From a virus, in the IMG/VR virus record IMGVR_UViG_3300035633_000040, positions 1 to 33,580 of that record: a DNA stretch of 33,580 nucleotides. One strand, given 5' to 3'. The translations under genes and the position numbers were made by a program. The notes under the pieces are model-generated. The model had not been told where the DNA came from. It worked only from the letters and a program-made list of their open reading frames with translations, and ran no database searches. Each line of letters begins with the position of its first letter. Positions within the stretch are counted from its first letter, which is position 1. Below, in pieces: positions 1 through 33,580 of the stretch.

Positions 1-13
1 TTTGCATAGCGTT

Positions 14-118
14 TTAATGTTTGATATATAATTCAAAAAGTCCTGTTTTTGCTCCTAGCGTAGTTTTGGGGGTGAGGGGGGTGTGTCCCTCTTTTTTTTT
101 AAAGAGGGCTCCGCCCAT
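14..118 (-). CDS. Possible 34-residue protein
   Basis: An ATG at 118 opens 34 codons ending in TAA at 14, starting three bases after the stop of the preceding gene. The product is Lys/Thr-rich and ends in GLFELYIKH. I do not recognise it. Its codons include a run of nine A residues, and the first third overlaps a perfect 8-bp inverted repeat (87-108), so the stretch could instead be a structured leader for the next gene, whose ATG may be at 5-7. Tight spacing with its neighbour favours a real gene; size and low complexity argue against it. Confidence 0.35.
   Translation of the reverse strand: MGGALFKKKEGHTPLTPKTTLGAKTGLFELYIKH
87..108. repeat. Inverted repeat with T/A-rich loop
   Basis: CCCTCTTT at 87-94 is exactly complementary to AAAGAGGG at 101-108, with six T in the loop. 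Neither strand has a U tract after the stem, so it does not fit an intrinsic terminator. It lies just downstream of the 122-379 gene and inside the possible 14-118 gene. It may be an RNA hairpin affecting expression to its left. Confidence 0.5.
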
Positions 119-121
119 TCG

Positions 122-379
122 TTAGGGTGAGCGATCAATTGAGGCATGGGGGGTATTTATATTCATTCTTTCGCTATCGCTAAGAACAAACACCTTGGCA
201 ATTAAGATCATCTCTTTTCTCTTAACGTCAATGACTCTCCTCAATATCTCTAAGTCACCCACCCCTTGGAAATAAAGAATGTCACCCTTTCTTGCGCTTT
301 CTGCAATAGCGGGATGAATTGCCCGGGTTGCCACCCTACCATGACGGCACCTAAACTCTATTTGTGCACCTTTCATCAT
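122..379 (-). CDS. Hypothetical protein, 85 aa
   Basis: The reading frame starts at ATG 379 (a second ATG follows at once) and ends with TAA at 122. The product is mixed alpha/beta in character, basic in the middle (residues 46-60 contain LRRVIDVKRKEM), with no membrane segment and no motif I can assign. It follows the tRNA-like T arm and the methyltransferase. Like the methyltransferase it uses ATA and AGR codons more freely than the structural genes to the right, which suggests the two belong to the same accessory segment. Function unknown. Confidence 0.55.
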   Translation of the reverse strand: MMKGAQIEFRCRHGRVATRAIHPAIAESARKGDILYFQGVGDLEILRRVIDVKRKEMILIAKVFVLSDSERMNINTPHASIDRSP

Positions 380-391
380 AATTTTTCATTG

Positions 392-421
392 TAGCGTTGG
401 GGGGATTCGAACCCCCGTCCT
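392..421 (-). other. tRNA-like T arm / 3' tRNA fragment
   Basis: The minus strand reads GGACGGGGGTTCGAATCCCC and continues with CCAACGCTA. This is a perfect 5-bp G/C T stem with the canonical TTCGAAT loop, preceded by a variable-loop-like AGGAC and followed by a seven-base acceptor-like strand. No matching 5' acceptor strand, D arm or proper anticodon stem is found within 75-90 bases upstream, where the methyltransferase C terminus is encoded. Three-prime tRNA halves are typical of phage attachment sites, but a degenerate phage tRNA or a D-arm-less tRNA-like RNA (GTAGC/GCTAC can close 391-443) also fits. Confidence 0.5.
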
Positions 422-439
422 CCGAGTTGTGCGCAAGTG

Positions 440-1150
440 CTACCATAGTGCTTGCTGTGCAGTTTGTTCTTTAAATCGCTTACAAGCCTTTTCATAGTAT
501 TCAGCATCTATCTCATAAGCTATAAGTTTTCGATTCATCTGGTGGCAGGCTATGGCTATGCTTCCACTACCTAAATGAGTATCTAAAATCAAATCGCCAT
601 CGCTTGTGTACTTATCCAAAACCCAACGATAAAGTTTAACAGGCTTTTGCGTGGGGTGTATCTTTGCACCTTCCTCAACCTGTGCGGAATAGTGTTGAAA
701 TATGCGCAAGTTATTTCCTTTGTTAACCCACGCAAGCTCACCTTCAGCAAAGCTCAAATTTGGGTTTTTCTTATCCCATACAATCCAATGTGGTGTAGGT
801 GGCAAGTGTTCTGTAAAGTAATTGCCACCCCACACAATTTGATTTTCAGATACCCTAAACAACTCGGCAAAATATTCAGCAGATGGTATTGCACTATCCC
901 AATCTTTATCTTTGCTAAATTTATGCTTGCCACTTCCCATTGTCATTTTGCCTGCATTTATTCCGTAAGGCGGGTCTACTATTGCCACCTTAAAATGATT
1001 ATCGCCATAGCCTTTTAAGGCTTGCAAGCTATCTCCGTGTATCAATGTAATTCCGTCCTTTGAAACCGCACCAGACACACAACATTGTGTATAATCAATA
1101 GCGGGTTCGGTGCTATTTGAAAGTTCCTGCTGTTTATTATCGTTTGTCAT
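440..1150 (-). CDS. DNA methyltransferase (N6-adenine/N4-cytosine, DPPY type)
   Basis: This 236-residue protein transfers methyl groups from S-adenosylmethionine to DNA bases. Motif IV, DPPYGI, is at residues 59-64. HPTQKP (165-170) and the SAM-binding motif ILDTHLGSGS (188-197) follow near the C terminus, then YEID (212-215). Catalytic motif IV before SAM motif I is the beta-class order of the N6_N4_Mtase family. It is a stand-alone enzyme with no restriction partner nearby, as expected of phage methyltransferases that protect DNA or alter regulation. It uses many ATA, ACA and GCA codons, unlike the core genes, suggesting a separately acquired gene. The stop lies about 20 bases before the tRNA-like T arm. 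Target sequence cannot be told from the protein. Confidence 0.9.
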   Translation of the reverse strand: MTNDNKQQELSNSTEPAIDYTQCCVSGAVSKDGITLIHGDSLQALKGYGDNHFKVAIVDPPYGINAGKMTMGSGKHKFSKDKDWDSAIPSAEYFAELFRVSENQIVWGGNYFTEHLPPTPHWIVWDKKNPNLSFAEGELAWVNKGNNLRIFQHYSAQVEEGAKIHPTQKPVKLYRWVLDKYTSDGDLILDTHLGSGSIAIACHQMNRKLIAYEIDAEYYEKACKRFKEQTAQQALW

Positions 1151-1179
1151 AATCTGAAAAGTTTGTATTTATTAATCCG

Positions 1180-1320
1180 CTACTGCTCATACACTCGTCC
1201 GTTATGAGCCCGGCGAGATAGACCAACTTCTCCACAACGCGATATTTTATGGTTTTGACCAAGCGCGTCGGCCATTATATCAATATTTGTCCTATTATCC
1301 GGCAATCCTGAAATCATCAT
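1180..1320 (-). CDS. Small hypothetical protein, 46 aa
   Basis: The start ATG at 1318-1320 overlaps the TGA of the DUF3310 gene as ATGA, and the frame runs 46 codons to TAG at 1180, leaving 29 bases before the methyltransferase start. The product has an acidic/hydrophobic first half (NIDIMADALG) and a basic second half (GLSRRAHNGR). No family is recognised. The exact four-base coupling and the fact that it fills an otherwise empty gap support it; its small size keeps confidence moderate. Confidence 0.45.
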   Translation of the reverse strand: MMISGLPDNRTNIDIMADALGQNHKISRCGEVGLSRRAHNGRVYEQ

Positions 1321-1550
1321 TTGCTTTCCTTCAATTCCTTAGCTTTGTCATCATACCATTGCGCCTTTTGAATGTCCCTCTCAAAGGGTTGTCCGGGTTT
1401 GCTCCCGGCTCTCATTCTGTATTTAAAAGCACACATCTCACAATGAGCAATCAACGCCTCCTTTCCCCAAATTCCCTCCATCATTTCAATGACCTCCATT
1501 GGGCCTTTTTTGTAGTGGTCCGGGTTTATATGATCATAATTAGCACTCAT
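1317..1550 (-). CDS. DUF3310 family protein
   Basis: A 77-residue protein with the signature layout of DUF3310: an N-terminal INPDHYKKGPMEVIEMMEG (residues 8-26), then GKEALIAHCEMCAFKYRMRA and a C-terminal ERDIQKAQWYDDKAKELKE segment. The family is common in phages, often in nucleotide-metabolism neighbourhoods; its biochemical role is not established to my knowledge. The start codon overlaps the end of the 37-residue membrane gene (1540-1653) by 11 bases, and the stop overlaps the next small gene by ATGA. Confidence 0.85.
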   Translation of the reverse strand: MSANYDHINPDHYKKGPMEVIEMMEGIWGKEALIAHCEMCAFKYRMRAGSKPGQPFERDIQKAQWYDDKAKELKESK

Positions 1551-1653
1551 TACGAATCAACTTGTATTTGACTATTGCACAACACAAATATATCACTAAA
1601 AAAGCATCCAAGACACTCAAAGCATTCAACAAGTGTAAAAATTCGATTTTCAT
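1540..1653 (-). CDS. Single-pass membrane microprotein, 37 aa
   Basis: ATG at 1651-1653 overlaps the TGA of the phosphoesterase gene as ATGA, and the 37-codon frame ends with TAA at 1540, eleven bases inside the DUF3310 gene. The product has a charged N terminus (MKIEF), one hydrophobic stretch (about residues 11-28, ALSVLDAFLVIYLCCAIV) and a basic tail (KYKLIRNEC), i.e. a one-pass membrane peptide with positive-inside charge at the C terminus. Function unknown. It fills what would otherwise be a 100-base gap. Confidence 0.6.
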   Translation of the reverse strand: MKIEFLHLLNALSVLDAFLVIYLCCAIVKYKLIRNEC

Positions 1654-2546
1654 GCCCGTATTGATTTGAATGAACGAGCCGGAACAACAAATTTATCACG
1701 TCCGTCAACTTGCGTCCTATGAGGATGCAATTCAAGCCATCTCCCGCCGAGCGGCTTTGGCGGCATGCCTTTTTCATTGGCCCATCCAAACGCGTTGTCC
1801 TCATATTCATCTTTATATGTGGCCGTTCGAATGTGAAGTTCTTGACGTTGTTTAACCACATAATTTGCGCCCTGTCCAACGTACTCTTTCATATAGGTCA
1901 CCTCATAATCTTCATGAACGTGTCCCATCCAAATTGCGTCGGCTCCATCGGTCATTGTTGACCGCCTGTTTGCCTGAATTGTTCCCTTGGTAACCGGGCC
2001 ACCTCCTCCCGAGCCGTGGAAATACTTCATTTTGTAACTCCCATAACGTCCGAGTTTGTGTTTGTCCGTGAATCGCGTAATATACCAACCGCCATATCCT
2101 CCAACTTGAACGTTGGTCTTTTGTTGATGATTGAGGATTGCAACAAATCGTTGTAAAGGATCGGTCTCAAGATGTTTAATTATTGAGGTTTCGTGGTTGC
2201 CATATCCGAAAAAATCAATGTTTTCCGCGTATGGACCAAAAAAAGACGCGGCATCCTCAATCACCGCGTCCAAATAATTCGCTTTGTTATGTTCCGGTCG
2301 AATATCCGCCTTGGCGCGCCTCGGGTCATACTTCCCTTGCATGAGACAAAAGTTGTCTCCATTGAATATGATTCGAGCTCCTTTTTTCTTTGCCAAATCC
2401 AAATCTCGAATAAGTAGGTCCCGACGACACTTGGGATTGTCCCAATGCATGTCAGAAATCAAAAAAATGAGATACGGATTTTCTTGAACGCAATGATGAT
2501 CATCGGCATTTCTGACAATGACGTTTTTTCCATGTTTTGTTAACAT
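1650..2546 (-). CDS. Calcineurin-like metallophosphoesterase
   Basis: A 298-residue protein carrying the metal-binding motifs of the calcineurin-like phosphoesterase superfamily in order: DMH (residues 32-34), GDN (63-65), GNHE (116-119), His177 and GHVH (208-211). These bind two divalent metals and hydrolyse phosphoester bonds. The closest general type is a phage Mre11/SbcD- or DNA-repair-like phosphodiesterase, but the substrate cannot be read from the motifs. There is no capping ATPase next to it. The gene follows a terminator and a candidate promoter (2565-2596), so it probably begins its own transcription unit, which continues through the membrane microprotein, DUF3310 and methyltransferase genes. 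Confidence 0.85.
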   Translation of the reverse strand: MLTKHGKNVIVRNADDHHCVQENPYLIFLISDMHWDNPKCRRDLLIRDLDLAKKKGARIIFNGDNFCLMQGKYDPRRAKADIRPEHNKANYLDAVIEDAASFFGPYAENIDFFGYGNHETSIIKHLETDPLQRFVAILNHQQKTNVQVGGYGGWYITRFTDKHKLGRYGSYKMKYFHGSGGGGPVTKGTIQANRRSTMTDGADAIWMGHVHEDYEVTYMKEYVGQGANYVVKQRQELHIRTATYKDEYEDNAFGWANEKGMPPKPLGGRWLELHPHRTQVDGRDKFVVPARSFKSIRA

Positions 2547-2564
2547 CTTGTGAGTTTGTTTGTC

Positions 2565-2596
2565 TAAAAATAAACCTTTGGATTCATGAAAACAAA
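2565..2596 (-). promoter_or_regulatory. Candidate Bacteroidota promoter
   Basis: Minus-strand TTTG (2593-2596), a 20-base spacer and TATTTTTA (2565-2572) approximate the -33/-7 pattern TTTG-N19-TAnnTTTG; the -7 box lacks the final G. The -33 box falls in the U tract of the upstream terminator. It would drive the phosphoesterase unit starting at 2546. Confidence 0.4.
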
Positions 2597-2624
2597 AAAA
2601 CCCTCCGAATCAAGGATTGGAGGG
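2594..2624 (-). terminator. Intrinsic terminator
   Basis: On the minus strand CCCTCCAATC...GATTCGGAGGG folds into a stem (CCCTCC 2619-2624 with GGAGGG 2601-2606, extended by AATC/GATT around a bulge) and is followed by seven T (2594-2600). It sits 33 bases after the stop of the 2658-2909 gene, ending the tail-accessory unit. Confidence 0.8.
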
Positions 2625-2657
2625 CTTTTCGCTAACCAAAAACTCAAACAATTAACC

Positions 2658-2909
2658 TTAACACAATTTTTTCATAATCTTTAGACGTGTTCGGGCATCC
2701 AATATGCGAAATTCATCCCTCAATCGCAAGAAGTCCAACCACAAATGAAACCAATCGCCTCTTGACCTCCCGTTAATTTGATCTTTGGTCCTTTCATACT
2801 CAACCCGGGCATTGTAGACCGTGCAAAGTGTCAATCCATAATCAATCCGGCACGGTTTGGCCGTTTTGTCGCAATACCTCAACCCATATTTCGTCAACCT
2901 TGGTGTCAT
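2658..2909 (-). CDS. Hypothetical protein, 83 aa
   Basis: The first ATG in the frame is at 2907-2909; an earlier TTG at 2924 is possible. The product is rich in Arg, Asp and aromatic residues (RGDWFHLWLDFLRLRDEF around residues 53-70) and ends in a basic RTRLKIMKKLC. No family recognised. Its start lies 68 bases inside the preceding gene in another frame, a large overlap for this genome; either both genes are real and overlap or one C terminus is mis-framed. It is the last gene before the terminator. Confidence 0.5.
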   Translation of the reverse strand: MTPRLTKYGLRYCDKTAKPCRIDYGLTLCTVYNARVEYERTKDQINGRSRGDWFHLWLDFLRLRDEFRILDARTRLKIMKKLC

Positions 2910-3141
2910 ATCTGCAAACCTCAAAATTTAATGATGATAATATGTGATAAACGTCCCTTGGGTCCTCAAACTCCATCCAATGGATCAAATCTTGGTAGGT
3001 CTCAACCTCGACCGCAAATTGGCACAAACCCGCTTGACAATCGCCGCAAACCTCAACCTTGTGGGTTGCGTCCTCATACCCTTGATATTGAATTTTGCCG
3101 TCGCAAATAGCGCAACAATCGTATTGACAATGATGTGACAT
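2842..3141 (-). CDS. Small zinc-ribbon-like protein, 99 aa
   Basis: The N-terminal third holds two knuckles, CCAIC (residues 9-13) and CGDCQAGLC (33-41), the spacing expected of a small zinc ribbon; the rest is acidic and mixed alpha/beta. Function unknown; zinc ribbons of this size in phages often mediate protein-protein or nucleic-acid contacts, but that is inference. ATG at 3139-3141 follows the coiled-coil gene by 24 bases. The C terminus overlaps the next gene by 68 bases. Confidence 0.6.
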   Translation of the reverse strand: MSHHCQYDCCAICDGKIQYQGYEDATHKVEVCGDCQAGLCQFAVEVETYQDLIHWMEFEDPRDVYHILSSLNFEVCRYDTKVDEIWVEVLRQNGQTVPD

Positions 3142-3165
3142 ACTGAGTGAATCTTTTGGTCCAAA

Positions 3166-3492
3166 TTACACTCTTTCGTCCAAAGATTGAATGTGTGAGG
3201 ATAATGCTTGCGTTGTTTTTTGCAACGACTCCAAACACTCTCTCACATCCTTGAATCCCGTTGCCACATCTTCAAATGATGTCTCGTTGATGACCTTGTG
3301 TTTCTCCAACTCCTTGATCAACTCTCGATGCTTAACAAAGACTTGATCCGATTGTTTCATGGCCTTAATCAAATGATTAATGGACTCTTGGAGGTGTTGT
3401 TGGCTCTCTTTGTTTCTCTCTGCTTTCTGATCGACCATCCACACGGCCCGTGCAACGAAAAACATGGCTAAAATGAAAATGATTGCTTCCAT
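3166..3492 (-). CDS. Membrane-anchored coiled-coil protein, 108 aa
   Basis: I choose ATG 3492 rather than the upstream TTG 3519 because the protein then starts directly with a membrane segment (IIFILAMFFVARAVWMV, residues 4-20). The remainder is a long charged helix with heptad-like spacing (residues 25-105: ESINHLIKAMKQ, HRELIKELEKH, LESLQKTTQALSS). The topology is one N-terminal anchor plus a long coiled coil. This resembles spanin- or XhlA-like accessory proteins, but the gene is not in the lysis cassette, so no function is assigned. Confidence 0.65.
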   Translation of the reverse strand: MEAIIFILAMFFVARAVWMVDQKAERNKESQQHLQESINHLIKAMKQSDQVFVKHRELIKELEKHKVINETSFEDVATGFKDVRECLESLQKTTQALSSHIQSLDERV

Positions 3493-3540
3493 TAGTTGTA
3501 TTTGTTTAATTGAAAACAATTATAAACACAAATACTATAA

Positions 3541-3687
3541 CTAACAAATAACCCGGTTGCATTCCGGGCATTTCCATTGTACCTGATAAAGTGATTTTGG
3601 TTCCCGCTTGGCTTTACCATGACACGGTCCGGGACAATTAATCTCCTCGGGAAACTTCTTGTGATAATCGTTCAATTCAATAGCCAT
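3541..3687 (-). CDS. Zinc-ribbon microprotein, 48 aa
   Basis: ATG at 3685-3687 opens 48 codons ending in TAG at 3541. Two cysteine pairs, CPGPCHG (residues 18-24) and CPECNRVIC (40-48), with a basic stretch between them, form a complete short zinc ribbon. The start overlaps the end of the 37-residue membrane gene by 16 bases. It probably binds nucleic acid or a protein partner; that is inference from the fold type only. Confidence 0.6.
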   Translation of the reverse strand: MAIELNDYHKKFPEEINCPGPCHGKAKREPKSLYQVQWKCPECNRVIC

Positions 3688-3785
3688 TGCAACAAAAACA
3701 ACATCCAACAAAAGACAAACCCAATCAGGAAAAACAAAATGTCCCGAAATGATATGGGACCAATTTTCAAATCTTTAATACTCAT
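3672..3785 (-). CDS. Membrane microprotein, 37 aa
   Basis: ATG at 3783-3785 overlaps the TGA of the preceding gene as ATGA; the 37-codon frame ends with TGA at 3672. After a short charged start (MSIKDLKIG) nearly all remaining residues are hydrophobic (FRDILFFLIGFVFCWMLFLL, residues 13-32), giving one membrane helix. Function unknown. The exact coupling and clean hydrophobic profile support expression. Confidence 0.6.
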   Translation of the reverse strand: MSIKDLKIGPISFRDILFFLIGFVFCWMLFLLQWLLN

Positions 3786-4114
3786 TTCCAAGTGATTTCA
3801 AATCCAATAAATGCGGCGGCCCTAAAAACCGCGTAACCCATAAGAAAATTTGGCTCAATAGGCAAATTGATTGCTATGGCCAAACAAAAGAAAGAAATTT
3901 GCAATTCCTTGAGGAGGTGCCAACCCGAAACGAGCAACGGCAACGGTCCCCTTGTGATCCATCGTTTGTTTTTCTTGAAATCTGTCACTTTTGGGTTCCA
4001 ATAATCTCTCCCTTTCATCCAAAGTGGAATTTTGTGAGGATGATGACGGATCAAGTCTCTCATTCCATCGGCCATCATGGCGATCATCACCAATATGATT
4101 GTTGTTCCTAACAT
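3782..4114 (-). CDS. Membrane protein, 110 aa
   Basis: I choose ATG 4114, which overlaps the upstream stop by seven bases; a longer frame to 4183 would overlap by 76 bases. The protein has an N-terminal hydrophobic helix (residues 2-16, LGTTIILVMIAMMA), a basic central region with several Trp, and two hydrophobic stretches near the C terminus (about 73-106, ISFFCLAIAINL and GYAVFRAAAFIGF). It could act as a phage membrane or holin-like protein, but the lysis genes are elsewhere, so this is not assigned. Confidence 0.6.
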   Translation of the reverse strand: MLGTTIILVMIAMMADGMRDLIRHHPHKIPLWMKGRDYWNPKVTDFKKNKRWITRGPLPLLVSGWHLLKELQISFFCLAIAINLPIEPNFLMGYAVFRAAAFIGFEITWK

Positions 4115-4503
4115 TCCGGCGTTGTTTCTGTTATTGGCTCTCTTGTCACGTCTTGAATGATCTTCCATGTGCCGGAAATCCAAGTTTCCACCGTTCCATC
4201 GTTGAACATAATTTGGATGTCATAACAATATGTGAACGGCTCAATGTCAACAATCTTTTCGGTGAACTCAAACGTTCCATTGGTCGGATTTGGAACCACA
4301 ATCCCTCCAACGGTGTCGTTGTCATACTCAATCGCCGGTTGGTTGTCATCCGGGCTTTTCTTGAGCATCATTCGAATGTTTGCCCCGGTCAAATCAATTG
4401 GGACCTCATTTGGTGCCGTTCCGGTGGTCAATACAAATGTGACTTTCTTGGCGGTGTTGCCTCTGATCAAGTCGTTGAAATTGTATGTGCTTATAATGGC
4501 CAT
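4108..4503 (-). CDS. Putative baseplate/fibre accessory protein (BppU N-terminus-like)
   Basis: A 131-residue all-beta-looking protein. The opening FNDLIRGNTAKKVTFVL followed by VPIDLTGANIRMMLKK resembles the N-terminal beta domain of phage baseplate upper proteins, where such modules attach receptor-binding parts to the baseplate; the match is by eye and loose. It ends with a conserved-looking WISGTWKIIQDVTRE. It is located directly after other accessory virion genes downstream of the large collagen-like fibre, two bases from the 4506 gene. Confidence 0.55.
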   Translation of the reverse strand: MAIISTYNFNDLIRGNTAKKVTFVLTTGTAPNEVPIDLTGANIRMMLKKSPDDNQPAIEYDNDTVGGIVVPNPTNGTFEFTEKIVDIEPFTYCYDIQIMFNDGTVETWISGTWKIIQDVTREPITETTPEC

Positions 4504-4505
4504 TT

Positions 4506-4949
4506 TTAATCAAACGTTACGGTGACAACTGACAACTCAGGCGTGAATGGTGTGATGGTTGGAATCTCAATTGGTGTGGCAAGCTCCGCGCTAAACAACA
4601 ACTTTCCGGCTCCATTTTGCACCACTCCAATCCCAAAATGTGTGATGGTAATGCCTCCACTATTTGCAACCGGAAAAGCCAAAGGAACCGACAACAAAGT
4701 GGCAACATTGTCGACCACATCCCAAACCGTGTCAAGACGTGCAACCGGAACTCTCATATATCCCGAATATGTGGCCTCATTGGTCGTTTGGTTTCCATCC
4801 TCTCCGGGATCATCCTCATGCAATGACAAATAAAGCTCCCCGGAAATCGCCGACCCCAATATTCCGGCCGCATCTCCAACCAATGGAATGGCCTCATTGT
4901 TAAAAATGAGCTTTAACAGTTCGTTTTCAAATTGATCGGATGCATTCAT
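4506..4949 (-). CDS. Phage tail-fibre-associated protein, 147 aa
   Basis: The segment LYLSLHEDDPGEDGNQTTNEATYSGYMRVPVAR (about residues 39-71, described here by its key elements LHxxDPGExG and NExxYxGYxRV) is typical of a widespread phage virion family found next to fibres, and the C-terminal half is beta-rich with hydrophobic/Gly alternation. It is probably a structural or fibre-tip component. The start overlaps the DUF1353 gene stop by ATGA, so the two are translationally coupled. Confidence 0.6.
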   Translation of the reverse strand: MNASDQFENELLKLIFNNEAIPLVGDAAGILGSAISGELYLSLHEDDPGEDGNQTTNEATYSGYMRVPVARLDTVWDVVDNVATLLSVPLAFPVANSGGITITHFGIGVVQNGAGKLLFSAELATPIEIPTITPFTPELSVVTVTFD

Positions 4950-5341
4950 TCGTAAAAGTATTTTTTTGCAATTGGATGATAATTTAAAATCACCTTAATT
5001 ACCCACGATTTCCATCGTGACATTCCCAAAGTTCGACATTTTATCTCAAACTCCCTATTTGACCAAAATTTTAATTCGTTCGGAGTCATCTTGAACTCGT
5101 CTTGGAACTCATGACGGTTGTCCCACAAATAATCATGAACCAATGCCGCCTCACGAATCCTTTTGTCGTTTGGATGAATAAACCACGTCAAACAATCCGG
5201 GATTGTTGCGAAATCACTTCGAAATCCCTTGGGAATGGTGATAATGGTTTTGTTGGTCTCACATTCATAATAAAAATGATCATAGACCTCCACCATGTCG
5301 CGAACTCTTGAGTGTGGATGAAAAAGGAACCGAACAATCAT
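4946..5341 (-). CDS. DUF1353 family protein
   Basis: A 131-residue protein with the DUF1353 core: IPKGFRSDFATIP (residues 37-49) followed by REAALVHDYLWDN (about 62-74). DUF1353 is a small phage/prophage family usually found near tail-fibre or lysis genes; its activity is not established to my knowledge, although the conserved Asp/His pattern hints at metal binding. It is coupled by ATGA to its downstream neighbour and starts four bases past the stop of the 336-residue gene. Confidence 0.8.
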   Translation of the reverse strand: MIVRFLFHPHSRVRDMVEVYDHFYYECETNKTIITIPKGFRSDFATIPDCLTWFIHPNDKRIREAALVHDYLWDNRHEFQDEFKMTPNELKFWSNREFEIKCRTLGMSRWKSWVIKVILNYHPIAKKYFYE

Positions 5342-6348
5342 ATTTCTCCTTTTATTGATTTCACCATATACTCCTTGACGGTCATTCCCGCTCCTCGTGA
5401 TGCATATGGGTCCGCGTCTAATTGTGGGACCGCTCCTTGAGGCGGAATTGCAATATCCAAATTTGAATCCGTCATTGCTTCAACTGTCTCGGCCAATACT
5501 CTCCCGGATTTCTGATAGGTTGTAAATTCCGCGTTTACTGATGCCAAAATTCCAATCAACCAATTTTCGGCCAATCCTTGAGCCTCAACAACATCTCCTC
5601 CGGCCTCGGCAAGGTATTTCAAGATTGTCAATTGAGTGACAACACCTTGACTCATGTTGTTAATGGCGTTCTCTCTCCTCCTCTTTTGCTCTTTTCGAAT
5701 CAAGTTGATGTCATCATATAGTTTGACCGTGTTTTTTACGTCGGTTTTGTCCTCTCTCAACGTTCCGTCGGATCGATACCATTGACGTTGTTTCGTTCTT
5801 TTTAGAACCGCTTGAGCGGCCGGATAAGGTGGACCCGGGATGAGTTCATATTGTTCGGTGACCATAAGGACCGGAGCAATTTCAACATCGTTGTCAAAAT
5901 CCCATATTGAAAACTTTGTTGATTCAAGCAATCCCCCCGGGCCGTATGTGTAGAATCTATGCAATCGCGGTGTCACATCTTTGACATAATCAATGCCGTG
6001 AGGGATAATTGTGTTGTCCTGAAATATGTCCGCCGCCGTTTCATTTAACCAATTATAAATCTCATATTGATCCGGGACCATATAAGCGGGATTTTCGGTT
6101 GTTTCAAAGTAGACAACCACGTTTTCCATTACTTGATCATACCTGAGACCCCATCGATCCAATAAATCTTGAGTTGGAAGCACATGACCATATTTTGTCA
6201 ACCCTTCACCAACGCCGCTCATTACCTGAATTGGAGAGCCAAAATTGTCCGATTCTCTTAAAACTCCAAGCCTCCTCAAATTTCCCTCGATGAGGTAAAT
6301 GTTGACGAGTGCCAATTGTTTGTTGGGGCAAATGTTAAATTTTATCAT
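5338..6348 (-). CDS. Hypothetical virion-associated protein, 336 aa
   Basis: A soluble 336-residue protein without signal peptide or membrane segment. A central region (about residues 195-235) is rich in Lys/Arg and Asp, and the C-terminal third has helical segments ([32 protein letters not shown]). It overlaps the big collagen-like fibre gene by ATGA and is followed by fibre-associated and DUF1353 genes. A role in fibre assembly or attachment is inferred from position only; no family recognised. Confidence 0.55.
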
Positions 6349-9059
6349 ACGAATGAGATTCCAAATCTTGCGGTGATATAATCTTTTGCCGCTTGTATTT
6401 CCGTCGCATTAAAAAAACGATCATAGATCGCAATTAATCCAATTGAAGCGGCGGCCCAATTGGAAACGTTGTTTGCTCTCCTTGCAATAACCGGGTTATC
6501 TAGTCCGTTACCTCCATCATATCCAACTCCACTCACCGGAGTATTAGTGTTCAACTCATTTAGTTCCAAAACTAATGTCCCGGCATTGTAAGCAACACGC
6601 AAGGCATAATCAGTTGCCAAATTCAACGATGCCGGTATTTCTGCACTCACATAATTTGCACCCGAATTTTGTCGTATTGCGGCGGCAATGGTTCCGTTTT
6701 GGAATTGTCCTTTTCCTCCGGCGTTATAAGTTGTGTCTAACCCAATTTGTAAAAACGGCGAATTGTTTCCGCTCCCCGTGTTTCTCGGTAATTCCAAAAT
6801 AATATTGGTGTTGATCTTTGCGTTTTGCCTAAAAACAATCCAAACCTCTCCCTCACTTGGGGCCAATCCAACGATGTCCGCCGTGTTTGTTATTAGCGGC
6901 ATAAACATATTCGATCCATTGAAAACAACCGAGTGATTTCCGGCCCCAAAAGTGTCTCGATCTAAACGCGGTTGATCAATGACACTTGGTTGATTGCCAT
7001 CGTTTCCGTTTCCGGTATCATCAAGCCAAGACACAACCGGGTCGTTATCGGCAAGACTGTCAAGTGATCCTCCATCCAACACCACTTGCGCCCCCGTTGG
7101 AATGCCGGATTGAACATCAAGTGTGAACGTCACGGGTGCGGATTGACCGGCACCATTTAAGGCAATGACATCAATTGAATATTGTCCGGGAACAACGCCG
7201 GTGGTCCATTGCAACAAACCACTTGAAGTGATAGAAACTCCGACCGGTGCACCTGTTAATTGCCACGCCCCCGCGTTATTGTTGGCCACAAATTGAAATG
7301 AGTCGGCCATTCCTGATGACGCATTGATAATTTGTCCCGGGGTTGGGAGGGTTATCACCGGGGGGTTTTGCGGTGCGGCCTCATATGCTCTTAATTGAAA
7401 ATAACAATCTGACGAAACCGGTATGATTGCACCGGTCGCACCCTCAACCCGTATGACTTCAACTGTGATTTCGGCGTTTGCCGGAACTTGCGGGAAATAA
7501 TATTCTTGTCTTGTGTGAGCCCTTATTGATCCGCCCGAATCCCTTAAATATGAGTCAAGTGGTAACCGACCAACCTCAATTCCATTGATAAAAAACTTTG
7601 CCGCCAACTTTGCCCTTGTTGCGTTTGACGCGTTGTCAATGTGCGGAATCTCAACCTTGGCCTCCAATGCGGTTTCCTTCAAAAGAATAACTCCCCCCGC
7701 CGTACTTTGAAACAACGTGTTGTCCTCGTTGATCTCGTCAACGTCAAACGGGAATCCTTGAAACGCCCCCGTGTTGATGTTTCCCGCGAACGTGGTTCCC
7801 TTTCTAAAAAACAAAGGTCGAACCGCCGCCGGAATGTCATCCAAATGAGCCAAAATCCCGTCTTTGTCTTGAATGCTTTGAACCCTTTTTTGACCGGGAG
7901 CAACGTTTGACACGTCCAATGCCATTTGTTTGGTTGGATCGGCCGCATTGTTAACTTCAAATGTGTCATCAAGTTTGTCATTCTTTAAATCCAACGCCGC
8001 TTGTTGCGCTATGGAAACCGGCTTGTTTGCATCTGATGTGTTGTCGACCTGATCCAAACCAACATCGTCCTTCGTGGTGCCGTGAGGATTGGAGCCATCA
8101 TCAAGATTTAACAAACTGTGATCGTTGTTTTCCCAATCCGTGTCAAAGTCATTATTTGACAACTTGACCAACTTTTGTCCGGTTGTTCCTCCGGTTGGAA
8201 CTCCTTGACCATCTACACCATCACCACCCGCCGGTCCTTGAGGGCCTTGAGGTCCGACGTTTCCGGTCTCTCCTTTCTCTCCTTGGGGTCCTTGTACTCC
8301 TTGAACTCCTTGAGGTCCCTCCGGGCCTTGTGGGCCTGTCAAACCGGGGTCTCCTTGAGGTCCTTGTGGTCCGGGATCGCCTTGATTTCCTTGCACACCT
8401 TGAGGGCCTTGTGGTCCCGTGAAACCTTGAGGGCCTTGTGGTCCTTCCGGGCCAATAGGTCCTTGCGGGCCTTGCGGGCCGACCGGTCCCGGGTCTCCTT
8501 GAGGGCCTTGCGGTCCCGGGTCTCCTTGAGGACCGGACAAACCAATTGGTCCTTGCGGTCCTCGCGATCCGGAGTTTCCCGTCTCTCCTTTCTCTCCTTG
8601 CGGGCCTTGATCACCCGTGTCACCTTTTGGGCCGGTTAATCCTTGTGGGCCGGTTGCTCCCGTTGGGCCAATGGGGCCGGTTGGTCCGGGATCGCCTTGT
8701 GGTCCGGGATCGCCTTGTGGGCCGGGGTCACCTTGAGGGCCAATGGGGCCGGTTGGGCCTTGAGGACCCGGATCACCTTGAGGGCCTTGAGGACCCTCGG
8801 GGCCAATAGGTCCTTGCGGGCCTTGCGGGCCTTGCGCTCCCTCCAATGAGTCCAAAAAGTCTTGTTCCGTGCCGGTGTTTCCTTCATTCAACCAAATCTC
8901 ATATGCGCTTAATCCGTCGGCTCCATCTTGACCATCTTGGCCCGGATCACCTTGCGGTCCCTGATCACCTTGAGAACCCTTTGCACCGGTTACCGGAGAA
9001 ACGTTGACATTTACAATTTCCTCCGTCTCTTGAATGTTGATATTAACAGTATCGGCCAT
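6345..9059 (-). CDS. Collagen-like tail fibre with lectin-like C-terminal domain, 904 aa
   Basis: Probable receptor-binding fibre. After a 24-residue polar N terminus, Gly-X-Y triplets run from residue 25 to 49, are interrupted by a phage-typical spacer ([19 protein letters not shown]), and continue from 73 to about 287, rich in GPQ, GDP and GPI. A fibre-type linker with [16 protein letters not shown] follows (334-349), then a beta-rich region, an Ig-like/He_PIG-type segment (about 575-660, [22 protein letters not shown]) and a C-terminal concanavalin/LamG-like domain (about 665-904). The triplets probably make a triple-helical shaft and the lectin-like domain the tip. A terminator ends 14 bases before the ATG, and the -7-like TATCTTTG lies seven bases from the ATG end, implying a very short or absent leader. 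Confidence 0.85.
8199..8843 (-). repeat. Collagen Gly-X-Y coding repeat
   Basis: About 215 residues of uninterrupted Gly-X-Y triplets are encoded by a nine-base-periodic tract; many units share GGCCCxCAAGG-like sequence, so the DNA itself is highly repetitive. Such tracts expand and contract by recombination or slippage and are also hard to assemble. A second, shorter tract lies at 8913-8987. Confidence 0.85.
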
Positions 9060-9063
9060 AAAT

Positions 9064-9071
9064 CAAAGATA
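9064..9071 (-). promoter_or_regulatory. -7-like element directly before the fibre gene
   Basis: Minus strand TATCTTTG matches TAnnTTTG exactly and ends four bases before the ATG at 9059. A transcript starting 5-7 bases downstream would be leaderless. No TTTG sits 17-23 bases upstream, and the element follows directly on the terminator U tract, so promoter activity is uncertain. Confidence 0.35.
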
Positions 9072-9072
9072 C

Positions 9073-9102
9073 AAAAAAGCCCGATGAACTTAATCACCGG
9101 GC
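9073..9102 (-). terminator. Intrinsic terminator
   Basis: Minus strand GCCCGGTGA (9094-9102) pairs with TCATCGGGC (9079-9087) in a nine-base-pair stem with one G-T pair and a six-base loop, followed by TTTTTTG (9072-9078). It ends the early/replication operon after the 9181-9591 gene. The preceding 78 bases (9103-9180) carry no convincing gene. Confidence 0.85.
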
Positions 9103-9180
9103 CTTAACAACAAAACAACGAAACAAACTCAATTTTTTCTCGGCGGGTGAATATATGTTTTCCCGGTTGTATATCCTTTC

Positions 9181-9591
9181 TTATTGCAATTTAAAACACA
9201 ATTCTTTCCACCTGTCAAACCTTTCGTTGTGAATCGGTGGAGCTTTCTTGATAACCTTCACCCACTTACTCAATCCCTTTTCTTGAACCACCATCAATCC
9301 GGCGTATTCCGGCAACACAATGTCATCCATGTAATGCGGCACCACATACCAAAATTCGTTCGGGCAAATCTCCGGGTCCCATGGATTTGACAAAACCTTG
9401 TGTTTGTCGGTTTTTTCAAAGTCGGCGTGATAATCCGATTTTGTCAACTTTATCTCGAACTCGCGGGTCTTGCCTTTCCACTCTACCAACAACAAGTCCG
9501 ATTCCCACTCATACAAATATTTGTTCCTGAGTGCAATCCGAGAGCTTTGAAAGTAATTCTCAACAACTCTTTGAATGGCTTTGACTGTCAT
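9181..9591 (-). CDS. PD-(D/E)XK-type nuclease-like protein, 136 aa
   Basis: The core YEWESDLLLVEWKGKTREFEIKLTK (about residues 27-51) supplies Glu30/Asp32 and the EIK pair Glu46-x-Lys48 of a PD-(D/E)XK nuclease fold, and the following NEFWYVVPHYM and PEYAGLMVV strands resemble small MmcB- or VRR-NUC-like DNA repair/resolvase proteins. It would bind DNA and cut with a divalent metal. It is coupled by ATGA to the zinc-finger microprotein and is the last gene before the terminator. The family call is tentative; the motif is clear. Confidence 0.65.
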   Translation of the reverse strand: MTVKAIQRVVENYFQSSRIALRNKYLYEWESDLLLVEWKGKTREFEIKLTKSDYHADFEKTDKHKVLSNPWDPEICPNEFWYVVPHYMDDIVLPEYAGLMVVQEKGLSKWVKVIKKAPPIHNERFDRWKELCFKLQ

Positions 9592-9764
9592 CGGTCCTTT
9601 TTTACGGGTTTACGTTTCCAACCTTTTCGACTAATCCTCCCAATTTTTTTGAGATCATAATGAACATGAGGATTGTAATGATCTAAACAAACCGCAATTC
9701 GTTTTCTTTTGGAAACCTTGACGCGATAAATTGCCCGCTCTCCACAAAATCGACACTTAATCAT
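9588..9764 (-). CDS. Zinc-finger microprotein, 58 aa
   Basis: ATG 9764 overlaps the upstream TGA as ATGA, and the TGA at 9588 overlaps the next ATG in the same way. The product starts MIKCRFCGERA (Cys4, Cys7), has a second ligand cluster CLDHYNPHVH (residues 26-35), and ends in a strongly basic tail (RISRKGWKRKPVKKDR). A small zinc finger plus basic tail suggests nucleic-acid binding. Exact coupling on both sides makes this a firm gene despite its size. Confidence 0.75.
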   Translation of the reverse strand: MIKCRFCGERAIYRVKVSKRKRIAVCLDHYNPHVHYDLKKIGRISRKGWKRKPVKKDR

Positions 9765-10045
9765 CCCCGGTTGATTGCTCCATTGTCACGGAAATCATCA
9801 ATTGCGTCCTCTTTCATTCGTCTCCTCCACTTCCAATTCGTAGCAAGCTCCCATTGTCCCCAAGAGAACGCCGCCCACGTCCAACACGCCGCAATCACAA
9901 CCTTGGTGATCCAATCACCCTCAAGATAAGACATCAACACATAGAGGATATATGGCCCCAAGAGGAGGCGAACAATCCAATTGAACGCCTTGGTCATCAA
10001 GGTCGGTTTGAACGTGTACGGATATTTGAATTTGTATCTTTTCAT
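9761..10045 (-). CDS. Membrane protein, 94 aa
   Basis: A basic, aromatic N terminus (MKRYKFKYPYTFKP) precedes two hydrophobic helices, about residues 21-40 (FNWIVRLLLGPYILYVLM) and 47-63 (TKVVIAACWTWAAFSWG), and a charged C terminus (KWRRRMKEDAIDDF). Probably a two-pass inner-membrane protein with both ends inside. Function unknown. It begins 61 bases after the resolvase stop and is coupled by ATGA to the zinc-finger gene. Confidence 0.6.
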   Translation of the reverse strand: MKRYKFKYPYTFKPTLMTKAFNWIVRLLLGPYILYVLMSYLEGDWITKVVIAACWTWAAFSWGQWELATNWKWRRRMKEDAIDDFRDNGAINRG

Positions 10046-10106
10046 AATGTTTTATATATGATGCATTAACTATGGTTTTTGCTCTTTATGTAGCACAAAC
10101 ACGACA

Positions 10107-10628
10107 CTATAACCCCCAAACTAATCTCCCGGCATCCCGGGTGTGTTCGTTGGTCCGGCCTTCAAAACCGGTGATCTCTTTAAATTGAGCCGCGTTCACT
10201 TTTCTTGTCAAAACACTTGGTTTGATCTCCGTCACCGGAATTTTCATTTGATCCAAAAACTCCAAGATGTGTGTGGTGATCTGTTTGTTCTGACCTACGT
10301 TTTGCGCCCGTTTCATGTAGATGCGAAAGATTGAATTGACATTATCATGATTACAACTTTCGATGGCATTGGAAAAACTCTCCTTGTCCTCTTTCGACAT
10401 AAACACCGGCCGATTGAGGTTGGGGTTCTCCATCACCACTCCCTTGATTCCAAGAGACATCCACAGTCTAAAACCTGACAAAAACTCCCAAAATGTCAGG
10501 GTATGAACTGACAAAATCTTTTTTTTCCTCTGATCGTACAAAGCCACACCGGTTTGACGACCCGGGTCAATGCCCACAATGATTGACTTGACGGACTTGA
10601 GTTGTCCTTGCCCCATTTGTTGTCCCAT
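10107..10628 (-). CDS. RuvC-like Holliday junction resolvase
   Basis: A 173-residue RNase H-fold nuclease. The hallmark IIVGIDPGRQTGVALYD (residues 16-32) carries the first catalytic Asp21; VVMENP (64-69) gives Glu67; the C-terminal EHTRDAGRLV supplies the late acidic residue Asp165. RuvC-like enzymes cut four-way junctions, and in phages resolve branched replication or recombination DNA before packaging. This fits the RecT/exonuclease genes of the same operon. It starts within TAATG shared with the 64-residue gene. Confidence 0.85.
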   Translation of the reverse strand: MGQQMGQGQLKSVKSIIVGIDPGRQTGVALYDQRKKKILSVHTLTFWEFLSGFRLWMSLGIKGVVMENPNLNRPVFMSKEDKESFSNAIESCNHDNVNSIFRIYMKRAQNVGQNKQITTHILEFLDQMKIPVTEIKPSVLTRKVNAAQFKEITGFEGRTNEHTRDAGRLVWGL

Positions 10629-10822
10629 TATCCAACGTCTTTTGCGATTCCAAACAATTTCCCGGCAATCTCCGCACGTTTAAAATCGTGCTTGTCAACC
10701 TCCTCCAAACATTTAGAAATGGCCTTTTGGAGCTTTGATTTTTGTGGCTCCTCAACACCATTGGACACCGCCATGACATCAAGCATGGCATGACGGATGC
10801 CCTTTGTGGTGCACTTACTCAT
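10628..10822 (-). CDS. Hypothetical protein, 64 aa
   Basis: A short, mostly helical, charged protein (KLQKAISKCLEEVDKHDFKR around residues 30-49) with no membrane segment. It overlaps the upstream 47-residue gene by ATGA and the resolvase by one base, so the three are cotranslated. Function not recognised; a DNA-metabolism accessory role is inferred from context only. Confidence 0.6.
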   Translation of the reverse strand: MSKCTTKGIRHAMLDVMAVSNGVEEPQKSKLQKAISKCLEEVDKHDFKRAEIAGKLFGIAKDVG

Positions 10823-10962
10823 TCGTTTCCTCCGTTTAGGTAATGAACTCGTTTAGACGCCTCCTCCGGTGAGTTGTGATCACTTTCAGGAATGAAATTG
10901 TCGTTTGGCCCGTAATGACCAACCGTCCACAATTGTGGTTCGCTTTTGATGTAAATAAACAT
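10819..10962 (-). CDS. Small hypothetical protein, 47 aa
   Basis: ATG at 10960-10962 opens a frame ending in a TGA that overlaps the next ATG as ATGA. The product reads MFIYIKSEPQLWTVGHYGPN and continues with an acidic middle and a VHYLNGGN end. The beta-hairpin N terminus followed by a helix resembles short phage proteins annotated only as hypothetical. A candidate promoter lies just upstream (10984-11014). Confidence 0.6.
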   Translation of the reverse strand: MFIYIKSEPQLWTVGHYGPNDNFIPESDHNSPEEASKRVHYLNGGNE

Positions 10963-10983
10963 ACTTCGATTGATTTGTTTCTG

Positions 10984-11014
10984 TAAATATATGGCTTGGG
11001 TTTATAAATTCAAA
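10984..11014 (-). promoter_or_regulatory. Candidate Bacteroidota promoter
   Basis: Minus-strand TTTG (11011-11014), exactly 19 bases, then TATATTTA (10984-10991). This matches TTTG-N19-TAnnTTTG except for the last base of the -7 box. The predicted start is about 20 bases before the ATG at 10962, giving an internal promoter for the resolvase group of genes. Confidence 0.5.
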
Positions 11015-11017
11015 GAC

Positions 11018-11368
11018 TTACGGAGAAAAAACCATTTCCGTCCATTTCTTTCGGCCTCTCTTTTTCTCCAATATCTTGAAATTCTGATATCGAAACTCCT
11101 CCACTCGATTCTTTGGGTGATCCTCCGGGTCCTCGTTCCTCCAAATCACCATCTCCTTGAACATGCCATGGATGTTGCCTTGTGGCGAAAACTCATGACG
11201 GTAAAACAACCGGGCCTCCTGTTTGGCCTGATCAAGAGTGGTGATTGACGGCCGACATTTTATCGTGACCGCGCCGGCGTGATCGCCTCTTTCATATCGT
11301 CGACCCTTCAACACTCCCTCTCCGGGGTGATAGGCATCAATTCGGATGGTGTAAAGTCTATTTTTCAA
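11018..11368 (-). CDS. Hypothetical protein, 116 aa
   Basis: Coupled by ATGA to the primase-helicase gene. The 116-residue product has a beta-rich, His/Arg-containing first half (YTIRIDAYHPGEG, RRYERGDHAGAVTIKC) and a strongly basic end (KILEKKRGRKKW). No known family recognised. Location directly behind the primase-helicase suggests a replication accessory protein, by inference. Confidence 0.55.
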   Translation of the reverse strand: MKNRLYTIRIDAYHPGEGVLKGRRYERGDHAGAVTIKCRPSITTLDQAKQEARLFYRHEFSPQGNIHGMFKEMVIWRNEDPEDHPKNRVEEFRYQNFKILEKKRGRKKWTEMVFSP

Positions 11369-13251
11369 AACGGATCATCTTGTTTGTTCTCTGTGAAAAT
11401 CTGTGAGTCCTCCGGGATGGGGCCTCCGTCTTTCTCAAACCAATCTTTCACTTTGGTCTCACTTTCCTTGTTGCTTTTTGGATCGCTCTCCAAATATCTC
11501 CCGGTCATAAATTCATACCACATATCCTTTTCCCCCCTCTTGCCGTTGTACCGTTGGCCCTTCACTTTCAAACTCTCTATGGTCACCGAATAATCTCCAT
11601 TGTTGGTGATGGCTCCAATGAAATCACATTTATTGTTGAACATGGCTCCCCCGTTGATGTGCCACGCCTTAACCCGGGGCAACTTCCCGTTTTTATCCGG
11701 GGCGGGATTCTTTGGATGCTCCACAACAATCACATCGACCTCGTTGCGGTGCGCAAACACCTTGAGGAGGGATAAACTATATTTCAACCTCGTGGAGATG
11801 TCACGGCCCTCCATGGTGCTCTCAGCGACGTAATTGAACGGGTCTATGATGAACGTTCGAAACCCTTTGGGGATTAGTGTTTGCCAATAGTCCAAAAGTT
11901 TCTTGAGGTCCACAATTCCATCGTTGGCGATAATATCCCAATTCGGAATCAACCACTCCTTGTATGCCTTGACCCATGTGGCCTTTTTCACCCTCCTCTT
12001 GGAGTCCTTGTCAGTGGTCTTGCCAAGATGCATCCGAATCAACGAGTCTTGCAACTCATGAAAGTCCTCCTCACTTGCCAACATCGAAACCTTGTCTTTG
12101 TATAAATTCAACTTGAGGGTGGCCAAGTATTTGACAAGCTCTGATTTACCGGAACCGGGATATCCGGTCCAAGCATAAAGCCCGCCTTTAGCTCGCCAAC
12201 GAACGATGCCATTCAGCAAATCGATTCCCGTGCCTTTGCCTTGCGGAAACCCTTTGTCAAAATATCCCTCCATTTCCTCGAACTTTTCCGTCATGTTGAC
12301 GGACGTTATCGGGGTTTTGGATTTTTTCACCTCCTCATAATCCATGGTGAATTGACCGGAGTGTTGGACCTCTTTTTTAAAGGCCGAAATCTTTGCGGGG
12401 ACATCGTATTGATCACCCTTTTGAATACGATCCATGAAATCCCATCCGTTGGGCAAACTCGTGTCATCGACAAAGTAAATGCGACGTAAACTCTTTGGAT
12501 TCTGATTGGCGGCGATCTGCTCCAACCACTTGGAGGTCGTGTTTTTTTGCCCGGCCTGATCGGCATCACGGAGAAAATAGATGTTCTTTTCGTACCCGTT
12601 AAAAATGGAATAAGACTCAAACAAAACTCCGCTATTCCCACCGGTGGCAAGCCAATTGAACTCGGGAAACAACCAAGAACCGATGACCGCATTTTTCTCC
12701 GCCTCAACTATGCACGTGTCACGTTCCTTTTTAAAATCGTGCTCTCCATAAAAGCATTTGACATGCTTGAACCCCTCCGGTGCGCGCTCATAAAATGCCG
12801 GAGGACCTTGATGATTGTTCTTAATCCGCTTGGCATCAACACCGTATGGAATACGCTTGATGTTTACAATCTTTTTATCCCGAGAAACAAGGCCGAACGC
12901 CGTATATCTGCCATCCGTCCCGACACACCATTTGGTCCAATGTTCCGGTTTGACTGCAAGAAGTTGTCCAAAGAACGTGTGAAAATTGGATGATCGATCT
13001 TGAATGATCTTGGCCGCCTTGTCTCGATCCACCGGGGCCTCCTTCACGGTTTTTTGATATTCCGTGGTGTTCTCCTTGATCACCTCCGGGGTTTTGTGAT
13101 ATCCACACGAGTCTTGACGGTCACATCTCCCATATTGGGAATCCATCAAAACTCCGTCTTTCGTTACATAGCGAACAAACTTCTTTTTGCCGCATTGAGG
13201 ACACTCATATTTTTTTGAGGTCTTGTCAAGACTCCATGGAAAATCACTCAT
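11365..13251 (-). CDS. DNA primase-helicase (Zn ribbon + TOPRIM + RecA-like ATPase)
   Basis: A 628-residue replicative protein. The first ATG is 13249-13251; a TTG three bases earlier is not needed. Domains in order: a zinc ribbon with Cys17, Cys20, Cys43 and Cys49; a TOPRIM primase core with VEAEKNAV (182-189) and RDADQAG (228-234); a DnaB/Twinkle-type RecA domain with Walker A GYPGSGKS (363-370), Walker B TFIIDPFNY (466-474), a VVEHPKNP sensor (509-516) and a GQRYNGKRGE basic loop (565-574). The order equals T7 gp4 and Twinkle-like enzymes, which prime and unwind at the fork. It overlaps the HNH gene by eight bases. Confidence 0.9.
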   Translation of the reverse strand: MSDFPWSLDKTSKKYECPQCGKKKFVRYVTKDGVLMDSQYGRCDRQDSCGYHKTPEVIKENTTEYQKTVKEAPVDRDKAAKIIQDRSSNFHTFFGQLLAVKPEHWTKWCVGTDGRYTAFGLVSRDKKIVNIKRIPYGVDAKRIKNNHQGPPAFYERAPEGFKHVKCFYGEHDFKKERDTCIVEAEKNAVIGSWLFPEFNWLATGGNSGVLFESYSIFNGYEKNIYFLRDADQAGQKNTTSKWLEQIAANQNPKSLRRIYFVDDTSLPNGWDFMDRIQKGDQYDVPAKISAFKKEVQHSGQFTMDYEEVKKSKTPITSVNMTEKFEEMEGYFDKGFPQGKGTGIDLLNGIVRWRAKGGLYAWTGYPGSGKSELVKYLATLKLNLYKDKVSMLASEEDFHELQDSLIRMHLGKTTDKDSKRRVKKATWVKAYKEWLIPNWDIIANDGIVDLKKLLDYWQTLIPKGFRTFIIDPFNYVAESTMEGRDISTRLKYSLSLLKVFAHRNEVDVIVVEHPKNPAPDKNGKLPRVKAWHINGGAMFNNKCDFIGAITNNGDYSVTIESLKVKGQRYNGKRGEKDMWYEFMTGRYLESDPKSNKESETKVKDWFEKDGGPIPEDSQIFTENKQDDPF

Positions 13252-13612
13252 CAAAATCCAATTTTAATTGATCCTTTTTCCAATTTCGCCCATACTTTCG
13301 ATTCATGGCGTGTTGATCACGATCCCAATCCAAATGACACCTTTGACATAAAGCCCTCAAGTTGTCAAATCTATTATTGTTCTTGTCGTGGTCCATGTGC
13401 GCAATGGTGAGGACTACTTTTGAACCGGTCTCCAGGTGAGGAAATCCGTTGATTGATTCACACATTGGAAATCTCTCGGTTCCTTCACAACCGTTCATGG
13501 CGCGCTTGAGAATCAAACGCCGAATCAAACTCCATTTTGGATGATATTCTTTGTAGTTTATTGGCATTGCTTCGATTAAATAATGGCGGCCTAACTGCTT
13601 TCTCACGACCAT
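13244..13612 (-). CDS. HNH endonuclease
   Basis: The HNH core is clear: TGSKVVLTIAHMDHDKNNN, then RFDNLRALCQRCHLDWD, with the His/Asp-His pair, the central Asn and the zinc Cys-x2-Cys-His of a phage HNH nuclease, followed by a basic C terminus. The longest frame starts at 13612; a start at the internal Met (13567) would give 107 residues and is equally reasonable. Possible roles are DNA packaging or recombination nuclease, or a homing endonuclease inserted before the primase. A terminator lies about 95 bases upstream, so the gene needs a start of transcription in 13613-13710, where I see no clear promoter. Confidence 0.8.
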   Translation of the reverse strand: MVVRKQLGRHYLIEAMPINYKEYHPKWSLIRRLILKRAMNGCEGTERFPMCESINGFPHLETGSKVVLTIAHMDHDKNNNRFDNLRALCQRCHLDWDRDQHAMNRKYGRNWKKDQLKLDFDE

Positions 13613-13704
13613 GTCAAGCCCGGTTTGATCGCTTGGTGTATTGGGGCCGAACTCCCCGCAAGGATTCAGGTTTGCCGCCTCCTCCTAATCCCTTTTTGGA
13701 TGTG

Positions 13705-13727
13705 AAAAAAGGGAGCCTTTCGACTCC
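13705..13727 (-). terminator. Intrinsic terminator
   Basis: Minus strand GGGAG (13723-13727) pairs with CTCCC (13711-13715) around an eight-base TCGAAAGG loop and is followed by six T (13705-13710). It lies seven bases after the stop of the 50-residue membrane gene and closes the recombination operon. Read-through must feed HNH and primase unless a promoter lies in the next 95 bases. Confidence 0.75.
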
Positions 13728-13734
13728 CCATGGT

Positions 13735-13887
13735 TTAAAAATCGTCGACGATCTCTCGGCCATCCTCGTCGTGTGGATGGAGTAATTCATATTTGTGTGC
13801 GGCGTAAACTGTGAGGGTAAAGATCCCAACCGCCATCACAAAAGATGCTAAACAACAAAGAATTACGTTTCTAACAAACTTGTCCAT
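13735..13887 (-). CDS. Single-pass membrane protein, 50 aa
   Basis: ATG at 13885-13887 opens 50 codons ending in TAA at 13735, directly before a terminator. A basic start (MDKFVRN) is followed by one long membrane helix (about residues 8-29, VILCCLASFVMAVGIFTLTV) and an acidic tail (HPHDEDGREIVDDF). This is the layout of a type I/II anchored small protein. Function unknown; the neighbour 13897-14208 is also membrane-anchored. Confidence 0.65.
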   Translation of the reverse strand: MDKFVRNVILCCLASFVMAVGIFTLTVYAAHKYELLHPHDEDGREIVDDF

Positions 13888-13896
13888 TCTTACAAT

Positions 13897-14208
13897 TTAG
13901 TGTTTTTCTACCAACCAACATTCGCAACTCCCCAAATGATGGGTCCTCCCATCAATGTCACGCGCCTTGATCCACGATCCATCAACACCTTTCAACATTA
14001 AATGGTCTTGTCTCTCATTTTTCCCGTTTCGTTCACACCAAATCTCCAACTCACTCGGGGTTCCCGTGGTCTCAAAGGGTACAACAAAATGTTCATATGA
14101 TCCTTTTGGGTCTAACACCACATAAAGAGCAAGACCCAACATCAAACCCGTAAAACCAAAACTCAACAAGCCCCGAAGGACCGCATAAATCTTTATCCAA
14201 CTAATCAT
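13897..14208 (-). CDS. Membrane-anchored protein, 103 aa
   Basis: One N-terminal hydrophobic helix (about residues 9-31, LRGLLSFGFTGLMLGLALYVV) precedes a soluble, probably extracytoplasmic domain with Cys58, Cys94 and Cys96 (IWCERNGKN, GSCECWLVEKH). The start overlaps the 14205 stop as ATGA. No family recognised. With the following 50-residue gene it forms a pair of small membrane proteins in the early operon, a common place for host-takeover or superinfection-exclusion genes; that role is speculative. Confidence 0.6.
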   Translation of the reverse strand: MISWIKIYAVLRGLLSFGFTGLMLGLALYVVLDPKGSYEHFVVPFETTGTPSELEIWCERNGKNERQDHLMLKGVDGSWIKARDIDGRTHHLGSCECWLVEKH

Positions 14209-14489
14209 GGCTTTATAATTTTGACTTTCCCTCCCGCTCCATTCTTTTGAGCGCGCCTTGAGTTCTCTCGCCTAATCCGATCAAGTGCATATTTACGACG
14301 CTTCAAATACAATTGGTGTTTCCTGAATGCGCGACGAATAGCCATCCGCCGGATAAACTCTCCCCATAAAGGGACACGACTCGCAATCCAATATTGCTTG
14401 CCGCTTATGCTCTGAATCTCATATTCCAACACTTGATCAAAACTGACTTGTGGTTGGAGATGCAAAAACTTCGATTTGTTGGTTCCCAT
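14205..14489 (-). CDS. Basic protein, 94 aa
   Basis: I choose ATG 14489, one base after the upstream stop, over a longer frame from 14537 that would overlap by 47 bases. The C-terminal half is extremely basic (RRMAIRRAFRKHQLYLKRRK, then RRENSRRAQKN), suggesting nucleic-acid binding, while the N-terminal half is neutral (QVSFDQVLEYEIQS). No known domain recognised. Coupled by ATGA to the membrane gene. Confidence 0.55.
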   Translation of the reverse strand: MGTNKSKFLHLQPQVSFDQVLEYEIQSISGKQYWIASRVPLWGEFIRRMAIRRAFRKHQLYLKRRKYALDRIRRENSRRAQKNGAGGKVKIIKP

Positions 14490-14490
14490 T

Positions 14491-14697
14491 TTATTGACCC
14501 TCCTTTTTGTCCGACTTGCGGTGCATCTGATATTCAAAATCCTTTTTCTTGAAATCCGAAAACCGCTTTTGCGCCTTCACCTCCTCGACCAACTTATTCG
14601 CAAACTCGTCCGCCTGAATTGGAGACCCGCGAAAACTCTCGTCCTTGACAATGATCCCTTTCGCGTAAACTTTGACTCTAAATAAATCGTTTTCCAT
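14491..14697 (-). CDS. Hypothetical protein, 68 aa
   Basis: A 68-residue charged protein: a beta-like N terminus (LFRVKVYAKGIIVKDE) and a Lys-rich helical C-terminal part (LVEEVKAQKRFSDFKKKDF). It is the first gene after the long interval 14698-15049, with a TATATTTA element at 14714-14721 that may be part of its promoter (no TTTG at the usual distance). Function unknown. Confidence 0.55.
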   Translation of the reverse strand: MENDLFRVKVYAKGIIVKDESFRGSPIQADEFANKLVEEVKAQKRFSDFKKKDFEYQMHRKSDKKEGQ

Positions 14698-15049
14698 TTT
14701 TTCTTTGTTTTTGTAAATATAACTGTCTTTGTGAATATCTATAAACTCAAACTCAAATTATTCCCGTGATATCTCCGTTTAGGGTTCGTCGGTTTCTGAC
14801 TTGGGCATAGTTCCCCCACGTGAGGAACTACACCCTTTCGATCTCCGTCAATGGGACGTTCGGACCTTCATCGGGCCTCCATCTTTACCGGATTAAATGG
14901 AGTCGTCATGCATTCGGACGTGCGGTGTCGCGCCAAACCCTCCCATGACTTGCGTTCGGAGGTGCGGGATATGTTTGGACCCATTGTGTCCCGCTCTGCT
15001 TACCGACGGCCCCAACCGATTTGAGCCGCATAAAACCGCCGGTGACGTT
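14698..15049. other. Gene-poor, GC-rich structured interval (candidate ncRNA, operator or origin)
   Basis: This is the longest stretch of the window without a convincing gene. GC is high in its core (34 of 60 bases at 14941-15000, against 20 of 60 at 15541-15600). It holds a 12-bp hairpin (14803-14835), a 6-bp GCGGGA/TCCCGC hairpin (14964-14994) and three copies of C[GA]TTCGGA on the plus strand (14857, 14911, 14953); the last two sit in longer matches ending GTGCGG. No U tract marks a terminator. On the minus strand a 41-codon frame (14906-15031) could be a peptide and is coupled by ATGA to a 13-codon frame, so coding is not excluded. Candidate roles are a structured RNA, an iteron-like replication origin, or an operator for the 15050-15592 protein. 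Confidence 0.55.
14803..14835 (-). repeat. Long hairpin (12-bp stem)
   Basis: Minus strand GGGTGTAGTTCC (14824-14835) pairs with GGAACTATGCCC (14803-14814), twelve pairs including two G-T wobbles, around a nine-base loop. G-T pairs compatible with RNA but not DNA cruciform symmetry favour folding as RNA. No U tract follows. Confidence 0.65.
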
Positions 15050-15592
15050 TTACAATTCTCTTGCGTTGCTTAATGCCTCAACGGCCACGGCTTCAAAATC
15101 CAATTGATCCGGGAACACTCCATGTGCCTCCATGATCGCCGCTTTGGCGTTGTCAATCCTCTTTATCTTGCCGGGTGTCTTGAACTCCGGTCGCTCTCTT
15201 GTTGAGTCCCCGAGCTCCGCCCCCAATCGGTGCATCAACTCCAATGTTCGATCGCTCTTGTACCGGCGACGGCCATTGAGGAGATCGTTCATCCCTGATT
15301 TGCTCCAATTCAACTCCCGGGTCAAAATGGTCTCGGAATCATACAGAACTAAAACGGCATATTTCAAAGATGCAATCTCAAGGTCCGTGAGGTCCTTTTG
15401 TGGTTCCCGGAGAACTTTGATCCGCTCATACAATTGATTGATCCTCTCTTGCTCCTCGGGAGTAATGTTGTGATCCGGTCGATTCAAAAATGAATTGAGC
15501 TTTTGCGGATATGGATCACCAAGAAGGAAAGAACAACGATACATTGTCCCAAACTTCTCAATGATTTTGTCTTTCAACTCTTTATGCGTCAT
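15050..15592 (-). CDS. Probable DNA-binding protein with two HTH-like segments, 180 aa
   Basis: No family is recognised with certainty. Two stretches look like Cro/cI-type helix-turn-helix units: residues about 8-40 (KIIEKFGTMYRCSFLLG...LNSFLNR) and 88-120 (ILTRELNWSKSGMNDLLNGRRR...LMHRLG), each followed by charged helices. A tandem-HTH protein between a recombination operon and a repeat-bearing noncoding interval could be a regulator acting at 14698-15049, but this is inference. It overlaps the exonuclease gene by 11 bases. Confidence 0.5.
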   Translation of the reverse strand: MTHKELKDKIIEKFGTMYRCSFLLGDPYPQKLNSFLNRPDHNITPEEQERINQLYERIKVLREPQKDLTDLEIASLKYAVLVLYDSETILTRELNWSKSGMNDLLNGRRRYKSDRTLELMHRLGAELGDSTRERPEFKTPGKIKRIDNAKAAIMEAHGVFPDQLDFEAVAVEALSNAREL

Positions 15593-16436
15593 TTAACTTG
15601 ATTGTTTCATAGTAATCGAGAGCTAAAGGAATTCTATCTAATAGCTCATCAAATTTATCGTCGTCTCTCTTAAAAGAAAACCTCTTGATTCGATCTCCCT
15701 TGGTGATTGCATTGTTGTCCGCAAACATAAGGGTTCGACGAAAATTCTCGTATGCCTTGACTCCGTCATTCGACTCCTCGTCAATGATATTGTTGTTTAG
15801 CTTGTACCGGTGCCACTCATAATCAAAAAGGTGTTCCGGGCAATCTACCAAGCAAAACACCAACTCGGCCTCCTCCATGTTAAACAAATGCATGTAGACA
15901 CGCAATTGCCATTCGTAATCATTGGTGATGCTCGCTTTCATAAAACTTTGAGCATTCCATGAGGACTTGATGTCAATCACCTTGTTCTCATGAAGAACAT
16001 CCGCATGACCGGTAAAAATGCCGTCATCTTTGCGGTCTTTGTTTTTGGCGTAAAATATGCCATCGACCTCCCGCAACAATTGAATGGAATCCTCCTCGAC
16101 AAACAAACCTTTCTCCATGTATTTGGATGAAATGTTGGTTTCAATTCCCAACTCACGCTCCAACCAAAGCTCTCGAATGTATGCCTTTGCCGTGCCGGAT
16201 AAACCCGGAGGAGTGTCGCGTTTCTTTCGCAACTCCTCCATGGTTTCTTTCATCTTGGCCGTCAATGGTTTTGGCCTTTCTGTTTGAGGCAACAAATTGT
16301 TTTGAGACTTCAAGTCTCTCTCCTCAAGCTCTTTCAATTGTTGACCCTGAATGGTGGTCAACTTGGCTCCCTTTTCGTATGTGCAAAGCGCGCCAACCTT
16401 GGACGCGCGAAACCGCAAACTCAATTTACTTTCCAT
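15582..16436 (-). CDS. PD-(D/E)XK exonuclease (RecB/YqaJ/Cas4-like), partner of RecT
   Basis: A 284-residue nuclease if started at ATG 16436; an ATG at 16457 gives seven more residues but a deeper overlap. The catalytic signature is present: EE (114-115), GHAD (143-146), VIDIKSSW (153-160) with Asp155 and Lys157, and YEWQLRVYMHLF (174-185) with Gln177, as in RecB-family and phage recombination exonucleases. These enzymes resect double-strand ends so that a single-strand annealing protein can load. RecT is encoded 130 bases upstream, so the pair is functionally like lambda Exo/Bet or Rac RecE/RecT. Confidence 0.8.
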   Translation of the reverse strand: MESKLSLRFRASKVGALCTYEKGAKLTTIQGQQLKELEERDLKSQNNLLPQTERPKPLTAKMKETMEELRKKRDTPPGLSGTAKAYIRELWLERELGIETNISSKYMEKGLFVEEDSIQLLREVDGIFYAKNKDRKDDGIFTGHADVLHENKVIDIKSSWNAQSFMKASITNDYEWQLRVYMHLFNMEEAELVFCLVDCPEHLFDYEWHRYKLNNNIIDEESNDGVKAYENFRRTLMFADNNAITKGDRIKRFSFKRDDDKFDELLDRIPLALDYYETIKLNDA

Positions 16437-16576
16437 CCTCGATTGTTTAAAAACCATGAATCAACCTTTTCCTCATATCCCTCTTTGAGCCTTTTGGCGT
16501 TCTTGCTTTGTGGCTTCTCCTCACATTCGGATTGGGCGATTCTCATTTGATAGACTAACTCCACAAACTCATCCAT
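16421..16576 (-). CDS. Small protein between RecT and exonuclease, 51 aa
   Basis: ATG at 16574-16576 overlaps the recT stop by eight bases, and its TGA at 16421 lies 16 bases inside the exonuclease gene. The 51-residue product is charged and helical (MDEFVELVYQMRIAQ, then KNAKRLKEGYEEK), ending in a Trp-rich SWFLNNRGWKVN. The double coupling argues that it is translated with RecT and the exonuclease; it may modulate the pair. No family recognised. Confidence 0.6.
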   Translation of the reverse strand: MDEFVELVYQMRIAQSECEEKPQSKNAKRLKEGYEEKVDSWFLNNRGWKVN

Positions 16577-17351
16577 TTCCCTCAAGTTTGAGTTTCATGG
16601 TGTTGTATGCCTTGACCAACTCGGGATCACCGTTGAGATGGTCTTTGACTTGTTCCAATTTCTCCAAGCTCTCAGCCGTCGCAATCCAATGATGAATGTT
16701 TTTGTTTTCCTTGGCCTCACTTACCTCCTCATGAGTGATGTCCATGGTGGCGGTGTTTGCTTCAATGTCGGCTCCTTCACTCTCTGAATAAAATCCTTGA
16801 AGCATTTCGGGAGCATGCAACCGGAGGAACCAAGCTCCCGCCCGATATGTAAATTTTAACTCCGGCATGCTCATCCACTTCGAATGATTTTGGCCCTTTT
16901 TATCCAACATCTTGTCCCATCCATTTTTGCGGACCAACTTCCAAGTGATCCATGGACCAAAGAATTTCTCTCCGGTTTTTGGGTCTTTCGCCCATCCTCG
17001 GCAACCATAATTGTCATGATTTTTATCCGGGCAATTCTCACCCAACTGAACCCACTCATATCTCAAGCGGTCAAACTTGGGGGATGCATTGACAAGAGCA
17101 ATCGCGAATTGATCACGAAACCTCGGAGTGCCTTTCACAACATCCAAGTTTTGCATGACTGCAAACACTCCCATTTGCATCCGGTGAGATAGCTCCAACG
17201 CAACCATGACGTTGTCGACGTTGTTTTGATACGCCTCCGGGACCAATGTTGACTTGGCCAATCCGGTTGCCATTTCCTTGGCATCGGCAAAAGACTTTGC
17301 GGACATAAAAACCGACTCCGCTTGCGGTATTTTTTGAACTTCTTGTGTCAT
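16569..17351 (-). CDS. recT: RecT-family single-strand annealing protein
   Basis: A 260-residue protein with the RecT core: an N-terminal STLVPEAYQNNVDNVMVALE segment (residues about 34-53), MGVFAVMQNLDVVKGTPRF (60-78), and the diagnostic SKWMSMPELKFTYRAGAWFLRLHAPE (about 162-187), followed by an acidic tail. RecT binds resected single strands and anneals homologous DNA, allowing phage recombination and repair with the adjacent PD-(D/E)XK exonuclease. It is coupled by ATGA to the upstream membrane gene and lies early in the operon driven from 17787-17817. Confidence 0.85.
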   Translation of the reverse strand: MTQEVQKIPQAESVFMSAKSFADAKEMATGLAKSTLVPEAYQNNVDNVMVALELSHRMQMGVFAVMQNLDVVKGTPRFRDQFAIALVNASPKFDRLRYEWVQLGENCPDKNHDNYGCRGWAKDPKTGEKFFGPWITWKLVRKNGWDKMLDKKGQNHSKWMSMPELKFTYRAGAWFLRLHAPEMLQGFYSESEGADIEANTATMDITHEEVSEAKENKNIHHWIATAESLEKLEQVKDHLNGDPELVKAYNTMKLKLEGNG

Positions 17352-17764
17352 AATGATTGGTGAAATAGATATGCAAATAATCCGATAAGCAACGGAATCA
17401 AGGTGTTGAAAAAACCTCGAATCGTCTTGTTTTCACGACTCAATAAGTCGTCATTTTTCTTGTTGTTCGACAACACTTTGGCCTTTGAAAAGGTCCACAT
17501 GTGATTCATAACGATCATCAGCACAATGAATGCGATCACAATCCATATCAATCCCTCAATCAAGGTGGCCATAATGGACAACTCAATGATCGAACAAAAA
17601 ACCCATGCCTGAATTGACTTTGGGTTTACCTTAAATCGACGGCTCCCGACAACCATGGTCTTTTGACTCTGCAAAAAACTTTGCATCATCACGAGATCGT
17701 AAGTGTGGAGCATTTGAAACACCGACGATGCGGCGTAAAAGAACAAATAAAAATATGCTATCAT
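17348..17764 (-). CDS. Multi-pass membrane protein, 138 aa
   Basis: First gene after the strong promoter. Hydrophobic segments at about residues 3-20 (AYFYLFFYAASSVFQML), 53-70 (AWVFCSIIELSIMATLI), 70-88 (IWIVIAFIVLMIVMNHMW) and 118-135 (FFNTLIPLLIGLFAYLF) predict three or four membrane passes with a basic loop (RENKTIRG). It belongs to the early operon rather than the lysis cassette; a host-membrane or exclusion role is possible but unproven. It overlaps recT by ATGA. Confidence 0.6.
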   Translation of the reverse strand: MIAYFYLFFYAASSVFQMLHTYDLVMMQSFLQSQKTMVVGSRRFKVNPKSIQAWVFCSIIELSIMATLIEGLIWIVIAFIVLMIVMNHMWTFSKAKVLSNNKKNDDLLSRENKTIRGFFNTLIPLLIGLFAYLFHQSL

Positions 17765-17786
17765 TTAACGTTGTGATTTATTTCAT

Positions 17787-17817
17787 CAAATATATTCTAA
17801 TTGCAAACAAAAACAAA
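17787..17817 (-). promoter_or_regulatory. Bacteroidota-type promoter for the recombination/replication operon
   Basis: Minus strand TTTG (17814-17817), exactly 19 bases, then TATATTTG (17787-17794): a full match to TTTG-N19-TAnnTTTG. The predicted start is about 15-18 bases before ATG 17764. The -33 box lies inside the U tract of the terminator at 17816-17835. Confidence 0.65.
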
Positions 17818-17835
17818 ACCCTCCGGTGTGGAGGG
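17804..17835 (-). terminator. Intrinsic terminator
   Basis: Minus strand CCCTCC (17830-17835) pairs with GGAGGG (17819-17824) around ACACC and is followed by TTTTGTTTTTGTTT (17805-17818). It ends the late transcription unit with the lysis genes, eight bases after the 17843-17971 frame. Confidence 0.75.
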
Positions 17836-17842
17836 CTTGATT

Positions 17843-17971
17843 TTATGCGGTTAGTTTTTTTGCCGCTTGTCGTCGCTCATGTGCAAAAAAAACCCGAGCC
17901 AATTCATGACCCGGGCAAATCACCAACCTAATCGAAGCATATGAAGCCCCTCGAACGGGGCGGGTATGCAT
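17843..17971 (-). CDS. Possible 42-residue basic protein
   Basis: ATG at 17969-17971 lies ten bases after the stop of the preceding gene and the frame ends with TAA at 17843, next to a terminator: normal gene placement. The product ends in a plausible basic helix (HELARVFFAHERRQAAKKLTA). Against it, the frame contains a terminator-like hairpin with eight T (17885-17915). I cannot decide between a real small gene and a chance frame through a double terminator. Confidence 0.35.
   Translation of the reverse strand: MHTRPVRGASYASIRLVICPGHELARVFFAHERRQAAKKLTA
17885..17915 (-). terminator. Terminator-like hairpin with T8 tract
   Basis: Minus strand CCCGGGT (17909-17915) pairs with GCTCGGG (17893-17899) allowing two G-T pairs, and is followed by eight T (17885-17892). 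It is a strong intrinsic terminator by form, 67 bases after the stop of the 17982-18380 gene, but overlaps a possible small gene. A further GCCCC/GGGGC hairpin is at 17946-17961 without a U tract. Confidence 0.55.
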
Positions 17972-17981
17972 GCCAAATGTA

Positions 17982-18380
17982 CTAATTATTTACCACATAC
18001 GCCGGGCCGTCATTCCCGGCAAGCTCTTTCACCATGCCGCGCGACATCCAATGCGCCATGATGGTTTTGGTGATCTCTGACATATCCCAAAACTTTTGTC
18101 CCTCGGCATCATAAACACCACCCTTGAAAATCAATTTTTTTGGTGCCAAATCCTCGGCGATAAACTCAACAATCCTTGTGATCAATCCGGTCTCTCTGTG
18201 ATCCGGGTTGGTAAACCAATAAATCGCTTGAAAATAATTTTCAAATTCTTGGTCCTCATACATGGCCACATCCACAAACCCTTTCACATTGTCGCAATAA
18301 TAACCATGAGGATCACCATCGGTCACCGCTACATAATACCGAACGCGATCATCGGTCACACGTGTCTTTCTAATGGTCAT
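17982..18380 (-). CDS. Hypothetical protein, 132 aa (possibly GNAT-like)
   Basis: I choose ATG 18380, which overlaps the upstream TGA as ATGA, rather than an earlier start at 18434. The alternating strands and the stretch FTNPDHRETGLITRIVEFIAE followed by PKKLIFKG and a late aromatic QKFW recall the acetyl-CoA-binding half of GNAT acetyltransferases, but the key R/QxxGxG/A loop is not clear, so the call is weak. It follows the lysis genes. Several phages carry acetyltransferase-like proteins in this place; the substrate is unknown. Confidence 0.5.
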   Translation of the reverse strand: MTIRKTRVTDDRVRYYVAVTDGDPHGYYCDNVKGFVDVAMYEDQEFENYFQAIYWFTNPDHRETGLITRIVEFIAEDLAPKKLIFKGGVYDAEGQKFWDMSEITKTIMAHWMSRGMVKELAGNDGPAYVVNN

Positions 18381-18829
18381 TTGATCAAGTCGTTTATGAG
18401 GTAACCACCAAACACCGCCACCGCTATTTTCCAACCAACACCTTTCTTTCGAGTTGACTCAATGGCCATCGGATAAAGTTGTTCAACCCGCTCCATCAAT
18501 CGGTCAATTTGGGCGTTCTGATTATCCATGATCATTTGATTGTTTTGGTTTACCTGAGAGAGCAAATTGATTGTTTGCGTTTGAGTAAAAATTATTTTTT
18601 CACTCTCCTCAAGTGTGATCCGCAATGTGTCAATTGTAGCTCTTGCCGTGTCGATGGCATCAATGAGATAATTCCAAGACTCAATTGGAGCAACCATCAT
18701 GTTTTCATGTTGCACCACATACCCTTTCGGGACTCGCTTGGCCTCTTGGGCATTACAAACGTTTGAGAGAATCAACACGGCCAAGAGTGCGATTCCACTT
18801 TTCAAGATTTTTGCGATTGATGCGATCAT
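18377..18829 (-). CDS. Spanin-like protein with N-terminal signal and C-terminal membrane helix
   Basis: ATG 18829 is the first ATG; an upstream GTG (18886) would put 19 basic residues before the signal. The 150-residue product starts with an export signal (about residues 9-28, LKSGIALLAVLILSNVCNA, with a Cys near the cleavage site but no canonical lipobox), continues with a long coiled-coil region rich in Gln/Asn (about 70-120) and ends with a hydrophobic helix (about 133-147, GWKIAVAVFGGYLIN). A periplasm-spanning protein anchored at both ends is the layout of u-spanins. It overlaps the i-spanin candidate gene by 77 bases in another frame, as Rz/Rz1 pairs do. Confidence 0.55.
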   Translation of the reverse strand: MIASIAKILKSGIALLAVLILSNVCNAQEAKRVPKGYVVQHENMMVAPIESWNYLIDAIDTARATIDTLRITLEESEKIIFTQTQTINLLSQVNQNNQMIMDNQNAQIDRLMERVEQLYPMAIESTRKKGVGWKIAVAVFGGYLINDLIK

Positions 18830-19076
18830 ATTTTTCAAGGTTCTTTTTGATCTGAATTGTCTCCTTAATGTTTTGCTCCACTTCACTCAAAAGTGAATCG
18901 TTTTCCAAGTGTAACTCCCGGACCTCCATGGTCAAAGAATCGATGGACTCCATCAAATCCTTTTGTTCCTCTTTTAATCGCTTGCGCTCCTCCGCTCCGG
19001 TTCGACTTCCAATAATCACCAACACTCCAACAATAAGAATGGCAACTAAAATCAGCACGGAAAAAGCATCTTTCAT
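18753..19076 (-). CDS. Putative i-spanin (Rz-like)
   Basis: ATG 19076 overlaps the endolysin TGA as ATGA, giving 107 residues. The N-terminal membrane helix (residues 4-24, AFSVLILVAILIVGVLVIIGS) is followed by a long charged coiled coil (EERKRLKEEQKDLMESIDSL and onward to residue 95). This is the usual shape of Rz inner-membrane spanin subunits, which with an outer-membrane partner fuse the two membranes at the end of lysis. Position directly after the endolysin and overlap with a second spanin-like gene support the call; sequence similarity was not tested. Confidence 0.65.
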   Translation of the reverse strand: MKDAFSVLILVAILIVGVLVIIGSRTGAEERKRLKEEQKDLMESIDSLTMEVRELHLENDSLLSEVEQNIKETIQIKKNLEKYDRINRKNLEKWNRTLGRVDSLKRL

Positions 19077-19693
19077 TTGACAAAAAGAGTATATGAGAAA
19101 ATGTCGGTTCTCCATTTATACATTGCCTTTTTAATCAAGGCCATGACCACCACAAAATCCTCGTCTCTTTGGAACACTTGGCACCCGGCCGAGTATGCTC
19201 CAACCTTTTCAATCTCATTGATGAATGATGTCGTGTGAAGATTTAGCCCGGTGACGTTTCCCCACTTTTTGCCATCAACATCAAACTCACCATCCGAATC
19301 ATTGTCTCTCCAAACTTTAAACGGTGATCCGTTTTGTCGGAGGGCTTCATATTTCCCCGAGTGTAGCCCAAATTTCCAACAACGAATGTATTGACCCGGA
19401 ACAAGAATGGCCGTCCCGTTTTTGTTTCCTAACTTCTTTTTGAGGTAATAAAGACCCGGTTTGGTCGTACCTTTAAACTCCATGACAACCGGATTTCCAA
19501 AGCCATCCACAAACGCAATTCCAAGCACGTCATTGAACTCATCAACAACATCATATCCATCACGGATTCCAAAGATGTTCAACGCGTATGGATCAACAAA
19601 AAATTGATATCCGTTTGCATCATACATCATTCTAATTTGTTCGTATCTACTCAGCATTGCCGCCGCCATATCCGTCAATTTTTCTTGAGCCAT
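19073..19693 (-). CDS. Putative endolysin with YkuD-like (L,D-transpeptidase fold) active-site motif
   Basis: A 206-residue protein without signal peptide or membrane helix. The region GLNLHTTSFINEIEKVGAYS AGC (residues 149-171) contains His153, then Ser168-Ala-Gly-Cys171 with 14 residues between His and Ser: the spacing of the YkuD motif HX14-17[S/T]HGC, with Ala in place of the second His. The usual Asp/Gly-rich strand WRDNDSDGEFDV precedes it. YkuD enzymes act on L,D peptide bonds of peptidoglycan, so hydrolysis of cross-links would suit an endolysin. It lies between a candidate holin and spanins. The start may be at a later Met (19669 or 19657), which would reduce the 47-base overlap with the holin gene. 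Confidence 0.65.
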   Translation of the reverse strand: MAQEKLTDMAAAMLSRYEQIRMMYDANGYQFFVDPYALNIFGIRDGYDVVDEFNDVLGIAFVDGFGNPVVMEFKGTTKPGLYYLKKKLGNKNGTAILVPGQYIRCWKFGLHSGKYEALRQNGSPFKVWRDNDSDGEFDVDGKKWGNVTGLNLHTTSFINEIEKVGAYSAGCQVFQRDEDFVVVMALIKKAMYKWRTDIFSYTLFVK

Positions 19694-20024
19694 ATTTAAA
19701 GTATTTGTTTACTAATTTAACCCCGAACGATCCCAACAAGAATGAAATTGCCTCCTCACTATCATAGTAAATATCCCACGGGTTTTCAATAGAAAAAAAG
19801 TTGATTATTCCGGAATATAGAAATTCCTGCAAGCCTGTCAAAACTTGTCCCATGAGAACCAACCACAAGAAATCATCCCATTGTTTTGACCAATAGGTTT
19901 TCCACTTCATGCGAGTCTTGCCCGTGTCTCTTTTGTCCTTAAACTCTTTAAGCACAAAACCCACATAGATCAAAGATGCTATAAGGGCGACAACGTGATT
20001 CAATGTTGTTATTTCAAAAATCAT
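19647..20024 (-). CDS. Candidate holin, 125 aa
   Basis: Three hydrophobic segments (about residues 9-26 VVALIASLIYVGFVLKE; 53-75 LWLVLMGQVLTGLQEFLYS; 90-106 AISFLLGSFGVKLVNKY) separated by short charged loops, with a Gly-rich polar end. A small three-pass membrane protein directly upstream of an endolysin is the usual form of a class I holin, which sets lysis time by opening the inner membrane. It is coupled by ATGA to the upstream secreted-protein gene. The identification rests on topology and position only. Confidence 0.5.
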   Translation of the reverse strand: MIFEITTLNHVVALIASLIYVGFVLKEFKDKRDTGKTRMKWKTYWSKQWDDFLWLVLMGQVLTGLQEFLYSGIINFFSIENPWDIYYDSEEAISFLLGSFGVKLVNKYFKYGSRKIDGYGGGNAE

Positions 20025-20449
20025 TCTTTCTTTTCGTATGGGATGATTTTAATTGGAAAACGCAATGTGTCGGCTTCTCTTGATATGACTCGACCATTTT
20101 TGTTTTTGTATTTCTTGAACCTTGATTTGCCGTTTTCATCCCACCAAAAAAGAACAACATTGTCAATGGTGTCTAACTCTGTGAAAAATTGCTTTCGATC
20201 TCTCTCTTCTTTACTAATCACATTGGCCTTTTTTGCCTTTATTTCAACCCGGCTTTGCAACTGAAAAATCGTTTCCATTTTTTGATCCTCAACCTTGTCC
20301 ATTTTTTTGATCTCTTGAAGTTCATCAAGGACCAAATTCAACGAATCAAGTTTGTTTTGGATATCTGTTTTTGCAATTATTTTCGGCTCGGCCACGAATC
20401 CCATCGTGATCATCCCGGACGCAATAAGTAGAAAGGCGAAAGTTTTCAT
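20021..20449 (-). CDS. Secreted protein in lysis cassette, 142 aa
   Basis: A clear signal peptide (MKTFAFLLIASGMITMGFVA, residues 1-20) precedes a helical, coiled-coil-like region (NKLDSLNLVLDELQEIKKM and on to about residue 90) and a C-terminal beta-like region with paired Trp (VLFWWDENGKSRFKK). It is therefore expected in the periplasm or outer membrane. Location between a coiled-coil membrane protein and the candidate holin suggests a lysis-related role; alternatives are a superinfection or envelope-modifying factor. No family recognised. Confidence 0.55.
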   Translation of the reverse strand: MKTFAFLLIASGMITMGFVAEPKIIAKTDIQNKLDSLNLVLDELQEIKKMDKVEDQKMETIFQLQSRVEIKAKKANVISKEERDRKQFFTELDTIDNVVLFWWDENGKSRFKKYKNKNGRVISREADTLRFPIKIIPYEKKE

Positions 20450-20757
20450 TTATTCATTAAAATTACTTGGTCCAATCGGGTGTTTGTTCTTTTCAAATCC
20501 TCAATAATCAAATCCAAAACTTTTCCACGTTCCATTTTGTCTTGCTTGAGGGCTTTGACTTCATAGTAAATTTCGGAAATGTTTATCTCTTTGACAAGTT
20601 CTTGAGTCTGATTCAATTCATCTTTCAAACGATCCACATCATTCTTGACAATGACAAACTCGGCATAAACCGCAAACAAGCCTCCAACGGCTCCGGCTAA
20701 ACCAACCCACGTCAAAATAATTTCCGCTTTGTTCTTAATGGTTTTGAAAATGGACAT
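20446..20757 (-). CDS. XhlA/holin-like membrane coiled-coil protein, 103 aa
   Basis: One membrane helix (about residues 12-33, IILTWVGLAGAVGGLFAVYA) is followed by a long charged helix (KNDVDRLKDELNQTQELVKE onward). This resembles XhlA-type and other phage membrane/coiled-coil proteins that accompany holins. It is the first gene of the lysis cassette, 18 bases after the spike gene, and is coupled by ATGA to the next gene. Holin accessory function is inferred. Confidence 0.55.
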   Translation of the reverse strand: MSIFKTIKNKAEIILTWVGLAGAVGGLFAVYAEFVIVKNDVDRLKDELNQTQELVKEINISEIYYEVKALKQDKMERGKVLDLIIEDLKRTNTRLDQVILMNK

Positions 20758-20775
20758 ATAGTAAAATTACGAAAA

Positions 20776-21357
20776 TTAGATGGTCTTTATCTCATCAATT
20801 TTCGCGCCGCTAATGTCCCCGGTTGAGTCTTGTGCGTCCGGTGTCACGGTCACAAATGCGGCCGGCAACCCTTGAATGGCCGGACCTCCCGGAATGTATT
20901 GACTTGCAAAATCTTGAACCTCTCCCTTGAAATCATTGAATGCTTGAACTAATGCATCATGATCATCTTTCAATTGATTGTACGCCGTTTCAAGTTCTGA
21001 ATATCTCACCATAAAATCGGTGTCTCCACCGACCTCCATGGTGCCATCATTTCTCATGATAATGTCAATCGACAATGTGTCTCCGGCTTCATTGGTTGAA
21101 AAAACTCGTTTTTCCCCAACATTAAGACCATCCAAAACAACCGGGTTCAAATACCCTATGATGACCGAGTTTCCACGTTCTCCGGTTGGCATGTGCAATG
21201 CTTTATAGCCGACCGGAACCAAGCTCTCATCCCCAAAAGAGGAAACAAGGAAAGAGGTTTGTGTGTCTACTTGACCAAACCTCACAATCTTAATCGCTCG
21301 AAAATCCTCCTCAATTAGATTCTCATTTGTGTCCGCTATTCTTGCCGCAATCATCAT
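20776..21357 (-). CDS. Baseplate spike protein (Mu gp45-like)
   Basis: A 193-residue protein with an OB-like N-terminal part: VDTQTSFLVSSFGDESLVPVG and GERGNSVIIGYLNP (about residues 30-72) have the pattern of Mu gp45/gpV-type spikes. A beta-helix-like tract DTLSIDIIMRNDGTMEVGGD (93-112) follows, then a coiled coil (YSELETAYNQLKDDHDALV) and a C-terminal tail. Such trimers form the membrane-piercing tip beneath the hub. It is coupled by ATGA to the hub gene, the usual P-45 arrangement. Confidence 0.75.
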   Translation of the reverse strand: MMIAARIADTNENLIEEDFRAIKIVRFGQVDTQTSFLVSSFGDESLVPVGYKALHMPTGERGNSVIIGYLNPVVLDGLNVGEKRVFSTNEAGDTLSIDIIMRNDGTMEVGGDTDFMVRYSELETAYNQLKDDHDALVQAFNDFKGEVQDFASQYIPGGPAIQGLPAAFVTVTPDAQDSTGDISGAKIDEIKTI

Positions 21358-22409
21358 ACATCAAAGAAGTTGACCGGGTCTTGGTCATTGTAGACCTCGG
21401 GAATTACACAATTGATTGATGCCGTCTCTTTTTGACTGTCAAAACTAAGTGACACCGACTCCACAAAGAACTTTGTTTTTTGAAACAAAAACAATCGTGG
21501 TGCCTCCACTTCAATCACGGTGTTTGGACGTATTATTTGACGATCTCGATCATTAACCCAATACCACCGATCCAACTCAATGTTGAGTTTTATGTTCTTG
21601 TACTCTTGAGCGGCGGCACGCCTTACCGCTTGACGCGTGTTGACATCCGTTCCGCTTGATTGCTCTTTCACGACTGATCGAAAAGTGTTGATAACAAATG
21701 GATTGTTGAATGTTTCTTGCGCTCGGTTGCTCCCTTTGATTTGAGATTGCTTTTGAACTGTGATGTCCGAATGCATCCCTTGACCGCTTGTTTGCAAATT
21801 CATTTTAATCCCGGGGGCTCCATCGATAAATGATGCAATCGGCTCGGATAAGGCCCCATTTTGAGCCAATACGATGTCCCCATTCGAATCATGGGTAAGA
21901 ATCAAATTCTTTTGGGCCGCCGTTTTGCTAATGAATCCCGCAACCGTTTCGTTTGTTTCGGCTGTTATTTTATTTATTACCTCATCCGCCACGGATGCGG
22001 CCTCATCTTGGACCACCAAACCAATCCCAAAAGGCGCAATGAGCTTTTCACATATTTGACGCAAAGTCAAACCACGCAACTCCAACGGGTATTCGGTCAC
22101 CGGAACATTGCTATCACCCAACACACCGCTTTTTGAATAACCCGAAAGAGTCACAAGTTCTTGAGCGGGTCCCGCCGGAAATGTGTTTCCAAGTCCGGTT
22201 CCCGTTATTAATATTTCACCGGTTTCAATATCTGTCAAGATCACCTCCGGGAATGAAAGTGGCTTGAACAATTGAACGTGATCCGGGTTTTGATCGTCAA
22301 AATATGCTTGCAAAGAAAAGGTTGATCCAATCTTGTCATAATTTAATTGAACCGATCCCGATTGGAAAAACTCAAAGTCTCTCCCCGATATGTTAAGTTT
22401 GACCGCCAT
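21354..22409 (-). CDS. Baseplate hub protein (Mu gp44/P, gpD-like)
   Basis: A 351-residue protein with the hub layout: an N-terminal beta domain including PLSFPEVILTDIETGEILITG (about residues 49-69), a LysM-less middle with LRGLTLRQICEKLIAPFGI (110-128), the VAGFISKTAAQKNLILTHDSNG segment (156-177) typical of hub proteins, and a C-terminal beta region preceding VSLSFDSQKETASINCV (about 322-338). It makes the ring linking tail tube and spike in contractile tails. It lies between the gpN-like gene and the spike gene. Confidence 0.8.
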   Translation of the reverse strand: MAVKLNISGRDFEFFQSGSVQLNYDKIGSTFSLQAYFDDQNPDHVQLFKPLSFPEVILTDIETGEILITGTGLGNTFPAGPAQELVTLSGYSKSGVLGDSNVPVTEYPLELRGLTLRQICEKLIAPFGIGLVVQDEAASVADEVINKITAETNETVAGFISKTAAQKNLILTHDSNGDIVLAQNGALSEPIASFIDGAPGIKMNLQTSGQGMHSDITVQKQSQIKGSNRAQETFNNPFVINTFRSVVKEQSSGTDVNTRQAVRRAAAQEYKNIKLNIELDRWYWVNDRDRQIIRPNTVIEVEAPRLFLFQKTKFFVESVSLSFDSQKETASINCVIPEVYNDQDPVNFFDV

Positions 22410-22411
22410 TT

Positions 22412-23650
22412 TTACACATAATATCTCAAAAGACGACCTTTCTTGAGCAACAACAACTCATTCAATCCAATCTCATTTGTGGCGATAAACTCCGCCAATC
22501 TTTCGTCGGCCTGATCTAAACCATAAACTCGATGACATTCAATCACCGGATTTGAATCATCTTGAAGGGTCAAAACAAACTCGGTGCGACTATCAAAAGC
22601 AATCTCAAAAAGGCGAGACAAAGCGGTGACCACGGTGTTGTTTAACTGAAAGATCACGTCCGGGTTTGGCGCATAGCTTGTTGATTGCTCTTGGCTCTCT
22701 GTAATTAATGAGTCAATGGTTTCAATATAAAATGCATTGAACTCCAAAATCTCATTTATAACGTTGTCAACTTGCGGCTTGTTGTCATATCCGAAATTGT
22801 CTAATTGACTAATTGCGGCAATACATTGAGCACTCACAAAGGCCGCTCCGTTTGTTTCCAAATACACTTTTTGGTTTGGACTTAACCCGGTAAGATTTCC
22901 CAACACCGCAACGGTGTCCTCAAATTGACTCCTCAACAAATCCAACCTTGACTCAACGTCCGCCAAAATTTGAAACGGAAAGTTGATCACTTCTTGCACG
23001 GCTCGAATGGCCGCCCCGGCATCGCTGATTGCGTTGGCCACGGCGTTTTGAGCATTACGAATTGCGTTCCTAAATTGCGATGCTTGTAATGTGTCCGTGA
23101 TCCTGTCAAGGGTGCTCGCCTCATACCGGTCAATGTCTGCTTGTATCTCCGCAACCTCGGCGGCTTGTAGGTTGTCAACACTTGCCTCGTAATTATCCGC
23201 CCCGGTTGTGTCGGTCAATGTCTTGGCCCCAAAAACAAGGTCAATTCCATTCTCACCGGCAACCGGAAAAATGCCAATGATGGTCTCAATGACCGTTCCG
23301 GTGATTTTGGTTTCATTATACCTTGAATTATCAAAGTTTAATGATTGAGGTTGAACCACAATTTCATCATACATGGGATGACGAATGGTCCATGGCCGTT
23401 GATCGTTGCAAGAAATTCGGAATGTCTCTTGAACATCCAAATGATCATCTCCATTGAAATAAATTTCAATATTGAATTTCCTCCCTTTGGGTCGTCTTTT
23501 TCTGACCAACGTTCCATCAATATCCGCAAACTCAAACGTTGCAACGTTGTAATCCTGAATATATGAGGCATTCAAAAATTGTGGCCGGTATTGACGACCA
23601 TCCCCCGTTTGAACAATTATTTGCGTTTGTATCCGTTCAACCCAACTCAT
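22412..23650 (-). CDS. DNA-circularisation/Mu gpN-like tail protein
   Basis: The N-terminal 120 residues fit the DNA_circ_N pattern: WVERIQTQIIVQTGDGR start, VATFEFADIDGTLVRKRRPKGRKFNIEIYF (described by FEF...KGRKF) and GDDHLDVQETFRISCN, then WTIRHPMYDEIVVQPQ. In Mu, gpN is an early baseplate protein; despite the family name no DNA role is implied here. The remainder is helical with several coiled-coil-like parts (about residues 165-330). It precedes the hub by two bases and follows the minor tail gene by ATGA. Confidence 0.7.
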   Translation of the reverse strand: MSWVERIQTQIIVQTGDGRQYRPQFLNASYIQDYNVATFEFADIDGTLVRKRRPKGRKFNIEIYFNGDDHLDVQETFRISCNDQRPWTIRHPMYDEIVVQPQSLNFDNSRYNETKITGTVIETIIGIFPVAGENGIDLVFGAKTLTDTTGADNYEASVDNLQAAEVAEIQADIDRYEASTLDRITDTLQASQFRNAIRNAQNAVANAISDAGAAIRAVQEVINFPFQILADVESRLDLLRSQFEDTVAVLGNLTGLSPNQKVYLETNGAAFVSAQCIAAISQLDNFGYDNKPQVDNVINEILEFNAFYIETIDSLITESQEQSTSYAPNPDVIFQLNNTVVTALSRLFEIAFDSRTEFVLTLQDDSNPVIECHRVYGLDQADERLAEFIATNEIGLNELLLLKKGRLLRYYV

Positions 23651-24405
23651 AATCGATCCAATTGTTTCTTGATCTCTAATTTATAGATATTATGAATCCG
23701 TTTCATGGACGTGTTGGCCGCTCTCTTTGTGAACGGAACTCCCTTGACGGACACGGAACGACCATCTTTGATCGTGTAAAGTGGTTCAACTTTCAAATTG
23801 AACTCCCTTGTCTTGATGCTTGAACCTCCTTTTTTAATACGATAAAGGATTTCTTTTCCATCATCTCTCCGGTGTTTCACAAACGCCTCGGCACCTTTCT
23901 TTTTAATTGCATAGATGGCCGTTTTGACAAACCGTTGACGGTTGTTTTTACCACGAGAATCCCGAGTGTCATACGCGCCTTTTATGGAGCCAATTCGGTT
24001 GACCTTTCGGACCATCTTGGCATTGTTCTTTGATGATCTTGCCGTGTCCAATGGGATCAATGTTCGACCGCCAATCGTTCCTCCCAATTGTTGTTGCTTC
24101 ATGTCCAACCCGGCTTGCTCCGGGGCTCCTCCTCTTTTGCCTGATGTCATACCAACAACCGCTTGCATCTTGTCGATCCTATATCCTCCGGCTTTACTTA
24201 CACCTGAGAACGCTCGGACAAATCCTTTTGATCTGATGGTGAAAGACTTGGTGAACTCGTCGGGCAATGTCTTTTGCTTTACATCAAAGGCCAAAGTGTT
24301 GAGGGTGTTCCGTATTGCAAAAGGGACGCCCTTGCGGTTCATCCCTTCCAACTTGTCGGTAAACCTCACCAACTCCTCGGACCCTATGTTTAATTGAAAA
24401 GCCAT
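23647..24405 (-). CDS. Minor tail / tail-completion-like protein, 252 aa
   Basis: A very basic protein beginning MAFQLNIGSEELVRFTDKLE, followed by VPFAIRNTLNTLAFDVKQKT (residues 27-46), the pattern of gpZ- and gp10-like minor tail proteins in which an alanine/asparagine-rich helix binds the tail tube end. The C-terminal half contains many Lys/Arg clusters (KKKGAEAFVKHRRDDGK). It sits among baseplate genes; coupling to gpN-like gene by ATGA. The exact role is inferred. Confidence 0.5.
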   Translation of the reverse strand: MAFQLNIGSEELVRFTDKLEGMNRKGVPFAIRNTLNTLAFDVKQKTLPDEFTKSFTIRSKGFVRAFSGVSKAGGYRIDKMQAVVGMTSGKRGGAPEQAGLDMKQQQLGGTIGGRTLIPLDTARSSKNNAKMVRKVNRIGSIKGAYDTRDSRGKNNRQRFVKTAIYAIKKKGAEAFVKHRRDDGKEILYRIKKGGSSIKTREFNLKVEPLYTIKDGRSVSVKGVPFTKRAANTSMKRIHNIYKLEIKKQLDRL

Positions 24406-24408
24406 TTT

Positions 24409-25611
24409 TTATGAAACACCTATCAATTCAAGCAATCCAATATTTGCATTGTTTCGAATTATTAAGTCCTCCCCAATAACGATCAACGGGGAATCAAATT
24501 GAGTGGACAACCTCATGAATCTCCCGGTTGTTCCTCCTTGTGGAATCTCCGGGTCCTCATATGTTTCATCCGCCGTTGGTAAAACTCCGGCCGCAAGATT
24601 GTCAAAATCCCTCCACACATAGGTTCTAAACGATCCTTGTTGTGCAATTAAATCACCACGAAATAAAATAAATTGCACGTCCGAATTTCCTTGAATTGGA
24701 GAGTTGCCGTCATACTCTGCAATAAGATTTTCCGTTGTGCCATCATACACCCTCAAAATCTGACCATCCGAAACCCACATTTCATTCCGGCCATCATAAA
24801 ATTGCATGATCACATCACTCAAACTCCCCGTGAATGGAATGGTGTTTTGCACCGCCCATGCTCCACCAATGTCACGCGATTCAATGGCGTTCGCATTTAC
24901 ATTTGAAGTCACCCAAACTCTACTCGTTCCCGGATTGAACTCACATCGGGTTGCACCCGACAACAACACCTCATCAACAAAATTGCCGTTGTTGCTGTTT
25001 CGCCGTTGTAAAACTCCGCCTCTTGTAAATGCATCCGTAATCAAAATAAAACCAAACGCGTCGGCAATATCACGCGCCTCGTCAACCTCCGTGGCTCCGT
25101 TTCCTTTTGAGAATCTTTCAATGCTTTGAACTTGCCATAACGGCAAATCAAGTCTCAACAAATAAAAGTCCGGGTCCGTACTACTCGCCGAACTCCAAAC
25201 CATGTTAACCTCCGGGAATCCACCACCTTGAAACGTGGTCAACGCAATATTTCCATGAACATTCGCGGTTGCACTTGCGGGAGCCGGAAAATCCTTTGGA
25301 TTAAATGACTTTTGAAACTCAAACCGGTTTTGAAAACGATTCTCTTGTTGCTCTGTTATTTGATCCTCAATAAATGTTTGCAACGCCTCAAGAAACTGAA
25401 AACCATTCGACACGCTATCCGGCAAACCATTGAAGGCAACACCGGCCACGTTCATTAATCGATCAAAGAATTGCCAAAAGTCTCCAACCAACTCCTCATC
25501 CACGGGAGTTCCATCATTTGCACCGGCAACCGACTCGTCCCGGACTCGTCCTCCCGGAAAATTTCCATCCGGTGGATTGGTGTTGTCTAAATCTGTGATT
25601 GCTCTTGCCAT
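24409..25611 (-). CDS. Tail fibre protein, 400 aa
   Basis: The N terminus (ITDLDNTNPPDGNFPGGRVRDE, GTPVDEELVGDFWQFFDRLM and GLPDSVSNGFQFLEAL within residues 5-75) is a motif set seen in Bacteroidota phage tail fibres and probably attaches to the baseplate. The rest is beta-rich: a region with repeated aromatic strand starts (NEMWVSDGQILRVYDGTTENL, about 286-306) suggests a propeller- or jelly-roll-like binding domain. It is the second of several candidate receptor-binding proteins and directly follows the gp48-like/propeller gene. Confidence 0.65.
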   Translation of the reverse strand: MARAITDLDNTNPPDGNFPGGRVRDESVAGANDGTPVDEELVGDFWQFFDRLMNVAGVAFNGLPDSVSNGFQFLEALQTFIEDQITEQQENRFQNRFEFQKSFNPKDFPAPASATANVHGNIALTTFQGGGFPEVNMVWSSASSTDPDFYLLRLDLPLWQVQSIERFSKGNGATEVDEARDIADAFGFILITDAFTRGGVLQRRNSNNGNFVDEVLLSGATRCEFNPGTSRVWVTSNVNANAIESRDIGGAWAVQNTIPFTGSLSDVIMQFYDGRNEMWVSDGQILRVYDGTTENLIAEYDGNSPIQGNSDVQFILFRGDLIAQQGSFRTYVWRDFDNLAAGVLPTADETYEDPEIPQGGTTGRFMRLSTQFDSPLIVIGEDLIIRNNANIGLLELIGVS

Positions 25612-25614
25612 CTT

Positions 25615-27378
25615 TTATGTTATGATTTCATGTGGTACAATAGTAATTCCCTCACCAACTCGGCCTTTTGGAATATATGCAAAATTACCGAAAACCTCCC
25701 ACGATTGGCAATTTCCACCATCCGTGATTTGCGTGAAAATTTCAAGACGATCATTCGCCAAACTGATGTCTCTCACGTCCCAAACATAAAGTCCATCGCT
25801 ACTCATTACCGCAAGGAAATTTGATCTCCTCTTGGCACTATAAAAGAACGACTCACTTGTTGCTCCGGTCATAAGGAGCTTGCCAACAACGGGCAAACTC
25901 ACACTTGGATCGGTCATGTCAAACACAACCACTCCGGTTCCGTCGTCATCCGGGGAGTCAAGGATTCCAAACAATAAATTTCTTGAAAGGTCCGGCAATA
26001 AGTTTCTAAATATGCGAGAGCTATTGACCAAACTTGCACTTGATGTGTAAAGTAATTCCGGCGCGTTCGGTGTTCCAAGTCCCTCAACATCTAAAACTAA
26101 AACACCATCTCCGGGTCGTTCTCCCTTAAATAAATATCTCCCTTTTCCACTCAATGCCGTCGTAAAGGTTCCACCTGATCCCGGCGAATTAATATTTGTG
26201 ATTGTCGTGTTGGCCGGGTCCGCCCATTCAATATTTCCAAGATTTGGAAAACCGGTATAATGCGAAAAAATGTATCGTTGCGCCGGGGCTAATCCATCAT
26301 AAAGATGTTGACTCCTGATTGTGAAATTTCCGGTTGCAAGTGAGGCCCCCAACTCAACCGGGTTGACCGGGTCACTAACATCTAAAAACACATATCTTGA
26401 ATTTGATGATCCATTGGTGACAATCAAAATGTTCTCATCCGGCAAATATGAAACTCCCGAAATGTCATTGACTAATGCCGAAAAATCATTGGTGATGTCT
26501 TTGACAAATACCGGATTTTGAGGGTTCACACTTAAATCATAAATCAAAAATGACCCCGTGTTTGATCCACTTCCCGTGTGGACATAAAGATAATTTTCAA
26601 CCACATTGCATCCGAAACAATAATCATTGGCCGCAAATTCAGGTGGCAAAAACTCCACTTGTTGTTCCTCAATCATGATGAATGAGGGAACATAATTGAT
26701 CAACAAAAATCCCACGGTTTGAAGTGGCTTGACTTGCAAAATCAATTGCCGGAACTCATCTCTCCTTGCGGCGGGAACCTCGGCACCCTCTCCAAAAACT
26801 TGACCTCCAACAAAAAATGTGTGTTTTAAATCTGCTCCCGGGATAAACTCTTTGTCTCTCTCCTCATCAATAAAATTGGCAATTAAATCAACCTCAATTC
26901 CACCCGCCTCCAATTGACCAAGTTGGATTCCTTGACCAAGTTGGATTGTTGACGCGCCGGTGTAAAATGCCAAATTTGCCGGTGGTGTTGGGACCGGCTT
27001 GGTTTGCTCAAAAACAAACACCTCAAACCCGACTTGGTTCAATGCTCTTTCTAAATACAAATAATGTTGTCGGGCCGGTATGTCTCCGGGTGATTCATAC
27101 TTTCTTAAAATGGCCAACTTTCGATCCTCAAGGTCCGTGAATTGATTTGACCTAATTGCCAACCGTCTCTCCCAATTTGTCGCGTCCTCCTCTGTGAAAA
27201 AATCATTGTCCGGCAAGATTGAATTGAGCACGTCCAATGCGGCCTCATAAACTTCTTGCTCCGATGCTATGAGACCCCGATGAACTTTCTCAATTGTTGA
27301 ATCCTTACTAACGCGAAAAACTCTCCCGGTCGGGTAGAGTCTTTTTGTGAGAAATAAAAGGATTTCAAATATGCTCAT
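25615..27378 (-). CDS. gp48/YmfQ-like (DUF2313) tail protein fused to a beta-propeller, 587 aa
   Basis: I choose ATG 27378 (TGATG junction) over a GTG three bases earlier. The first about 215 residues match DUF2313 layout: an N-terminal LYPTGRVFRV, then LRKYESPGDIPARQHYLYLERALNQVGFEVFVFE (key elements SPGD and ALxxxGF), and QVKPLQTVGFLLI at the end, as in Mu gp48, which closes the baseplate wedge. From about residue 230 to 575 repeated strands such as SFLIYDLSVNPQNPVFV, YVFLDVSDPVNPVEL and VVVFDMTDPS give LVIVD-type propeller blades. The added propeller probably binds a surface ligand or cell receptor. Confidence 0.7.
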   Translation of the reverse strand: MSIFEILLFLTKRLYPTGRVFRVSKDSTIEKVHRGLIASEQEVYEAALDVLNSILPDNDFFTEEDATNWERRLAIRSNQFTDLEDRKLAILRKYESPGDIPARQHYLYLERALNQVGFEVFVFEQTKPVPTPPANLAFYTGASTIQLGQGIQLGQLEAGGIEVDLIANFIDEERDKEFIPGADLKHTFFVGGQVFGEGAEVPAARRDEFRQLILQVKPLQTVGFLLINYVPSFIMIEEQQVEFLPPEFAANDYCFGCNVVENYLYVHTGSGSNTGSFLIYDLSVNPQNPVFVKDITNDFSALVNDISGVSYLPDENILIVTNGSSNSRYVFLDVSDPVNPVELGASLATGNFTIRSQHLYDGLAPAQRYIFSHYTGFPNLGNIEWADPANTTITNINSPGSGGTFTTALSGKGRYLFKGERPGDGVLVLDVEGLGTPNAPELLYTSSASLVNSSRIFRNLLPDLSRNLLFGILDSPDDDGTGVVVFDMTDPSVSLPVVGKLLMTGATSESFFYSAKRRSNFLAVMSSDGLYVWDVRDISLANDRLEIFTQITDGGNCQSWEVFGNFAYIPKGRVGEGITIVPHEIIT

Positions 27379-28559
27379 CACGGATAAGTTACGCTAAGAA
27401 GAAACGGAATATCACCATCGGTGAACGTGATCGATGTTGTAATTAGAACGGAATCAACCACTAAATTGATGGTGTCGAAAGATTGGTTCCCGGAGAGCAC
27501 ATCTTGAATGATTGCAATCAAAACGTTCTTGTTGAGAACGTCGTTCTTATTGTCAAGAATATCCGCCGATTCAACAAACGGTCTCACGTTGTCAATCTCT
27601 GCTTTCAATGCATCAAATATTTGTGACTGAGTAACAATGTCAATGTTGTTTGAATTGACCACCTCAATCTCAACGTCTTTTGGAATAACGGGGAGAAAAT
27701 CAATATTAAAAACGCCCAATGGTCGTCGACCTCTTTCGTTTAATGGCTTTGTGTTGTCGGGATCAAACTCAACAACGGATTCAACGTCGGTCAAAATTTG
27801 AGCCGTCGGCGTTCCTTTTCCATCGGCGGAATCAACTTGGTTGGCTTCAACATACAACTCAATCTCAGCCGGAACACCGCTTTTTGCATAAGGGTAAACA
27901 AAACGAACACCTTGCGCATCCTGAGACCATAAACGATAATCCGTCGCGGCTCCTCCTTGTGGCTCTAATTGGAACGCGTCAATTGTTGCTTGACGATAGG
28001 ATTCAATATCCTCGGCCTCCAATGGAGTGGTGGTTTCCAAAGTCACCACCACCTCATCGGTGATGTTTAGCAATGGACTTGTGGAGGTTAATCGGTCACC
28101 GGTTTGCAATCTTGCCGTCAACCCGGCGGTCAATGCTCGAATCGTTAACGTGTCCGGGTTTGAATTTAAAGTAAAAGGATTGTCCACGATATAAAGCAAA
28201 CCGGGAGCACTTGAATCATCATTGGCTTTGAATGTAGTTCCCGCCGGGATGTTGGCTCCAACTTGGCCGTTCACTTGAACCTCATAAATCCCTTGAGTTG
28301 CCGGGAATGGTTCTCTCCCCAACTTTACACGACCAAATCTCTCAAGGGTTCCTCCGTTGGCCTCCGGGTCCGCCGTGTCAACAAATATGTTCTTTTGAAC
28401 ACTCGCAACACTCAACCACAATAATTGAATTTTAGCGGCTTGAACGGCGGCCAATGCTCGCAAAAATACCGGCCCAAAAATGGGAATGGTAATATTTAAC
28501 TCCGACTCAAGTTGAGAAATAATGGAGTCAAACAATTGTTTTGTGGTAGGAATTGCCAT
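27378..28559 (-). CDS. Baseplate J-like protein (Mu gp47-like)
   Basis: A 393-residue protein with the baseplate J pattern: an N-terminal helix-rich part followed by LERFGRVKLGREPFPATQGIYEVQVNG (residues about 69-95), the AGTTFKANDD segment, and the middle ESYRQATIDAFQLEPQGGAATDYRLWS (about 182-208) with VRFVYPYAKSGVPAEIELYV (about 213-232). J-like proteins form the wedge ring that triggers sheath contraction. It is preceded by a 74-residue gene and coupled to the gp48-like gene. Confidence 0.85.
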   Translation of the reverse strand: MAIPTTKQLFDSIISQLESELNITIPIFGPVFLRALAAVQAAKIQLLWLSVASVQKNIFVDTADPEANGGTLERFGRVKLGREPFPATQGIYEVQVNGQVGANIPAGTTFKANDDSSAPGLLYIVDNPFTLNSNPDTLTIRALTAGLTARLQTGDRLTSTSPLLNITDEVVVTLETTTPLEAEDIESYRQATIDAFQLEPQGGAATDYRLWSQDAQGVRFVYPYAKSGVPAEIELYVEANQVDSADGKGTPTAQILTDVESVVEFDPDNTKPLNERGRRPLGVFNIDFLPVIPKDVEIEVVNSNNIDIVTQSQIFDALKAEIDNVRPFVESADILDNKNDVLNKNVLIAIIQDVLSGNQSFDTINLVVDSVLITTSITFTDGDIPFLLSVTYP

Positions 28560-28562
28560 GGT

Positions 28563-28787
28563 TTATTTTTTCTTTTCCTCTGTTTTCTCTTGCTCTTTTT
28601 GATCCTCTTGCAACAACTCACTTGCTTTGTTCATCAACTCCACATTTGAGTCGGTGACAAATTTGATGTTCTGCAAGATCGCATCTAATGTGCGGGAATA
28701 TTTTCCCGGAACTTGATCAGCAAGATTTTTCAACACTTGCACATCTTGTGCGGGAATGAGATTCATTTGAATTGGTGAATTTTCCAT
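28563..28787 (-). CDS. Small helical protein, 74 aa
   Basis: A charged helical protein (LKNLADQVPGKYSRTLDAIL, then ELMNKASELLQEDQKEQEK) ending in a run of Lys/Glu. It lies three bases after the S74 fibre stop and three bases before the J gene. Such size and location fit a fibre-assembly chaperone or a small wedge protein, but there is no sequence support for either. Confidence 0.5.
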   Translation of the reverse strand: MENSPIQMNLIPAQDVQVLKNLADQVPGKYSRTLDAILQNIKFVTDSNVELMNKASELLQEDQKEQEKTEEKKK

Positions 28788-28790
28788 TTT

Positions 28791-30446
28791 TTATTTATCG
28801 ATTTTTTTTAAACGTTCATTTATTTCTTGAATTGCTTTGCAAAGAATGGCCGTCAATTTTCCATAATCAACACCTTTCAACCTTTCTTGATAACCATCAA
28901 CACTCACATCCACTATGATTTCAGGAATTAAAGATTCGACATCTTGAGCAATGAAACCGATTCCGTCCAAACCTGTTTTTTCCCATTTGAATTTTTTTGG
29001 TTTTAATTTCATGACGGTGTCTAAACCATATGAAATTGATTTGATCGATTTTTTTAGTGCTTTATCTGACGCAACCGCCGTGTCCACATATGTTTTTGTT
29101 GTAAGGGACAAAGGCGTTGCCCCGGCATCACTTGTATAATCGGCCGCGTAAATTATACCGGTTTGTGTTCCGGCTCCGTTTTTATCTCTGAATCTATTTC
29201 TCAAACTCCCCGAGCCGCCAACATAAAAATCCGCCTCACTTGAATTAAGGTATGCCCAATTCGTGGTCCCATCCGAACGACCTTCCAATTCGGCGGGGTT
29301 TCCCCCGGCGGTGTTGTTGACCTGAATGCCGAATTGCGTTGTTGCTCCTGAAATAAATGAAGTTAATTGAGCCCTTTGCGTTCCGTTATCAAATCCAAAT
29401 TGGACTTTTTCATTGCCGTTTGGATTTAGCCCAATCGCCAATTGTCCATTGATGTCGGCATTTAATCCACCCGTTCCCGCAAATATTTGAACCTCATTGT
29501 TTGTGTTTAGTGCATATATTCCCGCACCTTGTTGATCACTCTCAATGCTTGCTCCATTTGAGTCGATAGTGAAACGGCCGTTGCTTGACGATTCAAACGA
29601 AACGCCATTGTTGTTAAATGAATATTGACTATCCCCGGAATTAAAACGAAAACGAGTTAGTGTCGACGTGAAACGGTGTTGAGTTTGTTGACTTGAATCC
29701 TCAACTCTAAACTCATTTCCATCCAACTCAATAATCCTCAATGCGTTTAAATCTTGCCCGACCGCAAGAACATCATTGATTCCCGGGGTTGATCCCCCGG
29801 ATTGAGCGTCAACATAAGCCTTGGAGGCAAGAGTAAGAGGATCGGCACCCGCGTCAAATGTTGGGTCGGCTCCGACATATCGAATTCCTTTTTTGTTGCC
29901 CGGTGCAAATCCGTCCGTGTATCTTAAACCATCACCATCGTTTAATTCCAAAAAGTGGAAAAAACCACTTGTGTTCAAACTGATCGATGATCCGGTGTAT
30001 TGTGTGAAAACATTTCCTCCAATTGACAAAGACTGATTGGTGAGAATGTTGATTGATGAAATTGACGAGATGTCATTTCCGGTGTCCAAAACTTGTTGGA
30101 GGGTTTGTGATCCTCCTCCGGCGGTATCCAACTCATCTTTCAATTCTTGGATGGCACCTTGAACGTTCCCGGATGTGATTGTGAGATAAGGCGTGAACGT
30201 GACATTTAAGGCATCTCCACCGGTGTTGTCAATCTTGGTGTTCAAATCCTCAAGTGCTTGTTGTACCGATCCACTAAACGTGTCGAACGGAACAATTTGA
30301 ACCTCCGTGGAGGATGGCAAAAAGAATGTTCGAAGTCCGGTTAAATCCTGTTTCCGGGCAACTTGTCCGGGAGCCAACGCAATCTCCTCCGCTCCGGTAA
30401 TTGGTCCGGCGAAAGGTGTCAGTTCATCAATTCTTATTAGTGCCAT
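28791..30446 (-). CDS. Tail fibre/spike with C-terminal S74 intramolecular chaperone, 551 aa
   Basis: The last 92 residues (about 460-551) are an S74 endosialidase-type chaperone: SDKALKKSIKSISYGLDTV, LKPKKFKWEKTG, IGFIAQDVESLIPE and the terminal ILCKAIQEINERLKKI coiled coil. In this family the domain trimerises the fibre and cuts itself off with a Ser-Lys dyad, here likely Ser460 and Lys465. The preceding part is beta-rich, with repeated TFDAGADPLTLASKAYVDAQ- and YTSDAGATPLSLTTKTYVDT-like segments of trimeric phage fibres. The N terminus (IRIDELTPFAGPITGAEEIALA) probably mounts it to the baseplate. Confidence 0.8.
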   Translation of the reverse strand: MALIRIDELTPFAGPITGAEEIALAPGQVARKQDLTGLRTFFLPSSTEVQIVPFDTFSGSVQQALEDLNTKIDNTGGDALNVTFTPYLTITSGNVQGAIQELKDELDTAGGGSQTLQQVLDTGNDISSISSINILTNQSLSIGGNVFTQYTGSSISLNTSGFFHFLELNDGDGLRYTDGFAPGNKKGIRYVGADPTFDAGADPLTLASKAYVDAQSGGSTPGINDVLAVGQDLNALRIIELDGNEFRVEDSSQQTQHRFTSTLTRFRFNSGDSQYSFNNNGVSFESSSNGRFTIDSNGASIESDQQGAGIYALNTNNEVQIFAGTGGLNADINGQLAIGLNPNGNEKVQFGFDNGTQRAQLTSFISGATTQFGIQVNNTAGGNPAELEGRSDGTTNWAYLNSSEADFYVGGSGSLRNRFRDKNGAGTQTGIIYAADYTSDAGATPLSLTTKTYVDTAVASDKALKKSIKSISYGLDTVMKLKPKKFKWEKTGLDGIGFIAQDVESLIPEIIVDVSVDGYQERLKGVDYGKLTAILCKAIQEINERLKKIDK

Positions 30447-31028
30447 CTATTGAAAAATAATAAAGTTGTCATTTTCATCCACAATGTTGTTGCCGTTTGA
30501 GTCGATCCAAACCAATGTCTCAAGAGGTTGAGTTGCCACGCCTCCTCCAACAAATCCGTTCACTATCTCCTCCAATTTTGTGGCCGTCCAAGCGAACACA
30601 AATGTTTGTTCCTCAAGGCCATCCGGCTCTTGTAAAGTTATGAAAATTTTGAGTGTGTCGCGGTCGGGAATAGTAACCTCCACGGAGACCTCGGCAAACT
30701 CATTCATAAATTTCAAATCTTCTTTTACAATGGCCTCAATAATTATGAGGGCATTACTATTTAAGGCAACCTCATTCAACCTCCTCTCGGTCTTGGAGTT
30801 AAATTGTAGCTTTTCGGAGTTAGGAAAAAACAACTCATTTCCCCACCAATCCTCACGTTCAACCAACCCCTCCGGCTCAATTGGCAACTCGTCGGTTGAC
30901 TGCAAAAGGTTACCTCCAAACAAAGCCAAATACGGAAGGTTAAACAAACCCTCCGTCAACTCAAGGTCATTGCCTTTCAAGATAACATCTCCGCCGTCTC
31001 CGGTTTCAAATATTGCTAAATCCGCCAT
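30447..31028 (-). CDS. Mu gp46-like baseplate protein, 193 aa
   Basis: The GP46 family pattern is visible: DLAIFETGDGGDVILKGNDLELTEGL (residues 3-28, key DxxxF-x-DGGD), LPYLALFGGN, EDWWGNELFFPNSEKL (about 58-74), then KTERRLNEVALNSNALI and the W at the end of EEQTFVFAWT. These wedge proteins correspond to gpW/gp25-type components. The extra C terminus of about 25 residues with DSNGNNIVDENDNF looks calcium-binding-like, which is unusual for the family. It follows the tape measure gene and precedes the S74 fibre, away from the hub genes. Confidence 0.7.
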   Translation of the reverse strand: MADLAIFETGDGGDVILKGNDLELTEGLFNLPYLALFGGNLLQSTDELPIEPEGLVEREDWWGNELFFPNSEKLQFNSKTERRLNEVALNSNALIIIEAIVKEDLKFMNEFAEVSVEVTIPDRDTLKIFITLQEPDGLEEQTFVFAWTATKLEEIVNGFVGGGVATQPLETLVWIDSNGNNIVDENDNFIIFQ

Positions 31029-31030
31029 GA

Positions 31031-33046
31031 TTAAAATCCTCCGGTTTGTTCAACATTCACATCGGCGACTCCGTTGGTGTTTCCTCCAACCTCGGCCTTG
31101 TTTCCGGGGTCCTTGACTGTCACGGTCAACTCTCCGCGTTTGTACTCCTCAATTCGTTGTTTGATCTCCTCACGCGACAAATTAGCCGGGTTGATCACGT
31201 TGCCCTCCTTGTCTCGGAACTCACGATTGGCAATAAACTCACCAATCTTTTGTCCCGGGCTTTTGTTGTCTCCCCCCTCAAGTGCGGTGATCCCTGTCAA
31301 CCTGTCAAACTCCTTCAATCCTCCTTTAATCTTGTCACCAACAATTGGAAGTTTTGAAAGTAAAATCAACGTCCCTCGAATCGGCATAAATAGAAACTTG
31401 AGTATTTGCGCCCCGACCCATTTTATTTTCCCTCCAAATTTGTCCCAAACGGAGGTGAATCCACCTTTGACAAACTCCCAACTTGCAATCAACATTTCCC
31501 TCATTTTTCGGATTCGTCCAATGATGCTTTCCCAAATAATTTGACCAATCTTTTTGATGGCTCCCCATAGTCCCTCACTCTCAAATGCGGCTCTCACCTC
31601 TCCCCATCTGTCAATCAAATTTTTGACGATTCCAACAATCATCCCCAACGGACCCAACAAGAACGAAACTTTCTCACCCCATGTGTCCCAATTTCGAACC
31701 ATCTCCCGGATGCCCAAAATCAAAGCAATCACACCCGTAATGATCAATCCGATTGGATTGGCCGCCAAGACTGTCATGAGCACTCTCGCCGCCGTCGCAA
31801 CTCCTCGAATCAACTTGATCACAAAGGCAAATTTCTTGGCAACACTTATCACCGTCTTGATGAATCCCGCGACTTTCAAAAAGATTCGGGCCGCCGAAAA
31901 TATTGCGAACAATACTCCAACGACTTTGGCCCCGGTTCGGATTAATCCTTGATTCTCTGTGATCCATTTGCGTGTCGACTTGACTATTTCTAAAATTCTC
32001 GGTGTCCATTGTTTTAAAGTTGTTGCGATAAATTGAATTACTGATGCCTTCAAACGGATTAACTCTCCGTTGCTATCTTTGAACAATCCGGTGTATGACT
32101 CTTGCAATGCCGTGTTGGCATTCAACAATTCCATTTGACCCTTTTGTTGTTCTGTCAAACCGTCGGTGAGATTGCCGGTTTTCTGATCAATGTCCTTTAA
32201 CATTCTCAAATATGCCAAACCGGCATCCTCTCCGGGACCTCCAAAGATGTCCGCAATCGCCGTCCCAACTTTTGCCGAGTTATCCGGCAACTTGTCGAGC
32301 TTGGCGGACACCAATTGCATCGCGTCGAATGTAGACATTGAGCCATCTTCGAGAGCTTTCATCAATCCTTTTGAGCTAATGCCAATTGCATCCAAAGCGG
32401 ATTGCGTGGCCGGTGTCATTTCCCTCAAACGAATGTCCGCCTCTTTGATTGCGTCAACACTTTTGTCACTAAATATCCCTTGCTTGACTCCTTGGTTTAC
32501 GATGCCAACAAAAGCATCCGCCGACAATCCGGCTTGCTTCATCAATGCGGGATATTCCTTTGTGATTTCTAATAATTCACCGGTTTGATTGGCACCGGCA
32601 ACCATGCCTTTTGAGATCACTTGACTTGCTTCATCAAATGAAATGCCCATTCCTTTCGCAAGTGCATTCGTTGATTCGATGACCTCATTCACATCTTGAT
32701 CGAATGTCTTTGCAAGGCCGAGAGCTTTGGCCGTTTGTTTGTCGAGCTCGGGACCCATTGCGCCGGTCAACCTAGAGACGGCAATTCGTGTGTTGTTGAC
32801 CTCCTTGGTTATGCCGATAAATTTTTGGGCTATCTGCAAAGCCCCGGCAACCCCTCCGAGTGCAAGGAGTTGAGAGGTGAGACCCCCGATCCGGGGAGTC
32901 ATAGAACGAAAGGCCCGGTTTGCCCGGGCCATCGTGTTGTTGATCTTGTTGCCGAAACCTTTCACCGACGTTGCCATTTTTTGGATCGGCTTGGTCATCC
33001 GGTCAATGGCTTTAAACACGGCGGGGACCTGATAAGTTTGCGGCAT
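31031..33046 (-). CDS. Tail tape measure protein, 671 aa
   Basis: The N-terminal half is helical and follows the tape-measure pattern (FIGITKEVNNTRIAVSRLTG around residues 77-96, IADIFGGPGEDAGLAYLRML around 264-283). Hydrophobic segments at about 374-400 (KVVGVLFAIFSAARIFLKV) and 422-446 (VLMTVLAANPIGLIITGVIALILG) are the membrane-active part that probably helps DNA entry. The C-terminal 200 residues are amphipathic and charged. Its length would set tail length; for this size a tail of about 100 nm is expected from the usual ~0.15 nm per residue. The ATG overlaps the chaperone frameshift-extension stop as TAATG. Confidence 0.85.
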   Translation of the reverse strand: MPQTYQVPAVFKAIDRMTKPIQKMATSVKGFGNKINNTMARANRAFRSMTPRIGGLTSQLLALGGVAGALQIAQKFIGITKEVNNTRIAVSRLTGAMGPELDKQTAKALGLAKTFDQDVNEVIESTNALAKGMGISFDEASQVISKGMVAGANQTGELLEITKEYPALMKQAGLSADAFVGIVNQGVKQGIFSDKSVDAIKEADIRLREMTPATQSALDAIGISSKGLMKALEDGSMSTFDAMQLVSAKLDKLPDNSAKVGTAIADIFGGPGEDAGLAYLRMLKDIDQKTGNLTDGLTEQQKGQMELLNANTALQESYTGLFKDSNGELIRLKASVIQFIATTLKQWTPRILEIVKSTRKWITENQGLIRTGAKVVGVLFAIFSAARIFLKVAGFIKTVISVAKKFAFVIKLIRGVATAARVLMTVLAANPIGLIITGVIALILGIREMVRNWDTWGEKVSFLLGPLGMIVGIVKNLIDRWGEVRAAFESEGLWGAIKKIGQIIWESIIGRIRKMREMLIASWEFVKGGFTSVWDKFGGKIKWVGAQILKFLFMPIRGTLILLSKLPIVGDKIKGGLKEFDRLTGITALEGGDNKSPGQKIGEFIANREFRDKEGNVINPANLSREEIKQRIEEYKRGELTVTVKDPGNKAEVGGNTNGVADVNVEQTGGF

Positions 33047-33580
33047 TACTTTTTATTTAAATCCTTAATCTCTTGCTCTTGTCGGCGAACATCCTCATTC
33101 CACCATCCCAAACCATAGTGATCAATTGCGTCGACGTATAACAAAGATAATTTAAACGGGTCCCACTTAAAAGTCCGGGCGACGTTTATCAACATCGTTT
33201 CATACGTCTCACGCTCGGGAAAGATCGCCTCTACAAGAAAAAAGTGACAACGTCTCTCATAATGGCGTAATCACTTGAATCAAGTTGTTTAATCGTCCCG
33301 GTGGCCTTCCCTGTCAAGGCGGAGGCAATGGCGGCAAATCTTCCATTGATATCCATCGGCTTGACGTTTTTTAATTTCTGATCTTGCTCGTATGCTTGCA
33401 ACCTTGCTTTATACTTTAGTTCCTCGGTGTGAACGTTGCCATCCTCACCATCCTTGACAAGAGGAAAAATCAACTTGTGAATGATGTTGTGATTCTCATC
33501 AATTCTCAAAGCTCCCTCTTGAATGTAGTTCTCAAGGTTCTCAATTGCTTCTTGGTTTTGTTCCCTTTGGAACTTCAAAA
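33046..33580 (-). CDS. Tail assembly chaperone, -1 frameshift product (gpGT-like), 5' part outside
   Basis: A -1 frame opened at the slippery site adds 63 residues to the upstream chaperone: after the slip the frame reads on through LVEAIFPERETYETM, then FKWDPFKLSLLYVDAIDHYG and a Lys/Glu end, to a TAA that shares a base with the tape measure ATG. The extension is free of stops and follows the lambda G/GT design, in which the frameshifted minor product recruits tape measure and tube protein during tail assembly. Its own ATG (33198) exists internally but has no role in this model. Part of the gene lies beyond position 33580. Confidence 0.75.
33231..33580 (-). CDS. Tail assembly chaperone, zero-frame product (gpG-like), 5' part outside
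   Basis: The visible 115 residues (the frame is open to the window edge; the TTG at 33578 is not a real start) are helical and charged, with NLENYIQEGALRIDENHNII and GRFAAIASALTGKATGTIKQ segments and an end MRDVVTFFL. Position directly upstream of the tape measure gene, with an overlapping -1 frame, identifies it as the G-type chaperone made by most ribosomes. The stop TAG is at 33231-33233, just after the slippery heptamer. Confidence 0.75.
   Translation of the reverse strand, partial: LKFQREQNQEAIENLENYIQEGALRIDENHNIIHKLIFPLVKDGEDGNVHTEELKYKARLQAYEQDQKLKNVKPMDINGRFAAIASALTGKATGTIKQLDSSDYAIMRDVVTFFL
33237..33243 (-). promoter_or_regulatory. -1 ribosomal frameshift slippery heptamer
   Basis: Minus strand T TTT TTC (codons ACT TTT TTC in the zero frame) matches the X XXY YYZ heptamer with X=T, Y=T, Z=C. 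The zero-frame stop TAG follows one codon later. It supports a programmed -1 shift joining the chaperone to its extension. Confidence 0.75.

Follow-up and report, generated by a model that had tools for sequence, protein, structure and literature searches.

The window analysed here is the whole of a virus record in IMG/VR, 33,580 bases long, so the genome may be incomplete. Its ORF listing contains, on the minus strand, the gene of a 206-residue protein (hereinafter, the window protein). A first-pass annotation had placed an endolysin gene here with exact coordinates and had not given the strand. His153 and Ser168-Ala-Gly-Cys171 are present as it described, with 14 residues between His and Ser. 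Across the ORFs of the window there is a single instance of the relaxed form H-x14-17-[ST]-x-G-C; because 0.32 occurrences are already expected in shuffled window ORFs, the motif alone is not significant. By itself it is near chance and weak evidence, and its significance comes from its conservation. The window protein consists of a catalytic domain only and is best explained as a soluble, signal-less, single-domain enzyme.

The gene upstream overlaps the start of the enzyme gene by 47 bases. Its small membrane-type product, a putative holin, has no family match in Pfam/NCBIfam or PHROGs. Downstream, the second spanin candidate gene overlaps the first, and its product has a signal/TM-like N-terminus, a coiled coil and a hydrophobic C-terminus. 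The first-pass annotation had located the enzyme between holin and spanin, which the window shows only in part: on the downstream side, layout and weak PHROG matches make the genes Rz-like, whereas on the upstream side the small membrane protein lacks a family match.

Upstream of the enzyme gene, and running in the same direction, are the tape measure, baseplate wedge and hub genes of a contractile-tail module. The phrog_5226 and hub genes stand at 20776..22409; therefore, the cassette comes after the late tail genes. The same two genes also lie upstream of an enzyme homolog at locus L015, whose phage has baseplate genes in common with the window. At that locus, a Peptidase_C92 gene (permuted papain-like amidase; L015:6528-7055) directly follows the enzyme homolog. 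The lysis cassette is much clearer in relatives than in the window.

Table 1. Features at the locus (positions in the window)
Feature	Position	Strand	Basis or remark
Probable YkuD-like endolysin gene, 206 aa, stop included	19073..19693	-	ATG at 19693, stop at 19073; phrog_3000, phrog_33083, AF2 model
His153 codon	19235..19237	-	Putative catalytic base; invariant across the extended family
Ser168-Ala169-Gly170-Cys171	19181..19192	-	Putative nucleophile loop, with Cys171 as nucleophile
His111 codon	19361..19363	-	Second family-invariant His (108/108 and extended family)
Holin candidate, small membrane-type protein, 125 aa	19647..20024	-	Upstream of the YkuD-like gene
i-spanin candidate, N-terminal TM helix and coiled coil	18753..19115	-	Hydropathy; weak match to phrog_739 'Rz-like spanin' (E=0.0035)
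Second spanin candidate	18377..18829	-	Layout; weak match to phrog_214 'Rz-like spanin' (E=0.0069)
Upstream end of tail module: phrog_5226 protein and baseplate hub	20776..22409	-	phrog_5226 (E=1e-20), phrog_177 (E=1.4e-46)

A protein family with a conserved S-x-G-C motif

The window protein has no match in Pfam or NCBIfam, including YkuD (PF03734) and YkuD_2 (PF13645), so that the match to the PF03734 HMM named in the first-pass annotation is not found, nor is one to any other curated family. PDB sequence searches with the window protein and with alignments A1, A2 and A3 returned nothing, or chance matches (nanobodies, an ABC transporter). In PHROGs, phrog_3000 (function unknown) matches residues 47-203 with E=5.2e-24, and the C-terminus of phrog_33083 ('endolysin') matches with E=3e-10. 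Both families match gp35 of Pseudoalteromonas phage ACA1 more strongly than the window protein. The window protein belongs to phrog_3000 over most of its length, and the phrog_3000 records give no mechanism or fold.

A tblastn search with the window protein identified homologs in crAss-like phages (crAss002 gp5, cr8_1, cr107_1, cr127_1, cr271_1, Rudgehvirus, ctcc615), in Bacteroides phages DAC16/SJC03 and their relatives, in Pseudoalteromonas phages ACA1/ACA2 and in two records of megaphage size. Scanning viral contigs with the single protein as query gave nothing, whereas an alignment query gave hundreds among the matches listed. Specifically, at least 569 family members were confirmed among the 600 candidate stretches listed for viral contigs, and 259 of 297 candidate stretches were confirmed in genome contigs. 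The closest bacterial relatives, at 50-58% identity, are from Bacteroidota (Carboxylicivirga, Cyclobacteriaceae, Aureivirga, Flavobacteriales); a host from this phylum is therefore probable.

In alignment A2 (108 sequences), no substitution occurs at H153, S168 or G170, and C171 and A169 are each present in 107 of the 108. R44, D55, H111, Q120, R129, D130 and N151 are invariant as well. The retrieval patterns of A2 contained the motif, and two motif-independent sets therefore served as a control. The first comprises ten phage proteins from tblastn, each with S-[A/L]-G-C; the second comes from 297 Bacteroidota genomes searched with a profile, 13 of which were positive, with SLGC or SAGC in the distant members. 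When close and distant members are aligned jointly, R44, H111, R129, N151, H153, S168 and G170 still show no variation, and C171 is conserved at 99%. A few family members have SEGC or SLGC in place of SAGC. Read from these alignments, SxGC is a trait of the whole family and no peculiarity of the window protein. A single Bacteroidota genome (G061) has four copies (L273, L282, L284, L285) of a remote branch in which the motif is S-L-G-C and the His-Cys spacing is short.

Fold and relation to L,D-transpeptidases

The window protein was modelled by AlphaFold2 from the 108 sequences with pLDDT of 95.3 and pTM of 0.90, and a compact 185-residue relative was modelled with pLDDT of 97.7. In a PDB structure search, the top match of the window protein is the YkuD-family amide hydrolase DpaA/YafK (PDB 8ikr; PMC10653827), a weak match with E=0.084, probability 0.85 and a TM-score of about 0.4; the rest is noise. 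The top match of the compact relative is LDTGo, the Gluconobacter 1,3 L,D-transpeptidase (PDB 8qzg; PMC10864386, PMC10727944), with E=2.7e-3 and probability 0.99. Among its 11 best PDB chains, ten belong to L,D-transpeptidases (LDTGo, LdtMt2, LdtMt1, V. cholerae LdtA) and the remaining one to DpaA. The similarity is distant, with TM-scores of 0.31-0.47 and about 10% identity. At the end of the domain, the models contain a strand with the His, S-x-G-C, a short strand, a helix and a final strand, in the same order as in YkuD.

Local hhalign comparison with the YkuD and YkuD_2 alignments is not significant (probability about 1%), and the profile-profile probabilities overall are 1-8%; the same procedure gives 97% for YkuD versus DpaA and 35% for YkuD versus YkuD_2. 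The best local alignment with either family is nevertheless the His and SxGC stretch, in register, unlike the reversed control. Of the full YkuD motif H-x-x14-17-[S/T]-H-G-C, the family has the His, Ser, Gly, Cys and spacing, while the second His is Ala in 107 of 108 sequences. The derivation from a YkuD fold that the first-pass annotation suggested thus agrees with the structure search, which ranks L,D-transpeptidases and DpaA first at low TM-scores. The models support the catalytic domain as a strongly diverged YkuD-type fold, at best a distant variant.

Membership in the DUF5675 (PF18925) class was considered and rejected: there is no Pfam match, hhalign gives 5-8%, and the fold match to a DUF5675 phage protein is weak. 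Aligned separately, DUF5675 proteins (L182-L188, L245-L262) reach 70% probability against YkuD by hhalign, which suggests that DUF5675 is also a YkuD relative.

LDTGo, a cell-wall enzyme of bacterial origin, has a belt and a capping loop. Its His/Cys pair, H245/C264, is spaced similarly to H153/C171 of the window protein, but it differs from the family in having TM-scores of 0.36-0.47, 10% identity and no sequence match. DpaA is a hydrolase and no transferase, and it releases Braun's lipoprotein (PMC10653827). Unlike the window protein, it has only 7 residues between His and Cys; TM-scores are 0.38-0.40. The Tlde1 T6SS effectors (PF10908; PMC9638812) use an altered L,D-transpeptidase fold as a peptidoglycan toxin. 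Tlde1a ranks 30th in the fold search with the compact relative, and one A1 member has a weak Pfam match to PF10908 (E=0.03); in contrast to the family, Tlde1 keeps SHGC, has disulfides and is delivered by T6SS. Ten phage lytic proteins with a YkuD domain have already been catalogued in PhaLP (PMC8310338). Those proteins match cd16913/PF03734/PF10908, whereas the present family is below the cut-off of any Pfam model. YkuD-type phage lytic proteins are therefore known as such; what is new is a widespread variant that has no curated domain model and fills published gaps. It should be labelled a YkuD-like endolysin family rather than a PF03734 member.

The first-pass annotation also suggested that Ala in place of the second His turns a transferase into a hydrolase. 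As stated, this is unsupported: because the Ala is family-wide and S-x-G-C is known in DpaA and LDTGo, it is no proof of such a switch. LDTGo, a known transferase, has Glu262 two residues before Cys264 (PMC10864386). The hydrolase DpaA has S-I-G-C, with Ile at position -2 from Cys. With Glu in LDTGo, Ile in DpaA and several residues in YkuD_2 proteins at this position, Ala was discarded as a mark of hydrolases.

Genomic slot, domain fusions and proposed role

In phage HP1, the stretch from the tail tube gene to orf26 contains hol, lys and an Rz-like spanin gene. The family gene is located between the tail tube gene and the chaperone or tape measure gene in 23 P2/HP1-like loci, some of them near-identical pairs; HP1-type lys, looked for in the same loci, was found in 0 of the 23. 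The loci include those of Microbulbifer, Hahella, Methylophaga, Shewanella, Thalassotalea and Pseudoalteromonas, among others. Holin neighbours were found in two of these loci that were checked, in each case downstream of the enzyme gene: an HP1-family holin (PF16080, E=3e-19) in L034 and GTA_holin_3TM (PF11351, E=8e-23) in L045. At L143, a textbook-looking set with no family match adjoins the enzyme: one small TM protein, one with a TM segment and a coil, and one with a lipobox. Across 60 loci, small membrane proteins adjoin 58% of viral homologs versus 30% of other genes on the same contigs; none of 5,000 resamplings was as high, the relatedness of the loci being uncorrected in this figure. 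Many P2-like loci also have a small DksA/TraR-type zinc-finger gene between the tail tube and the enzyme (L034:5750-5983, PF01258; L104, L106, L115, L120, L123, L138, L143).

ACA1 gp35 (L263:21970-22590), annotated as hypothetical, is a family member located between the tail tube and the chaperone, that is, in the HP1 lysis slot. The ACA1 annotation has two holins and no endolysin, and the ACA1/ACA2 paper states that the endolysin is unidentified (PMC10612066). By its family and position, gp35 is a candidate for the endolysin that its authors could not find. Likewise, crAss002 gp5 (L003:3246-3860) is a family member, and the crAss002 record annotates a holin and no endolysin. Gp5 and its equivalents in other Intestiviridae are located upstream of terminase, with two small genes between. 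The hypothetical proteins of this family in crAss-like phages are probable endolysins.

Fusions point in the same direction. PG_binding_1 is fused N-terminally to the family domain in six proteins (L102, L118, L161, L052, L027, L276) and C-terminally in one (L278). In a 642-kb phage (L010, LR756502; 2011-3553), the family domain is the C-terminal part of a gp5-like protein with an N-terminal match to 'baseplate hub subunit and tail lysozyme', and it stands where T4 gp5 has its lysozyme. Slot and fusions in relatives support the endolysin role that had been proposed. With the ORF, the conservation of the motif and the fold-level similarity, they are the direct results on which our reading is built: we consider it likely that the gene encodes a phage endolysin of the Cys-dependent L,D-endopeptidase type on a divergent YkuD fold. 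Its product is very probably the enzyme with which the phage cuts the host wall late in infection. The family to which it belongs is large, distantly related to bacterial L,D-transpeptidases and present in crAss-like, P2-like and other phages without an identified lysis enzyme.

The protein could instead be a genuine L,D-transpeptidase, or a carboxypeptidase, with a role in peptidoglycan editing, for instance to alter or reinforce the wall, or to block superinfection or rival lysins. The closest solved fold, LDTGo, is a transferase, YkuD enzymes often transfer or trim, and the family has copies on bacterial chromosomes. We nevertheless regard an editing enzyme as improbable, given that the family gene occupies the endolysin slot of HP1-like phages in which HP1-type lys was found in none, that holins adjoin it, that ACA1 has no other annotated endolysin, and that the family domain holds the lysozyme position in the hub protein. 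That same hub fusion would fit a virion-associated tail lysin acting in entry rather than exit, as would the position among tail genes in P2-like phages and after baseplate genes in the window. Against this stand the occurrence of the enzyme as a stand-alone protein with holin- and spanin-like neighbours, and the lysis cassette in the corresponding slot of HP1; moreover, the ACA1 annotation marks several proteins detected by mass spectrometry, and gp35 is not among them. We judge a tail lysin to be just as improbable.

Slightly less improbable, though still unlikely, is a Cys/His hydrolase of unrelated fold with a convergent likeness to YkuD, a reading that draws on the low TM-scores and the missing sequence-profile link. 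A convergent origin does not sit easily with L,D-transpeptidases dominating an unsupervised PDB ranking, with the YkuD-like order of His strand, S-x-G-C, strand, helix and strand, or with the in-register local hhalign alignments on H...SxGC with YkuD and YkuD_2.

For the preferred reading, an L,D-endopeptidase endolysin, we infer a mechanism that extends to catalysis, hydrolysis over transfer, the cleaved bond and dependence on a holin. The holin would open the membrane and let the enzyme reach the periplasm, where it would cut stem peptides of peptidoglycan at the end of infection. Cys171, activated by His153 as base, would act as nucleophile on a stem-peptide carbonyl of L configuration, with the S-x-G-C turn as the oxyanion site. 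The invariant R44, H111, R129 and N151 may line or support the active site; His111 is possibly the third active-site residue, and H111 and R129 are candidates for the function of the missing second His. The acyl-enzyme would be resolved by water rather than passed on, resulting in L,D-endopeptidase activity. In LDTGo-type enzymes, cleavage or transfer takes place at L-Ala1; LDTBcn, which is related to LDTGo, is clearly active as an L,D-endopeptidase on cross-linked muropeptides, at the same bond as the phage endopeptidase KP27 (PMC10864386). For this reason, L-Ala1-D-Glu2 is a reasonable first guess for the cleaved bond; mDAP3-D-Ala4 inside cross-links is the other candidate.

More tentatively, and with rather less confidence than the role of the single gene, the family might be read as a widespread phage lysin superfamily that arose from an LDTGo-like L,D-transpeptidase. 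It would be a dedicated L,D-endopeptidase, probably for L-Ala-D-Glu, that lacks the second catalytic His and perhaps uses His111/Arg129 instead. Its members would be the hitherto unrecognised endolysins of many Bacteroidota phages, of crAss-like intestiviruses and of P2-like phages of the ACA type, and would be present in megaphage baseplate hubs as well. Endolysins are usually recognised by domain models, and phages with an unmodelled family seem to be without a lysis enzyme; naming the family makes the lysis systems of ACA1/ACA2 and crAss002 testable. The family would add a mechanism that relies on Cys, which is uncommon in phage lysins, and offer a natural experiment in which an L,D-transpeptidase fold becomes a hydrolase.

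Because some homologs (L093-L098) are chromosomal in bacteria and distant from obvious phage genes, and because one is a virion-hub domain, the family is not endolysins only. The chromosomal homologs of Aureivirga (L095/L098) and of L093, L096 and L097 are 51-58% identical, with no obvious phage genes around, and those of Aureivirga adjoin a 505-aa protein with a weak PG_binding_1 match. A chromosomal copy in Polaribacter (L113:5986-6549) has SAGT for SAGC and has thus lost the nucleophile; it is possibly inactive or repurposed.
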